Shown here piece by piece: positions 1-48,143 of a stretch of DNA of 48,143 bases. The stretch lies in assembly GCF_027484545.1 (NCBI RefSeq), contig NZ_JAIXST010000051.1, positions 1 through 48,143 on the forward strand, written 5' to 3'. Positions within the stretch are counted from its first letter, which is position 1; every line of letters begins with the position of its first letter. A model generated the notes under the pieces. That model was not told the DNA's origin. It saw only the letters and a program-made list of their open reading frames with translations, and did no database searches. A program made the translations under genes and the position numbers. This DNA comes from Runella sp. Its GTDB lineage: Bacteria; Bacteroidota; Bacteroidia; Cytophagales; Spirosomataceae.

Positions 1-839
1 CCCGTTTTCATGGATTTTACCATTTCTTCGGTCACCAGAATGGGCGCTTTTTTCCCCATCACCAAAGCCGTCGTAATCACGATATCAGCGTCTTTGATGC
101 GTTGTTTGATCAGGTCCTGCTGTTTCTGCAAAAACTCCGCTGACACCTCTTTGGCGTAGCCGCCTTCCGATTTGTTGGCTTCCATGCCTTCCACGCTCAA
201 AAACTTACCACCCAATGACTCCACCTGTTCTTTGGTTTCGGGACGCACATCGCTCACTTCCACTACCGCGCCGAGGCGTTTGGCGGTCGCAATTGCCTGC
301 AAACCCGCTACCCCGGCGCCAAAAATCAGCACTTTGGAGGGTTTGATGGTACCGGCTGCAGTCATCATCAGCGGGAAAATCTTACCGAGGGCATTGGCTC
401 CAAGTAATACCGCTTTGTAGCCTGCCAAGTTGGCCTGCGAACTGAGCGCATCCATGCTTTGGGCTTTGGTGGTACGGGGAACCGCATCCATACTGAAGGC
501 CGAAATCTTCTTCTGATTAAAGGCTTTGACCAGGTCGGGTTGTGTGTAGGCGTACAAAAACGAAATGCTCACGGCACCTTCCCGCATGAGAGCAACTTCT
601 TCGATAGTGGGGGCATTCACTTTCAACACAACATCGGCATCGGCCAGCAGGGTTTTGGTATCGGCGGCAATTTGCGCCCCTGCGCTTTCGTAAGCTGAAT
701 CAAGAAGAGAAGAATTTTCGCCCGCGCCACTTTCGATGGAACACGTAAAACCTGCTTTGAGAAGAGATTTGACAATGTCAGGTGTGATGGAAACCCGCTT
801 TTCGTAGGCTTTGGTTTCCTTTAAAATCGCAATTTTCAA
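1..839 (-). CDS. pntA: NAD(P) transhydrogenase alpha-1 subunit (soluble NAD-binding part), 3' end cut by window
   Basis: Translated from the complement starting at a TTG codon (837-839), giving MKIAILKETKAYEKRVSITP, the standard N-terminus of the AlaDH/PNT family. Visible landmarks are the N-terminal RVSITP motif (residues 15-20), the RTTKAQSMDALSSQ stretch (about 122-135) that marks PntA rather than alanine dehydrogenase, and the dinucleotide-binding GAGVAG (174-179) followed by an acidic SDVRPE strand end. PntA couples hydride transfer between NADH and NADP+ to proton movement through the membrane subunits. In Bacteroidota the alpha subunit is normally split into a soluble and a membrane protein, so the partners should lie just left of the window. 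The gene has no nearby ATG; a second in-frame TTG lies two codons upstream (843-845). A TTG start is chosen because it gives the family-standard N-terminus. About 279 residues are visible. Confidence 0.9.
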   Translation of the reverse strand, partial: MKIAILKETKAYEKRVSITPDIVKSLLKAGFTCSIESGAGENSSLLDSAYESAGAQIAADTKTLLADADVVLKVNAPTIEEVALMREGAVSISFLYAYTQPDLVKAFNQKKISAFSMDAVPRTTKAQSMDALSSQANLAGYKAVLLGANALGKIFPLMMTAAGTIKPSKVLIFGAGVAGLQAIATAKRLGAVVEVSDVRPETKEQVESLGGKFLSVEGMEANKSEGGYAKEVSAEFLQKQQDLIKQRIKDADIVITTALVMGKKAPILVTEEMVKSMKT

Positions 840-868
840 AATCAAGTTTGTTTTTAAGAATAAAGTGC

Positions 869-898
869 CAAAATATAGGACATAAGTCACTTAAACAA
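869..898 (-). promoter_or_regulatory. candidate promoter for pntA
   Basis: On the minus strand a TTG (896-898) is followed after 18 nt by TATATTTTG (869-877), one base longer than the Bacteroidota -7 consensus TAnnTTTG. It lies about 30 nt upstream of the TTG start codon. The match is imperfect, so this is a suggestion only. Confidence 0.35.
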
Positions 899-1128
899 CA
901 CATCTATCCTGTTTTTAGCAAATTTGTGTAGTAATTTTTTTCATTCCATGACTTTATTTTTTGCTTAGTAACGATCAAAAAATAACATAACCATTTTTTA
1001 CCCGCAGATATCGGAGATTTTAAATCGCTGATTTGCGCCGATTCTGCGAAAATCAGCACTGTATTTTAAGTTGTAATAGATAACTACCAGCTTATTCTAA
1101 GGCAGAAAAATTAACAAATAACGATTAA

Positions 1129-1145
1129 CCGATAACAATTAACGG
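1129..1145 (+). promoter_or_regulatory. recurrent 17-bp leader motif upstream of uxuA
   Basis: CCGATAACAATTAACGG lies 19 nt before the uxuA ATG. Near-identical words precede the 41979 gene (CGGATAACAATTAACAG) and cdaA (CCGATAAAAATTAATAG), each in the same orientation relative to its gene. Function unknown; it could be a 5' leader element or a dispersed repeat. Confidence 0.5.
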
Positions 1146-1164
1146 TGCTTCAGCACATCAAAAT

Positions 1165-2352
1165 ATGGCATTAGAACAAACATGGCGGTGGTTTGGCCCC
1201 AATGACCCCGTCAGCCTGTCGGACGTACGACAAGCTGGCGCAACGGGCATCGTCAACGCCCTGCACCAAATTCCCAATGGACAGGTTTGGACAACCAACG
1301 AAATCCGAAATCGAAAATCCAAAATCGAAAATGCTGGACTGACTTGGTCGGTGGTAGAAAGTGTTCCCGTTCACGAAGACATCAAAAAAGCCTCGGGGAA
1401 TTTCAAACAATACATCGAAAATTACAAAGAATCGTTGACCAATCTGGCAGCCTGCGGCATTGATACGGTTTGTTACAACTTTATGCCCATTTTGGACTGG
1501 ACCCGCACCGACTTGGACGCGCCCATGCCCGATGGCTCTACGGGACTGCGGTTTGATTTCAACGAATTTGCGGCTTTTGAACTCTACATTTTGCAACGAA
1601 AAGGAGCCGAAGCGCACTATACCGAAACCCAACAGAAAAAAGCCAAGGCCTGGATAGACCAAGCAACGGAAGCTGATACCAAACGCTTGGTTCGGAATAT
1701 CATTGCGGGTTTGCCCGGCTCGGAAGAAAGCTATACAGTAGAGCAGTTTCGGGACGTTTTGGACACTTACAAATATGTAGGTGACAAAGAACTTCGAGCA
1801 AATCTGTATGCTTTTCTGCGGGAAATTGTCCCCGTAGCGCAGGATGCCGGTATTCGACTTTCCATTCACCCCGACGACCCGCCGTATCCAATCTTAGGAT
1901 TGCCGCGTGTGGTCAGCACCGAAGCCGACGCCAAACAACTATTGGCCGCGGCCGACTTATCGGCCAACGGTCTGTGTTTCTGCACGGGAAGTTACGGCGT
2001 ACGGGCGGATAACGACTTGGTAGGTATGGTCGAGCGCCTCGGCGACCGCATTCATTTCATCCACCTCCGCGCTACGCAGCGCGACGAAGAAGGCAACTTC
2101 CACGAGGCCAACCACCTCGAAGGAAACGTGGATATGTACGGCGTGATGAAGGCGTTGTTGCTGGAACAAAAAAGAAGAAAAGAACAAGGACGTACCGATT
2201 TGAAAATGCCGTTCCGTCCCGACCACGGCCATAAAATGCTCGACGACCTCAACGCTGCAAAAAAAACCAACCCTGGCTACACGGCCATCGGTCGCTTACG
2301 CGGACTGGCGGAGTTAAGAGGGTTGGAAATGGGGATAGAGCGGAGTTTGTAA
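1165..2352 (+). CDS. uxuA: mannonate dehydratase
   Basis: Dehydrates D-mannonate to 2-keto-3-deoxy-D-gluconate in cytoplasmic glucuronate catabolism. The 395-residue length and the N-terminus [18 protein letters not shown] match UxuA. Family landmarks are [14 protein letters not shown] (about 61-74), SIHPDDPP near residue 235, a conserved CTGSYG near 273, HLRATQRDE near 300 and PDHGHKM near 352-358, which together supply the metal-binding His/Cys/Asp ligands of the TIM-barrel. The gene stands alone, with no uxuB or kdgK beside it, and converges with hslU across a shared hairpin terminator. An odd feature is the region 1299-1332, which encodes [11 protein letters not shown] from a run of CGAAATC/CGAAAATC/CAAAATC words resembling intergenic repeats, although the reading frame and family length are kept. 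The identification is secure. Confidence 0.96.
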
Positions 2353-2355
2353 TAA

Positions 2356-2394
2356 AACAATGGTGGAATAACGTTCGTACATTCCACCATTGTT
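2356..2394. terminator. bidirectional terminator between uxuA and hslU
   Basis: Perfect 14-bp inverted repeat AACAATGGTGGAAT (2356-2369) with its complement at 2381-2394 and an 11-nt loop. It starts four bases after the uxuA stop and ends nine bases before the hslU stop, so it serves both convergent genes. There is no long T tract on either side. Confidence 0.8.
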
Positions 2395-2403
2395 CACAAG
2401 GAT

Positions 2404-3837
2404 TTACAGAATATACTGACTCAAATCACGATTTTTGACCAAACTTGCCAGACGTTCCTGCACCAATTCTTTGGTGACGACGACGTGAGAATTGGCCTGA
2501 ATAACGTTGGGAATATCAAACATAAACTCGTTGAGCAAGGTACTCATCACGGTCTGCAAACGGCGCGCGCCGATGTTTTCTACTTCTGAATTGATGGTGA
2601 AGGCCAACTTAGCGATTTCGCGCAGGGCATCGTCCTGAAAAGAAAGTTCTACGTCTTCGGCCTGCATCATGGCGCTGTACTGACGGGTCAGTGAGTTGCG
2701 GGGCTCTTTCAAAATCCGATAAAAATCATCTTCGGTCAGGCTTTGCAACTCTACCCGAATCGGGAAACGTCCCTGTAATTCAGGGATTAAATCGGAAGGT
2801 TTGGATACGTGAAATGCTCCGGCGGCGACAAACAAAATGTGGTCGGTTTTGATGGGTCCGTATTTGGTATTAACCGTTGAACCTTCCACAATCGGCAACA
2901 AATCGCGCTGTACGCCTTCACGACTTACGTCCGGACCACCGCCTTTACCGTTTGAATTGGCAATTTTATCAATTTCGTCAATGAAAATAATCCCTAAGTC
3001 CTCCGCTTTCAGAATCGCTTCCTCTTTGACCTCATCCATGTCAATGAGTTTGGCGGCTTCTTCTTCTAACAGGATTTTACGGGCGTCGGCAATGGTGAGC
3101 TTGCGTTTTTTATTACGCTTGGGTATCATATTACCGAGCATTTCCTGCAAATTCATCATCGAAACGTCGTCAATCGGCCCGCCCATCACTCCAATATTAG
3201 GCGCAGATGACGATTGCATGTCTATTTCAATTTTACGGGTTTCCAATTCTCCGGCCCGTAATTTTTCCCGAAAACGTCCTCGTGTACGTTCATTCAATTC
3301 TTGGTCGGGCATTGACGAAATGGGAGGATTGACACTATCATTATCGTCCACAATTTCAAAACCTACATTGGGTCGGCTAAAATTCACCGAGTTATTATTA
3401 TTATTATACATCGGCGGAATCAGCACGTCCAAAATAATGTCTTCAACTATATCCTGTGCTTTTTGCTTTACGGCTTCTTTTTTGGCCGTTTTGACCATAT
3501 TTACCGCCTGCTCGACCAAATCGCGCACCATGCTTTCCACATCACGACCTACGTAGCCTACTTCCGTAAACTTCGAGGCTTCCACTTTTATAAAAGGCGC
3601 ATCCGCAATTTTAGCCAAGCGGCGGGCAATTTCGGTTTTACCAACCCCCGTCGCACCGATGAGCAAAATATTATTGGGAATGATTTCTTTCTGCATTTCG
3701 GGCGTGCTGTTCATCCGCCGCCAGCGGTTACGGAGGGCTATTGCCACATTTCGTTTGGCATCGTGCTGACCAACGATGTATTTGTCCAATTCTGCGACGA
3801 TTTCGCGCGGAGTGAGTTTATCTAATTTTGAAGACAT
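2404..3837 (-). CDS. hslU: ATP-dependent protease HslVU, ATPase subunit
   Basis: AAA+ unfoldase (ClpY) that feeds substrates to the HslV peptidase in the cytoplasm. The N-terminus LTPREIVAELDKYIVGQ is diagnostic. Walker A is GATGVGKT (61-68), Walker B is IIFIDEIDKIA in the middle of the protein, and the sensor-2/C-terminal domain carries ENIGARRLQTV. The protein ends in SQYIL, the type of C-terminal tail that inserts into HslV. At 477 residues it is slightly longer than E. coli HslU (443); the extra length is in the I domain, including an NNNNN run coded by an ATT/AAT microsatellite near 3392-3408. No hslV is adjacent, which is common in this phylum. Function is certain from sequence. Confidence 0.97.
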   Translation of the reverse strand: MSSKLDKLTPREIVAELDKYIVGQHDAKRNVAIALRNRWRRMNSTPEMQKEIIPNNILLIGATGVGKTEIARRLAKIADAPFIKVEASKFTEVGYVGRDVESMVRDLVEQAVNMVKTAKKEAVKQKAQDIVEDIILDVLIPPMYNNNNNSVNFSRPNVGFEIVDDNDSVNPPISSMPDQELNERTRGRFREKLRAGELETRKIEIDMQSSSAPNIGVMGGPIDDVSMMNLQEMLGNMIPKRNKKRKLTIADARKILLEEEAAKLIDMDEVKEEAILKAEDLGIIFIDEIDKIANSNGKGGGPDVSREGVQRDLLPIVEGSTVNTKYGPIKTDHILFVAAGAFHVSKPSDLIPELQGRFPIRVELQSLTEDDFYRILKEPRNSLTRQYSAMMQAEDVELSFQDDALREIAKLAFTINSEVENIGARRLQTVMSTLLNEFMFDIPNVIQANSHVVVTKELVQERLASLVKNRDLSQYIL

Positions 3838-3917
3838 TGTTTAATTCAACAATTTGAAAGTGTATTAATTTGAAAATGCAGTAAGACCATATTTTTTGCA
3901 AAACAAATGTAGAAACG

Positions 3918-3948
3918 TTGGCAATTTCAAATTTGACCTCTATTTTTG
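3918..3948 (+). promoter_or_regulatory. Bacteroidota-type promoter for the 3976 lipoprotein
   Basis: TTG at 3918-3920, a 20-nt spacer and TATTTTTG at 3941-3948, an exact TAnnTTTG -7 element with the expected spacing. It lies 27 nt upstream of the chosen start codon. Confidence 0.65.
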
Positions 3949-3975
3949 TACAAATTTGATAAACGAATCTTGAAG

Positions 3976-4278
3976 ATGAAACGTAACTTTTTGAAAATAA
4001 GTGCTTTGTTGCTGGCTGTTTCTTTAGCCTCCTGTAAGTATCAAAAGAACAATACCATTGACCAAAATGATGTACGGACGGGCGATGAGTACGTTTACGG
4101 CGTACATCCTGACTCAGCCGCTCGTCAGACCAAGATTAGATATACGGCTAAACCGGAATTGGAACAAAGAACTACTGCAATTCGCGAAAAACTTTTCGGA
4201 GCAGCTACTGCGGAAACTACCGCTCCCGCAGCAGCCGTTGCTGCACCGGCTGCCGCTGACTCAGCTGCCACTAAGTAA
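3976..4278 (+). CDS. small outer/periplasmic lipoprotein, function unknown
   Basis: 100 residues from the ATG at 3976, which is preferred over an ATG ten codons upstream (3946) because it gives a clean signal peptide and because 3946 lies inside the -7 promoter element. The signal is KRN, a hydrophobic stretch and the lipobox LASC with Cys20 as the lipidated residue. After it comes a polar segment with EYVYGVHPDSAARQTKIRY and a tail of almost only Ala, Thr, Pro and Val (about 76-100), probably disordered. No catalytic motif is visible. It has its own promoter and is followed by a strong hairpin, so it is probably monocistronic. Similar short lipoproteins with Ala-rich tails occur in Cytophagales, but I cannot name a family. 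Confidence 0.75.
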   Translation: MKRNFLKISALLLAVSLASCKYQKNNTIDQNDVRTGDEYVYGVHPDSAARQTKIRYTAKPELEQRTTAIREKLFGAATAETTAPAAAVAAPAAADSAATK

Positions 4279-4302
4279 GCCTTACTTATTTGATATAAAT
4301 AC

Positions 4303-4338
4303 GAAGCGACGTTTGCCTAAGCGTCGCTTCTTTTGTTT
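4303..4338 (+). terminator. Rho-independent-type terminator after the lipoprotein gene
   Basis: Perfect 9-bp stem GAAGCGACG (4303-4311) and CGTCGCTTC (4322-4330) with a 10-nt loop, followed by TTTTGTTT. It begins 24 nt after the stop codon. Confidence 0.85.
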
Positions 4339-4356
4339 ACTTAAACTCCTATTCCC

Positions 4357-4815
4357 ATGAAAAAATCAGTTTATATCCTGCTTATCGTTCTCCTTTACGG
4401 CGGAAAATCAGTAGCTCAAAAAACAGAAGAGCCTCTCGTAAGAGTACCTATCCAACAACTCTTTGATGGCATGAAAAAGAGCGATTCTACCTTGGTACGT
4501 CAATCATTAGCGGTAGGTGCACGCCTTGAAACAGTCTCCAAAAATAATTCAGGCGAAGTTTTCGTACGTTCTGATTCATTTGAAGGATTTATAAAAAACA
4601 TCGGCAAATCGACTGCTGGTGATTTGGACGAACGCCTAACCGCCATAGACATTCGCATTGACGGTGACATGGCCACCGCTTGGACTCCCTACAAGTTTTA
4701 TTTAAAAGGCAATTTCAGCCACTGCGGCATCAATGCGTTTCAATTGGTAAAAACTGCTGCGGGTTGGAAAATCTGGAGTATCATTGATACCCGCCGCAAA
4801 GAAGGCTGTGAATGA
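4357..4815 (+). CDS. exported NTF2-like (lumazine-binding-type) protein
   Basis: 152 residues with a signal peptide (KKSVYILLIVLLYGGKSVAQ, likely cut near residue 20). The mature part shows the NTF2-like pattern: an N-terminal helix with PIQQLFDGMKKSD, then LVRQSLAVGARLETV, a middle LTAIDIRIDGDMATAWTPYKF strand pair and the C-terminal GINAFQLVKTAAGWKIWSII strands. Members of this superfamily fold as an alpha+beta cone and are often annotated 'nuclear transport factor 2 family' or 'putative lumazine-binding'. No active-site residues are convincing, so the role is unknown; a small-ligand-binding or accessory function in the periplasm is likely. It starts 19 nt after the preceding terminator's T-rich tail and probably has its own weak promoter. 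Confidence 0.75.
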   Translation: MKKSVYILLIVLLYGGKSVAQKTEEPLVRVPIQQLFDGMKKSDSTLVRQSLAVGARLETVSKNNSGEVFVRSDSFEGFIKNIGKSTAGDLDERLTAIDIRIDGDMATAWTPYKFYLKGNFSHCGINAFQLVKTAAGWKIWSIIDTRRKEGCE

Positions 4816-4946
4816 TTTGCGATTTTCAATTGCCGATTTATGGCACTTCATACTAACTATTTATCAATATTGTTGCCGATAATTCGTCATTTATCAGCTA
4901 TTTAAAAAATCGACAATTGGCAATCGAAAATGCCGAAATTCTACCC

Positions 4947-5198
4947 ATGCGTTACGTCGGAGACATTACCAGTACAGACAACTACAAAATTGCCCTTTAC
5001 ACTTGGAATGGCAAGTACATTGTCAAAATAGAAGCAGGCTTGTACGAACAAACTTATAAAGTCAGTGAAATGGATTTTTTAGGCGATGAAGCCGACATTC
5101 GTAAGCTGTTTACAGACGACGCTTTCCTGAAAACCATCTTTGCACGGTTTAATCAAATGCACGTTGATTTTCAGGAAGCAATCGAACGGAATGAGTAA
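4947..5198 (+). CDS. small conserved-looking hypothetical protein
   Basis: 83 residues from ATG 4947 (MRYVGDITSTDNYKIALYTW). A longer in-frame start at 4917 exists, but the extra ten codons fall in AATCG/AATTGG repeat words that look intergenic. The sequence is mixed beta/alpha with many aromatic and acidic residues (YEQTYKVSEMDFLGDEADIRKLF) and no signal peptide, membrane segment or Cys/His cluster. It ends two bases before the convergent HtrA gene stop. I do not recognise a family; a cytoplasmic protein of fewer than 90 residues is all that can be said. Confidence 0.6.
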   Translation: MRYVGDITSTDNYKIALYTWNGKYIVKIEAGLYEQTYKVSEMDFLGDEADIRKLFTDDAFLKTIFARFNQMHVDFQEAIERNE

Positions 5199-5200
5199 CC

Positions 5201-6211
5201 TCACTTCAACTCACCAGGAATAACAGTTACATTCTTCGCCAAATTATTCCGTAAAACCGTTACCTCGCTTCGCTTCCCAATGGAATCTTCGGTAAGCAAT
5301 TTATGTAGATCATCAACCGAACCCACCGCCTTCCCTTCAAAGCCTACGATAATATCTCCGGCTCTGAATTCAGAGTTGTAAGACACGCCGTCGGCTTCTA
5401 CGCTTACGATATAAATTCCCGTTTTGGTTTGTAGTTGGTTGTATTGAACAATGCGGTCGGTAAGGTTGAGAAGTTGCCCTGCGATTCCCAAGTAGCCTCT
5501 GCGCACACGTCCTTTCATAATTAATTGTCCCGCTACCTGAGCCGTAATATTGGAGGAAACCGCAAAACAAAGTCCCTGTGCGGGTAAGATAACCGCCGTA
5601 TTCACGCCAATTACTTCTCCGTGAGAATTGACTAAGGGGCCGCCTGAATTGCCGGGGTTGAGCGAAGCATCCGTTTGAATCACATCATCAATCAAACGCC
5701 CTGATTCTGAACGAAGTGACCGACCCAATGCACTGATAACACCCGCTGTAACGGTATATTGAAAGCCGTAAGGATTCCCAATGGCAATGGCAATTTGACC
5801 CACTTGCAGGTTCTTGGAATTGCCAAAAGAAACGGCTCGCAAGGCATCACCGTAGATTTTGAGCACGGCAATGTCGGTGGCCGGGTCGCAACCTACGATT
5901 TGGGCTTCAAATTCGCGCCCGTCCTGAAGTAAGGCCGAAATTTTAGTGGCACCGGCTACGACGTGGTTGTTGGTAATGACAAATCCATCCGATGAAATGA
6001 CAAACCCCGAGCCCGTTCCCTGGCCATCGTTAGGGTTACGAGTACGAGTGTCTTTTTTGCCGCTCACTTTGATTTGAACGACCGAGTTGCTGACTTTTTT
6101 AGCTACATTTACCACCGTTTGGGAGTAAGAATCGAGTAAAGGTGCGTCATTTTGAAAGACCGGCTCACTACCCTCGGCAGTGTCCGTGTTGGAAGTAATG
6201 TAAGTGACCAT
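5201..6211 (-). CDS. HtrA/DegP-type serine protease (S1C) with one PDZ domain
   Basis: 336 residues. The chymotrypsin-like domain spans about 30-220 with the catalytic triad His83 (TNNHVV), Asp113 (ATDIAVL) and Ser189 (GNSGGPL). One PDZ domain follows at about 235-330 (LGIAGQLLNL, then FRAGDIIVGFEGKAV). Unlike ordinary DegP/DegQ, no signal peptide or membrane anchor is visible at the N-terminus, and there is a single PDZ domain, so it may act in the cytoplasm, or the true start may be elsewhere. S1C proteases degrade or chaperone misfolded proteins. It converges with the small gene at 4947, and the space downstream is only two bases. Confidence 0.9.
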   Translation of the reverse strand: MVTYITSNTDTAEGSEPVFQNDAPLLDSYSQTVVNVAKKVSNSVVQIKVSGKKDTRTRNPNDGQGTGSGFVISSDGFVITNNHVVAGATKISALLQDGREFEAQIVGCDPATDIAVLKIYGDALRAVSFGNSKNLQVGQIAIAIGNPYGFQYTVTAGVISALGRSLRSESGRLIDDVIQTDASLNPGNSGGPLVNSHGEVIGVNTAVILPAQGLCFAVSSNITAQVAGQLIMKGRVRRGYLGIAGQLLNLTDRIVQYNQLQTKTGIYIVSVEADGVSYNSEFRAGDIIVGFEGKAVGSVDDLHKLLTEDSIGKRSEVTVLRNNLAKNVTVIPGELK

Positions 6212-6288
6212 GGCGTTTTTTGAGAATGAAAAAAATGGAGTGTTTCAATCCCTGTACCAAGTTAAAAAAGAAGACATTTTGACAGATT

Positions 6289-6474
6289 ATGACCTTTGAA
6301 CAATACCTAATCATCAAAAAAATAGACATAAAGGCATTTCGCCAACACGAAGCCGAGCGTTTTCACGAATGGGAAACGCTTTATGCGCAACTGCATCCCG
6401 AAAGTTTCACCGCACAAAAGAAGTTTTTGATCAATGACCTGCGCAGAAAGTATCTGTTAAAAAGCGGTGAATAG
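6289..6474 (+). CDS. small hypothetical protein
   Basis: 61 residues, highly charged and helical (FRQHEAERFHEWETLYAQLHPESFTAQKKF), with a basic C-terminus (DLRRKYLLKSGE). The start ATG is preceded by an A/G-rich stretch (AAAAAAGAAG about 20 nt upstream). No domain is recognised. The aromatic/basic composition and small size suggest a soluble cytoplasmic protein, possibly binding nucleic acid or a partner protein, but this is a guess. It is divergent from the HtrA gene and 55 nt upstream of the first sulfatase. Confidence 0.6.
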   Translation: MTFEQYLIIKKIDIKAFRQHEAERFHEWETLYAQLHPESFTAQKKFLINDLRRKYLLKSGE

Positions 6475-6529
6475 AAGGTTAGAATAAAGGCTTTTGTGAT
6501 TTATAGAATAGTAAATCATAAAATTAATT

Positions 6530-7870
6530 ATGAGACTTTTTCCGCTCTTTATTTGTCATCTCTGTTTTCTGTTTTTATTAGTTCCTTTGGCTTTTTCTCA
6601 ACAAAAACCCAACATCGTCATGATTTTGGTGGACGACATGGGTTGGGGTGAAGTTGGCGTATACGGTTCAAAATATTGTCAAACGCCTCATTTGGACAAC
6701 CTTGCCAAACAGGGGATGAGGTTTACAAATTTTTACGCCAATTCAACCGTCTGTTCGCCTACCCGGGCCGCCCTCATGACCGGGCGCTACCCCGATTTGG
6801 TGGGTGTTCCAGGTGTGATTCGGGGCAATGCTGAAAACAGTTGGGGGTACTTTTCTCCTAAAGTCGTAACACTTCCTCAGGTATTGAAAACGGCTGGCTA
6901 TCAGACCGCAATGGTCGGAAAATGGCACTTGGGCCTGGAGCCCGAAAACCACCCCAACCGGCGAGGTTTTGCGCATTTTCACGGTTTTCTGGAAGATATG
7001 ATGGATGATTATTACACGCACCTGCGAGAAGGCAAAAACTGGATGAGGCTCAACGGGCAGGTCATCAACCCTCAAGGCCACGCCACCGATTTATTCACCC
7101 AATGGGCCATTGATTACCTGAATATCCAAAAGAAAAACCCCAAACCTTTCTTTTTATATCTGGCGTACAATGCGCCTCATTTTCCCGTTCAGCCACCCCA
7201 GGAATGGTTGGAGAAAGTAAAAAAACGCAACCCGAATTTATCCGAAAAACGGGCCAAACTCACCGCTTTAATTGAGCATTTAGATGAAAGTATCGGCAAA
7301 GTAATGGAAGTGTTACGCCAAAATGGACAAGCTGAAAATACGCTTATTGTTTTCAGCAGCGACAACGGTGGCTTACTGTCAGACGAAGCCGATAACGGCA
7401 TTTGGAAAGGAGGCAAACAGACAATGTACGAAGGAGGAATCAGGGTGCCGACCATCGCCGTTTGGAAGAATAAAATCAACGCCGACACGAAAACTGATTT
7501 TCGAGTGCTTACCATGGATTTACTTCCCACTTTTTGTGAAGTGGCAGGTGCGAAAATCCCTCAATTCGTAGACGGGCATTCTTTTTTATCCGTGTTGAAA
7601 GGAGAACCAAAAATAACCTTGGATAGACCCACTTTCTGGGTACGGCGGGAAGGTGGTGCGTATGGCGGGCAAGAGTACTACGCTTTGCGGGACGAAAATT
7701 GGAAACTCCTGCAAAACACACCTTTCGAGCCGTTTCAACTCTTCGATATGTCCAAAGACTCGCTCGAAACAATGGATGTCAGAAAGACCAATAAGGCAAT
7801 TTATGAAGCGTTGGAAAAAAAGCTGAGGGGTCATATTCAAAAAGCGGGTGCCATAAACTGGCAAAAATAG
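6530..7870 (+). CDS. secreted S1-family sulfatase (arylsulfatase A type)
   Basis: 446 residues with a signal peptide ending near AFSQ (residue 23). The alkaline-phosphatase-like fold is marked by NIVMILVDDMGWG, where Asp35/Asp36 bind calcium, the formylglycine motif CSPTR with Cys75 as the residue converted to formylglycine, MTGRYP, GKWHLG (catalytic Lys/His pair) and SSDNGG, which supplies the second metal pair. The C-terminal subdomain carries the typical WKLLQNTPFEPFQLFDMSKDS element. It would remove sulfate esters from sulfated glycans in the periplasm or at the surface. It sits directly upstream of a second sulfatase. No maturation enzyme (FGE or anSME) is in the window. The exact substrate cannot be read from sequence. 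Confidence 0.93.
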   Translation: MRLFPLFICHLCFLFLLVPLAFSQQKPNIVMILVDDMGWGEVGVYGSKYCQTPHLDNLAKQGMRFTNFYANSTVCSPTRAALMTGRYPDLVGVPGVIRGNAENSWGYFSPKVVTLPQVLKTAGYQTAMVGKWHLGLEPENHPNRRGFAHFHGFLEDMMDDYYTHLREGKNWMRLNGQVINPQGHATDLFTQWAIDYLNIQKKNPKPFFLYLAYNAPHFPVQPPQEWLEKVKKRNPNLSEKRAKLTALIEHLDESIGKVMEVLRQNGQAENTLIVFSSDNGGLLSDEADNGIWKGGKQTMYEGGIRVPTIAVWKNKINADTKTDFRVLTMDLLPTFCEVAGAKIPQFVDGHSFLSVLKGEPKITLDRPTFWVRREGGAYGGQEYYALRDENWKLLQNTPFEPFQLFDMSKDSLETMDVRKTNKAIYEALEKKLRGHIQKAGAINWQK

Positions 7871-7953
7871 CAGGCTTAATCTAATCGGATTGTTTAAGTA
7901 AAAGCGTCTTTTATTACGCTTATTATCGGGATGCCATATCATTTGTTTCTACC

Positions 7954-9486
7954 ATGTTCAAAAAATTCTTCCTCTTTTGCATAACGGCTACGGCCGGCAT
8001 TATCGCTTTGACTGGATTTAATCCGTCCAAAAGCACAAAAAGTGTTGCCACTTCCACAAAAAACGTCATCTTCATTCTGGCTGATGATCATCGTTATGAT
8101 GCGATGGGTTTTATGCAAAAATTTTCAGGCTTGCAAACGCCCAATCTGGATAAAATGGCCGCCACAGGAGCGCATATACAAAACGCTTTTGTGAGTACTG
8201 CTCTTTGTTCACCAAGTCGGGCCAGTATTTTGTCAGGGCAATACGCGCATACCCATCAGGTAGTTGATAATTTTGCTCCGCTTCCACCCAAGACCAAATT
8301 TTTTCCATCTTACCTCCAAAAAGCAGGGTATAAAACCGCTTTCTTGGGAAAATGGCACATGGGCAATGCCGATGATTCACCACAACCTGGCTTTGATTAT
8401 TGGCTGAGTTTTAAAGGACAGGGGCAGTACTACAACCCCACGTTCAACATCAATGGGAAACAGGTTGCCCACAAAGATGGCTATACGACCGACTTGCTGA
8501 CCGACTACGCCATTGAGTGGATGGGCAAACAGGATAAAAATAAACCCTTCTTTTTATACCTCTCTCACAAGGCCGTTCACGCAGATTTTCAACCAGCCAA
8601 ACGTCACGCGGGTGTGTACAAAGACATGCCGATTCAGTATCCCGCGTCCATGTATCTAACTAAAAGCGATACCAGCAAAATTTGGGGAACAAATACCAAA
8701 GACCCCGAAACAGGAGCGCTGAAAACCAACATGAAGGACATGCCTAACTGGGTGAAGCAACAGCGTTACAGTTGGCACGGAGTAGATTATTTGTACCATG
8801 GCAGCATCAGTTTTAATGATTTCTATCGCCAATATTGCGAGACACTTTTGGGTGTAGATGAAAGTGTAGGGCGAGTCATGAAATACCTCGAAGACAATGG
8901 GCTGGCAGAAAACACACTCGTTATTTACATGGGAGACAACGGCTTCAGTTTTGGCGAAAGAGGACTAATTGACAAACGCCATGCTTACGAAGAGTCGATG
9001 CGCGTGCCAATGTTGATCAGCTGTCCTTCGGTCATAAAACCCAAAACCAAGCTAACTAACGTCATTCAAAACATTGACATTGCGCCTACTATTCTGGCGT
9101 ATGCAGGAGTATCTACTCCCGCTCAAATGCAGGGAAAATCGTTTTTGCCTTTGTTGAAAGGCCAGAAAACAGAATGGAAAGACCGTGCTTTTTATGAGTA
9201 TTATTGGGAGTATGATTTCCCGCAAACACCGACGATGTTTGCCGTACGAACCAATCGTTACAAATACATTTTCAACCACGGGGTGTGGGATGCCAACGAA
9301 CTGTATGATTTACAGAATGATCCTCAGGAAGTAAATAATCTCATTAGAAGTCCTCAACATCAAACCATTGCCAAAGACCTGCGCGACCAAGTATGGGGGT
9401 GGTTAGAAAGTACCAACGGATTGCAAATACCGCTCAAGCGCATTCAGCAAAAGCGGAATGATCATTGGTATAAAGGTAATTATTGA
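7954..9486 (+). CDS. secreted S1-family sulfatase, second copy type
   Basis: 510 residues with an N-terminal hydrophobic segment (FFLFCITATAGIIALTGF) that fits a signal peptide or anchor. Core motifs are VIFILADDHRYD (Asp44/Asp45 metal ligands), CSPSR with Cys85 as formylglycine precursor, ILSGQYAH, GKWHMG and YMGDNGFSFGERG (second metal site). The C-terminal part has NELYDLQNDPQEVNNL, typical of heparan- or choline-type arylsulfatases. It is clearly a different subfamily from the neighbour at 6530, since sequence between the motifs differs, so this is a pair of complementary activities rather than a recent duplicate. The 83-nt gap contains only a weak hairpin (7902-7921), so co-transcription is plausible. 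Confidence 0.93.
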   Translation: MFKKFFLFCITATAGIIALTGFNPSKSTKSVATSTKNVIFILADDHRYDAMGFMQKFSGLQTPNLDKMAATGAHIQNAFVSTALCSPSRASILSGQYAHTHQVVDNFAPLPPKTKFFPSYLQKAGYKTAFLGKWHMGNADDSPQPGFDYWLSFKGQGQYYNPTFNINGKQVAHKDGYTTDLLTDYAIEWMGKQDKNKPFFLYLSHKAVHADFQPAKRHAGVYKDMPIQYPASMYLTKSDTSKIWGTNTKDPETGALKTNMKDMPNWVKQQRYSWHGVDYLYHGSISFNDFYRQYCETLLGVDESVGRVMKYLEDNGLAENTLVIYMGDNGFSFGERGLIDKRHAYEESMRVPMLISCPSVIKPKTKLTNVIQNIDIAPTILAYAGVSTPAQMQGKSFLPLLKGQKTEWKDRAFYEYYWEYDFPQTPTMFAVRTNRYKYIFNHGVWDANELYDLQNDPQEVNNLIRSPQHQTIAKDLRDQVWGWLESTNGLQIPLKRIQQKRNDHWYKGNY

Positions 9487-9526
9487 GATTCTGAAGTCCT
9501 TGGTGGTTCCTAAGGCTATTCTATTA

Positions 9527-9554
9527 GTTGCCACTGCCTAAAGGCAGTGGCAAC
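9527..9554. repeat. perfect 12-bp palindrome with TAAA loop
   Basis: GTTGCCACTGCC (9527-9538), loop TAAA, then its exact complement (9543-9554). It lies 40 nt after the second sulfatase and may act as its terminator, but the TAAA loop and GGCAGTGGCAAC arm match the RAYT-associated repeat family to the right. Confidence 0.85.
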
Positions 9555-9582
9555 TTGATTAGAAGAGGGCATCAATAAGGGG

Positions 9583-10057
9583 AGGGCTTTAGCCCTTTAC
9601 CCATGCTCAAAAGGGTATTTTGCCATGAATTCATCATACTCTTCCTGGAAGGTTTTCTTTGTATGATGTTCTTCCTGATTTGAGATATAGCGATTGACCA
9701 CCTCAAAATGCGATTGGCTTACCGAAACCGCAAAATACTCGTCTTGCCAACCAAATTTTTCGCTCCATTGCAGATTTCTATTTGCCCAAAACGATGATTC
9801 ACCCTTGATAAGATTCATTAAGGTGGCAATATTTTGGTCGGACGACATCGAAATAAGACAATGAAGATGCTCTTTCCAGCCGTTTACATTCAAGACATAG
9901 ATATTTTTGGTAGGTGCATAAAGCCGAATATGCTCACATATAGCTTCTTTATTGGCTTTGTTCATGAGCGGTTTGCGGTCTTTTGTTGCCCAAACTGCAT
10001 GAATCAATATTCTGGTAAAAGGCATTGTTTCGAGAACCATTAAAGGGCTAAAGCCCT
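9583..10057. mobile_element. RAYT cassette bounded by perfect 17-bp inverted repeats
   Basis: AGGGCTTTAGCCCTTTA at 9583-9599 is the exact reverse complement of 10041-10057. The left copy runs into the transposase stop codon and the right copy ends one base before its start codon. Each copy is itself a 5-bp hairpin with a 4-nt TTTA/TAAA loop. The 475-bp unit has no obvious target-site duplication. Confidence 0.75.
9597..10040 (-). CDS. REP-associated tyrosine transposase (Y1/IS200-like, RAYT)
   Basis: 147 residues (or 142 from an internal Met). The HUH motif is His58-Leu59-His60 in KEHLHCLI, and the catalytic tyrosine is Tyr118 in NRYISNQEEHH, with Gln122 as the usual helper. This is the Y1 transposase fold that cuts single-stranded DNA at hairpins. 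The gene is bracketed by a palindromic inverted repeat and lies beside a family of TAAA-loop palindromes, the arrangement typical of RAYT proteins and their REP elements. RAYTs are usually single-copy and domesticated rather than freely mobile. The gene begins immediately after one hairpin and its stop codon overlaps the other, so the repeats may also set its expression. It could alternatively be a minimal IS200 relative. Confidence 0.88.
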   Translation of the reverse strand: MVLETMPFTRILIHAVWATKDRKPLMNKANKEAICEHIRLYAPTKNIYVLNVNGWKEHLHCLISMSSDQNIATLMNLIKGESSFWANRNLQWSEKFGWQDEYFAVSVSQSHFEVVNRYISNQEEHHTKKTFQEEYDEFMAKYPFEHG

Positions 10058-10087
10058 ACATTTTGATGATTATATTTTTCTTGTCCC

Positions 10088-10200
10088 TGCCCTAAAGGAC
10101 AGGGCAATTAACTCTAAAGGACAGGGCAATTAACTCTAAAGGACAGGGCAACTAACCCTAAAGGGCAGGGCAACTAACCCTAAAGGGCAGTGTAATTAGC
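10088..10200. repeat. 22-bp tandem array of half-palindromes (REP-like)
   Basis: Five back-to-back units with period 22, starting at 10092, 10114, 10136, 10158 and 10180 (the last one base short). Each begins CTAAAGG, continues with a CAGGGCAA-type arm and ends with TTAACT or CTAACC. The first is preceded by CCCTGCC, so it completes a near-palindrome with a TAAA loop (one mismatch). Drift runs along the array: units 1-3 carry GGACAGGG, unit 4 GGGCAGGG, unit 5 GGGCAGTG. The array lies between the RAYT cassette and the cdaA stop codon. Confidence 0.85.
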
Positions 10201-10220
10201 TTAAATTTCCTGTGGGGACA

Positions 10221-11033
10221 TTACTTCTTTTTACTCGCCTTCCCTACCTCAAACAAATATTTTTTGAGGCGTTCTTCAACTTCAGAAGCAGAAATATTAC
10301 TGAAAATAGAGCCTTCAATGGCTAAGGAGATACGGCCTGTTTCTTCCGAAACGACGATTACAGCGGCATCGGTGACTTCACTCATGCCCAAGGCGGCACG
10401 GTGACGAAAACCCAGATTGCCAAAATCATCGCTGTCGGAGACGGGCAAAATACAACGGGCTGCTTTAATGCGCCCGTCAGCTACAATGACGCCCCCGTCG
10501 TTCATGGGGCTGTACTGATTAAAAAGTGAAAGAAAGAGGCGTTTGGAAAGGACACTGTCCACTTCTTCGCCTGTTTGAAGGTATTTATCTAATTCATCAT
10601 TCTTTTTCAGGACAAGCAGGCCACCCGTAAACTCCGACGACATGGCTCGTACGGCTTCAATAATAGGCTTGATTTCGTTGATTTTTTCGGTAGGTGTGGT
10701 TTGCCGAAAGAAACGTCCGAGCAGACGATTGTTGGCAAAAGCGGTAGATTTTCCGACAAATAACAGAAAACGACGAATCTCCTGTTGGAAGATAACAATG
10801 AGTGCAATGGCTCCTACCCCCATGAAATATTCGAGGATTTTGGTGAGCAACTCGAGCCCTATTGCTCTGACAATGAGATAAAAAAGATAAAGCAGCAGGT
10901 ATCCCGAAAACACGCGACTTGCCAGACTTCCCCGTACTAAATAATAAATCTGATACAACAAAAAGGCCACTAAAAGGATGTCCAACACGTCCACCCATTC
11001 GATGTCTAAAAAACCAATATGGAATACGAACAT
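10221..11033 (-). CDS. cdaA: membrane diadenylate cyclase
   Basis: Makes cyclic di-AMP from two ATP at the inner membrane. Three N-terminal hydrophobic segments (about 12-33, 38-58 and 65-85) precede a DAC (DisA_N) domain. The domain carries the DGG motif in MNDGGVIVADGR and the RHRAA motif in GNLGFRHRAALG, both at the ATP site; the family more often has DGA, so DGG is a conservative variant. Length 270 matches CdaA. The upstream side carries the CCGATAAAAATTAATAG leader motif, which ends two bases before the ATG. No glmM or cdaR partner is adjacent. c-di-AMP controls potassium and osmotic balance and cell wall homeostasis in related bacteria. Confidence 0.94.
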   Translation of the reverse strand: MFVFHIGFLDIEWVDVLDILLVAFLLYQIYYLVRGSLASRVFSGYLLLYLFYLIVRAIGLELLTKILEYFMGVGAIALIVIFQQEIRRFLLFVGKSTAFANNRLLGRFFRQTTPTEKINEIKPIIEAVRAMSSEFTGGLLVLKKNDELDKYLQTGEEVDSVLSKRLFLSLFNQYSPMNDGGVIVADGRIKAARCILPVSDSDDFGNLGFRHRAALGMSEVTDAAVIVVSEETGRISLAIEGSIFSNISASEVEERLKKYLFEVGKASKKK

Positions 11034-11034
11034 A

Positions 11035-11051
11035 CTATTAATTTTTATCGG
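11035..11051 (-). promoter_or_regulatory. recurrent 17-bp leader motif upstream of cdaA
   Basis: Reads CCGATAAAAATTAATAG on the gene strand, ending one base before the ATG context. It matches the uxuA and 41979-gene copies at most positions. A second CCGTTAACC word precedes it. Confidence 0.45.
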
Positions 11052-11078
11052 TTAACGGCACTGTTCCACTCAACAAGA

Positions 11079-11714
11079 TTACGACTCATCGACTTCTTTT
11101 TTGGCGTTGAAGTATCCCCGCACCACAGTAATGGTAGTAATCCCGAGAAAGAAAATGATAATGTATTGTACATAATTAATAATCCACGGAAATTTTTCGC
11201 CAAAATAATATCCCCCGCCCGTCAATCCAAAAATCCAAAGTGCTCCTCCCAATACGTTATACACCATAAAACCTACCCAACGCATTTTGACCAAACCTGC
11301 CAAAATCGGTGCGAAGGTGCGAACTACGGGTAAAAAACGGCTAATCACCAAGGTACGGCTGCCGTATTTATCAAAATACTTGCGCGTAGTTTCGATGTGT
11401 TGCTTCTTAAAAAACAGAGAATCAGGGCGGTTTTGAATACGATCACCAAAAAAACGACCCGTTAAGTAGCCCGTCAATGAACCCACAACTGCCGCCCCAA
11501 AAAGACACCCTAAGAGGAGAAGAATAGGTACATTCAAAATTTTTAAGGCACAAAACACTCCTGCCAAAAACACTAAGTAATCTCCCGGGAGGAAAAAGGC
11601 AAAAAACAGACCATTTTCGGCAAAAATGATGAGTGTTATCAGTACCAGTCCTCCCGTGCGGATAATTTCTTCGGAGTTAAGCAGGTATTGGAAAAAGTCA
11701 GCGATTGAATCCAT
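11079..11714 (-). CDS. DedA/VTT-family membrane protein
   Basis: 211 residues from the second Met, MDSIADFF; an ATG two codons earlier (11720) is possible. The membrane topology has hydrophobic segments around 18-45, 48-75, 135-160 and 170-200, and the family hallmarks FAENGLFFAFFLPGDYL (N-terminal re-entrant segment with F-x-PG), GRFFGDRI and SRFLPVVRTFAPILAG. DedA proteins are lipid-scramblase-like transporters of polyprenyl phosphates or phospholipids and affect envelope integrity. It ends 45 bp before the cdaA start in the same direction, so the two may be co-transcribed. The C-terminus is polar and lysine-rich (NAKKEVDES). Confidence 0.92.
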   Translation of the reverse strand: MDSIADFFQYLLNSEEIIRTGGLVLITLIIFAENGLFFAFFLPGDYLVFLAGVFCALKILNVPILLLLGCLFGAAVVGSLTGYLTGRFFGDRIQNRPDSLFFKKQHIETTRKYFDKYGSRTLVISRFLPVVRTFAPILAGLVKMRWVGFMVYNVLGGALWIFGLTGGGYYFGEKFPWIINYVQYIIIFFLGITTITVVRGYFNAKKEVDES

Positions 11715-11833
11715 GTTCAAAATTACATAACTTATACGTCACGGGAAAATTATAATAAGACTTTCCTTGAGGTCGTTTATGGGGATATAAACAACGGCTC
11801 AAAATATCAAGCCGAATAAAGATAAATTTAGGC

Positions 11834-13708
11834 CTACTCACTCAATTCTAACCAGCGCATTTCTTTCTCTTCCAGCTCGGCATTCAGGCGTTCAATTTCC
11901 TTTGCCCACTTGGTAATCTCTTCGTGTGACTCACTGCCCACATTCAATTTTTGGATAAAGCCCGCTTTTTTCACCTCCAATTTGGCCATATCGGCTTCTA
12001 AGTTTTCCAATTCCTTCTGCTCTTTAAAACTGAGTTTACGTTTTGAAGTTGCGACAGGAGTTGGTACAGTTGTGCTCGCAGGTATATTCTGAGCCGTAGA
12101 TTGCTTTCCATTTCCGGCATTGGATTCTTTATTTTCAGCCAAAAAATTGCGGTAGTCCGTATAGTTGCCCGGAAAGTCACGGATATGCCCATTGTCTTCA
12201 AACACAAACAAGTGATCCACCAGTCGGTCGAGGAAATAACGGTCGTGGGATACAATCAGCAAACAGCCGGGAAAATTCATTAAAAATTCTTCCAGTACAT
12301 TGAGTGTAGTAATGTCAAGGTCGTTGGTTGGCTCATCCAGAATCAGGAAGTTAGGCTCTTCCATCATTACGCGCAAAAGTTGCAGGCGACGTTTTTCACC
12401 CCCACTGAGTTTTTCGATGAGTGTTCCCTGTTTATGTGGAGGAAACAAAAAGGCCTGCAAATACTGAGAAGCCGTCACGGTTTGCCCCGTACCAAGTCGA
12501 ATCACTTCGGCTACGTCTTTCACCCAATCCACAACCCGTTGCCCGTCTCGGTATTGCAAATCACTTTGTTGGTAATACCCAAACTGCACCGTATCGCCGC
12601 GTACTACCTGACCGTTATCAGGACGAAGCTCACCCGTAATCATGTTGAGCAACGTAGATTTTCCTGCTCCATTTTTACCGACAATCCCGATTCGGTCGCC
12701 TTTTTTGAAGGTATAGAGAAAGTTATCAATGATGGTTTTATCCCCAAAACGCTTGCCCACGCTGTTCAATTCCACGATTTTACTTCCCAACCGCGTCATT
12801 TTGATATTCAACGCCATTTGGTTGTCGTACTTACGTTGTTGGGCCTTTTCCTTTGTATCTTCAAACGCATCGACCCGATACTTGGCTTTCGTTCCCCGCG
12901 CTTTGGGTTGGCGACGAATCCAATCCAACTCTTTGCGATACAGGTTGCGGGCTTTGTCTATTTCGGAAGCTTCGTTGGCTTCACGGTCGGCTTTCTTCTC
13001 CAGAAAATAGGCGTAATTGCCTTTGTAGGTAAAAAGCGTGCCATTGTCCAACTCCACAATGGTATTACAGACCGTATCCAAAAAATACCGGTCGTGGGTA
13101 ACGAGTAAAAGAGTCGTATTCTGAGTATTGAGGTAGTTTTCAAGCCATTCCACCATACTCAAATCCAAGTGGTTGGTCGGCTCATCCAAAATCACCAAAT
13201 CTGGGCTTTCGATAAGCACTTTCGCCAAAGCGACCCGCTTGCGCTGCCCACCTGACAGCGTGCCGATTTTCGCATCTACGTCGTAGAGCCCCAGTTTTCC
13301 CAAAATTTCTTTAACGCGGGCTTCAAAGTCCCATGCTTCGAGTGAATCAACCAATTCAATGGCGTTAGAAAGGGCATCATTATCGCCCGAAAGTAAAGCC
13401 CTTTCGTATTCCTTCACGGCAGCTGCTACGGGATTTTTTCCCGCAAAAAGCACCTCAATGATAGGAAGTTCATGGTCAAAATCAGGTGCTTGGTCCAAAT
13501 ACCCGACCCGAATTTCTTTTCGGGTACTCACGGTACCTTCATCGGGCGGAGTAAGCCCTGCCAAAATTGTCATCAGGGTTGTTTTTCCCGTACCGTTGGC
13601 TCCAATCAACGCGACTTTGTCGCCGCGACTCAACCCTAATGTGATGCCTTTAAACAACCATTTATCGCCAAAGGACTTGGATATATTCTCTGCTGAAAGA
13701 TAATTCAT
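11834..13708 (-). CDS. ABC-F ATPase, Uup-like
   Basis: 624 residues with two nucleotide-binding domains and no membrane segment. Domain 1 has Walker A GANGTGKTT (36-44) and signature LSGGQRKRV followed by DEPTNHLDL; domain 2 has GKNGAGKST, LSGGEKRRLQLL and DEPTNDLDI. The charged inter-domain linker (RKELDWIRRQPKARGTKAKY) is the P-site tRNA interaction motif region. A C-terminal charged coiled coil (about 560-624, FKEQKELENLEADMAKLEVKK) is the DNA-binding-type domain of Uup. ABC-F proteins act on the ribosome or, for Uup, in DNA recombination and precise transposon excision. The gene seems monocistronic. Confidence 0.93.
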   Translation of the reverse strand: MNYLSAENISKSFGDKWLFKGITLGLSRGDKVALIGANGTGKTTLMTILAGLTPPDEGTVSTRKEIRVGYLDQAPDFDHELPIIEVLFAGKNPVAAAVKEYERALLSGDNDALSNAIELVDSLEAWDFEARVKEILGKLGLYDVDAKIGTLSGGQRKRVALAKVLIESPDLVILDEPTNHLDLSMVEWLENYLNTQNTTLLLVTHDRYFLDTVCNTIVELDNGTLFTYKGNYAYFLEKKADREANEASEIDKARNLYRKELDWIRRQPKARGTKAKYRVDAFEDTKEKAQQRKYDNQMALNIKMTRLGSKIVELNSVGKRFGDKTIIDNFLYTFKKGDRIGIVGKNGAGKSTLLNMITGELRPDNGQVVRGDTVQFGYYQQSDLQYRDGQRVVDWVKDVAEVIRLGTGQTVTASQYLQAFLFPPHKQGTLIEKLSGGEKRRLQLLRVMMEEPNFLILDEPTNDLDITTLNVLEEFLMNFPGCLLIVSHDRYFLDRLVDHLFVFEDNGHIRDFPGNYTDYRNFLAENKESNAGNGKQSTAQNIPASTTVPTPVATSKRKLSFKEQKELENLEADMAKLEVKKAGFIQKLNVGSESHEEITKWAKEIERLNAELEEKEMRWLELSE

Positions 13709-13841
13709 ACCGCAAAGGTAGCGGTCTTTGCGGAAGGAGACGCTAAACTGCCGCCGAAAATGAAAGTAAACCCAAACTACAAGGGCAAATGGCAGCGTTT
13801 TTCTTGAAACGAAAAAGGTTTTTATTAAGAATTAATGAATG

Positions 13842-14114
13842 CTAAGGACAGTTACTTTTCTGAAACGCATCTCGTAAATTAATGTATGATTCGGCATCAT
13901 CGCATTTGTAATTAATATACTTATTGTAAGCTTCTATGACTTTTTGACAATTTGCCGCATTTGGACTGGCGGAGTAAATATTCTTTGCGGCATCTATGTC
14001 TGAGGATAATGTCTTACATTTTTCTTCTACATCTTCTTCATTACATCCATTAAACAGAAGAAATAGGCTGATGAGAAGCAAAAAATTCAAAATTCTGCTT
14101 TTTACGTTTTTCAT
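13842..14114 (-). CDS. small cysteine-containing lipoprotein
   Basis: 90 residues. A signal with LLISLFLLFNGC gives lipobox FNGC with Cys24 as lipidation site. The mature part has four more cysteines (in EKCKTL, ANCQKV, YKCDDA and the near-terminal SNCP) that could form two disulfides, and a helical SSDIDAAKNIYSASPNAANC region followed by IEAYNKYINYKC. No known family is recognised. It is likely a periplasmic or outer-membrane-anchored protein, and it is divergent from the beta-barrel gene on the right. Confidence 0.7.
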   Translation of the reverse strand: MKNVKSRILNFLLLISLFLLFNGCNEEDVEEKCKTLSSDIDAAKNIYSASPNAANCQKVIEAYNKYINYKCDDAESYINLRDAFQKSNCP

Positions 14115-14257
14115 TTCGATAGTTAGTTACGTGAAAGTTTTATTTGTCAGCACAAATTTCCACTTGAGCTTTCACTCATAAAATCGTTACTTCTAACTAT
14201 TTCCCGTTCCCTGCGTTCTGCGGAATTTTGACAAAACAAACGTTAAAACTCAGAATC

Positions 14258-15010
14258 ATGAAAAAGCAAGTTCTAATTTGGATGGGTAGTTTGCTGCTTT
14301 GCGGAGCCATGGCACAGGCACAATTATTGGTCAATCGCACTTTGGTGAAATTCAACGTATCGGGAGCGATCTTCAAAAATTACACGGCACAGTATGAGCG
14401 GATCATTTCCAAAAACAGCTCCATTACCTTTAGTGCAGGGGTGTCGCTCAATGCCCCGTTGCCCTTCAAACAAGCTTTAATGGACCGTTTCAGCGACAAT
14501 GTCGACGCTGTCCGTGCCATCAATACCACTCTTTTTACCAAATATGTGGGCACATTAGAGTATCGTTTTTATTTGGCAGGTCATGCACCAACGGGCTGGT
14601 ATCTCGCTCCTTTTGTGCGTTATATCAACATGACGATTGACCAAGATTACACGTATACGGATAAAAAGGGGGTTTTGCACCGTCCCAACCTCAAAGCGCA
14701 ATTCAACGCAGGAGGAGCGGGAGTTTTACTGGGTTATCAATGGATGTTTGGAAAACGGATTGGGCTTGATTTGTGGCTGTTGGGACCGTTTTACGGCACC
14801 AACGTCAAAGCCGATTTTGTGGGGAATGACCCCTTGTGGCAACAACTCACCGCCGAAGACATTCAAAACATTCGGCGCGATATTACGAGTACCAAACTGC
14901 CGGGTTATACAGCAGTGGATAAGATTAATCTGCCTACTATTGAAGCCGTTTTGGAAGGTCCTTATTATGGTGTTCGGGCGTTTGGACTAGCGCTGTCGTA
15001 TCGGTTTTAA
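14258..15010 (+). CDS. outer-membrane beta-barrel protein (DUF3575-like)
   Basis: 250 residues from ATG 14258, chosen over 14228 because it gives a standard signal peptide MKKQVLIWMGSLLLCGAMAQAQ. The mature protein has alternating amphipathic strands (TLVKFNVSGAIFKNYTAQYERI, GTLEYRFYLAG, GWYLAPFVRYI, GAGVLLGYQWMF) and ends with the terminal aromatic FGLALSYRF that targets the BAM machinery. A loop of about 40 polar residues (DPLWQQLTAEDIQNIRRDIT) lies before the last strands. It resembles DUF3575/outer-membrane protein beta-barrel families. Two hairpins follow the stop. Ligand or pore function cannot be assigned. Confidence 0.8.
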   Translation: MKKQVLIWMGSLLLCGAMAQAQLLVNRTLVKFNVSGAIFKNYTAQYERIISKNSSITFSAGVSLNAPLPFKQALMDRFSDNVDAVRAINTTLFTKYVGTLEYRFYLAGHAPTGWYLAPFVRYINMTIDQDYTYTDKKGVLHRPNLKAQFNAGGAGVLLGYQWMFGKRIGLDLWLLGPFYGTNVKADFVGNDPLWQQLTAEDIQNIRRDITSTKLPGYTAVDKINLPTIEAVLEGPYYGVRAFGLALSYRF

Positions 15011-15037
15011 CCTCATCCCCAACGGCAGCGGCCGACC

Positions 15038-15062
15038 GCCCTTCTCCTTTCTGGAGAAGGGC
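15038..15062. terminator. perfect 10-bp hairpin after the beta-barrel gene
   Basis: GCCCTTCTCC (15038-15047), loop TTTCT, complement at 15053-15062. It has no T tract on the plus strand; it resembles the common CCCTTCTCC-type intergenic palindrome. Confidence 0.7.
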
Positions 15063-15082
15063 TTAAAAGTACTTGCAAGTGA

Positions 15083-15114
15083 GGTGCGCGTTTGTGATGC
15101 GCACCATTTTTTAT
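15083..15114 (+). terminator. second terminator, stem plus T tract
   Basis: GGTGCGC (15083-15089) and GCGCACC (15099-15105) with a 9-nt loop, followed by ATTTTTTAT. Orientation fits termination of the plus-strand beta-barrel gene; the T tract overlaps the end of the response regulator gene. Confidence 0.75.
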
Positions 15115-15734
15115 ACAATTCCCTGTTCCTGCGCAAAATGCAACAGGCCAATTGGGGTATCAATTCCCGTTTTTCGAGCGATGTTGCGGCGGTGGGCATT
15201 GATGGTAAACTCACTTACGGTAAGTTGTTCGCTTATTTGTTTGGTAGTTTTTCCCTGTGCTATCAGTCGCACAATCTCAATCTCACGTGGCGTCAGTTGG
15301 TATTTATGCGTAAAATCATCCGAAAGAGATTCTGACGGAACGGTATTTTTTTGTATTTTGGGAAACCACGTTTGTCCCATTGCCACGGCCTGTACGACGG
15401 TTTTGAGATGAACAGCGGTAGAGGTTTTGAGTAAATACCCTTCTGCACCCAGCGCTTGGGCTTCTCTTATGAAATGGGGATGGTCATAACTCGTAAAGAC
15501 AATGACTTTTACGTTGGGAAAGTCTTTATGAATGATTTTCAATGCCGACAGGCCGTCTACTTTGGGCATATTCAAATCCAGCAGCAATAAATCTACCGAA
15601 TTTTTATGCAAATAATCAATCACTTGGTGACCATTACTCAACGGTGGTAAAACTTGAATATCAGGCAATTCACTCAATATCCTGAATAAACCGTCAAGTA
15701 ACAAGGGGTGATCGTCGGCTAAGAGTAAACGCAT
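15111..15734 (-). CDS. NarL/FixJ-type response regulator
   Basis: 207 residues from ATG 15734 (MRLLLADDHPLLLDG); a longer frame to 15776 adds 14 hydrophobic residues that do not belong to the family. The receiver domain has acidic pocket Asp7/Asp8, phosphoacceptor Asp53 (LLLLDLNMPK), the Thr/Ser switch in VIVFTSYD and the conserved Lys in YLLKTS. The C-terminal LuxR helix-turn-helix (about 140-200) includes LTPREIEIVRLIAQGKTTKQ, then SEFTINAHRRNI. It is a transcription factor acting as partner of the kinase encoded immediately upstream, whose stop is 74 nt before this start. The target genes are not identifiable from this window. Confidence 0.93.
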   Translation of the reverse strand: MRLLLADDHPLLLDGLFRILSELPDIQVLPPLSNGHQVIDYLHKNSVDLLLLDLNMPKVDGLSALKIIHKDFPNVKVIVFTSYDHPHFIREAQALGAEGYLLKTSTAVHLKTVVQAVAMGQTWFPKIQKNTVPSESLSDDFTHKYQLTPREIEIVRLIAQGKTTKQISEQLTVSEFTINAHRRNIARKTGIDTPIGLLHFAQEQGIV

Positions 15735-15808
15735 GGCAGTCAAAATGGTAAGTAGAACAATAAACAAATCTCGCACTCTCGATTTTACTGAAAAATCGTT
15801 AGTCCTAA

Positions 15809-18067
15809 CTATTCTAATGGTGGTGAAAGTCGGTCTATCACTACCAATGTCCCTCCTTCAGCAGCGCTGCTGATTTCGATTTCACCATTCAGATAAGTCA
15901 CTTTTGCCTGAATGGAACTCAGCCCTTTCCCCGGTTCATTCTTATTTTCAGAAATGCCGATTCCATTGTCTTCCACCATGATGGATACGTAATTTTCGTG
16001 TTCAACCACCTCGACTGTTGCCTGTGTTGCCTGAGCGTGTTTAACAGTATTTTGAAGCAATTCCTGAATAATTCGGTACACTTCGTTTAGAAAAGAAAGC
16101 GAATAACGATGTTTGTCTTCAAAACCAACTATAATTATTTCTAATTGTAATTTTTCGGAAATATTTACGGTTTTGGACAAATCTTCGAGAGCATGTCGCA
16201 AACCGTAACGTTCTATCAGCAAGGGCGTAAGGCGGTGACTAATATTACGAATCGTGCTGCTCACATTTCCTAAGACTTCGTGCGCTTTCAGCAATTTTGG
16301 CTCACTTTGTTGATCGGAAAGTCCTTTTTCTAAGGCCGACGATACATTCAAAGAAACCAACGCAAGCGAAGCATTGACGTCATCGTGCAATTGATCAGCT
16401 ATCTTTCGGCGTTCACTTTCTTCGGCTTCCAACACACCCCGCATCAAATCAATGTGACGTTGTTTTTCAAGTTGTTCCAACTCATTTTGCTTCAACGCCA
16501 TCGCCTGACGATTTCGCACCTGACGATTTCGCAGATACAATAATAAAAAGACAATGGCCAAAGCCGCCAAACTCACCAAGGCTCCGTACAACAATCGTTC
16601 GCGCTGAATTTGCCGTTCCTGAGCCGCTTTTTCTTCATTCAACCGAATTACCTGTTGCTCTTTTTCGCGTAACCCCACTTTAGCCAATACTTGTTGAATG
16701 GCACGGTAACGATTCAAATTGGTCAGCGAATCCTTAATGGTATAATAGGTTTGTAACGATTGAATTTGTCTTGGCAAATTGTTTTGTGCCTTTTGCAACT
16801 CGGCCAAATATTCGTAATAATACAGTCCTGTTGCGGAATAAGGGGTATTTTTGGCCAGCGAATCAAATTTTTGCAGGATTTTTTGTGCTTTTTCATAAGC
16901 CCCGTTCAGCGTCAGTGCGTGCGCATAATACATATCGGGAGGCACAAAATAAAAGGCGGCGGTATACCCTTTATTTAACGCCTGCTCGTGATAGCTCAAT
17001 GCCTTTTGGGGCTGTTTATCATGTTCGGCGATGAGACCGGCTGTCGTAAAATAATTGGGGAAGGGAATATCTTTTTCAGCTACCTGAAGCAATTCGCGAA
17101 TCTGTTTTAGGTATGCTTTTGCTTGGGTAAACTCTCCAATGGTTGCTTTGGCAAATGCCATTTGCGTCATAAAAATGGGTGTTTGCGCAGGGACCAAGTT
17201 GGGCTTTATCACTACCTCATCTACCAAATCTGCAAATTTGTTAGCATTAGTATAGTCGGCCAAAATTAGATTTTGCTGGAGCATATAGAAATAAACGCTC
17301 GGTATGGGGTTGCGAAACCAAAAATTGCTGCGCTCATAAAAACGCGGGCGATGGGCGAGCGTAGAGTCTTTGGCCAACTTAAGCAAGGCTTCCGCTTCGG
17401 CTACTTGCTGCGCCGGATTATCTTCTAAAAAATTGACTACGAAGTTATAACGCGCCGTAAATTCGGCATTTTTATTTTTAAGTCCTTCGGCCAGTTGAAT
17501 GGCTTGACGGTAATAATTTTCTCTGGATTTGAAATCATTGGGCGGAATTCGACCGGCAGCATGAAAGGTATAAAGAAAAGAAAGATTTTCACGGTCATTG
17601 GCGGCTTTGGCAGCGGCTTCTCCTAATGCCAAATACTTAGCGGAGGAGTCTACTTTATTCCAGTGATTGTACAGTAGTACACTGCCTACCAATGCCTCTC
17701 GGTACTGTTGCGAATTTGGCGGAGCATTTTGAAGAGCGCGTTGGTGCAATTTCGCCGATTCCTCAAAAATGCCGAAGGATTCTTTGGCCCGTGCCCACGC
17801 CATGAGCAGCATGTGAGCCCATTCCCATTTGCCTTCTTTTTGCACACGAGGTACGTATTCTGCCAACCATTCGTAACTGAGATTCAAATTGGTTTTGCCC
17901 GTATCCTGAATCAAATCACAGGTTTCTCGAAACGATTTTTCGGTCAGGGGTTGACGTTGAAGAGTTTTCCATGCAGTACGAGCTTCGGCTTCTGTCAATG
18001 TCTGCGCGAATAGGGTAGCAATACTAAAGAAAAAAGTAGATAAACAGGTGTAAGACAGCCGTTTCAT
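15809..18067 (-). CDS. membrane histidine kinase with N-terminal TPR sensor (HisKA_3)
   Basis: 752 residues. A signal peptide (LSTFFFSIATLFAQ) precedes a long helical, TPR-rich periplasmic region (about 25-490; for example AKLHQRALQNAPP and KALSYHEQALNKGY). One membrane helix lies near 495-515 (LLYGALVSLAALAIVFLLLYL), then a short coiled coil, then the kinase core: HisKA_3 with phosphoacceptor His561 in ADQLHDDVNAS, N-box ELLQNTVKHAQ, G1 box DNGIG and a glycine-rich GKGLSSI. It is the cognate kinase of the NarL-type regulator downstream in the same operon. The signal is unknown; TPR domains in this kinase type usually bind proteins or peptides. Confidence 0.93.
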   Translation of the reverse strand: MKRLSYTCLSTFFFSIATLFAQTLTEAEARTAWKTLQRQPLTEKSFRETCDLIQDTGKTNLNLSYEWLAEYVPRVQKEGKWEWAHMLLMAWARAKESFGIFEESAKLHQRALQNAPPNSQQYREALVGSVLLYNHWNKVDSSAKYLALGEAAAKAANDRENLSFLYTFHAAGRIPPNDFKSRENYYRQAIQLAEGLKNKNAEFTARYNFVVNFLEDNPAQQVAEAEALLKLAKDSTLAHRPRFYERSNFWFRNPIPSVYFYMLQQNLILADYTNANKFADLVDEVVIKPNLVPAQTPIFMTQMAFAKATIGEFTQAKAYLKQIRELLQVAEKDIPFPNYFTTAGLIAEHDKQPQKALSYHEQALNKGYTAAFYFVPPDMYYAHALTLNGAYEKAQKILQKFDSLAKNTPYSATGLYYYEYLAELQKAQNNLPRQIQSLQTYYTIKDSLTNLNRYRAIQQVLAKVGLREKEQQVIRLNEEKAAQERQIQRERLLYGALVSLAALAIVFLLLYLRNRQVRNRQAMALKQNELEQLEKQRHIDLMRGVLEAEESERRKIADQLHDDVNASLALVSLNVSSALEKGLSDQQSEPKLLKAHEVLGNVSSTIRNISHRLTPLLIERYGLRHALEDLSKTVNISEKLQLEIIIVGFEDKHRYSLSFLNEVYRIIQELLQNTVKHAQATQATVEVVEHENYVSIMVEDNGIGISENKNEPGKGLSSIQAKVTYLNGEIEISSAAEGGTLVVIDRLSPPLE

Positions 18068-18184
18068 GGAGCATAACGTTTGGCAGATTAAATATAGTGA
18101 ATATTTTTATAAGCCGTATTGGTGAGGTTTATGGATTAAGTACCTTTTTTGTTTAAATACAAAATCTCAACCCCTCCATTCTAT
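18068..18184. other. divergent promoter region (kinase / Gfo-Idh-MocA)
   Basis: 117 bp of AT-rich DNA between divergent genes. No exact TAnnTTTG was found on either strand; there are poly-T stretches (CCTTTTTTGTTTAAATAC) on the plus strand. Promoters for both genes must lie here. Confidence 0.5.
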
Positions 18185-19489
18185 ATGAACCGCCGTAATT
18201 TCATTCAAAACACAGCTACCGGAGCAGCTGTTACTCTTTTTTCTCCCTACGGGATTGCCGCCCCCCGCGCTACCAAATACCGTACCGCACTCATCGGCAC
18301 CGGTTGGTGGGGCATGAATATCTTGCGGGCCGCTATTGCCGCAGGACAGTCGAAAGTAGTGGCGATGTGTGACGTTGATGAAAATCAAATCGGTAAAGCA
18401 GCAACAGAAGTGGAAAAACTAAACGGTGATAAACCCAAACAATACCGGGATTTTCGCGAACTGTTAGCCACCGAAAAACCGGAAATTGTTATCGTAGCCA
18501 CCCCCGACCACTGGCATCCGCTGATTTGCATTGCGGCCGTACAGGCAGGTGCACACGTATATGTCGAAAAACCCATCAGTCATACCATCAACGAGGGCAA
18601 AGCCATGGTGTCGGCAGCTCGGAAAACCGGCAAAGTGGTACAGGTAGGAACCCACCGCCGCGTATCACCGCACAACATTTCGGGACGGGACTTTATCCGC
18701 TCGGGAAAAGCGGGCAAAATTGGAATGGTACGAACTTTTGTAAACTACGGCGGTGGCGCAGGACAAGTAACACCCGACAGCGAAACCCCCAAAGGTTTGG
18801 ATTGGGATATGTGGTGCGGACCCGCGCCGTTACGGCCTTTCAACGCCAAAATTCATCCACGGGGTTTTCGTCAGTTTCTTGACTATGCCAACGGTCAATT
18901 GGGCGATTGGGGCATTCACTGGCTGGATCAATTACTTTGGGTAATGGAGGAAAAATACCCTCGCAAAGTATTCTCTACGGGAGGAAGGGCTATCAAAACG
19001 GACAACACCGACGCACCTGACCATCAGGTGGTTGCGTATGAGTTTGAAAATTTTACGGCAACGTGGGAACACCGTCAGTTTGCGGGAAATAATGCCGAAA
19101 AAACGCATCCGCAGCAGGCCGTAGGTTGTTATTTCTACGGAACCGAAGGCACGTTTCACATGGGCTGGGTTGACGGTTGGACCTTTTATCCCGTTGATTC
19201 CAAAAAACCTATCATTCACGAAGACGCCAAATTGGACATGCCCGACCAGCAAAACATTGCCAACTTATGGGCCGATTTTCTGGAATCCATTGAGAAAAAG
19301 CGACTGTCTGTGTGTGACATTGAAATTGGGCACCGTTCCACCAACATGGCCTTACTGGGCATGCTTTCCATGAAAGCGGGACGGAGTGTAGAATGGGATG
19401 GAGAAAAAGGGCTCATCAAAAACGACCCCGAAGCCAACAAACTCCTCCAAAGAGCTTATCGAAAAGGCTGGGAATACCCGAAAGTGTAG
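18185..19489 (+). CDS. Tat-exported Gfo/Idh/MocA family oxidoreductase
   Basis: 434 residues from ATG 18185 (MNRRNFIQNTATGAAV); the longer frame from 18149 would bury the twin-arginine signal. The NAD(P)-binding Rossmann domain has LIGTGWWGMN and MCDVD, followed by VIVATPDHWHP and the catalytic-type VYVEKPISHTI, with Lys in EKP. The C-terminal alpha/beta domain contains GDWGIHWLDQLLW, the signature of the family members seen next to sulfatases and glycoside hydrolases in Bacteroidota. It likely oxidises or reduces a sugar or sugar acid in the periplasm, using a tightly bound cofactor brought across by Tat. The gene precedes a GH43 gene by 136 bp. Confidence 0.92.
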   Translation: MNRRNFIQNTATGAAVTLFSPYGIAAPRATKYRTALIGTGWWGMNILRAAIAAGQSKVVAMCDVDENQIGKAATEVEKLNGDKPKQYRDFRELLATEKPEIVIVATPDHWHPLICIAAVQAGAHVYVEKPISHTINEGKAMVSAARKTGKVVQVGTHRRVSPHNISGRDFIRSGKAGKIGMVRTFVNYGGGAGQVTPDSETPKGLDWDMWCGPAPLRPFNAKIHPRGFRQFLDYANGQLGDWGIHWLDQLLWVMEEKYPRKVFSTGGRAIKTDNTDAPDHQVVAYEFENFTATWEHRQFAGNNAEKTHPQQAVGCYFYGTEGTFHMGWVDGWTFYPVDSKKPIIHEDAKLDMPDQQNIANLWADFLESIEKKRLSVCDIEIGHRSTNMALLGMLSMKAGRSVEWDGEKGLIKNDPEANKLLQRAYRKGWEYPKV

Positions 19490-19561
19490 GGAAAAGGGAC
19501 GGAGTCGCCCGTGCGATGACGAAGTACGAATGCAGAATGTCGAAGACAGAAAGCCGAATTC

Positions 19562-19606
19562 TTCGTGATCCTCTGTGCTAAACTCAGTGTTTCTCTGTGT
19601 CCCAAA
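19562..19606 (+). repeat. CTCTGTG-word run in the GH43 leader
   Basis: The leader before the GH43 start carries three CTCTGTG-type words (near 19571, 19585 and 19595) separated by CTAAACTCAGTGTTT-like spacing. This resembles widely dispersed intergenic word repeats and is not a promoter match. Confidence 0.4.
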
Positions 19607-19625
19607 AACACCGACTATATTCTCT

Positions 19626-20654
19626 ATGAAAAAAATCCTGTTTTTAGTTCTTTTTCCTTTTCTCATTCAAGCCCAAACGTTCAAAAACCCGTTGCTTCCT
19701 GCCGGTGCTGACCCTTGGTCGGTTTACAAAGACGGTTTTTACTATTACATGCATACTACGGGGAGAGATTTAACAATCCGAAAAACAAAGGATTTATCCA
19801 AACTTGCCGATGCTCCCAAAGCTATAGTGTGGACACCTCCTGCCTCCGGGTCTTATTCCAAAGAGATTTGGGCTCCCGAATTACACTTTTTGGCAAGCAA
19901 GTGGTATATCTATTTCGCTGCCGACGATGGCCGAAACCGTAACCACCGTTTGTATGTATTGGAAAACTCTTCTCCTGACCCTATTCAAGGCACTTGGACT
20001 ATGAAAGGACAACTCAAAACACCGCAGGACAAATGGGCCATAGACGGTTCAGTGTTTGAGCATAAAGGACAAATGTACCTCATGTGGTCAGGTTGGGAAG
20101 GCGACGAAAACGGTCGTCAGGATATTTACCTGTGCAAAATGAGCAATCCGTGGACTTGTGCAGGTAACCGTATTCGCATTTCCGACCCGCAGTATGAATG
20201 GGAACAACACGGCTTATTGACCCGCCCCGGCCCGGATGATAAACCCATGGTATTGGTCAACGAAGGGCCACAGTATTTGAAAAGCCCGAACGGACGAGTG
20301 AATATTATTTTTTCAGCAAGCGGTTGCTGGACAGACTATTATGCACTGGGGATGATTTACGCTGTTCCCAATGCTGACCTAATGAACCCTGCCTCTTGGA
20401 AAAAACATCCTACGCCGGTATTTTGGGCAAACAATGTAAAAGGCACGTATGCAGCGGGACATAACAGTTTTTTTAAATCGCCCGATGGAAGTCAGCATTG
20501 GATTCTTTACCATGCCAACTCAGAAGCAGGGCAAGGGTGTGGAAAAGAACGGGCACCTCGGATGCAACCTTTTACCTTTGCCGCCAACGGGACTCCCGTT
20601 TTTGGCAACCCACTGCCTCTTGAGGTAGAATTGTCTATTCCGAAAGGAAATTGA
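19626..20654 (+). CDS. secreted glycoside hydrolase family 43
   Basis: 342 residues from ATG 19626, giving signal peptide KKILFLVLFPFLIQAQ; the frame from 19575 adds leader-derived sequence. The five-bladed GH43 propeller shows its three catalytic acids: the general-base Asp in LLPAGADPWSVYK, the pKa-modulating Asp in KWAIDGSVFEHKG and the general-acid Glu in VLVNEGPQYLKSP. Conserved EIWAPELHFLASKWYIYFAA and APRMQPFTF complete the fold. Family activities are mainly alpha-L-arabinofuranosidase and beta-xylosidase, so plant-hemicellulose side-chain or backbone cleavage is likely; the precise linkage cannot be read. It probably shares a transcript with the upstream oxidoreductase. Confidence 0.92.
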   Translation: MKKILFLVLFPFLIQAQTFKNPLLPAGADPWSVYKDGFYYYMHTTGRDLTIRKTKDLSKLADAPKAIVWTPPASGSYSKEIWAPELHFLASKWYIYFAADDGRNRNHRLYVLENSSPDPIQGTWTMKGQLKTPQDKWAIDGSVFEHKGQMYLMWSGWEGDENGRQDIYLCKMSNPWTCAGNRIRISDPQYEWEQHGLLTRPGPDDKPMVLVNEGPQYLKSPNGRVNIIFSASGCWTDYYALGMIYAVPNADLMNPASWKKHPTPVFWANNVKGTYAAGHNSFFKSPDGSQHWILYHANSEAGQGCGKERAPRMQPFTFAANGTPVFGNPLPLEVELSIPKGN

Positions 20655-20767
20655 GTCGGGAAGCAGTACATTTACATAAAAACTTTACCGTTATGACACT
20701 CTTCTGAAGCGTAGCTTTGGAAGATTTTTCCTAAAGTTTAAAACAAACACCGTAACAATTCCGTACA

Positions 20768-20775
20768 TATTTTTG
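20768..20775 (+). promoter_or_regulatory. candidate -7 element for the sugar dehydrogenase gene
   Basis: TATTTTTG, an exact TAnnTTTG, lies 17 nt upstream of the ATG at 20793, inside a GTAC...GTAC inverted context. No clear -33 TTG was seen. Confidence 0.45.
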
Positions 20776-20792
20776 TACAAAATAGCTGTAAA

Positions 20793-23543
20793 ATGGTTGT
20801 CCCTTCTTTTTTTGGTGTTCAAAAAAGAATCTTGAAATGGTTAATTCTTCTTTTGTTTTCAAACACCATTTATGGCCAGGAAACATTGCCAGATTTTACC
20901 GATGAGTATTTGGGCGGAATCTGGAACCCTTCCCTTCAAGTGTTAGAAAGCATCGTGGGGGTTACTTTTGACCCCGTTGGTAAAATGTACCTATGGACCA
21001 AAAGCGGCAAGGTTTTTTCAGGCTCTACCCATCCTGATTCTTCCAATTTGATGCTTGACATTTCTTCCAAAGTCTATCAGGAAGGAGATGCAGGAATGCT
21101 GGGCTTTGTGTTGGACCCCCATTATATGACTAATGGTCGCTTTTACGTGTATTATTCCGTTGATCCGGGACAAATTCCGATAAATACAAATTTCACGCCC
21201 TACGCTTCAATGGGGCGCGTAGAGCGTTTTAAGGTGGTAAATCCAAATGATCCATCACCCATCACCGACTATGAAAGTCCGGATACTAAAATTTTAATTG
21301 GCGAATCTGACTCTACCGGTATCCCCATTACTTTTCCTGCTCACATGGGTGGCACGTTAGTTTTTGGCACGGATGGGTCATTACTGCTCTCCACGGGCGA
21401 TGGGGCGATTTACGGCAGTGATGACAATGGCGGTCATCCTAACTCTTACTACGAGTCAGCATTAGCAAGTCACATCATGAAAGAAGCTGAGAATATTGGC
21501 TCCAATCGCGCACAACTGATTGATTCACACTGTGGTAAATTGCTACGTTTTGACCCTGATACGGGCGATGGTCTATCAAGCAATCCATTTTACGACGAAG
21601 CAAATCCTCGTTCGGCTCGCTCACGGGTTTGGGCATTGGGGTTGCGCAATCCCTTCCGAATCATGCACATACCCCTGACGGGCAACCATACCGATGACCC
21701 CGGCGATTTTTTAGTAGCTGACGTAGGTCAATCCGATAAAGAAGAATTTAATGTGGTTTCGCAGGGCGGGCAAAATTTCGGCTGGCCTCATTACGAAGGA
21801 ATGACCTATCAGGACACCAACCGTCCTTTGGATTATTTACCTACCAATCCCACTTTACCGATAATAGATTATCGTACTTATGGTGGCAATGACCCTGGTA
21901 GAGCACAAAAAAACAATATAATTTATGATATTGGTTCATCTAACGTACCTGGGCCTGCTTCTATGGATGGTGCCTCTGCCATTGCCGGTATTTATTATAA
22001 CAAAACACACTACCCCGAACTGTATCAAAACAGTTTTTTTGTAGCTGACGCAAGCGCCGGTTGGATTTACAACGTGAAATTAGACGACGATTACAATGTG
22101 CTTTCGGTTAGCCCCTTTGTAACAAATATCGCCGGTGAAATTGTAAGTATGGCTTTGAATCCAATAGACGGTGCCATTTATTACGTTCGTTTCAATGACG
22201 GTGCGCTAAATCGAATTATGTATACACCCGGCAATCGCGCCCCTATTGCCAAAATCACAGTGGATGCTTTAACCGATACGAGTCAGGTAGTTACTACTTT
22301 TTCTGCCATAGATTCCTACGATTTAGACAGCAATGAAGTTCTAACTTATGAATGGAGTTTCGATGACGGCAGTCCTTTAGAAACAGGGTTAATAACTCAT
22401 CACGTTTTCAACAGTGATACCTTGATGTCACACAAAGTCAAACTGACCGTCACAGATCCAACCGGGGCAAAAAGCTATGATTCGGTCTTTGTTCATATCA
22501 ATAATGCAGCGCCGGCCATTCAGGGAAGCAGTATTGACAGCCTCTATCAAATTGCTGCCAATCAGCCTTATCCATTGACCTTAACGGCTATCGTTACCGA
22601 TGACCATACCCCGAGTGATAGCCTCATTTACACGTGGCGAGTGATGCTGGCCCACAACGAGCACCAGCATTTGTTGACTTCTTACAGTGGCAAAACTCAA
22701 ACCATTACGCTTGCTTCACTGAGTTGCGAGCTTGGTTTGGCCTCCTATTGGTACCGAATTTCTTTAACCGTAAGAGACCAACAGGGATTGAACTCAACGG
22801 TCCACAAAGACATCAATTTAAACTGTGGTGGGATGTCACAGGCTATTAACTTTCCCGAAATTAGTGACAAAACGACTACAGATACGCCGTTTTCATTAAA
22901 TGCTGAGTCAAGTTCCGACTTAGAAGTTTCTTATTTCTTAGTTTCCGGGCCTGCTTCCATCGCCGGAAATGTGGTTTCGTTAACTGGTCAACCCGGACAG
23001 GTTGTTATCAGGGCTACGCAACATGGAGACAGCACTCACAATGAAGCACCCATCGTTGAGCAATCGTTTAGAGTAAAAAGACCTATCAATTCACAAACCG
23101 TAAATTTTGCTGCCATTCCTGATAAATCCATTTCGGCAACACCTTTCCATTTAACGGCGACGGCTTCTTCCGGCCAACCCATTGCATTTTTGTTGGTGAG
23201 TGGTCCGGCCACTTTATCAGACAGCACAATTACGTTGACGGGGCAGGAAGGTATAGTTCGTGTACGAGCCATTCAGCCAGGTGATTTCAGCTTGAATGGC
23301 TCGTATCAAGAACGGACTTTTACCGTTTTTAACCCCTGCCCTGCTATCCTGAATTTATCGAAAACTATTATTCCGAACTCACCGGTTACCGGTTTCAATG
23401 CTGCTGAACATATCAATTCAAGTAACTTAATTCAAGCCCCAAACACCATTATTTATCGGGCAGGAAGTTCAATCCAGCTCACTCCGGGCTTTCAAACTGC
23501 ACCGGGAGTTGTATTTTCCACCCAAATAGGCGGTTGTAATTAA
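20793..23543 (+). CDS. secreted PQQ-type sugar dehydrogenase with PKD, paired repeats and 3-coathanger-like C-terminus
   Basis: 916 residues with signal peptide ending near IYGQ. The N-terminal domain (about 25-470) is a soluble glucose/sorbosone-dehydrogenase propeller (VWALGLRNPFR, ADVGQSDKEEFNVV, GQNFGWPHYEG, AIAGIYYNKTHYPELY). PQQ is the expected cofactor by family, not proven. A PKD domain follows (about 478-570, TYEWSFDDGS). Two homologous Ig-like repeats, about 685-765 and 770-848, share FLVSGPA or LLVSGPA and LTGQ. The C-terminus (about 850-916) has the SIQLTPGFQTAPG pattern of 3-coathanger-stack domains. The whole suggests a cell-surface or secreted oxidoreductase with adhesive or spacer modules. 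It ends five bases before the convergent DUF885 gene. Confidence 0.88.
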   Translation: MVVPSFFGVQKRILKWLILLLFSNTIYGQETLPDFTDEYLGGIWNPSLQVLESIVGVTFDPVGKMYLWTKSGKVFSGSTHPDSSNLMLDISSKVYQEGDAGMLGFVLDPHYMTNGRFYVYYSVDPGQIPINTNFTPYASMGRVERFKVVNPNDPSPITDYESPDTKILIGESDSTGIPITFPAHMGGTLVFGTDGSLLLSTGDGAIYGSDDNGGHPNSYYESALASHIMKEAENIGSNRAQLIDSHCGKLLRFDPDTGDGLSSNPFYDEANPRSARSRVWALGLRNPFRIMHIPLTGNHTDDPGDFLVADVGQSDKEEFNVVSQGGQNFGWPHYEGMTYQDTNRPLDYLPTNPTLPIIDYRTYGGNDPGRAQKNNIIYDIGSSNVPGPASMDGASAIAGIYYNKTHYPELYQNSFFVADASAGWIYNVKLDDDYNVLSVSPFVTNIAGEIVSMALNPIDGAIYYVRFNDGALNRIMYTPGNRAPIAKITVDALTDTSQVVTTFSAIDSYDLDSNEVLTYEWSFDDGSPLETGLITHHVFNSDTLMSHKVKLTVTDPTGAKSYDSVFVHINNAAPAIQGSSIDSLYQIAANQPYPLTLTAIVTDDHTPSDSLIYTWRVMLAHNEHQHLLTSYSGKTQTITLASLSCELGLASYWYRISLTVRDQQGLNSTVHKDINLNCGGMSQAINFPEISDKTTTDTPFSLNAESSSDLEVSYFLVSGPASIAGNVVSLTGQPGQVVIRATQHGDSTHNEAPIVEQSFRVKRPINSQTVNFAAIPDKSISATPFHLTATASSGQPIAFLLVSGPATLSDSTITLTGQEGIVRVRAIQPGDFSLNGSYQERTFTVFNPCPAILNLSKTIIPNSPVTGFNAAEHINSSNLIQAPNTIIYRAGSSIQLTPGFQTAPGVVFSTQIGGCN

Positions 23544-23548
23544 TTCTT

Positions 23549-25294
23549 TTATTTCACTACTGGCGGTGTATAAAACTTCCACGAAGACTTATAATCACGA
23601 CTCAACTTCTTGTTGGTCATCACAGCCCTGACCATATCGACGGGCAAGGAATTTTGTTGCATTACCGTATCGTGAAACTGCTTGTAGGTCATCTTTTTAG
23701 TATCTACCAGCTCTTTTTTCAGCGCATAAAACTGAAAGGCTCCCGTCATGTAAGCCAACTGATACAAAGGCTCATAGCCACCCACAAACGAACGTCGCAC
23801 CTCCCCTTCCGCATTGGCGCGTTCGTGTCCGACGCGGTCTACCAAGAAGTCAATGCATTGTTGGGGCGTCCATTTACCGAGGTGATAATTGAGAGAAAAA
23901 ATGATGCGGGCGCAACGGTGCATCCGCCAAAACAACATCCCCACTTTGTCTTCAGGCGATTGGGGGAAGTTCATATCCCACAAAATCATTTCCCAATACA
24001 ACGCCCATCCTTCGGTCCAGAAAGGCGTCCGAAAACGGCGGTAGCTTTTATAACGATTGTTCATAAAACCCTGTAAATGATGCCCCGCGATGAGTTCGTG
24101 ATGGACGGTAGCACGCGAAAAGTGAGGATTATTTCCACGCATACTCATCAGCTTATCTTCATGTGACATAGCGGCCGTTGGATAAGAAATCAAAATCGTT
24201 TCCCCTCCCAAAAAGAACGGACTGAATTTCTGACGTTCGGCTGACATCATCGCCATCCGCCACGTTTCTTCCGCAATGGGCGGAATGGTTATCAAATCTT
24301 TTTGCTTCAAAAACGAAACCGATTCGTTATACAGCCGTAAAATCATTTCGGGTTGTTGACCGACGGGAACCATGGAATTTTTGACTTTGTCCTGCGCTTT
24401 CTTCCAATCATCCCCAAAACCCATCTCACGAGATGCTTTCAATAATTCACGATCACACCACGCAAATTCTTTGTTGGCAATGTCAATCAGTTCTTCGGGA
24501 GTGTACGAGATAAACTCAAACTCTAATTGCCGAATCAACTCATCACGTCCCACGGCTACCCCGTTGATACCGCTGCCGTCGTCTTTAAAGGGAGCCGCTG
24601 TTTTGGCTTTCTTCGTAAAAAAAGTGGCGTAGGAAGTCAACAACGTATCCACTTTTTTGTACGGTTCGGGCACCCACCACGTAAAATTTGGGTCGTAGGC
24701 ATTATAAAATTCAAAGACACTTTTCAAAGCGGATTTCAAACCCGTGGCAGTTCCGGCGGCCCGTTCGGCCAAAGCAGGGTCTATTTTATCCAGTTTTGCC
24801 ACGGTTTTACGCGCTTCTCCTATTTCTGAACTCAAAGCGTTCAATTCTTTGGCCATTTGCTCACCGTTTACCGATGCTCCGCGCCGTCTTGATTTCTCAA
24901 GGGCATAAATCTTATCGGCAAACGGAAACCAAGCCTGCGTTTGCGCTACTTCATTAGCCTCTTTGGTCAACTCGCGAATATCCACTTGCAAGTTCCGCTG
25001 AAATAGAAGGTAATCTACCTGACTATCCACGGGCATTTTGTCAAAATCCATTTTTTGAAGTTGTCCGAGGTAATCATTCGTCAATTTTTCCAACCGCAGA
25101 CGTCGCTCCGGTGAGTTTTCAATCACGTAAAAACGGGTTAAACTCCCGCGGTCGGCGGCGTAATTGGCCATCAAATGGTGTACATCGCTCGTTTGTTGGT
25201 ACAGTGAGTTAATGGGAGCAGGTTGAGCAAATGCAGCCGACAGCCCCGAAAAAGCAAGCGCCGCACTCATCAAAAAGTGTTTAGGAAAAAGCAT
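23549..25294 (-). CDS. exported DUF885 family metallopeptidase-like protein
   Basis: 581 residues from ATG 25294 (MLFPKHFLMSAALAFSGLSA), which supplies a signal peptide ending near AFAQ. The open frame continues to 25423, but that extension would overlap the divergent gene at 25413 and lacks a signal. The DUF885 fold is helical, with a zinc-type motif HHELIAGHH and a downstream Glu in FWTEGWALYWE. By analogy with related families it is a likely metallo-carboxypeptidase or aminopeptidase acting in the periplasm, though substrates are unknown. Length is typical for the family. It converges with the sugar dehydrogenase gene. Confidence 0.88.
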   Translation of the reverse strand: MLFPKHFLMSAALAFSGLSAAFAQPAPINSLYQQTSDVHHLMANYAADRGSLTRFYVIENSPERRLRLEKLTNDYLGQLQKMDFDKMPVDSQVDYLLFQRNLQVDIRELTKEANEVAQTQAWFPFADKIYALEKSRRRGASVNGEQMAKELNALSSEIGEARKTVAKLDKIDPALAERAAGTATGLKSALKSVFEFYNAYDPNFTWWVPEPYKKVDTLLTSYATFFTKKAKTAAPFKDDGSGINGVAVGRDELIRQLEFEFISYTPEELIDIANKEFAWCDRELLKASREMGFGDDWKKAQDKVKNSMVPVGQQPEMILRLYNESVSFLKQKDLITIPPIAEETWRMAMMSAERQKFSPFFLGGETILISYPTAAMSHEDKLMSMRGNNPHFSRATVHHELIAGHHLQGFMNNRYKSYRRFRTPFWTEGWALYWEMILWDMNFPQSPEDKVGMLFWRMHRCARIIFSLNYHLGKWTPQQCIDFLVDRVGHERANAEGEVRRSFVGGYEPLYQLAYMTGAFQFYALKKELVDTKKMTYKQFHDTVMQQNSLPVDMVRAVMTNKKLSRDYKSSWKFYTPPVVK

Positions 25295-25412
25295 GTCAAT
25301 GTGGGTAGTTAGTTTGGTAATGAAAAGGTTAATTTTGTCGTTGTCTCGGTCGTTTTTTTGACCGTTTCGTGGATGAACAAAAATAGCCAAATGTCTTGAT
25401 TTATTACTGAAT

Positions 25413-26306
25413 ATGTTATTCAACCAAATTACGATTATTGATAAATGCCGCCTGACGGAAGAAGGAATCCGGGAAATCTCCGATTTGTCTAAACATCCAC
25501 TCGTACGGTATCAGGAAAATCCAAGTTCGGAAGAAGAAATTATGGCGCGAATCAGGGAGAGTGATTGTGTGTTGGTAAGTTGGCAAACTACGCTCTCCGC
25601 CCGTGTCATTGACTCAGCTCCGCAGTTGAAATACATCGGAATGTGTTGCAGTTTATACAATGAAGCTTCGGCCAACGTAGACATTGCCAAAACGCATGAG
25701 TTAGGAATTACGGTACGCGGAGTGAGAGATTACGGCGACGAAGGTGTAGTTGAGTTTATTTTTGCCCAATTGATTAATCTGTTCAAAGGATACGGCACCT
25801 ATCAATGGCGCGATGAACCCGTTGAACTGGGGCATAAAAGCATTGGAATCATTGGTTTAGGAACTTTGGGACGCATGGTGGCCAATACGGCTCTCCATTT
25901 TGGGATGGAAGTGTATTATTACGGCCGCACTCAAAAACCGGAAGCAGAACAGAAGGGAATTCAGTATTTACCTTTAAATGAATTAATGGCCGTTTGTGAT
26001 GTCATCACCACTCACTTGCCCAAGCACACCATTTTGTTGGGTAAAGAAGAATTTAAACACAAAAAAGCCAATTCTGTCTTAATCAACACCTCATTGGGGT
26101 TAACGTTTGACGAAAAGGCTTTTTTGAATTGGCTTAATAAGGACGAAAAATCGTTTGCCATTTTTGACTCCGACGGAGCGGCAAGCAGCTACCAAACCTT
26201 CTCCAAACTCAGTAACGTCATTTTGTATCCCCGTTCGGCGGGTTATACGGAAGAGTCTAAAAGGAGGTTGACAAAAAAAGTAATTGCCAACCTCAAAGCC
26301 GTTTAA
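25413..26306 (+). CDS. D-2-hydroxyacid-dehydrogenase-like protein without the catalytic triad
   Basis: 297 residues with the family fold. The NAD-binding motif GIIGLGTLGRM (about 145-155) is intact and HLPKHTILLGKEEF is typical. The three catalytic residues are replaced: the Arg of N-T-A-R-G is Leu228 in NTSLG, the His of P-H-x-A-G is Arg274 in YPRSAGYT, and the Glu region of D-V-F-E is changed to FDSDGAASS. Cofactor binding probably persists, but the standard hydroxyacid/ketoacid reaction should not. A sensor, scaffold or changed-chemistry role is possible. It is divergent from the DUF885 gene and converges with the M42 gene. Confidence 0.8.
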   Translation: MLFNQITIIDKCRLTEEGIREISDLSKHPLVRYQENPSSEEEIMARIRESDCVLVSWQTTLSARVIDSAPQLKYIGMCCSLYNEASANVDIAKTHELGITVRGVRDYGDEGVVEFIFAQLINLFKGYGTYQWRDEPVELGHKSIGIIGLGTLGRMVANTALHFGMEVYYYGRTQKPEAEQKGIQYLPLNELMAVCDVITTHLPKHTILLGKEEFKHKKANSVLINTSLGLTFDEKAFLNWLNKDEKSFAIFDSDGAASSYQTFSKLSNVILYPRSAGYTEESKRRLTKKVIANLKAV

Positions 26307-26314
26307 TCAGGCAC

Positions 26315-27385
26315 TTACTTTATATACCTAAAATCCTCATTTCCTTTTAATTGTACCAACACTTCGTACATTAGGTTAATGACATTTTGCACGTCGTCTT
26401 TGTGAACGGTTTCGACGGTGGTATGCATGTATTTGAGCGGAAGTGAAATCAAGGCCGAAGCAACGCCCTCGGTAGCATACGCAAACGCATCCGTATCCGT
26501 ACCCGTAGAGCGACTCACGGCTTGGCGTTGGAAAGGTATTTTTTTGCTTTCCGCTACGCCAATCATCATTTCCAATACATTGTTCTGAACCGCAGGCCCG
26601 TAGCAAAGCACCGGGCCACTGCCGCATTTCATATCGCCCTGTTCTTTTTTCTTGTACATCGGCGACTGCGTATCGTGCGTTACGTCGGTACAAATGGCCA
26701 AATCAGGTTTAAGACGACGGACAATCATTTCTGCCCCACGCAGTCCAATTTCTTCCTGTACTGCATTGACAACGTACAGCGTGAAGGGAAGTTGGATATT
26801 GTTCTCTTTCAACCGACGCGCCACTTCGGCAATCATAAAACCGCCCATGCGGTTGTCCAACGCCCGACCCACGTAGAAGCGATTGTTCATTTCAAACAAA
26901 CCATCCGAAAACGTAGCAACCGTACCCACATGAATTCCCATGTCGTGGACTTCCTGCTTGTTGGTAGCCCCTACGTCAATCGTTAAATCGGCCACTTTGG
27001 GTACTGTATCTTTGGCCAAATCGCGTACGTGAATGGCCGGCCAACCAAATACTCCTCTGACAGTTCCTTTTTTTGTATGCAAATTGACCCGCATCGAAGG
27101 AGCAATGAGTGCATCAGAACCGCCGTTGCGAATGACGTAGATGTAGCCATCGTCTGAAATATAATTCACAAACCAGGAAATCTCATCCGAGTGGGCTTCA
27201 ATTACCACTTTGTAAGGACTTGTTCCGTGAATGACTCCCACGGCCGTACCGTAGGTATCAATGATATACTCGTCAATGTAAGGTTTTAGGTAATCCAACC
27301 AAATCTGCTGACCCGACGATTCAAACCCCGTCGGAGAAGCGTTATTGAGGTAGTTGTAAAGAAATTCAGTGCTTTGATCTGACAT
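26315..27385 (-). CDS. M42 family metallopeptidase (glutamyl aminopeptidase-like)
   Basis: 356 residues, cytoplasmic, no signal. The two-metal site is visible: His65 and catalytic Asp67 (EAHSDEIS), bridging Asp177 (GRALDNRMGG), base Glu211 and ligand Glu212 (VQEEIGLRG), Asp234 (CTDVTH) and His321 (MHTTVETVHKDD). M42 enzymes form dodecameric tetrahedral complexes that trim peptides from their N-terminus. The conserved domain order (catalytic domain interrupted by a beta-barrel dimerisation domain from about 72-160) is intact. It ends eight bases from the convergent dehydrogenase-like gene. The family name is certain; residue preference is not. Confidence 0.94.
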   Translation of the reverse strand: MSDQSTEFLYNYLNNASPTGFESSGQQIWLDYLKPYIDEYIIDTYGTAVGVIHGTSPYKVVIEAHSDEISWFVNYISDDGYIYVIRNGGSDALIAPSMRVNLHTKKGTVRGVFGWPAIHVRDLAKDTVPKVADLTIDVGATNKQEVHDMGIHVGTVATFSDGLFEMNNRFYVGRALDNRMGGFMIAEVARRLKENNIQLPFTLYVVNAVQEEIGLRGAEMIVRRLKPDLAICTDVTHDTQSPMYKKKEQGDMKCGSGPVLCYGPAVQNNVLEMMIGVAESKKIPFQRQAVSRSTGTDTDAFAYATEGVASALISLPLKYMHTTVETVHKDDVQNVINLMYEVLVQLKGNEDFRYIK

Positions 27386-27499
27386 ATACTCTTTGATAGT
27401 TAGCTTAATATCCGTTTATACTTTATTTAAAAAATGCCCACAAATTTAACATTCCGCTTGATACTCTTTCGCCAATAACACAGTTAGATTCAAAATCGC

Positions 27500-29038
27500 T
27501 TATGTTTTCCGCCTGTAAAAGCGAACTCCGTCCAATTCTTTGACCAACGTGTAATGTTCCCGAATATATTTCGCAATCATCGGGAAACAATCGTGCCGGT
27601 AGTTGTGCTTTTCGGGAAGATAAATGTTCGACACATTCTCTACCATGGCATCCATAAACAGCGCCGGCTTGTTTTGTTCCAAATCACCAATAAACTCTCG
27701 TTGACGATACATTTGCAAAGGACTCTCCGTATAGATCCAGTAAGAATGCGGAAGACGATTACCTGCCGGTAGATGTTCATACACAAAAAAACGGTCCGCG
27801 TAGCCCCAAATCGTCATTTTTTCTCCGACATGAGAATAGGTCTGTATTGCTTTCCGTATTGCTGAATCTGATTGGGGTAGTGGCGGGATAGTGCCTATTG
27901 GAAACAGAAGTATGTTTCTAACCCCTTCCAGAGCGATTGCTACCAGCCCAACTGTCCAAATGGTATTGAAAACTTTGGGAGAAAGATACAAAGAACAAAA
28001 ACTCCCCACCAACATTGAAGGAACAAACAAAAATAAAAGGTAATGGTCGAACGGATTACCGGCCTGCAATACTGCGTATAAACTAACCAACGCAAATGCA
28101 ATGGAAAGCCAAACCATGGATTCAGAAACAACAACGCGGCGTGAAAAATCTCGAAACCAACCGATGAACCCTATTAGGATGAAAACGAATTGAACTATCC
28201 AAAAAACGCGAGTGGTGATAGGTCGGAATATAGCCCGCCCCATGGTAAGAGGACTGAAACGGTAGCCGACATCGAGTTTTGAATAAACGGTAGAAAAAGA
28301 ATAATAGTAATAATTCCAGAAGTAGTCATTCCAGAATGCCTCGATATGGTCGTATTGATAATAGTAACAATTTACCAGCAAAACGGGCAAAAATCCTCCA
28401 AATGAGAAGAATGCCAAGCGAATCCATTGCTTAGCATTCATTAAAAAAAAACCAACAAAAAGAGCTAAAACAAGCCCCATTGGGATGATTTGAAACTTGG
28501 CAAAAGGGAGTAAACCCAGCCAAAAACCCAACAATAAGTAGACCCAAGGGGAATGTACTCTTTCCTGAATCTTCATAATTCCCCAAAAACCTACGGTAAG
28601 CATCAGAATACAGAGGTGTTCTGAGTTGTAGGTCATAAACCCGGGCCATAAATGAGCCGTTTGAAAAAGAAGTAAAGGGGCTGTAAACAGCAATGATTTG
28701 GCCGACGAAAACCAATTTTTAAAAATCAGGAAAACGAAAATAAGCGTCACGACCCACAACAGTACCCCAATCCCATCAGCTAAAGCCCAATCGACTTTCA
28801 CACCTGCCATTTCGACTATGGCCAGAGGTAACACGGCAAGTGGGCGACTGTCTGAGAAATTCAGTAGTGTCCATAGCGGATGTTCAGATTGGGCCGTACT
28901 GATAGCGGAGCTAATCCAAGTGCTTGTATCTACGTCCAGCTCGGTAGAGATTTGATACTGCCACCTGACGGTTATCAAAATCACTAAACTACTGATAAAT
29001 AGCCCATTCCACCAAGTATCCGAGCGTTTTAAAATCAT
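27500..29038 (-). CDS. polytopic membrane glycosyltransferase-like protein (GT39/ArnT-type topology)
   Basis: 512 residues from ATG 29038, which overlaps the stop of the preceding methyltransferase in an ATGA. About ten hydrophobic segments are visible, ending in a soluble C-terminal part (about 400-512, with KMTIWGYADRFFVYEHLPAGNR). An extracytoplasmic loop between the first two segments has DVDTSTWISSAI, resembling the acidic loop of lipid-linked glycosyltransferases. Similarity is by topology rather than motif, so the family is tentative. As last gene of the operon starting with FdtA-like and FdtB-like enzymes it is the natural candidate to transfer a polyprenyl-linked sugar on the periplasmic side. 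Confidence 0.7.
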   Translation of the reverse strand: MILKRSDTWWNGLFISSLVILITVRWQYQISTELDVDTSTWISSAISTAQSEHPLWTLLNFSDSRPLAVLPLAIVEMAGVKVDWALADGIGVLLWVVTLIFVFLIFKNWFSSAKSLLFTAPLLLFQTAHLWPGFMTYNSEHLCILMLTVGFWGIMKIQERVHSPWVYLLLGFWLGLLPFAKFQIIPMGLVLALFVGFFLMNAKQWIRLAFFSFGGFLPVLLVNCYYYQYDHIEAFWNDYFWNYYYYSFSTVYSKLDVGYRFSPLTMGRAIFRPITTRVFWIVQFVFILIGFIGWFRDFSRRVVVSESMVWLSIAFALVSLYAVLQAGNPFDHYLLFLFVPSMLVGSFCSLYLSPKVFNTIWTVGLVAIALEGVRNILLFPIGTIPPLPQSDSAIRKAIQTYSHVGEKMTIWGYADRFFVYEHLPAGNRLPHSYWIYTESPLQMYRQREFIGDLEQNKPALFMDAMVENVSNIYLPEKHNYRHDCFPMIAKYIREHYTLVKELDGVRFYRRKT

Positions 29039-29805
29039 ATTTTCACCGGAGCCATAGTCACAAAAACAGAACTTCCAAAAGGTCCTTTCCCGATGAGCCC
29101 CTCTTCCAATTTCACTAACCAATACAAGCCATTATTAATCAATGACGGCGGAACGGCTACATCGGATGTTTCTTTGCTGAGGTCAATCCGGCCTCGTTTT
29201 AACAGAAACCGCTGCCATGCCCGTACTGCCATGATAAGAGGCGCCAGAAAGAAGCTCCAGTATGTGGCATACGTCACTTCCAAATTCGCGGCTTTTGCCA
29301 GTCTTTGCATGTCTTCTTTGACAAATCTTTTTTGACCTCCCACTACGATGTCGTGTACACCGGAAAAAGCGGCGTGAGCATTGTTATTGGTAATAAAAAT
29401 GCCGTTAGGAGCCAATTTTGCTTTGATAGCCTTTAAGACATCCACAATAACAGCATCCGAAAAGTAGGTAAATACGTCGTTGCAAATAATAACGTCAAAC
29501 TTCTTTTCAGGTTTGTAGGCATCTATTTTCGTTAGGTCAAAATAGGTAACATCCAATCCCCTCGACTGTGAAAATTTCACTCCGTCTTCCGAATAATCAA
29601 ATCCTTCGATTTGATTAAATCCCTCTTCCTGTAAATGAATCAACATCCCTCCCGTTCCGCATCCGGCATCCAAAATGCGGAGGACAGTATGATTATTGAA
29701 ATGTTGTTTGATACGAGCGGTTGCCTTCTGATGCAAAATACGATACCACCATAATTGGCGTTCTGCGTTAAACATCCGTTCGTATTCGTCTTGCTTACCT
29801 ATCAT
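29035..29805 (-). CDS. class I SAM-dependent methyltransferase in aminosugar operon
   Basis: 256 residues. The SAM-binding motif I is RILDAGCGTGG (about 45-55), followed by the acidic end of strand 2 in IEGFDYSE and motif IV in KFDVIICNDVFTYF. The C-terminus has a hydrophobic helix-rich stretch (YWSFFLAPLIMAVRAWQRF) that may lie on the membrane. It starts 27 nt after the GT2 gene and overlaps the next gene by 4 nt (ATGA), so it is translationally coupled. A role in O- or N-methylation of the sugar made by this operon, or of its lipid-linked form, is inferred from position alone. Confidence 0.88.
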   Translation of the reverse strand: MIGKQDEYERMFNAERQLWWYRILHQKATARIKQHFNNHTVLRILDAGCGTGGMLIHLQEEGFNQIEGFDYSEDGVKFSQSRGLDVTYFDLTKIDAYKPEKKFDVIICNDVFTYFSDAVIVDVLKAIKAKLAPNGIFITNNNAHAAFSGVHDIVVGGQKRFVKEDMQRLAKAANLEVTYATYWSFFLAPLIMAVRAWQRFLLKRGRIDLSKETSDVAVPPSLINNGLYWLVKLEEGLIGKGPFGSSVFVTMAPVKI

Positions 29806-29832
29806 TGAAATAACTTTAAAAATTCTTATTTT

Positions 29833-30753
29833 TTATTCCTGCTTCGTACTCACAAACTTCTCCACATACTGCGGTAATCCGCTCTGAACCATAAAGATAC
29901 GCCCTACATATTCGCCCACCAAACCCAAACTTGTCAGAACAAGGCCACTAAAAAATGTAATAACCGAAAGAATGGAATTCAGTACAAAAAATTGGGAATG
30001 AATGAGATACAGAATAAAATCTATCAATACAGCCAAGACGGATAAACCTGTAAATATCAATCCCGTAGCAGTGAGCAAGCGTAACGGTTTGAGCGAATAC
30101 CCAAACAAAATCGTCATAAACAGGGAAGTGAGTTTGCGCAACGTATAACCTGACTCTCCTTCTTCGCGGGCATTATGCGATACCTGTACTCGTCCTACAT
30201 TGCGCGTCACGCGAAAAATCAGTCCGTCAATGTAAGGGTAAGGTCCTTTGTATTTGATAATTTCCTGAACTACCGGAAGGCTTATTAATTTAAAACTTGA
30301 CAGGTACAAATCTCTGGGTTTTTCCAAGAGCCAGGTAGTGACACGATTGACGAGCCAACTTCCGAAATTCCGAAAACGTGAATGCTCTTTTTTTTCGTAG
30401 AAGGAATAAACGACATCAAAGTTTTGGTTTTGCGCCACTTCCACCAACTTGAGAATTTCAGTAGGTGGATTTTGAAAGTCATCGTCAATCATGACGCAAT
30501 AATCACCGACGGCATGATTGAGTCCGCACATCACGGCATTAAACTCACCAGAATTGCGTCGGAGAGAAATAAACTTGACCTGTGAAAATTTTTGGGCTAA
30601 CTGACTACAAACCCATTCGGAGCGGTCGCGGCTGCCGTCGTTGACAAGAACGATTTCGAGCGTTTGTTTATCGAGTGTTTCCAGTACGTGTTCAACGAGT
30701 TTGCTGATCGTTTTTTCACTGTTATAAACCGGAATGATAACCGACAGCAGCAT
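29833..30753 (-). CDS. GT2 glycosyltransferase with two C-terminal membrane helices (GtrB/DPM1-like)
   Basis: 306 residues from ATG 30753 ([16 protein letters not shown]), which overlaps the end of the aminotransferase gene by 32 bp; the upstream start at 30789 is less likely. The GT-A domain has [11 protein letters not shown] and the metal-binding MIDDDFQNP. After it come two hydrophobic spans, [20 protein letters not shown] and the one beginning [20 protein letters not shown], typical of GtrB/ArnC-type enzymes that load a sugar from a nucleotide onto undecaprenyl phosphate on the cytoplasmic face. The context supports transfer of the amino sugar. Confidence 0.92.
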
Positions 30754-31849
30754 GAGGTTGACTAACAGATTGATTAATAACTTGGACAATATAGGCGGCC
30801 TCTTCGTCGGTCAAAGAAGGATTAAGCGGCAGACTTATTACTTCATTATGAATCTGTTCAGTAATGGGCAAACTCAAATGATTGTATTCTGCATAAGCCC
30901 GTTGCTTATGAGCAGGTACCGGATAATGCACGGTAGCCTGAATCCCGCTTTCCATCAGATAGTCAATAAATTGTTCTCTTTTGGGATGCCGCACCACAAA
31001 CAAATGCCACGCATCTTCATAAAGCGTTTTCAGGCTTGGTAAAACTAACTCCGGGTGTTTGATTTCAGACAAATAAAAACGGGCCAACTCTCGACGACGC
31101 TGATTCTCAGTTTCTAAATACTTTAGTTTTACGTTCAAAATAGCGGCTTGCAGTTCATCTAAACGGCTGTTAGTGCCAATGTGGTCATTATAATACTTGA
31201 TTGTGGAACCGTAATTACGCAAGCTGGCAATCTTTCGAGCCAAATCGTTGTCATTAGTATTTACTGCACCGGCATCACCGAGCGCACCGAGGTTTTTGGT
31301 TGGATAAAAGCTGAATGCTGCGGCATCCGATAAATTGCCTGCCTTGAACCCAAGATAGGTAGCGCCGTGCGCCTGTGCCGCATCTTCCACCACTTTGAGA
31401 CTGTGTTTCCGGGCAATTTCCCAGATGGGCTTCATATCGCAGCATTTTCCGTAGAGGTGTACGGCCATAATGGCTTTGGTACGAGGTGTAATTTTTCGTT
31501 CAATCTTGCGAGGGTCGATATTAAGGGTCTTAGGGTCAGGCTCTACCCATACCGGCTTTAAACCCAAACTTGTCACCGACAGGATAGAAGCGATGTACGT
31601 ATTGGCTGGTACAATAACTTCGCTCCCTTCGGGAAAATCAAATGCTCTGAAAATTAATTCCAAGGCATTCAATCCATTAGCAACTCCTATACAATGTGAA
31701 GTACCGCAATACGCGGCCCAATTTTGTTCAAATGCAGCTACCTCTTTTCCCAACACATACCATCCCGACTCCGCTACCTGACGCATTGCTTCGGCAATTT
31801 CAGCCTGATAAGGCTGATTGGCACGCTGAAGATTAAGATGTGGTATCAT
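30722..31849 (-). CDS. DegT/DnrJ/EryC1/StrS aminotransferase (FdtB/QdtB-like)
   Basis: 375 residues. PLP enzyme with the Schiff-base lysine Lys185 in [14 protein letters not shown] and the cofactor-binding EDAAQAHGA (about 155-163). The FYPTKNLGA form is characteristic of the sugar aminotransferases that place an amino group at C3 of dTDP-6-deoxyhexos-3-ulose. The gene starts within the last four bases of the FdtA-like gene (ATGA), giving strong coupling. The pair would make dTDP-3-amino-3,6-dideoxy-hexose (galacto or gluco form). Length matches FdtB. Confidence 0.93.
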
Positions 31850-32211
31850 GGTTTTTCAAAGAAATAGTCACTTTTATCATAATACTCATTCGAAATTACC
31901 AATAAAATGGCATCAGTAGTAAACTGATCCATAATATGCCAATCGCCAGGTTGTAGTATCAGGCACTGATTTGGTTTATCAAGAGTAAATGTTTCTTCAT
32001 GCTGATTATGAGTAACTCGAATGCGGCAACTTCCCGATATACTGACAAGTGCATTCCACGCTTTCAGGTGTCCGTGTTTTGCACGTTCCTGATTGGAGGT
32101 AACACCGTAAATATAAAAAATTCGCTTTATATCTCCGGGTAAAACTTTCTCAAAAACGGTTAGGCGGCCTTCCTCAGAGCCGAAGGTACTTAATTCAATT
32201 AATTGGGGCAT
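31846..32211 (-). CDS. FdtA/QdtA-type cupin, dTDP-sugar 3,4-ketoisomerase
   Basis: 121 residues, a single cupin barrel (WxcM-like). The catalytic pair HGH (His46 and His48, in [12 protein letters not shown]) corresponds to the two histidines in the R-x-x-H-A-H region of Fdt[11 protein letters not shown] is the second conserved strand. The reaction moves the keto group of dTDP-4-keto-6-deoxyglucose from C4 to C3. It is the first gene of the operon and overlaps the aminotransferase by 4 bp. FdtA and QdtA differ in C4 stereochemistry, which I cannot decide. No rmlA/rmlB is in the window, so dTDP-sugar supply is elsewhere. Confidence 0.9.
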
Positions 32212-32422
32212 AACAAGGGTAAAGTAACGCTGTTAGGTTATAAAGTGCTGAAAATTTTCTTAAATAAAAGCAAAAATTCTGAAAGGACTTTCTTGCCATC
32301 CAATCTTTCTTAATTTTTTCATATCCTGAAAATTTTATTGAGGTACATAGTTATAACAAAAAAATCATAGACAGAGTGCTTAATACCTCATTGCAGGGTC
32401 ATAAGTGTTTATTAAATTTTCT

Positions 32423-33790
32423 TTAAACTCTGTTAGGGTCCGGATGAATCCAAGGTTTACGATACGGTCGCACCAACAGGCCATTGGCCTCGCGATCACC
32501 TACAATTTCTCTTTTTTGAGGGTCATAAACAATCGGACGTCCTGTTTTCATTGATAAATTGGCTAAAATGCAGCTTGCCGTAGAAATGTGTCCTTCTTCA
32601 ATATCTGCTACCGGGCGCGTACTGTTATCAATCGCCGATAAGAAATCAAGCATGTGCAATCGTGTGGCAGGAGCGGCATTCAATTCAATGCGCTCTTCTT
32701 TAATATCTTCAGGATATTTTTCCTTTTCGTACACTACATCTTTGTGTATTTTCTCCCCTTTTCCCTGTGGAATAAAGTCGTATTGCATCGTGCTTGCCCA
32801 CAGAGTACCTTTTTCTCCATACAAGGTAAATGACCACGGATAATCTGGATTATTCGGGGTTCCCCAGGTGCGGTGTTGCCAAACGCAATTCAATTCAGGG
32901 TATTCAAAGATAGCCGATTGTGTGTCCGAAATATTTGATTTTCCCTCTTTCTGAACATAAATACCGCCCGTAGAACTAATCCGTGTGGGCCAACCCAATT
33001 TCAGCATCCAACGCACTGTGTCAAACATGTGTACGCACATATCACCCATGATACCATTTCCATATTCATTGAACGTACGCCACCAACGGATATGCGGCAA
33101 ACCGTCGTAAGGACGCATAGGAGCCGGTCCGGTCCACATTCCATAATCCAGAAAATCAGGTACCGGTTGAACGGGAGGATTACCGTTGGCCCGCATGGAA
33201 AAATAACAGCACATTTCTACGTGCGATATTTTACCCAGTAAACCGGCATCTACTATGTTCTTTTTGGCGTCAATCAAGTGAGGAGTGCTTTTGCGTTGCG
33301 TTCCCACCTGTACTACTTTCTTGTATTTACGAGCGGCCGCCACCATGGCCTCGCCTTCCATCACATCCACACTGATTGGCTTTTGTACATACACGTGTGC
33401 ACCGGCTTTTACGGCATCAATCGCCTGCATCGCGTGCCAATGATCCGGCGTACCGATTAGCACAATGTCCATTTCATTTTCAGACAGCATTTTCCGATAA
33501 TCACCGTACAGACGCGGTGTTTTTCCCGATTTTTGACGTTGACTTACCAACTGCCCAGCCGCGGTAAGCATATTTTTATCCACATCACAGAGGGCTACCA
33601 CCTCGACGGGAGCTACTTGAATCAATCGAAACAAATCACTTTTACCGTACCAACCCGTACCAATCAACCCCACGCGGAGCGTTTTTAACGGGTTGATAAT
33701 ATCCATGCCTCTGGCACCAAGAGCCGTGAGGGCGAGTGAAGCGGAAGCTCCCTGAAGAAAACGACGACGGTTGATGTTGAAAATTTCCAT
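32423..33790 (-). CDS. second Tat-exported Gfo/Idh/MocA family oxidoreductase
   Basis: 455 residues with Tat signal NRRRFLQGASASLALTALGA. The Rossmann domain carries VGLIGTGWYGKSD, ALCDVDKNM and IVLIGTPDHWHAMQ, then VYVQKPISVDV (Gln instead of Glu before Lys; the Lys is kept). The second domain has GNGIMGDMCVHMFDTVRWML. It is a paralogue of the protein at 18185 (same NRR-F-x-Q signal and GTPDHWH core) with different loops. It lies between the sugar operon and a divergent gene and has no hydrolase neighbour, so substrate is unknown. A sugar-like substrate and periplasmic location are inferred from family. Confidence 0.92.
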   Translation of the reverse strand: MEIFNINRRRFLQGASASLALTALGARGMDIINPLKTLRVGLIGTGWYGKSDLFRLIQVAPVEVVALCDVDKNMLTAAGQLVSQRQKSGKTPRLYGDYRKMLSENEMDIVLIGTPDHWHAMQAIDAVKAGAHVYVQKPISVDVMEGEAMVAAARKYKKVVQVGTQRKSTPHLIDAKKNIVDAGLLGKISHVEMCCYFSMRANGNPPVQPVPDFLDYGMWTGPAPMRPYDGLPHIRWWRTFNEYGNGIMGDMCVHMFDTVRWMLKLGWPTRISSTGGIYVQKEGKSNISDTQSAIFEYPELNCVWQHRTWGTPNNPDYPWSFTLYGEKGTLWASTMQYDFIPQGKGEKIHKDVVYEKEKYPEDIKEERIELNAAPATRLHMLDFLSAIDNSTRPVADIEEGHISTASCILANLSMKTGRPIVYDPQKREIVGDREANGLLVRPYRKPWIHPDPNRV

Positions 33791-34006
33791 TGTAAAATCA
33801 AGGGCAGTTTATGTGATTTCTTTATTTAATGAAATAAAGTCCATCCCGTTTTGCAAATACTCCTATGCCAACGACTAATTTATTTGTCAATCGCTATTGC
33901 CGCATCAAACCACTTCCAGTCATTTACTAAACTGACAGTTGTCATTATTCGTCTCGGTTTAATTTGGGTACTTGATAGAATCAATTCAATCATAAATTTA
34001 CAGACA

Positions 34007-34393
34007 ATGGAAACGAAAAAAAGGCACTTAGATGATTTGCATTTTGAACATCAATTGTGGTTGTCGGAAGCAAAATTTTATACTGACGAATTGGCTATCT
34101 ACCAAAAACGGTTGGAAGAAATAGCCTCCAAAAATTCAGACAGCGAGGTTAAAGTACAAATTGAGCACTTTCAAAATCAGTTCATTATCCAAAAAGAGCA
34201 GTTGGATATTCTAAGTCACGAAGCCGTTATTCACGAGCAATGGCTGGCCAATTATGCAAAAGAAAATCCAATCGCGGTTGACCATCATCTTTTTGCCGAC
34301 CACCAATCCACCCACGCAAAGATCAATACCTTCAAGGAAATCTATGCGGATCTCAAAGTGGAGTTTAATCGCTTTATAGCCGACCGAATGTAA
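34007..34393 (+). CDS. coiled-coil-type hypothetical protein preceding ppsA
   Basis: 128 residues from ATG 34007 (METKKRHLDDLHFEHQLW). The frame is open back to 33851, but that part is a hydrophobic/irregular leader in a region likely to hold the promoter. The protein is almost entirely helical and acidic/basic mixed, with heptad-like runs (FYTDELAIYQKRLEEIA, QNQFIIQKEQLDIL) and several His residues. No catalytic motif is visible. It ends 15 nt before the ppsA ATG, so the two are probably one transcript; a role in regulating or assembling PpsA is possible but not shown. Confidence 0.7.
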   Translation: METKKRHLDDLHFEHQLWLSEAKFYTDELAIYQKRLEEIASKNSDSEVKVQIEHFQNQFIIQKEQLDILSHEAVIHEQWLANYAKENPIAVDHHLFADHQSTHAKINTFKEIYADLKVEFNRFIADRM

Positions 34394-34408
34394 TGAACCA
34401 ATTGCGCC

Positions 34409-36793
34409 ATGAACTACTGCACCCAATTTAAAGATATAAAACTGACTGACATTCCTTCGGTTGGCGGAAAGAACGCTTCGTTGGGAGAAATGCTCAGCGC
34501 GCTTTCACCGCTTGGCATTCAAATCCCCGATGGATTTGCACTGACTGCCAATGCCTATCGCCTGTTTCTTAAGGAAAACAATTTGGTAGAACCTCTTACT
34601 CAATTAATCAGTGAGTTAGACACTCAAATGCTGTCCAACCTGCCCGAAATCGGAGCTCAATGCCGAGCATTGATTGGCAGCGGAAACCTTCCCGAAGAAA
34701 TCCGTAAAGGGGCAATTAAAGCCTATTCTTTTTTAGGAAACAAGGTACCTATATCGGTAGCCGTCAGAAGCAGTGCCACTGCCGAAGATTTACCAACGGC
34801 CAGTTTTGCAGGACAGCACGATTCATTTTTGAATGTGGAAGGCGAGGGCAACCTGTTGGAAGCAATCCTGAAATGTTACGTATCGCTTTTCAATAACCGA
34901 GCCATCAAATACCGCATCGACAACGGGTTTGAACACCTGAAAGTGGCGCTTTCGGTGGGCGTTCAGCAGATGGTGCGTTCGGACAAAGGTTCGGCCGGGG
35001 TTGCTTTTACATTAGATCCCGAAACGGGTTTTGCCAACGTAATTTACCTCACCGCCGCTTGGGGACTGGGCGAAAACGTGGTACAGGGAGCCGTAAATCC
35101 TGACGAATTTTATCTATTCAAACCCGCCATTGCAGCACAGCAACGAAGCATCATTCAGCATCGAATGGGGGCTAAAGAAAATACGATGGTTTACTCGGTT
35201 GGCACCGAAAGACCTATTATTAACATTACCACCCCGCGTGAAAAAAGAGATGTGTTTTGTCTTTCAGATGCCGACGTTGAAAAACTCGGCGAATGGTGTA
35301 ATACTATAGAAAAACACTACGGAATGCCCATGGACATTGAATGGGCCAAAGATGGCCTAACGGGCGAATTGTTTATCGTACAGGCACGGCCCGAAACGGT
35401 ACAAACGCAAAAAAAGAAAGACAATATTTCCGTAAAAGAATACAAAATCCTTTCCAAAACGCCTCCTATCTGCAAAGGCAAAGCCGTCGGACGTTCTATC
35501 GTAAGCGGTCGGGTAAGCATTGTGCAATCGTTGGCGGATGCAGGAAAAGTCCAACAGGGCGATATTATCGTAGCTGACATTACCAACCCGGATTGGAATT
35601 CTCTCCTCAAAAAAGCGGTGAGTATTGTCACCAACAAAGGCGGGCGTACCAGTCACGCCTCGATTGTGGCCCGTGAATTGGGCATCCACGCGGTGGTAGG
35701 CACCATGGATGCGACTCAGAAACTCAAGGACGGGCAGATCATTACCGTTTCGTGCATTGAAGGCGATGAAGGACGAGTCTATGACGGCCAACTGACGTGG
35801 GAAGAAAAAGAACTGCACTTTGAAAGTACGGTTCCTACCCAAACCAAACCGATGTTCATTTTGGCTGACCCGGACAACGCCTTCCGACTGTCATTTTATC
35901 CCAACAAAGGGGTGGGTTTGCTTCGCATGGAATTTATCATTGCCAATGCCATTCGTATTCACCCGATGGCACTTGTGCGATATGACACGCTGCCCGACAG
36001 CAATGAGAAGAAATCCATTGAGGCCATTACCCGCCATTATCCAGACAAGAAAAAGTATTTTATTGAAAAACTCTCCGAAGCGGTGGCTACTGTAGCGGCA
36101 GCTTTTTATCCCAAAGATGTGATTGTCAGAATGAGTGATTTCAAAACCAATGAATACAGTCAGTTGATGGGCGGCGCGATGTATGAGCCCAAAGAAGAAA
36201 ATCCGATGCTGGGTTTCCGAGGAGCATCACGCTATTACAATGAGCGATATCGGGAAGGATTTGGCATGGAATGCGAAGCCATCCGGATTGTTCGCGATGA
36301 AATGGGCCTGACCAATGTGAAAGTAATGATACCTTTTTGCCGAACCGTGGACGAAGGCCGCAAGGTGTTAGAAGTGATGAAAAGCTATGGTTTAAAAAGA
36401 GGTCAAAACAGTTTGGAAGTATATGTAATGGCCGAAATACCAAGCAATGTCATTTTGGCTAAGGAGTTTGCGGAAATCTTCGATGGTTTTTCCATCGGCT
36501 CCAATGACTTGACCCAACTCACGCTGGGCATCGACCGCGATTCGTCTATCATCAGTAGTCTGTTTGATGAAAACAATGCGGCAGTGAAGCAAATGTTGTC
36601 AATGGTCATTCAGTCAGCCAAAGAATCGGGAACAAAAATCGGGCTCTGCGGACAGGCTCCCAGCGACTACCCCGCTTTTGCACAGTTTCTGGTCAATCAA
36701 GGAATTGACAGCATTTCGTTTACTCCTGATGCTTTATTAAAAGGAATAGAAAACATTTTAATTGCTGAAAAAGCACTCTGTCCACCCTTATGA
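34409..36793 (+). CDS. ppsA: phosphoenolpyruvate synthase
   Basis: 794 residues. Converts pyruvate and ATP to PEP, AMP and phosphate for gluconeogenesis. N-terminal ATP-grasp domain begins VGGKNASLGEML and contains AVRSSATAEDLPTASFAGQ. The phosphohistidine swivel domain has His416 in GGRTSHASIVAREL. The C-terminal TIM-barrel has MSDFKTNEY, EIPSNVILAKEFAE, FSIGSNDLTQLTLG and the catalytic Cys in GLCGQAPSDYP. All canonical landmarks are present, in normal order and length. The gene is probably co-transcribed with the small coiled-coil gene before it and is followed by a long hairpin. Confidence 0.96.
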   Translation: MNYCTQFKDIKLTDIPSVGGKNASLGEMLSALSPLGIQIPDGFALTANAYRLFLKENNLVEPLTQLISELDTQMLSNLPEIGAQCRALIGSGNLPEEIRKGAIKAYSFLGNKVPISVAVRSSATAEDLPTASFAGQHDSFLNVEGEGNLLEAILKCYVSLFNNRAIKYRIDNGFEHLKVALSVGVQQMVRSDKGSAGVAFTLDPETGFANVIYLTAAWGLGENVVQGAVNPDEFYLFKPAIAAQQRSIIQHRMGAKENTMVYSVGTERPIINITTPREKRDVFCLSDADVEKLGEWCNTIEKHYGMPMDIEWAKDGLTGELFIVQARPETVQTQKKKDNISVKEYKILSKTPPICKGKAVGRSIVSGRVSIVQSLADAGKVQQGDIIVADITNPDWNSLLKKAVSIVTNKGGRTSHASIVARELGIHAVVGTMDATQKLKDGQIITVSCIEGDEGRVYDGQLTWEEKELHFESTVPTQTKPMFILADPDNAFRLSFYPNKGVGLLRMEFIIANAIRIHPMALVRYDTLPDSNEKKSIEAITRHYPDKKKYFIEKLSEAVATVAAAFYPKDVIVRMSDFKTNEYSQLMGGAMYEPKEENPMLGFRGASRYYNERYREGFGMECEAIRIVRDEMGLTNVKVMIPFCRTVDEGRKVLEVMKSYGLKRGQNSLEVYVMAEIPSNVILAKEFAEIFDGFSIGSNDLTQLTLGIDRDSSIISSLFDENNAAVKQMLSMVIQSAKESGTKIGLCGQAPSDYPAFAQFLVNQGIDSISFTPDALLKGIENILIAEKALCPPL

Positions 36794-36835
36794 ACCGTTT
36801 CGATAATAAGTTTTGTTAAGTTGAAGAGTTTGACC

Positions 36836-36889
36836 AAATGCAGTTAAGGTTTCGGTTTAAGTAGTAAAGCCGGAACCTTAACTGCATTT
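36836..36889. terminator. long hairpin downstream of ppsA
   Basis: 20-bp arms, 36836-36855 and 36870-36889, pair with a single G-U-type mismatch. The 14-nt loop contains TTTA and TAAA that can pair further. A short T run follows (ATTTTC). It is stronger than an ordinary terminator. Confidence 0.8.
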
Positions 36890-36935
36890 TCGAGGCTCAA
36901 ATCCGTAAACGGACTGATTTTTTTCCCCGAAACAA

Positions 36936-37583
36936 ATGCCTGCTGCGTACATCCCAGCCTTGAAATATCATTTTCTGACTCCCATCTATGATTGGTTTAT
37001 TCGGCTAACCATGCCGGAGCTGAAAGTAAAAAATCGATTGATTCAGCAAGCCGAACTGCACGCGGGAGAAAAAATATTGGATTTTGGCTGCGGCACCGCT
37101 ACACTTACGCTTCTCATTGAAGAACAAACTACTGATTGTGTCATCATTGGTTTAGATACAGACCCTCAAATAATGGCAATAGCCAAGAAGAAAATCAGTC
37201 AAAAAAAGTCAGCCATTACCTTACTGATTTATGATGGAAAAACTTTTCCTTTTCCCGACCGCACCTTTGATAAAGTTATCTCCTCCTGGGTGTTTCAGCA
37301 TTTGACCACTCCACAAAAAATAGCTTCTTTTAAAGAAATCAATCGGGTCCTGAAATCACAGGGTGAACTGCACATTGCCGATTGGGGAAAAGCAGAAACG
37401 AAGCTGATGAGGCTCCTGTTTTTTGTAGTGCAGGTGTTTGATAATTTCTACACGACCAATGACAACATCAAAGGTAAACTGCCTCAGCTGATACAAAATA
37501 GAGGTTTCCAACAGGTAGAAATTGTGGGAAATCAATCCACTTTGTTTGGAACATTGTCTTACTTTAAAGCGGTTAAAACGTAA
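36936..37583 (+). CDS. class I SAM-dependent methyltransferase (UbiE-like)
   Basis: 215 residues, cytoplasmic. Motif I is KILDFGCGTATLT (about 47-59), the acidic strand-2 end is IIGLDTDPQ, motif II-like region is FPFPDRTFDKVIS and motif III is LKSQGELHIADWGK. The N-terminus (LKYHFLTPIYDWFIRLT) resembles UbiE/COQ5-type enzymes. The downstream convergent gene is menD, so a quinone role is tempting, but the required UbiE signatures are not clear and a generic methyltransferase is equally likely. It lies after the ppsA hairpin and before a convergent terminator. Confidence 0.85.
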   Translation: MPAAYIPALKYHFLTPIYDWFIRLTMPELKVKNRLIQQAELHAGEKILDFGCGTATLTLLIEEQTTDCVIIGLDTDPQIMAIAKKKISQKKSAITLLIYDGKTFPFPDRTFDKVISSWVFQHLTTPQKIASFKEINRVLKSQGELHIADWGKAETKLMRLLFFVVQVFDNFYTTNDNIKGKLPQLIQNRGFQQVEIVGNQSTLFGTLSYFKAVKT

Positions 37584-37600
37584 AATGGAGGAAATGGAAC

Positions 37601-37634
37601 AAGGAAAACGGAGAACACCGAATCCGTTTTCCTT
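37601..37634. terminator. bidirectional terminator between methyltransferase and menD
   Basis: AAGGAAAACGG (37601-37611) and CCGTTTTCCTT (37624-37634), a perfect 11-bp stem with a 12-nt loop, located between convergent genes. Flanks are A/G-rich and C/T-rich. Confidence 0.8.
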
Positions 37635-37663
37635 TCTCCGGCCCTCCTTTCTCCCCTCTATCT

Positions 37664-39400
37664 CTACTTCATTTTCCGATACGCTTCAAATACCTCTCCG
37701 TTGATGATTGGGTCAGTGAAAATTTCCAATAATTTGGCTTTTCCCGTTTGAGCCAAGAAAACACTCCAAATTGATTCAAAATTAGCAGAATTATCATTGT
37801 TGGTGTTATCACCAACAACAAAGTAGTCCAAACCTGCATCTTCCGCCGTGTGACGAGCCGTGGTTTGGTGGCGAGTTTCAAAATACTGTTCCAATTCGGG
37901 TTGAGCGGCTGGTCCGTCTATTAGGCGAAAAATATTCCCACCTCCATTGTTGAAAAGCACAATACGCAGATTTTGAGGAAGGTGCGGATGCCAAAGCGCG
38001 TTGCGGTCGTAGAAAAAGGCCACGTCGCCCGTCAATAAAAAAACAAGTTTTTGAGTGGTCAAAGCCGCCCCTACCGCTGTACTCGTGCAACCATCAATGC
38101 CACTCGTGCCCCGGTTGGCAAATACCTCTGCCAATTGAGTCAATCCCAGCAAATTGACGTACCGCACCGGCATACTGTTGGCAAGGTGCAAAACACTGTT
38201 TCCAGGCAGATTTTCCAGTAGTTTGTCTACCAAGGCAAATTCATTCCAACGGGTTTCGTGACGTAAGAATTGAGTCAGATTGCGTTTGGCAAGTCGGTCA
38301 GCGTGCAACCATGCCTGACGGTATTCACCACGCCCATCGTCGTCGCCGTCATTGTGAACAAGCTGCTGATAATCTAAATCTTCCAGTAGTTTTTGGAAGA
38401 AATAAGTCGGCTCAACGGGGATTTGGGTTGTGAGCGTTTGGAACGTATCAATGAGTTGTTCCGTCGCTTTGATGTGCCAATGCCGCGTCGGTGAATGTTT
38501 ACGGATAAAAAGTTTAAGATTTTTGGAGATGAACGAATCCCCCAGCGTAATCAGCAAATCAGGTTGCAGGGACGCCAACAATTCTTCGTTCTTCGCTTTT
38601 AAAAATACATCATGGTGACGAACAAAAGCATCATCGGGCAAGATATTGGAAATGACATCACCGAGTACCGGTACACCCATTTCTTCGCTGAATTCTTTCA
38701 AAACTTTCCATAACGGGTCATTGGGCGGCATTTGCCCCACGGCTATCAAGACGCGGCTCACATTTTCAAACTCACTTTGGAGACGGTGCCACGTTTCGGT
38801 CGAAAGTACAGGTTGGGCTGCTAATCGGTCAATCAACTTTACATTTCGGTCATACGTAATCTTTTCGTCCGCATTGGGATAAAATGGCTCCCGAATCGGC
38901 ACGTTGACGTGAACTGGGCCTGTAGGAAATGTCTGCGACAAATTAATAGCTTCGTTCAGTACCCGTTCAATGTACCAATTGGAATCCGGGTGCGTATAGT
39001 CCGCGGGTAATTCAAACGATTTTTTGACATGTTTTCCGTACAATTCGTTCTGATAAATTGTCTGTCCATCCTGCTGATGAATCCATTCTTTGGGACGATC
39101 GGCTGTAAAAATAATCAACGGAATTTCCTGAAAATAAGCCTCTACCACCGCCGGTGCCAAATTGTAAGCGGCACTGCCGGAAGTACAGACCAATGCGACG
39201 GTATCACCGCTGTATTGCGCCATGCCCAACCCTACAAATCCCGCTGTGCGTTCGTCGGGAATTACTTTGGTTTTGATTCCACGGTGCCGGGCAAAGGCCA
39301 ACGTCAACGCAGCACTGCGCGAACCCGGAGAAATAATCACGTTTTGAACGCCTTTACGAGCGCAAATTTCGGCTATGTTGTTAATAGATGGAAGAAGCAT
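37664..39400 (-). CDS. menD: 2-succinyl-5-enolpyruvyl-6-hydroxy-3-cyclohexene-1-carboxylate synthase
   Basis: 578 residues from ATG 39400 (MLLPSINNIAEICARKGV). A longer frame starts at 39442 with repeat-like LLTNYLL, which looks like leader. Thiamine-diphosphate enzyme of menaquinone synthesis joining isochorismate with 2-oxoglutarate. Domain markers are SPGSRSAALTLAF, DERTAGFVGLGMAQ, VCTSGSAAYNL and RGTSGIDGCTSTAVG; the cofactor-binding motif starts at LTGDVAFFYD and ends at FNNGGGNIF. Full length and intact. The rest of the men pathway is not in the window. It is the last gene before a convergent terminator; upstream lies an AT-rich inverted repeat. Confidence 0.95.
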   Translation of the reverse strand: MLLPSINNIAEICARKGVQNVIISPGSRSAALTLAFARHRGIKTKVIPDERTAGFVGLGMAQYSGDTVALVCTSGSAAYNLAPAVVEAYFQEIPLIIFTADRPKEWIHQQDGQTIYQNELYGKHVKKSFELPADYTHPDSNWYIERVLNEAINLSQTFPTGPVHVNVPIREPFYPNADEKITYDRNVKLIDRLAAQPVLSTETWHRLQSEFENVSRVLIAVGQMPPNDPLWKVLKEFSEEMGVPVLGDVISNILPDDAFVRHHDVFLKAKNEELLASLQPDLLITLGDSFISKNLKLFIRKHSPTRHWHIKATEQLIDTFQTLTTQIPVEPTYFFQKLLEDLDYQQLVHNDGDDDGRGEYRQAWLHADRLAKRNLTQFLRHETRWNEFALVDKLLENLPGNSVLHLANSMPVRYVNLLGLTQLAEVFANRGTSGIDGCTSTAVGAALTTQKLVFLLTGDVAFFYDRNALWHPHLPQNLRIVLFNNGGGNIFRLIDGPAAQPELEQYFETRHQTTARHTAEDAGLDYFVVGDNTNNDNSANFESIWSVFLAQTGKAKLLEIFTDPIINGEVFEAYRKMK

Positions 39401-39428
39401 TATTAATAAGTAATTGGTTAATAAGTAG

Positions 39429-39482
39429 TTAGTATTGAGCAATTATTATTCTTACTACTTAATACCAAGTACTCAATACTAA
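39429..39482. repeat. AT-rich inverted repeat between lrp and menD
   Basis: TTAGTATTGAG (39429-39439) is complementary to CTCAATACTAA (39472-39482). The 32-nt loop carries AAGTAG/TACTTAATA word repeats. It may be the lrp terminator or a menD leader hairpin. Confidence 0.55.
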
Positions 39483-39484
39483 AT

Positions 39485-39943
39485 TTATATTGGTAACGCC
39501 GTAGTACTTTTTACTTCCGACATCACAAAGAAACTGCTAATATGTGAAATCGCTCGGAGGCTGGCGAGTTTTTCCTGATAAAAAGCGTGATAACTCTCCA
39601 CGTCCGTAGCGACGATTTTAATGAGATAATCAAATGTTCCCGACACCACGCAGCATTCCACCACCTCGGGCATTTGAAGCATCACTTCGTTAAACTCCCG
39701 AAAGTTTTCCTGCTGTTGCTTATCAAGCGTGACATTGCAGTAAACCACCAGCCCTTTATTCAATTTTTTACGGTTCAAAATCGTTACGTATTTTTCAATC
39801 ACCCCTTCCCGTTCCAGCTTTTTAATCCGGTCATGAACGGGTGTAATTGACAGGTGAATTTCTGCCGCAATCTCTTTAATCGTCAGTTGTGAATTCTGCT
39901 GTAACAACTGTAAAATACGCACGTCTGTTTCGTCTAAATTCAT
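39485..39943 (-). CDS. Lrp/AsnC family transcriptional regulator
   Basis: 152 residues from ATG 39943 (MNLDETDVRILQLLQ); an ATG eight codons upstream (39967) is possible. The helix-turn-helix is LTIKEIAAEIHLSITPVHDRIKKLE, with the family's EGVIEKYVTIL after it. The RAM domain follows (VYCNVTLDKQQQENF, then VVECCVVSGTFDYLIKIV) for amino-acid binding and oligomerisation. It is divergent from ald with a palindrome between the promoters, so it most likely senses alanine or another amino acid and controls ald (and itself), as is common for such pairs. Confidence 0.93.
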   Translation of the reverse strand: MNLDETDVRILQLLQQNSQLTIKEIAAEIHLSITPVHDRIKKLEREGVIEKYVTILNRKKLNKGLVVYCNVTLDKQQQENFREFNEVMLQMPEVVECCVVSGTFDYLIKIVATDVESYHAFYQEKLASLRAISHISSFFVMSEVKSTTALPI

Positions 39944-40033
39944 TGCCTGAAAAGGAGTTAAATCCACTGCCGAATTTTTTTCGCCCGGTGACCTTCAAAT
40001 AAGTCATTGACAGAAATAATTCATGTTTAAACT

Positions 40034-40041
40034 CAAATATA
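40034..40041 (-). promoter_or_regulatory. -7 element for lrp
   Basis: TATATTTG on the minus strand, an exact TAnnTTTG, 91 nt upstream of the lrp start codon. No TTG -33 was seen at the usual spacing; the palindrome at 40074-40085 occupies that region. Confidence 0.55.
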
Positions 40042-40073
40042 AGATTTATTTTCTTATTTACTTTTAAATATCA

Positions 40074-40085
40074 GAAAATATTTTC
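40074..40085. promoter_or_regulatory. palindrome, likely Lrp operator
   Basis: GAAAATATTTTC, a perfect 12-bp palindrome. With two flanking bases on the left (CAGAAAATATTTTCG) it matches 12 of 15 positions of the Lrp consensus YAGHAWATTWTDCTR. It sits 8 bp upstream of the ald -7 element and 32 bp from the lrp one. Confidence 0.6.
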
Positions 40086-40093
40086 GTTTTATT

Positions 40094-40101
40094 TAATTTT
40101 G
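40094..40101 (+). promoter_or_regulatory. -7 element for ald
   Basis: TAATTTTG, an exact TAnnTTTG, 64 nt upstream of the ald ATG and directly downstream of the palindrome. Confidence 0.6.
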
Positions 40102-40165
40102 TATAGTATTCTAAACGTCAATATTTTCGCATAAAATCAATCTAACGCTTAACCACATTACGACC

Positions 40166-41308
40166 ATGATTATCGGCGTACCCAAAGAAATAAAAAACAA
40201 CGAAAACCGCGTGGCTTTGACGCCTGCGGGGGTAGCAGAATTTCGCAAAAACGGGCATACCGTTTATATTCAATCAACAGCAGGAGAAGGCAGTGGCTTT
40301 GAAGATGCCGAGTACGAAAGTGCAGGTGCCACCATTCTGCCTACGATTGAGGAAGTATATGCGATAGCGGAGATGATTGTGAAGGTGAAAGAGCCGATTG
40401 CTTCGGAATATGCGCTTATCAAAGAAAACCAACTGTTGTTTACTTATTTTCACTTTGCTTCGTCAGAAGAACTGACTCACGCAATGATTGAAAGAAACGC
40501 TGTGTGTTTGGCCTACGAAACCGTTGAAAAAACAGACCGTTCTTTGCCTTTGTTAGTACCCATGTCGGAAGTAGCCGGACGTATGGCGATTCAGGAAGGT
40601 GCCAAATATTTGGAAAAACCGATGGGCGGACGCGGTATTTTGCTCGGTGGTGTTGCGGGGGTAAAACCTGCCAACGTGTTGATTTTGGGAGGTGGAATTG
40701 TGGGAACACAAGCCGCTAAAATGGCAACAGGTTTGGGAGCCAACGTGACCATTGTGGACGTAAACCTGAATCGCTTACGCTATTTGGAAGACGTTTTGCC
40801 GGCCAATGCCGACACCGTCATGTCGAATGAGTATAACATTCGTCAGTTAATCAGGCAGTCTGACCTTATCATCGGCGCGGTGTTGATTCCAGGTGCAAAA
40901 GCTCCGCACCTCATCACTCGTGACATGCTTAAACTGATGAGAAAAGGGACTGTATTGGTAGACGTAGCGGTAGATCAGGGTGGTTGTATCGAAACCTGTA
41001 AACCTACTACGCACGAAAATCCGATTTATGAAATTGACGGAATTGTTCACTATTGCGTAGCTAATATGCCCGGTGCAGTTCCTTATACCTCTACGTTGGC
41101 ATTGACCAACGCCACTTTACCCTACGCCATTCAATTGGCCAATAAAGGCTGGCAAAAAGCCTGCAATGATAACGAAGACCTTAAAAAAGGCCTGAATGTA
41201 GTAAACGGAAAGATTGTTTATAAAGCCGTAGCAGACGCTTGGGGATTAGAATATACTCCTCTGCAAGCGGTATTGGAAGAAAAATCTGAACTTGCCGTTA
41301 CTGCTTAG
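40166..41308 (+). CDS. ald: alanine dehydrogenase
   Basis: 380 residues. Interconverts L-alanine with pyruvate, NADH and ammonia in the cytoplasm. N-terminus [20 protein letters not shown] is diagnostic, [20 protein letters not shown] is the nucleotide-binding segment, followed by the acidic IVDVNLNRL. The substrate-side [11 protein letters not shown] and [10 protein letters not shown] are intact. The C-terminus ([12 protein letters not shown]-type region) is normal. Same superfamily as the pntA fragment at the left end, yet clearly Ald. It is regulated, by inference, by the divergent Lrp protein. A hairpin terminator follows. Confidence 0.96.
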
Positions 41309-41368
41309 TAACGAAAATAGATAAAGAAAAGGTGGGTTAATTTTATATTAACAATGATTGACGAAGAA

Positions 41369-41399
41369 AAGTCCGAACCTTATGGTCCGGACTTTTTTA
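41369..41399 (+). terminator. Rho-independent terminator of ald
   Basis: AAGTCCGAACC (41369-41379), loop TTAT, GGTCCGGACTT (41384-41394), one mismatch, then TTTTTAT. Confidence 0.85.
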
Positions 41400-41448
41400 T
41401 TTTGTGTCTATTAAAATTATTTTTTACTACCCCCCTAAAAACAACATG

Positions 41449-41471
41449 GCCCCATCTCAGTGAAATGGGGC
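41449..41471 (-). terminator. terminator of the 41512 gene
   Basis: GCCCCAT (41449-41455) pairs with ATGGGGC (41465-41471), 9-nt loop. On the minus strand a T-rich run (TTGTTTTTAGG) follows, so it fits the end of the minus-strand gene. Confidence 0.65.
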
Positions 41472-41511
41472 TAATGCCAAATAACGTTTTTTAACAAACA
41501 TATTTCGATTA

Positions 41512-41979
41512 TTATTTTTCCAATACACTTTCTAAATCCGCAGGAGAATAAAAAACAGACTTTAAGGTTTTGTTGTCGGCGGTGCGATAGACGAGGTATT
41601 TACCGCTGTCTTCTCGGTAGTAGCACTCGGTACCTTTGTCCTGAAAATGCTTTACGGTCGCTTCGGCTTCTTCGATGGTGTTGCAGGCTTTGCTCATATT
41701 GGAGCGCTGTACTTCATCAAACAAAGCTTTGAATTTATCACCCAAACCAAATTCCAATACCGCACCCGAAAGTACATACTGAATATCTGCCAAGGCATCG
41801 GCTACGCCTACAATGTCTTTTTCCAGAATGGCCACTTCGAGTTCTTTCAGTTCTTCGGCAATGAGTGCCACGCGCAGGTTGCAGCGGTCGGGAGAGGGGA
41901 TTTGGGGAGTATCAAGAATGGGGTGTTTGAAAGTACGGTGAAACTCAGCAACTTGATTGAGGCAGTCTAATTTTTCCAT
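41512..41979 (-). CDS. MazG-like all-alpha nucleoside triphosphate pyrophosphohydrolase
   Basis: 155 residues. The all-alpha NTP-PPase motif is visible as Glu42-Glu43-x-x-Glu46 in AEELKELE and an Asp pair, Asp61 and Asp65, in VADALADIQYV, which together bind Mg and the nucleotide phosphates. Family members hydrolyse (d)NTPs or related phosphates to monophosphates and pyrophosphate, as housecleaning enzymes. A C-terminal segment of about 50 residues (HFQDKGTECYYREDSGKYLVYR) is more beta-like and not part of the core. It is the only gene in its unit; the leader contains the 17-bp repeated motif. Confidence 0.85.
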   Translation of the reverse strand: MEKLDCLNQVAEFHRTFKHPILDTPQIPSPDRCNLRVALIAEELKELEVAILEKDIVGVADALADIQYVLSGAVLEFGLGDKFKALFDEVQRSNMSKACNTIEEAEATVKHFQDKGTECYYREDSGKYLVYRTADNKTLKSVFYSPADLESVLEK

Positions 41980-41994
41980 ACGAGGTACGTGATT

Positions 41995-42011
41995 CTGTTA
42001 ATTGTTATCCG
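41995..42011 (-). promoter_or_regulatory. recurrent 17-bp leader motif upstream of the NTP-PPase gene
   Basis: Reads CGGATAACAATTAACAG on the gene strand, 15 nt before the ATG. Nearly identical to the uxuA copy. Confidence 0.5.
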
Positions 42012-42058
42012 TTGTCCAATAGGGAAAACGAGTTCAAAACTAACAAAAAACTCAATTT

Positions 42059-42250
42059 TTACTGATAATATTCGCCAAAATAGCACTGAGTATTATTAAT
42101 ACCGGTAGGTTTGATAATAACATCCGTGGCACCTGCCAGTTTTACTTCTTCCACCATTCAGGGGTCAACACACGTAGAATGGATAAAGATGGGAAAGTCA
42201 ACCGTATTCCTGTTCAGGCATGTAAGCCACTTGAATCTGTTATCTGTAAG
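42059..42250 (-). pseudogene. remnant of a response-regulator receiver domain
   Basis: In one minus-strand frame the sequence reads FKWLTCLNRNTVDFPIFIHS, then TCVDP, a TGA stop (42158-42160), then MVEEVKLAGATDVIIKPTG and a terminal TAA (42059-42061). The DFPIFIHS - V-E-E-V-K-L-A-G-A - IIKP pattern matches strand 4, helix 4 and the conserved Lys of strand 5 of a receiver domain. The acidic pocket and Asp phosphoacceptor are absent and no start codon fits. It is a short degraded fragment of about 60 codons. It lies just upstream of a sensor kinase gene, which may be its former partner. Confidence 0.45.
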
Positions 42251-42434
42251 TCTGTCATTCCCCTTTTTCGTCATTCGTTAAGTTCTTTTACGGTTCAACC
42301 GACATTTCCCTACGCTTTACCCAGTAAAACCAACGCTTTAGTCCCTGTTTTTGGGGATTTATGTCCCAATTCTTTAATTTTAGCCCTTTAAAAAATGGTA
42401 CATTTATACCTCTTTTCACTTTCCCACTCATAGA

Positions 42435-45400
42435 ATGTATAACCGCCCGCTGGTTTTTTTATTTTTATTCCTAATCGGTTGGGTTCCGAAAGAAGCCTTT
42501 ACGCAATCCTCAGATATTTCATTTCAACACCTCAGCCCCGAACAGGGGCTTCCCATCCACTACGCTACGGGAATTGTGCAGGATACCTCGGGCTTTATTT
42601 GGATTGGAACAATGGCTGGATTGGCGCGTTACGATGGGGTTCGCTGCAAGGTCTATGACCACGACCGACAAGACCCCTACTCACTTTCCGACATTCTTGT
42701 CAGATCGGTTTTTCTGTCAAAAAACGGGACTTTGTGGGTAGGAACGCAACACGGATTCAATCGTTTCGATTTCAAAACCCAACGCTTTGAACGGTTTCAT
42801 TTTACAAAATACAGCGAGCGTTCTGACTACATTCGCTGTATTGAAGAAGATTCGCGGGGAAAACTTTGGTTGGGTTCCGCCAATGGGCTCATTATTTTTG
42901 ACCCTTAAACGAAACAATCCGAACTTTTAAAACTCCCCACCGATGCTTCTTCCAAAGCATTGGTGTATTCGATCCGTACGCTGTTGGTAGATCGAACTAC
43001 GATGTGGATTGGTACGGATATGGGGCTTTATCGCTACGATATTGAAAGCAAGTCGTTTCAGGTATTTTGCAAAAGTGACGAATTGGGCAGTATCCCCGGC
43101 AACTCCGTTACAGCCTTGGTGAAGCATCCCAAAACCGGGGACCTTATCGTTGGGAATCGCAATGGTATGATGTCCTCGTTAAATCTTCATTCAGAACATT
43201 TTTCAAAAATTGACATCAGCATCCGAGAATCCAGTGAAATAACCTGCCTGTTTTTTGACAAAAGCGGTAAGCTTTGGGTAAGTACGCGAGGCGACGGCAT
43301 CTTTTACCAGGATGCCATTCAACAAAATTTTATTAATTACCAAAGCGACATCAACAATCCCAACAGCCTGAGTTCTACCTACGTAAAAACTATTTTTCAA
43401 GACCGCTCTGGGGTACTTTGGTTTACGACTTCCTACAAAGGAATAAGCCGATTTAATCCTAATAATCAATCGTTTTCTTCGCCTTTAAAAAATATTGACT
43501 ACAAACCTAAGTCGGCCAACGGAGCTGCCATCAACCGCATTGCCCTCGACAATCAAAATAACCTTTGGCTCGCAACTGATGATGGGTTGCTGTGGGTCAA
43601 TCAAAAAACGAATCAACATAAGATTTATCGGCATGATGATGCTAACTCTGCCAGCCTAACTGATAATTCGGTCAATTGTGTCTTTGTCGATAAAACAGAC
43701 CATGTTTGGATAGGGACACACACTCATTTTCATCACTTAGACCCCAGTACGGGAAAGTTGGAGTACTTTCCGTATTTACCGAATGAAAAAATGCCTTCGC
43801 CGCCGCCACAAATTCCCCGTACTGATTTTTTGGCAGGAAAAAACGTGTACGATATCCACACCACTGGCGACGGGCGCCTTTTTATAGGCACGGAGGAAGG
43901 CCTCACTATTTTTGACCCGCGCACCCGAACTTTTGCCAATCGATTTAATGACGAACGAATCAGACGTTTGCCCATCAATCGGTACAATAGTTTCTTTCTC
44001 GATAGCAAACGAAATCTGTGGGTAGGATGCGGTGTCGATGAGGTGCTTTGTATCACTCCTGATTTATCAAAAGTAACTACCTATCGCTATCAGGAAAACA
44101 ACCCAAAAAGCCTTCCCGATAACGGTGTCATGTCGTTTGCGGAAGACTCAAAAGGAAACATTTGGATGGGTACTGACAATGGTTTGGGCAATCTGGATAT
44201 AAAAACGCAGCTGTTTACCAATTATTCTACCAAAAATGGAATTGCGAACAACTACGTATCGGCGCTGATTCGGGTAGGCAATACCGTATGGATGGGAACG
44301 GCCAATGGGTTAACCCGTTTTAATGACAAAGGCAAACAGTTTGTGTCTTTCGGCAGAGCCGATAATCTCCAGATGCTGTCCGTCGAAACCAAGTCCGTGG
44401 CCAAAGATTCATTGGGTTATTTGTATTTCGGAGGTCTGTACGGGCTGGTGAAATTTCATCCCGATTACGTTAAAACCAACACCTTTGTTCCGCCGATAAC
44501 CATTACTTCGCTGCGGGTGTATGGACAGGAAATGTTGCCAACACTTATTCACCCGTCCGACAACCCGATTAGTCTGGCGTATGACCAAAACGATTTGACC
44601 ATTGATGCAGCAGCGCTCAGTTATGACCATTCAGAGAATAATCTGTATACTTTTTGGCTCGAAAATCTCGAAAAACAATGGAGCTCACCCAGCCATCAAT
44701 CTACCCTAAACTACCTGAATGTGCCTCCGGGCGAGTATATTCTGCACGTAAAAGCGGCCAACAATGATGGTATTTGGAATCCCGTTGCTTATCGTCTTCC
44801 CATAACGATTCGCCCCCCTTTTTGGCAAACCTGGTGGTTCAGAACGTTACTCATACTGGTGATTATGGGGACAGGATTCTACTTCTACCGCCTGCGGGTC
44901 AAAATGATTGAACACGAGCACGCCATCGAAGTGAAATTGTTGGAAGAACAGCGCACTCTTCAAAAACAACTCAATAAAGAGCTCACCGAGAAACTGGATT
45001 ACCAACAAAAATTTGAAAAAGCTCAAACCCAACAGGCCGAAACTGAACGAAAAACCATCCTGCTGGAACGGGAAAAACTCCTGTCGCGCTATCAGAATCT
45101 GGTCAATCAGCTTAATCCACACTTCCTTTTCAACAGTTTGGCCGTACTGGATAGCTTGATTTACAAAGACCATAAGTTGGCCTCCAAGTACCTGCGCCAA
45201 TTAACCAAAGTATATCGGTATCTGATAGAAAACGACGACCACGAAACCGTCACGCTGGAGCAAGAACTGCGATTTGCCCGAGATTTTGTGAGCCTGTTGC
45301 ACATGCGCTACAACGACGGGCTCTGCATAGAAATCCATTTGGACAAAAGTCTGTATTCCAAAAAAGTAGTACCCGTTACGTTCCAAAATCTCATTGAAAA

Positions 45401-45632
45401 CGCCGTAAAACACAACATAACCGCCTTAGAATCACCTTTGTGCATTACAATAAGGGAAGAAGACAACTATTTGGTGTTTAAAAACAATTTACAAAAACGA
45501 GGCTCCGTGAGTACTTCCAATAAAAGAGGACTCAATGATTTCAGGGCATTGTACAGTTATCTGGCCAATCGCCCCATAAAAATTGTAGAAATGGAAAACC
45601 ATTTTACCGTGTACGTTCCCTTATTGGATTAA
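42435..45632 (+). pseudogene. two-component propeller LytS-type kinase, interrupted by an in-frame TAA
   Basis: One continuous frame of 1,066 codons broken only by TAA at 42906-42908 (codon 158). The first part has a signal peptide (MYNRPLVFLFLFLIGWVPKEAFTQ) and three propeller blades (WIGT/WVGT/WLGS). After the stop eleven more blades follow (WIGTDMGLYRYD, IGTEEGLTIFD, WMGTDNGLGNLD), giving 14 = two seven-bladed Reg_prop propellers, then a Y_Y_Y domain, one membrane helix (WFRTLLILVIMGTGFYFY), a coiled coil and a His_kinase core with His896 in NQLNPHFLFNSL and N-box LIENAVKHN; the ATP lid retains KRGL. The next start after the stop would be a TTG at 42960 with no good ribosome site, so two genes are unlikely. 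Either a recent nonsense mutation, readthrough or a sequencing error. The signal would be periplasmic. Confidence 0.85.
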
Positions 45633-45766
45633 CGCCTCATCGGATTATTGGGAAGGATTAAGTCTTTAAATGAACGACTCGAATTATTTTTTTTAAGATA
45701 GTAGATTGCAGTTCATTAATTTTACTCAACAAATTTTAAAAATACCCATTACTCAACCCTACAAAC

Positions 45767-46183
45767 ATGAATGACCAACAAAAGAAACTTGTTCAAACCA
45801 GTTTTGCCCGTATCGTACCCAAAGCAGAATATGCTGCAAAGTTGTTTTACGGTCGGCTTTTTGAAATACTTCCAGAAGTAGAACCCTTATTTAAAAGTGA
45901 CCTTAAAACTCAGGGCATCAAGCTTTTTCAAGTCATCAGTTTTGCGGTTTGCTCGTTAGACAATTTAGACGAACTCCTGCCTATATTACAAGATTTAGGA
46001 CGACGCCATGTAAAATACGGAACACAACCTCAGCATTATGCTTCGGTGGGTGAGTCATTTATCTGGACCTTGGAAAAGGTATTGAAAGATGATTTTACGC
46101 CTGAAATCCGACAAGCTTGGCTGGATATATACAGTTTGATGTCGGCGGCTATGATAGACGCCGCCTACCAAGAAACCCCTTGA
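45767..46183 (+). CDS. single-domain globin (VHb-like)
   Basis: 138 residues. Aligned by eye to bacterial hemoglobins: CD1 Phe42 in VEPLFKSD, distal E7 Gln49 in KTQGIKL, proximal F8 His81 in LGRRHVKYG and the H-helix region QAWLDIYSLMSAAMIDAAY. These are the residues needed for heme and O2/NO binding. There is no FAD/NAD reductase domain and no signal, so it is a free cytoplasmic globin. Its stop is followed after only 5 nt by a kinase gene and then a regulator gene, so it probably works as the sensor part of that system rather than as a classical O2 carrier. NO scavenging is the main alternative. Confidence 0.92.
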   Translation: MNDQQKKLVQTSFARIVPKAEYAAKLFYGRLFEILPEVEPLFKSDLKTQGIKLFQVISFAVCSLDNLDELLPILQDLGRRHVKYGTQPQHYASVGESFIWTLEKVLKDDFTPEIRQAWLDIYSLMSAAMIDAAYQETP

Positions 46184-46188
46184 AATAG

Positions 46189-46827
46189 ATGGAATCGCTC
46201 ACTAACACATCATCCCAAAGCAATGAATTACCCGCAGTACCAGCGAGTGATGCAACCGACTATGGAAATACAATTTCGGATGTTAAATACCAAAATTTAG
46301 TCAGTCAGCTAAATCCACACTTTCTTTTCAATAGTCTGGCCACGTTGGAGAGCCTCATTTACAGTGACCAACGGTTGGCTGTGAAGTTTTTGAGCCAACT
46401 TACCCGCGTTTATCGCTACATTCTGACGACCCGAACTACTCCCTTGGTGAAGCTCTCAGCAGAAATAAATTTTATCAAAGATTATGCAGATTTACTGCAA
46501 ACCCGTTTTGGAAAAGGACTTCAGGTTATCATCAACGTTTCTGCCAAAGCCAACGAGAAGCAGATTGTACCCGCCGTACTGCAAATTTTGGTAGAAAATG
46601 CAACCCGTCACAACATAACTGACCCGGAATCACCACTGATTGTTACTATCAATACAATTGAAGACCAACTTATTATAGAAAACAACCTTCAAAAAAAGCA
46701 AATTTTAGAGCCTCAGCGCAAAGAAGCCCTCAAGAGTTTATGCAATTTATACACGTATTTTTCTCCTGTTTGTATAGAAATTCAGGAAACACCCGAAACA
46801 TTTAAAGTTATATTACCACTCATTTAA
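46189..46827 (+). CDS. sensorless LytS-type histidine kinase with altered ATP lid
   Basis: 212 residues with no membrane segment and no sensor domain; residues 1-32 are a polar tail. The His_kinase core has His44 in NQ/SQLNPHFLFNSLATLES, RVYRYI and the N-box ILVENATRHN. It closely resembles the core of the kinase at 42435 (QNLV-x-QLNPHFLFNSLA). The G1 box is NNLQ as in many Bacteroidota relatives, but the usual G-x-G-L of the second box is QRKEALKSL, with no glycine, so ATP turnover may be weak or absent. It ends 45 nt before the LytTR gene. Likely takes its input from the globin encoded 5 nt upstream. Confidence 0.9.
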   Translation: MESLTNTSSQSNELPAVPASDATDYGNTISDVKYQNLVSQLNPHFLFNSLATLESLIYSDQRLAVKFLSQLTRVYRYILTTRTTPLVKLSAEINFIKDYADLLQTRFGKGLQVIINVSAKANEKQIVPAVLQILVENATRHNITDPESPLIVTINTIEDQLIIENNLQKKQILEPQRKEALKSLCNLYTYFSPVCIEIQETPETFKVILPLI

Positions 46828-46872
46828 AACTTTATCAATTCATTCGTACTCAACCAATAACCTATATTCACC

Positions 46873-47634
46873 ATGAAAGTCCTGATTGTCGAAGACGAAA
46901 TCCTCATCGCCGAACAACTCCAACGAATGTTGAAAGATATTGCTCCTCAAGCAGAGGTATTGGACGTACTGCACAGCGTAAAAACGGCCCGGCGTTGGTT
47001 TATGCAAAATGCGGAACCCGATTTGTTGTTTATGGACATTCAACTTTCCGACGGCATCAGCTTCGATTTATTCAACTATTTTGACATCAAATGCCCCATT
47101 ATCTTTGCCACGGCCTACGACGAATACGCCATTAAAACCTTTAAAGTCAACGGCATTGATTATTTATTAAAACCCATTGACGAAGAAGACCTCATTCGGG
47201 CGCTGGAAAAATTCAAGGCGCTCAAAAAAAACACCCAGATTCCTGCTGACCTGCTTCAAACGTTGGTCAATCACCCGGCACAAAAAGGGAAAATGTACAA
47301 GGAAAAACTCATTGTTCAGCACCGCAACGCGTCGATTCCCATCAATCTGTCGGACGTCACGGTTTTTTACCTCGACCAAGTTATTTACGTGGTGACCAAC
47401 GACGGACAAAAATACATTGCCGAGCAAAACACGTTGGACGAAATTGAAGACATTTTGAACCCGACTGACTTTTTCAGAGCGGGCCGCCGACAGATCATCA
47501 ACCAACAGGCGATTGAAAGCTACAAAGGCGATACATCAGGAAAATTGTTTCTTAAACTGAGAAGTACCCAAATGCCCGAAGTAGAAATCAGTCGCGAAAA
47601 AGCGCCCGTTTTTAAGCGTTGGATAGACCGGTAA
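46873..47634 (+). CDS. LytTR family response regulator
   Basis: 253 residues. The receiver domain has Glu7-Asp8 in LIVEDEILIAEQ, phosphoacceptor Asp55 in LLFMDIQLSDG, ATAYDEYAIKTF and the conserved Lys in YLLKPIDEEDL. The LytTR DNA-binding domain (about 150-250) has FYLDQVIYVVTNDGQKYIAE, then FFRAGRRQIINQQAIESY, the family's DNA-contact strand and turn. It should activate promoters with paired direct repeats. Being the last gene of the globin/kinase cluster and the only LytTR protein in the window, it is the presumed output of one or both LytS kinases. Confidence 0.94.
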   Translation: MKVLIVEDEILIAEQLQRMLKDIAPQAEVLDVLHSVKTARRWFMQNAEPDLLFMDIQLSDGISFDLFNYFDIKCPIIFATAYDEYAIKTFKVNGIDYLLKPIDEEDLIRALEKFKALKKNTQIPADLLQTLVNHPAQKGKMYKEKLIVQHRNASIPINLSDVTVFYLDQVIYVVTNDGQKYIAEQNTLDEIEDILNPTDFFRAGRRQIINQQAIESYKGDTSGKLFLKLRSTQMPEVEISREKAPVFKRWIDR

Positions 47635-48036
47635 TACTACTCTCGCTACATAAGCACCTTGTTTAGCCTTTTCAATGGTTTGTGGCCCTTTTGACATACC
47701 TTCCTCAACACCTACCCGCTTACACTCAAGCATTGCGTATGGTTTCTTATGCTGTTCATAGATATGAAGATACAATACTTCTTCTGTTTCAGACTGAATA
47801 CTGCACAATAAGTTAGTATCTAACGACTTCGCAATTATACAAGCATTCCTAAGTACGTCATTACTTAAAAGACTGGCTCCGGTTTTCTCCATTCCTTCCA
47901 AATCAAAATCGGTTTTTTTAAGCGCCTTTAAGATTGAATGCGCCGTTATGTTATTTCCTGTTTTTGGAAAATTCAGAATAAAACTCCGAATAATCGGATG
48001 AAGCGAGTATTCTACTATTATGAGACTTAGATTCAA
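47536..48036 (-). pseudogene. truncated nuclease-like ORF running into the LytTR gene
   Basis: Begins at a TTG codon (48034-48036) on the minus strand. The visible protein has ALKKTDFDLEGMEKTGA, LYLHIYEQHKKPYAMLECK and RVGVEEGMSKGPQTIEKAKQ. The LECK element with its upstream acidic residues resembles a PD-(D/E)xK nuclease core, so a restriction-endonuclease fragment is my guess. The frame then continues antisense into the last 99 bp of the LytTR gene (47536-47634), where it no longer looks protein-like, so its true 3' end is probably lost near 47634. An 8-bp inverted repeat (48048-48068) lies just upstream. Confidence 0.45.
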
Positions 48037-48047
48037 GAATCAAATGC

Positions 48048-48068
48048 AATCTACTGATTGAGTAGATT
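48048..48068. repeat. 8-bp palindrome upstream of the nuclease-like fragment
   Basis: AATCTACT (48048-48055), 5-nt loop, AGTAGATT (48061-48068). It lies 12 nt before the TTG start on the minus strand and could be an operator or terminator. Confidence 0.4.
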
Positions 48069-48143
48069 TATTGTATAAAAAAAGAGTTAGCGAGTGTGTT
48101 ATTTTTGGGTATCGAATCCTAAATAACATGAGAAATTTCATCG

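Follow-up and report, generated by a model that had tools for sequence, protein, structure and literature searches.

A single-domain globin as the probable output of a LytS/LytTR two-component system in Runella

Introduction

Two-component systems of the LytS/LytTR type, such as BtsSR, YpdAB, AgrCA and LytSR, combine a PF06580 kinase carrying an NPHFLFN H box with a regulator composed of a receiver and a LytTR DNA-binding domain, and they use paired direct-repeat operators two turns apart. According to the literature, LytTR sites consist of 9-bp repeats 10-13 bp apart (PMC11347149), RcoM1/CoxC uses three 8-bp repeats 12-13 bp apart (PMC4847170), and the repeats of AgrA are a further example of the LytTR-type layout (PMC4227749).

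Bacterial globins are linked with signaling in the globin-coupled sensors. In AfGcHK and in HemAT the globin and the output are found in the same chain, and sensors of this type belong to another globin family than the protein described below. Separately encoded heme proteins that adjoin a kinase gene are known from the H-NOX/HnoK and NosP/NahK pairs, in which proteins of other folds (HNOB and FIST) were shown to act on the kinase (PMC8846402). Bradyrhizobium Bjgb, a single-domain F-type globin, serves in NO detoxification and is controlled by NasS-NasT (PMC4724949). Among the Hell's Gate globins of Methylacidiphilum, HGbRL carries a fused Roadblock/LC7 domain and has been described as a putative globin-coupled sensor (PMC4476040). 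The control and purpose of the common single-domain bacterial globins are often unknown.

Here, we have analyzed a locus of Runella sp. (Bacteroidota, Spirosomataceae) in which such a globin gene is embedded in a LytS/LytTR system. The window, that is, the whole stretch of DNA analyzed, comprises 48,143 nucleotides and represents one entire contig (C257) of a 7.1-Mb genome. The locus shares with the known LytS/LytTR systems the kinase family and H box, the regulator architecture and, by prediction, the paired operators, but adds a periplasmic propeller sensor, a sensorless second kinase gene and a neighboring globin gene, which is the predicted target. Unlike AfGcHK, it encodes globin and kinase in separate ORFs; unlike HGbRL, its globin stands alone; and like the H-NOX and NosP pairs, it places the gene of a heme protein beside that of a kinase, an action of the globin on the kinase being hypothetical. 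The presumed likeness to Bjgb lies in the globin type and is judged from the kind of neighbors, as the Runella globin falls with proteobacterial globins of this kind in the trees; by contrast, the Runella globin is predicted to be under a membrane sensor kinase and a LytTR regulator of the same operon, with no nitrate genes noted alongside. No report of an association between a globin and a LytS/LytTR system was found in the open-licence literature searched.

Results and discussion

Organization of the locus

An earlier note on this DNA had pointed out three adjoining genes for a globin (GLB), a LytS-type kinase (LYS) and a LytTR regulator (RR). Their positions could be confirmed (Table 1), as could the spacings of 5 nt between GLB and LYS and 45 nt between LYS and RR, and Pfam agreed with the assignments: GLB matched only the Globin family (PF00042, E 5.2e-15), without a reductase domain, LYS matched only His_kinase (PF06580, E 2e-21), and RR contained Response_reg (E 4.7e-14) and LytTR (E 3e-12). 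It was also correct that LYS lacks a sensor or membrane region, as there is no second Pfam domain and the protein contains no hydrophobic segment, the highest Kyte-Doolittle mean over 19 residues being 0.88. The description left out the upstream sensor kinase RPK, whose kinase domain belongs to the same family as LYS (PF06580, E 5.9e-20), and the repeat elements considered below. In the window, RPK is broken after 157 codons by an in-frame TAA (42906-42908), whereas it is uninterrupted (1065-1080 aa) in all 10 Runella relatives that have the operon; the stop reflects either a recent loss or an assembly error.

Table 1 Features of the globin locus in the window
Feature	Positions	Strand	Description	Basis or spacing
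RPK	42435..45632	+	Periplasmic Reg_prop/Y_Y_Y sensor kinase, LytS-type kinase domain at the C-terminus	ORFs, Pfam
GLB	45767..46183	+	Single-domain globin, flavohemoglobin-like (F) family	ORF of 138 aa, Pfam, alignment, trees
LYS	46189..46827	+	Soluble LytS-type kinase domain without sensor	ORF of 212 aa, Pfam
RR	46873..47634	+	Response regulator, receiver plus LytTR DNA-binding domain	ORF of 253 aa, Pfam
Repeats upstream of RPK	42290..42340	+	8-bp box in three direct copies: 42290-42297 ACGGTTCA, 42312-42319 ACGCTTTA, 42333-42340 ACGCTTTA	22 and 21 bp apart
Boxes upstream of GLB	45632..45681	+	Two boxes: 45632-45639 ACGCCTCA, 45674-45681 ACGACTCG	42 bp apart

Conservation of the four-gene order in Runella

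The order RPK-GLB-LYS-RR was kept in 11 of 13 Runella genomes (the window genome and 10 of the 12 others), which are the same 11 genomes in which the globin was present. Among named records, the operon is also carried by those of Runella aurantiaca, Runella defluvii, Runella sp. CRIBMP and one Runella MAG. The two smallest genomes, G005 and G007, contained no globin and no ortholog-level match to RPK, GLB, LYS or RR. Their best matches to LYS (154.5 and 143.0 bits, in frames of 374 and 343 aa, respectively) and to RR (209.9 and 204.8 bits) were at the level of paralogs, and the absence of RPK was judged via a search with the kinase domain alone, with the G005 assembly in 570 contigs. The recurrence of the order across Runella shows that the four-gene neighborhood is not due to chance.

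The gap between GLB and LYS measured 0-5 nt in all 11 operons, and the two genes shared a common frame in 10 of them. A GLB-LYS fusion or stop read-through could be ruled out, since the stop codons at the junction vary among genomes and two consecutive stops stand in tandem in four of the 11. Thus, GLB and LYS are separate genes that are probably translationally coupled, and the earlier view of globin, kinase and regulator as separate genes was borne out, their linkage in Runella being both close and stable.

Origin of the sensorless kinase

LYS has kept the H-box histidine (H44, invariant in 25 alignment rows) and the N box. In a kinase tree of 66 rows, LYS formed a single clade (support 100/100) on a long stem branch (1.15), as sister of the RPK kinase domains from Runella and G030 (93/88), and all RPK and LYS sequences, one truncated RPK included, were united against the other LytS kinases sampled (99/94). 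From the position of its clade, LYS is most simply explained as an RPK kinase-domain copy that lost its sensor; it would have been gained in Runella. The node joining Runella with other genera was weak (80/47).

The globin and its relatives

In an alignment of 22 globins, the residues Phe42, Gln49 and His81 singled out earlier were present and nearly invariant, and Phe27 and Tyr28 were invariant. By comparison with Vitreoscilla hemoglobin, the conserved residues would correspond to the CD1, E7, F8 (proximal) and B10 positions. By sequence, the closest solved structures are those of Methylacidiphilum, namely HGbRL (3wfw, E 2e-32), HGb-I and another Hell's Gate globin (3s1i and 3ubc being the further entries matched; E up to 3e-26), and the match to Vitreoscilla hemoglobin was far weaker (E 1.5e-10).

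Globin trees were built from 204 rows (quick) and 70 rows (careful). The Runella operon globin fell in a mostly proteobacterial clade (100/99) with a Catenovulum sequence (L097) as its nearest neighbor (95/89). The globins linked to the two-component system in other genera occupied a separate clade (32 rows, 96/87) that splits into a larger part of 24 rows (100/99) and a smaller one of eight rows (99/86) that includes L191 and L207. Since the Runella and non-Runella linked globins belong to different clades, the system seems to have kept a globin but swapped its lineage. When both groups, picked after the tree was seen, were forced together, the AU test marginally rejected the constraint (p 0.046 and 0.033), so that a separate origin of the Runella operon globin, i.e. 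a replaced lineage, is marginally favored.

None of the 76 closest non-Runella named loci (from the best 80 of 557 matches) had an RPK, LYS or RR match in the fetched flanks. In part, this is the pattern that the earlier note had expected if its reading were wrong, namely related genomes with the globin but without a kinase beside it. Several loci of GLB kin have neighbors that resemble nitrite or nitrate reductase genes. Among seven long ORFs from these non-Runella loci that were scanned for domains, three contained MCP signaling domains and one, with a cut end, HAMP/PAS. The three are GLB-like F-type globins fused to MCPsignal (L098:7965-10355, L124:5727-7169 and L136:8001-10619), of which the L124 chemoreceptor has two globin domains in tandem; the fourth (L170:1622-3151) combines a GLB-like globin with HAMP and PAS and runs off the contig end. 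As both reductase-like neighbors and chemoreceptor fusions occur, the GLB clade appears to have enzyme-like as well as sensor-like uses. The window genome also encodes a second single-domain globin (L043:9938-10363, contig C212), which is 43% identical to GLB.

Globin genes beside RR-RPK pairs outside Runella

A search of 222 genomes of the family Spirosomataceae gave a globin match in 96, many of the matches being flavohemoglobins (frames of about 400 aa) or globin-NO-synthase chimeras. Around single-domain globins outside the Runella operon, 58 family loci with 64 globin domains were fetched. RR or RPK was located within 3.5 kb of 28 of these domains (22 divergent, four convergent, one on the same strand and one with RPK only), and neither was found within that distance of the other 36, among them those of genus g49. 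A stand-alone LYS beside a globin was not observed in any of the 58 loci, and both LYS and the Runella globin lineage were absent from the nearest system outside Runella (L182). A neighborhood of globin, LytS and LytTR genes, which the earlier note had suggested looking for in Bacteroidota, is kept in Runella (11 of 13 genomes); in the linked family loci outside the genus, the globin adjoins an RR-RPK pair, mostly divergent and without LYS.

In the reverse direction, RR was searched in 25 genomes, 20 of them non-Runella and mostly picked as globin-bearing, with Runella and weaker rows dropped. Among the matches listed for these 20 genomes, 20 of 24 with at least 226 bits lay within 3.5 kb of a globin, versus none of 79 at 169-226 bits. 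Adjacency to a globin was clustered on an RR tree of 60 rows (nine changes versus a shuffled mean of 18.8, with sampling centered on globins), but did not form a single clade, and the idea that the globin link is defined by the RR tree alone was dropped. The Runella RRs were placed outside the main Reg_prop clade of 32. With this placement and the weak joining node of the kinase tree, there is weak support for treating the Runella system and its counterparts in more distant genera as orthologs.

A globin with an E value of at most 1e-25 was present in 10 of 395 genomes from other parts of the phylum; nine loci outside the order were fetched, and no LytS or RR profile match was seen among the genes shown within 2 kb. 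The 40 order-level loci fetched (L233-L272) contained no family-level RR. One of them (L267) had a LytTR-type RR of 142 bits at 1.5 kb from its globins, and in another (L240) a 442-aa ORF matched the receiver domain weakly (39 bits).

Predicted operators

The repeats upstream of RPK are predicted to be an RR (LytTR) operator, and the two boxes before GLB, the first of which starts on the final base of the RPK stop codon, are the candidate RR operator for GLB-LYS-RR. Conserved islands were visible when 15 divergent globin/RR gaps were aligned, and in Runella, tandem ACG-YTCA-like boxes stood ahead of both RPK and GLB. For counting, the box was written as ACGVYTYR, in direct repeats that were allowed a single mismatch per pair. 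All 11 Runella operons had a pair spaced by 20-23 bp upstream of RPK (dinucleotide-shuffle mean 0.085 of 11, maximum 1), and such pairs were also present in 8 of the 21 divergent globin/RR gaps (with a shuffle mean of 0.225 and a maximum of 2). At this first spacing window, none of the 11 Runella RPK-GLB gaps had a pair; all 11 carry one at 42 bp (eight genomes) or 43 bp (three genomes), a spacing that was added after the spacing histogram had been seen. With 42-43 bp added, a pair was present in 13 of 21 divergent gaps versus 41 of 1244 random 275-bp segments. On both strands of the 48-kb window there were 11 pairs, four of them at the RPK-upstream and GLB-upstream sites. The LytTR layout (paired 8-9 bp repeats about 19-22 bp apart) is present before RPK, and before Runella GLB only at 42-43 bp; on the whole, the layout upstream of both genes fits LytTR sites.

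A box pair preceded 16 of 28 linked family globins versus 6 of 36 unlinked ones. It should be noted that the box was defined partly on the promoters counted, the independent part being the unlinked globins, 30 of 36 without a pair, and the loci outside the alignment. The unlinked globins with a pair include L203:8405-8818, whose promoter is a near copy of that of the linked globin of L205; here the system is found about 4 kb further away, as if by an insertion between them. The second globin of the window genome (L043), which is also unlinked, has a 21-bp-spaced pair 118 bp before its start, with no such two-component system in the 19.5 kb read.

In eight Runella genomes, a two-box pattern with 22-bp spacing gave 28 matches genome-wide versus 20 for the reversed pattern, and it found the operon in five of the six operon-bearing genomes. 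Away from the operon this search was close to chance, and we therefore do not propose a wider regulon. A three-box pattern with three mismatches was discarded as noise, since it missed the operon itself.

Proposed function and alternative explanations

We consider it probable, with moderate confidence, that the locus is a LytS/LytTR two-component system with a single-domain globin as its conserved output and with LYS as an additional kinase gained in Runella. Judging from their families, RPK, a propeller-type periplasmic sensor kinase, would phosphorylate RR, which is predicted from conserved sequence to bind ACGVYTYR boxes arranged in tandem at a distance of about two helical turns. Because such boxes stand before RPK and before GLB-LYS-RR, RR would control the globin as well as its own genes. 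The globin, as a relative of Bjgb and the Hell's Gate globins, may act on NO or oxygen. On the stem of Runella, LYS, the sensorless copy of the RPK kinase domain, appears to have entered the operon along with a globin from another lineage. LYS would most likely tune RR phosphorylation, as a constitutive or globin-influenced kinase or phosphatase, or by pairing with RPK. A dedicated regulator and a predicted operator that were kept despite a change of globin lineage would offer a handle on globin function.

The earlier note had raised the possibility that the globin is the sensor of the system, as a heme-bearing subunit in trans. In this reading, it would bind LYS and gate the kinase or phosphatase activity of LYS on RR according to O2, NO or redox state. 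Several observations agree with this: the sensorless kinase begins 0-5 nt after GLB in every Runella operon, it appears in Runella jointly with this globin lineage and both are missing from the nearest outside system, fusions to chemoreceptor or HAMP/PAS domains occur among globins of its clade, the nearest structure is a putative globin-coupled sensor (PMC4476040), and trans designs exist in H-NOX/HnoK and NosP/NahK (PMC8846402). However, RPK already provides a full sensor kinase, and outside Runella the globin adjoins the RR-RPK pair without LYS. The RR-type repeats in front of the globin gene make it read as a target gene; an autoregulated sensor would look alike, so the two readings are compatible. 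All in all, the globin is more probably a target of the system than its driving sensor, and we regard the trans-sensor reading as unlikely, though not remote. When GLB and LYS were modeled together as a single chain, the prediction had a mean pLDDT of 84.3 and a pTM of 0.61, with a disordered link (pLDDT <50). In a more far-reaching version of the trans-sensor reading, which we regard as about as unlikely, a horizontally acquired Bjgb-like globin and LYS were incorporated at one time into a system that already controlled a globin, and the new globin became both product and cytoplasmic trans sensor, docking on LYS in its holo form and feeding its ligand status back to RR. The earlier claim that a trans heme sensor with a kinase would be a new design was too wide, given the H-NOX and NosP pairs (PMC8846402). 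It would be new for a globin, as judged from the open-licence literature searched; if true, docking on LYS would represent the first globin-gated kinase of separate chains, and the presence of a sensorless kinase beside the Runella globin makes a test of such trans action simple.

A tenable alternative, somewhat short of an even chance, is that LYS has little or no kinase activity and either heterodimerizes with RPK via its conserved dimerization helices or acts on RR as a phosphatase, and that its link to the globin consists only of a common mRNA. LYS is paralogous to the RPK kinase domain, and within Runella its dimerization/H-box segment is 94% identical, compared with 61% for the rest of the ATP-binding half; six of the 11 LYS, that of the window among them, lack the G-box (ATP-lid) glycine, which all nine Runella RPK rows in the kinase alignment retain. 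On the other hand, this glycine is kept in 5 of 11 LYS, the N-box segment of LYS is 90% identical, and RPK has a similar, less steep gradient (96% in the H-box segment versus 75% in the C-terminal part). The neighborhood might also be a functionless, hitch-hiking gene order, as the Runella copies are closely related and their linkage could simply be inherited, but the linkage is found again in many genera, whether divergent, convergent or on one strand, with different globin lineages and with common promoter boxes, which makes this explanation highly improbable.

Other globin loci

Second divergent globin-like genes of up to 279-299 aa were observed near a linked globin at L050:11334-12185 and, as kin of that gene, in L173, L175, L178, L184 and L186. 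In genus g49, TPR proteins of about 590-610 aa with a signal peptide-like start lie before or near the globin (L212-L217, L219-L222 and L224-L227). The 591-aa proteins before these globins had been considered as kinases, a candidate that was rejected because they are TPR proteins with a weak HTH match at best. Proteins of the same type, some with a weak C-terminal HTH, were located near the globin in L046 and in the order-level loci L236, L250 and L251, the last three thus having TPR-type regulators near their globins. In L252, L257, L258 and L267 (family f14) and in L243-L246, L248, L249 and L253-L255, the genes beside the globin have N-termini resembling those of cytochrome cbb3 oxidase parts, or of HemA and a reductase.

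Large proteins with a globin match (about 1360-1530 aa, one of them truncated at 1132 aa) were present in L194 (4765-9348), L193, L195-L200 and L202. The L194 protein, which was scanned, consists of a globin, an NO synthase oxygenase and a reductase; globin-NOS proteins are known from Synechococcus (PMC6104048). In each of L193-L200 and L202, a regulator-like ORF of 228-230 aa lies directly upstream of the globin-containing protein.
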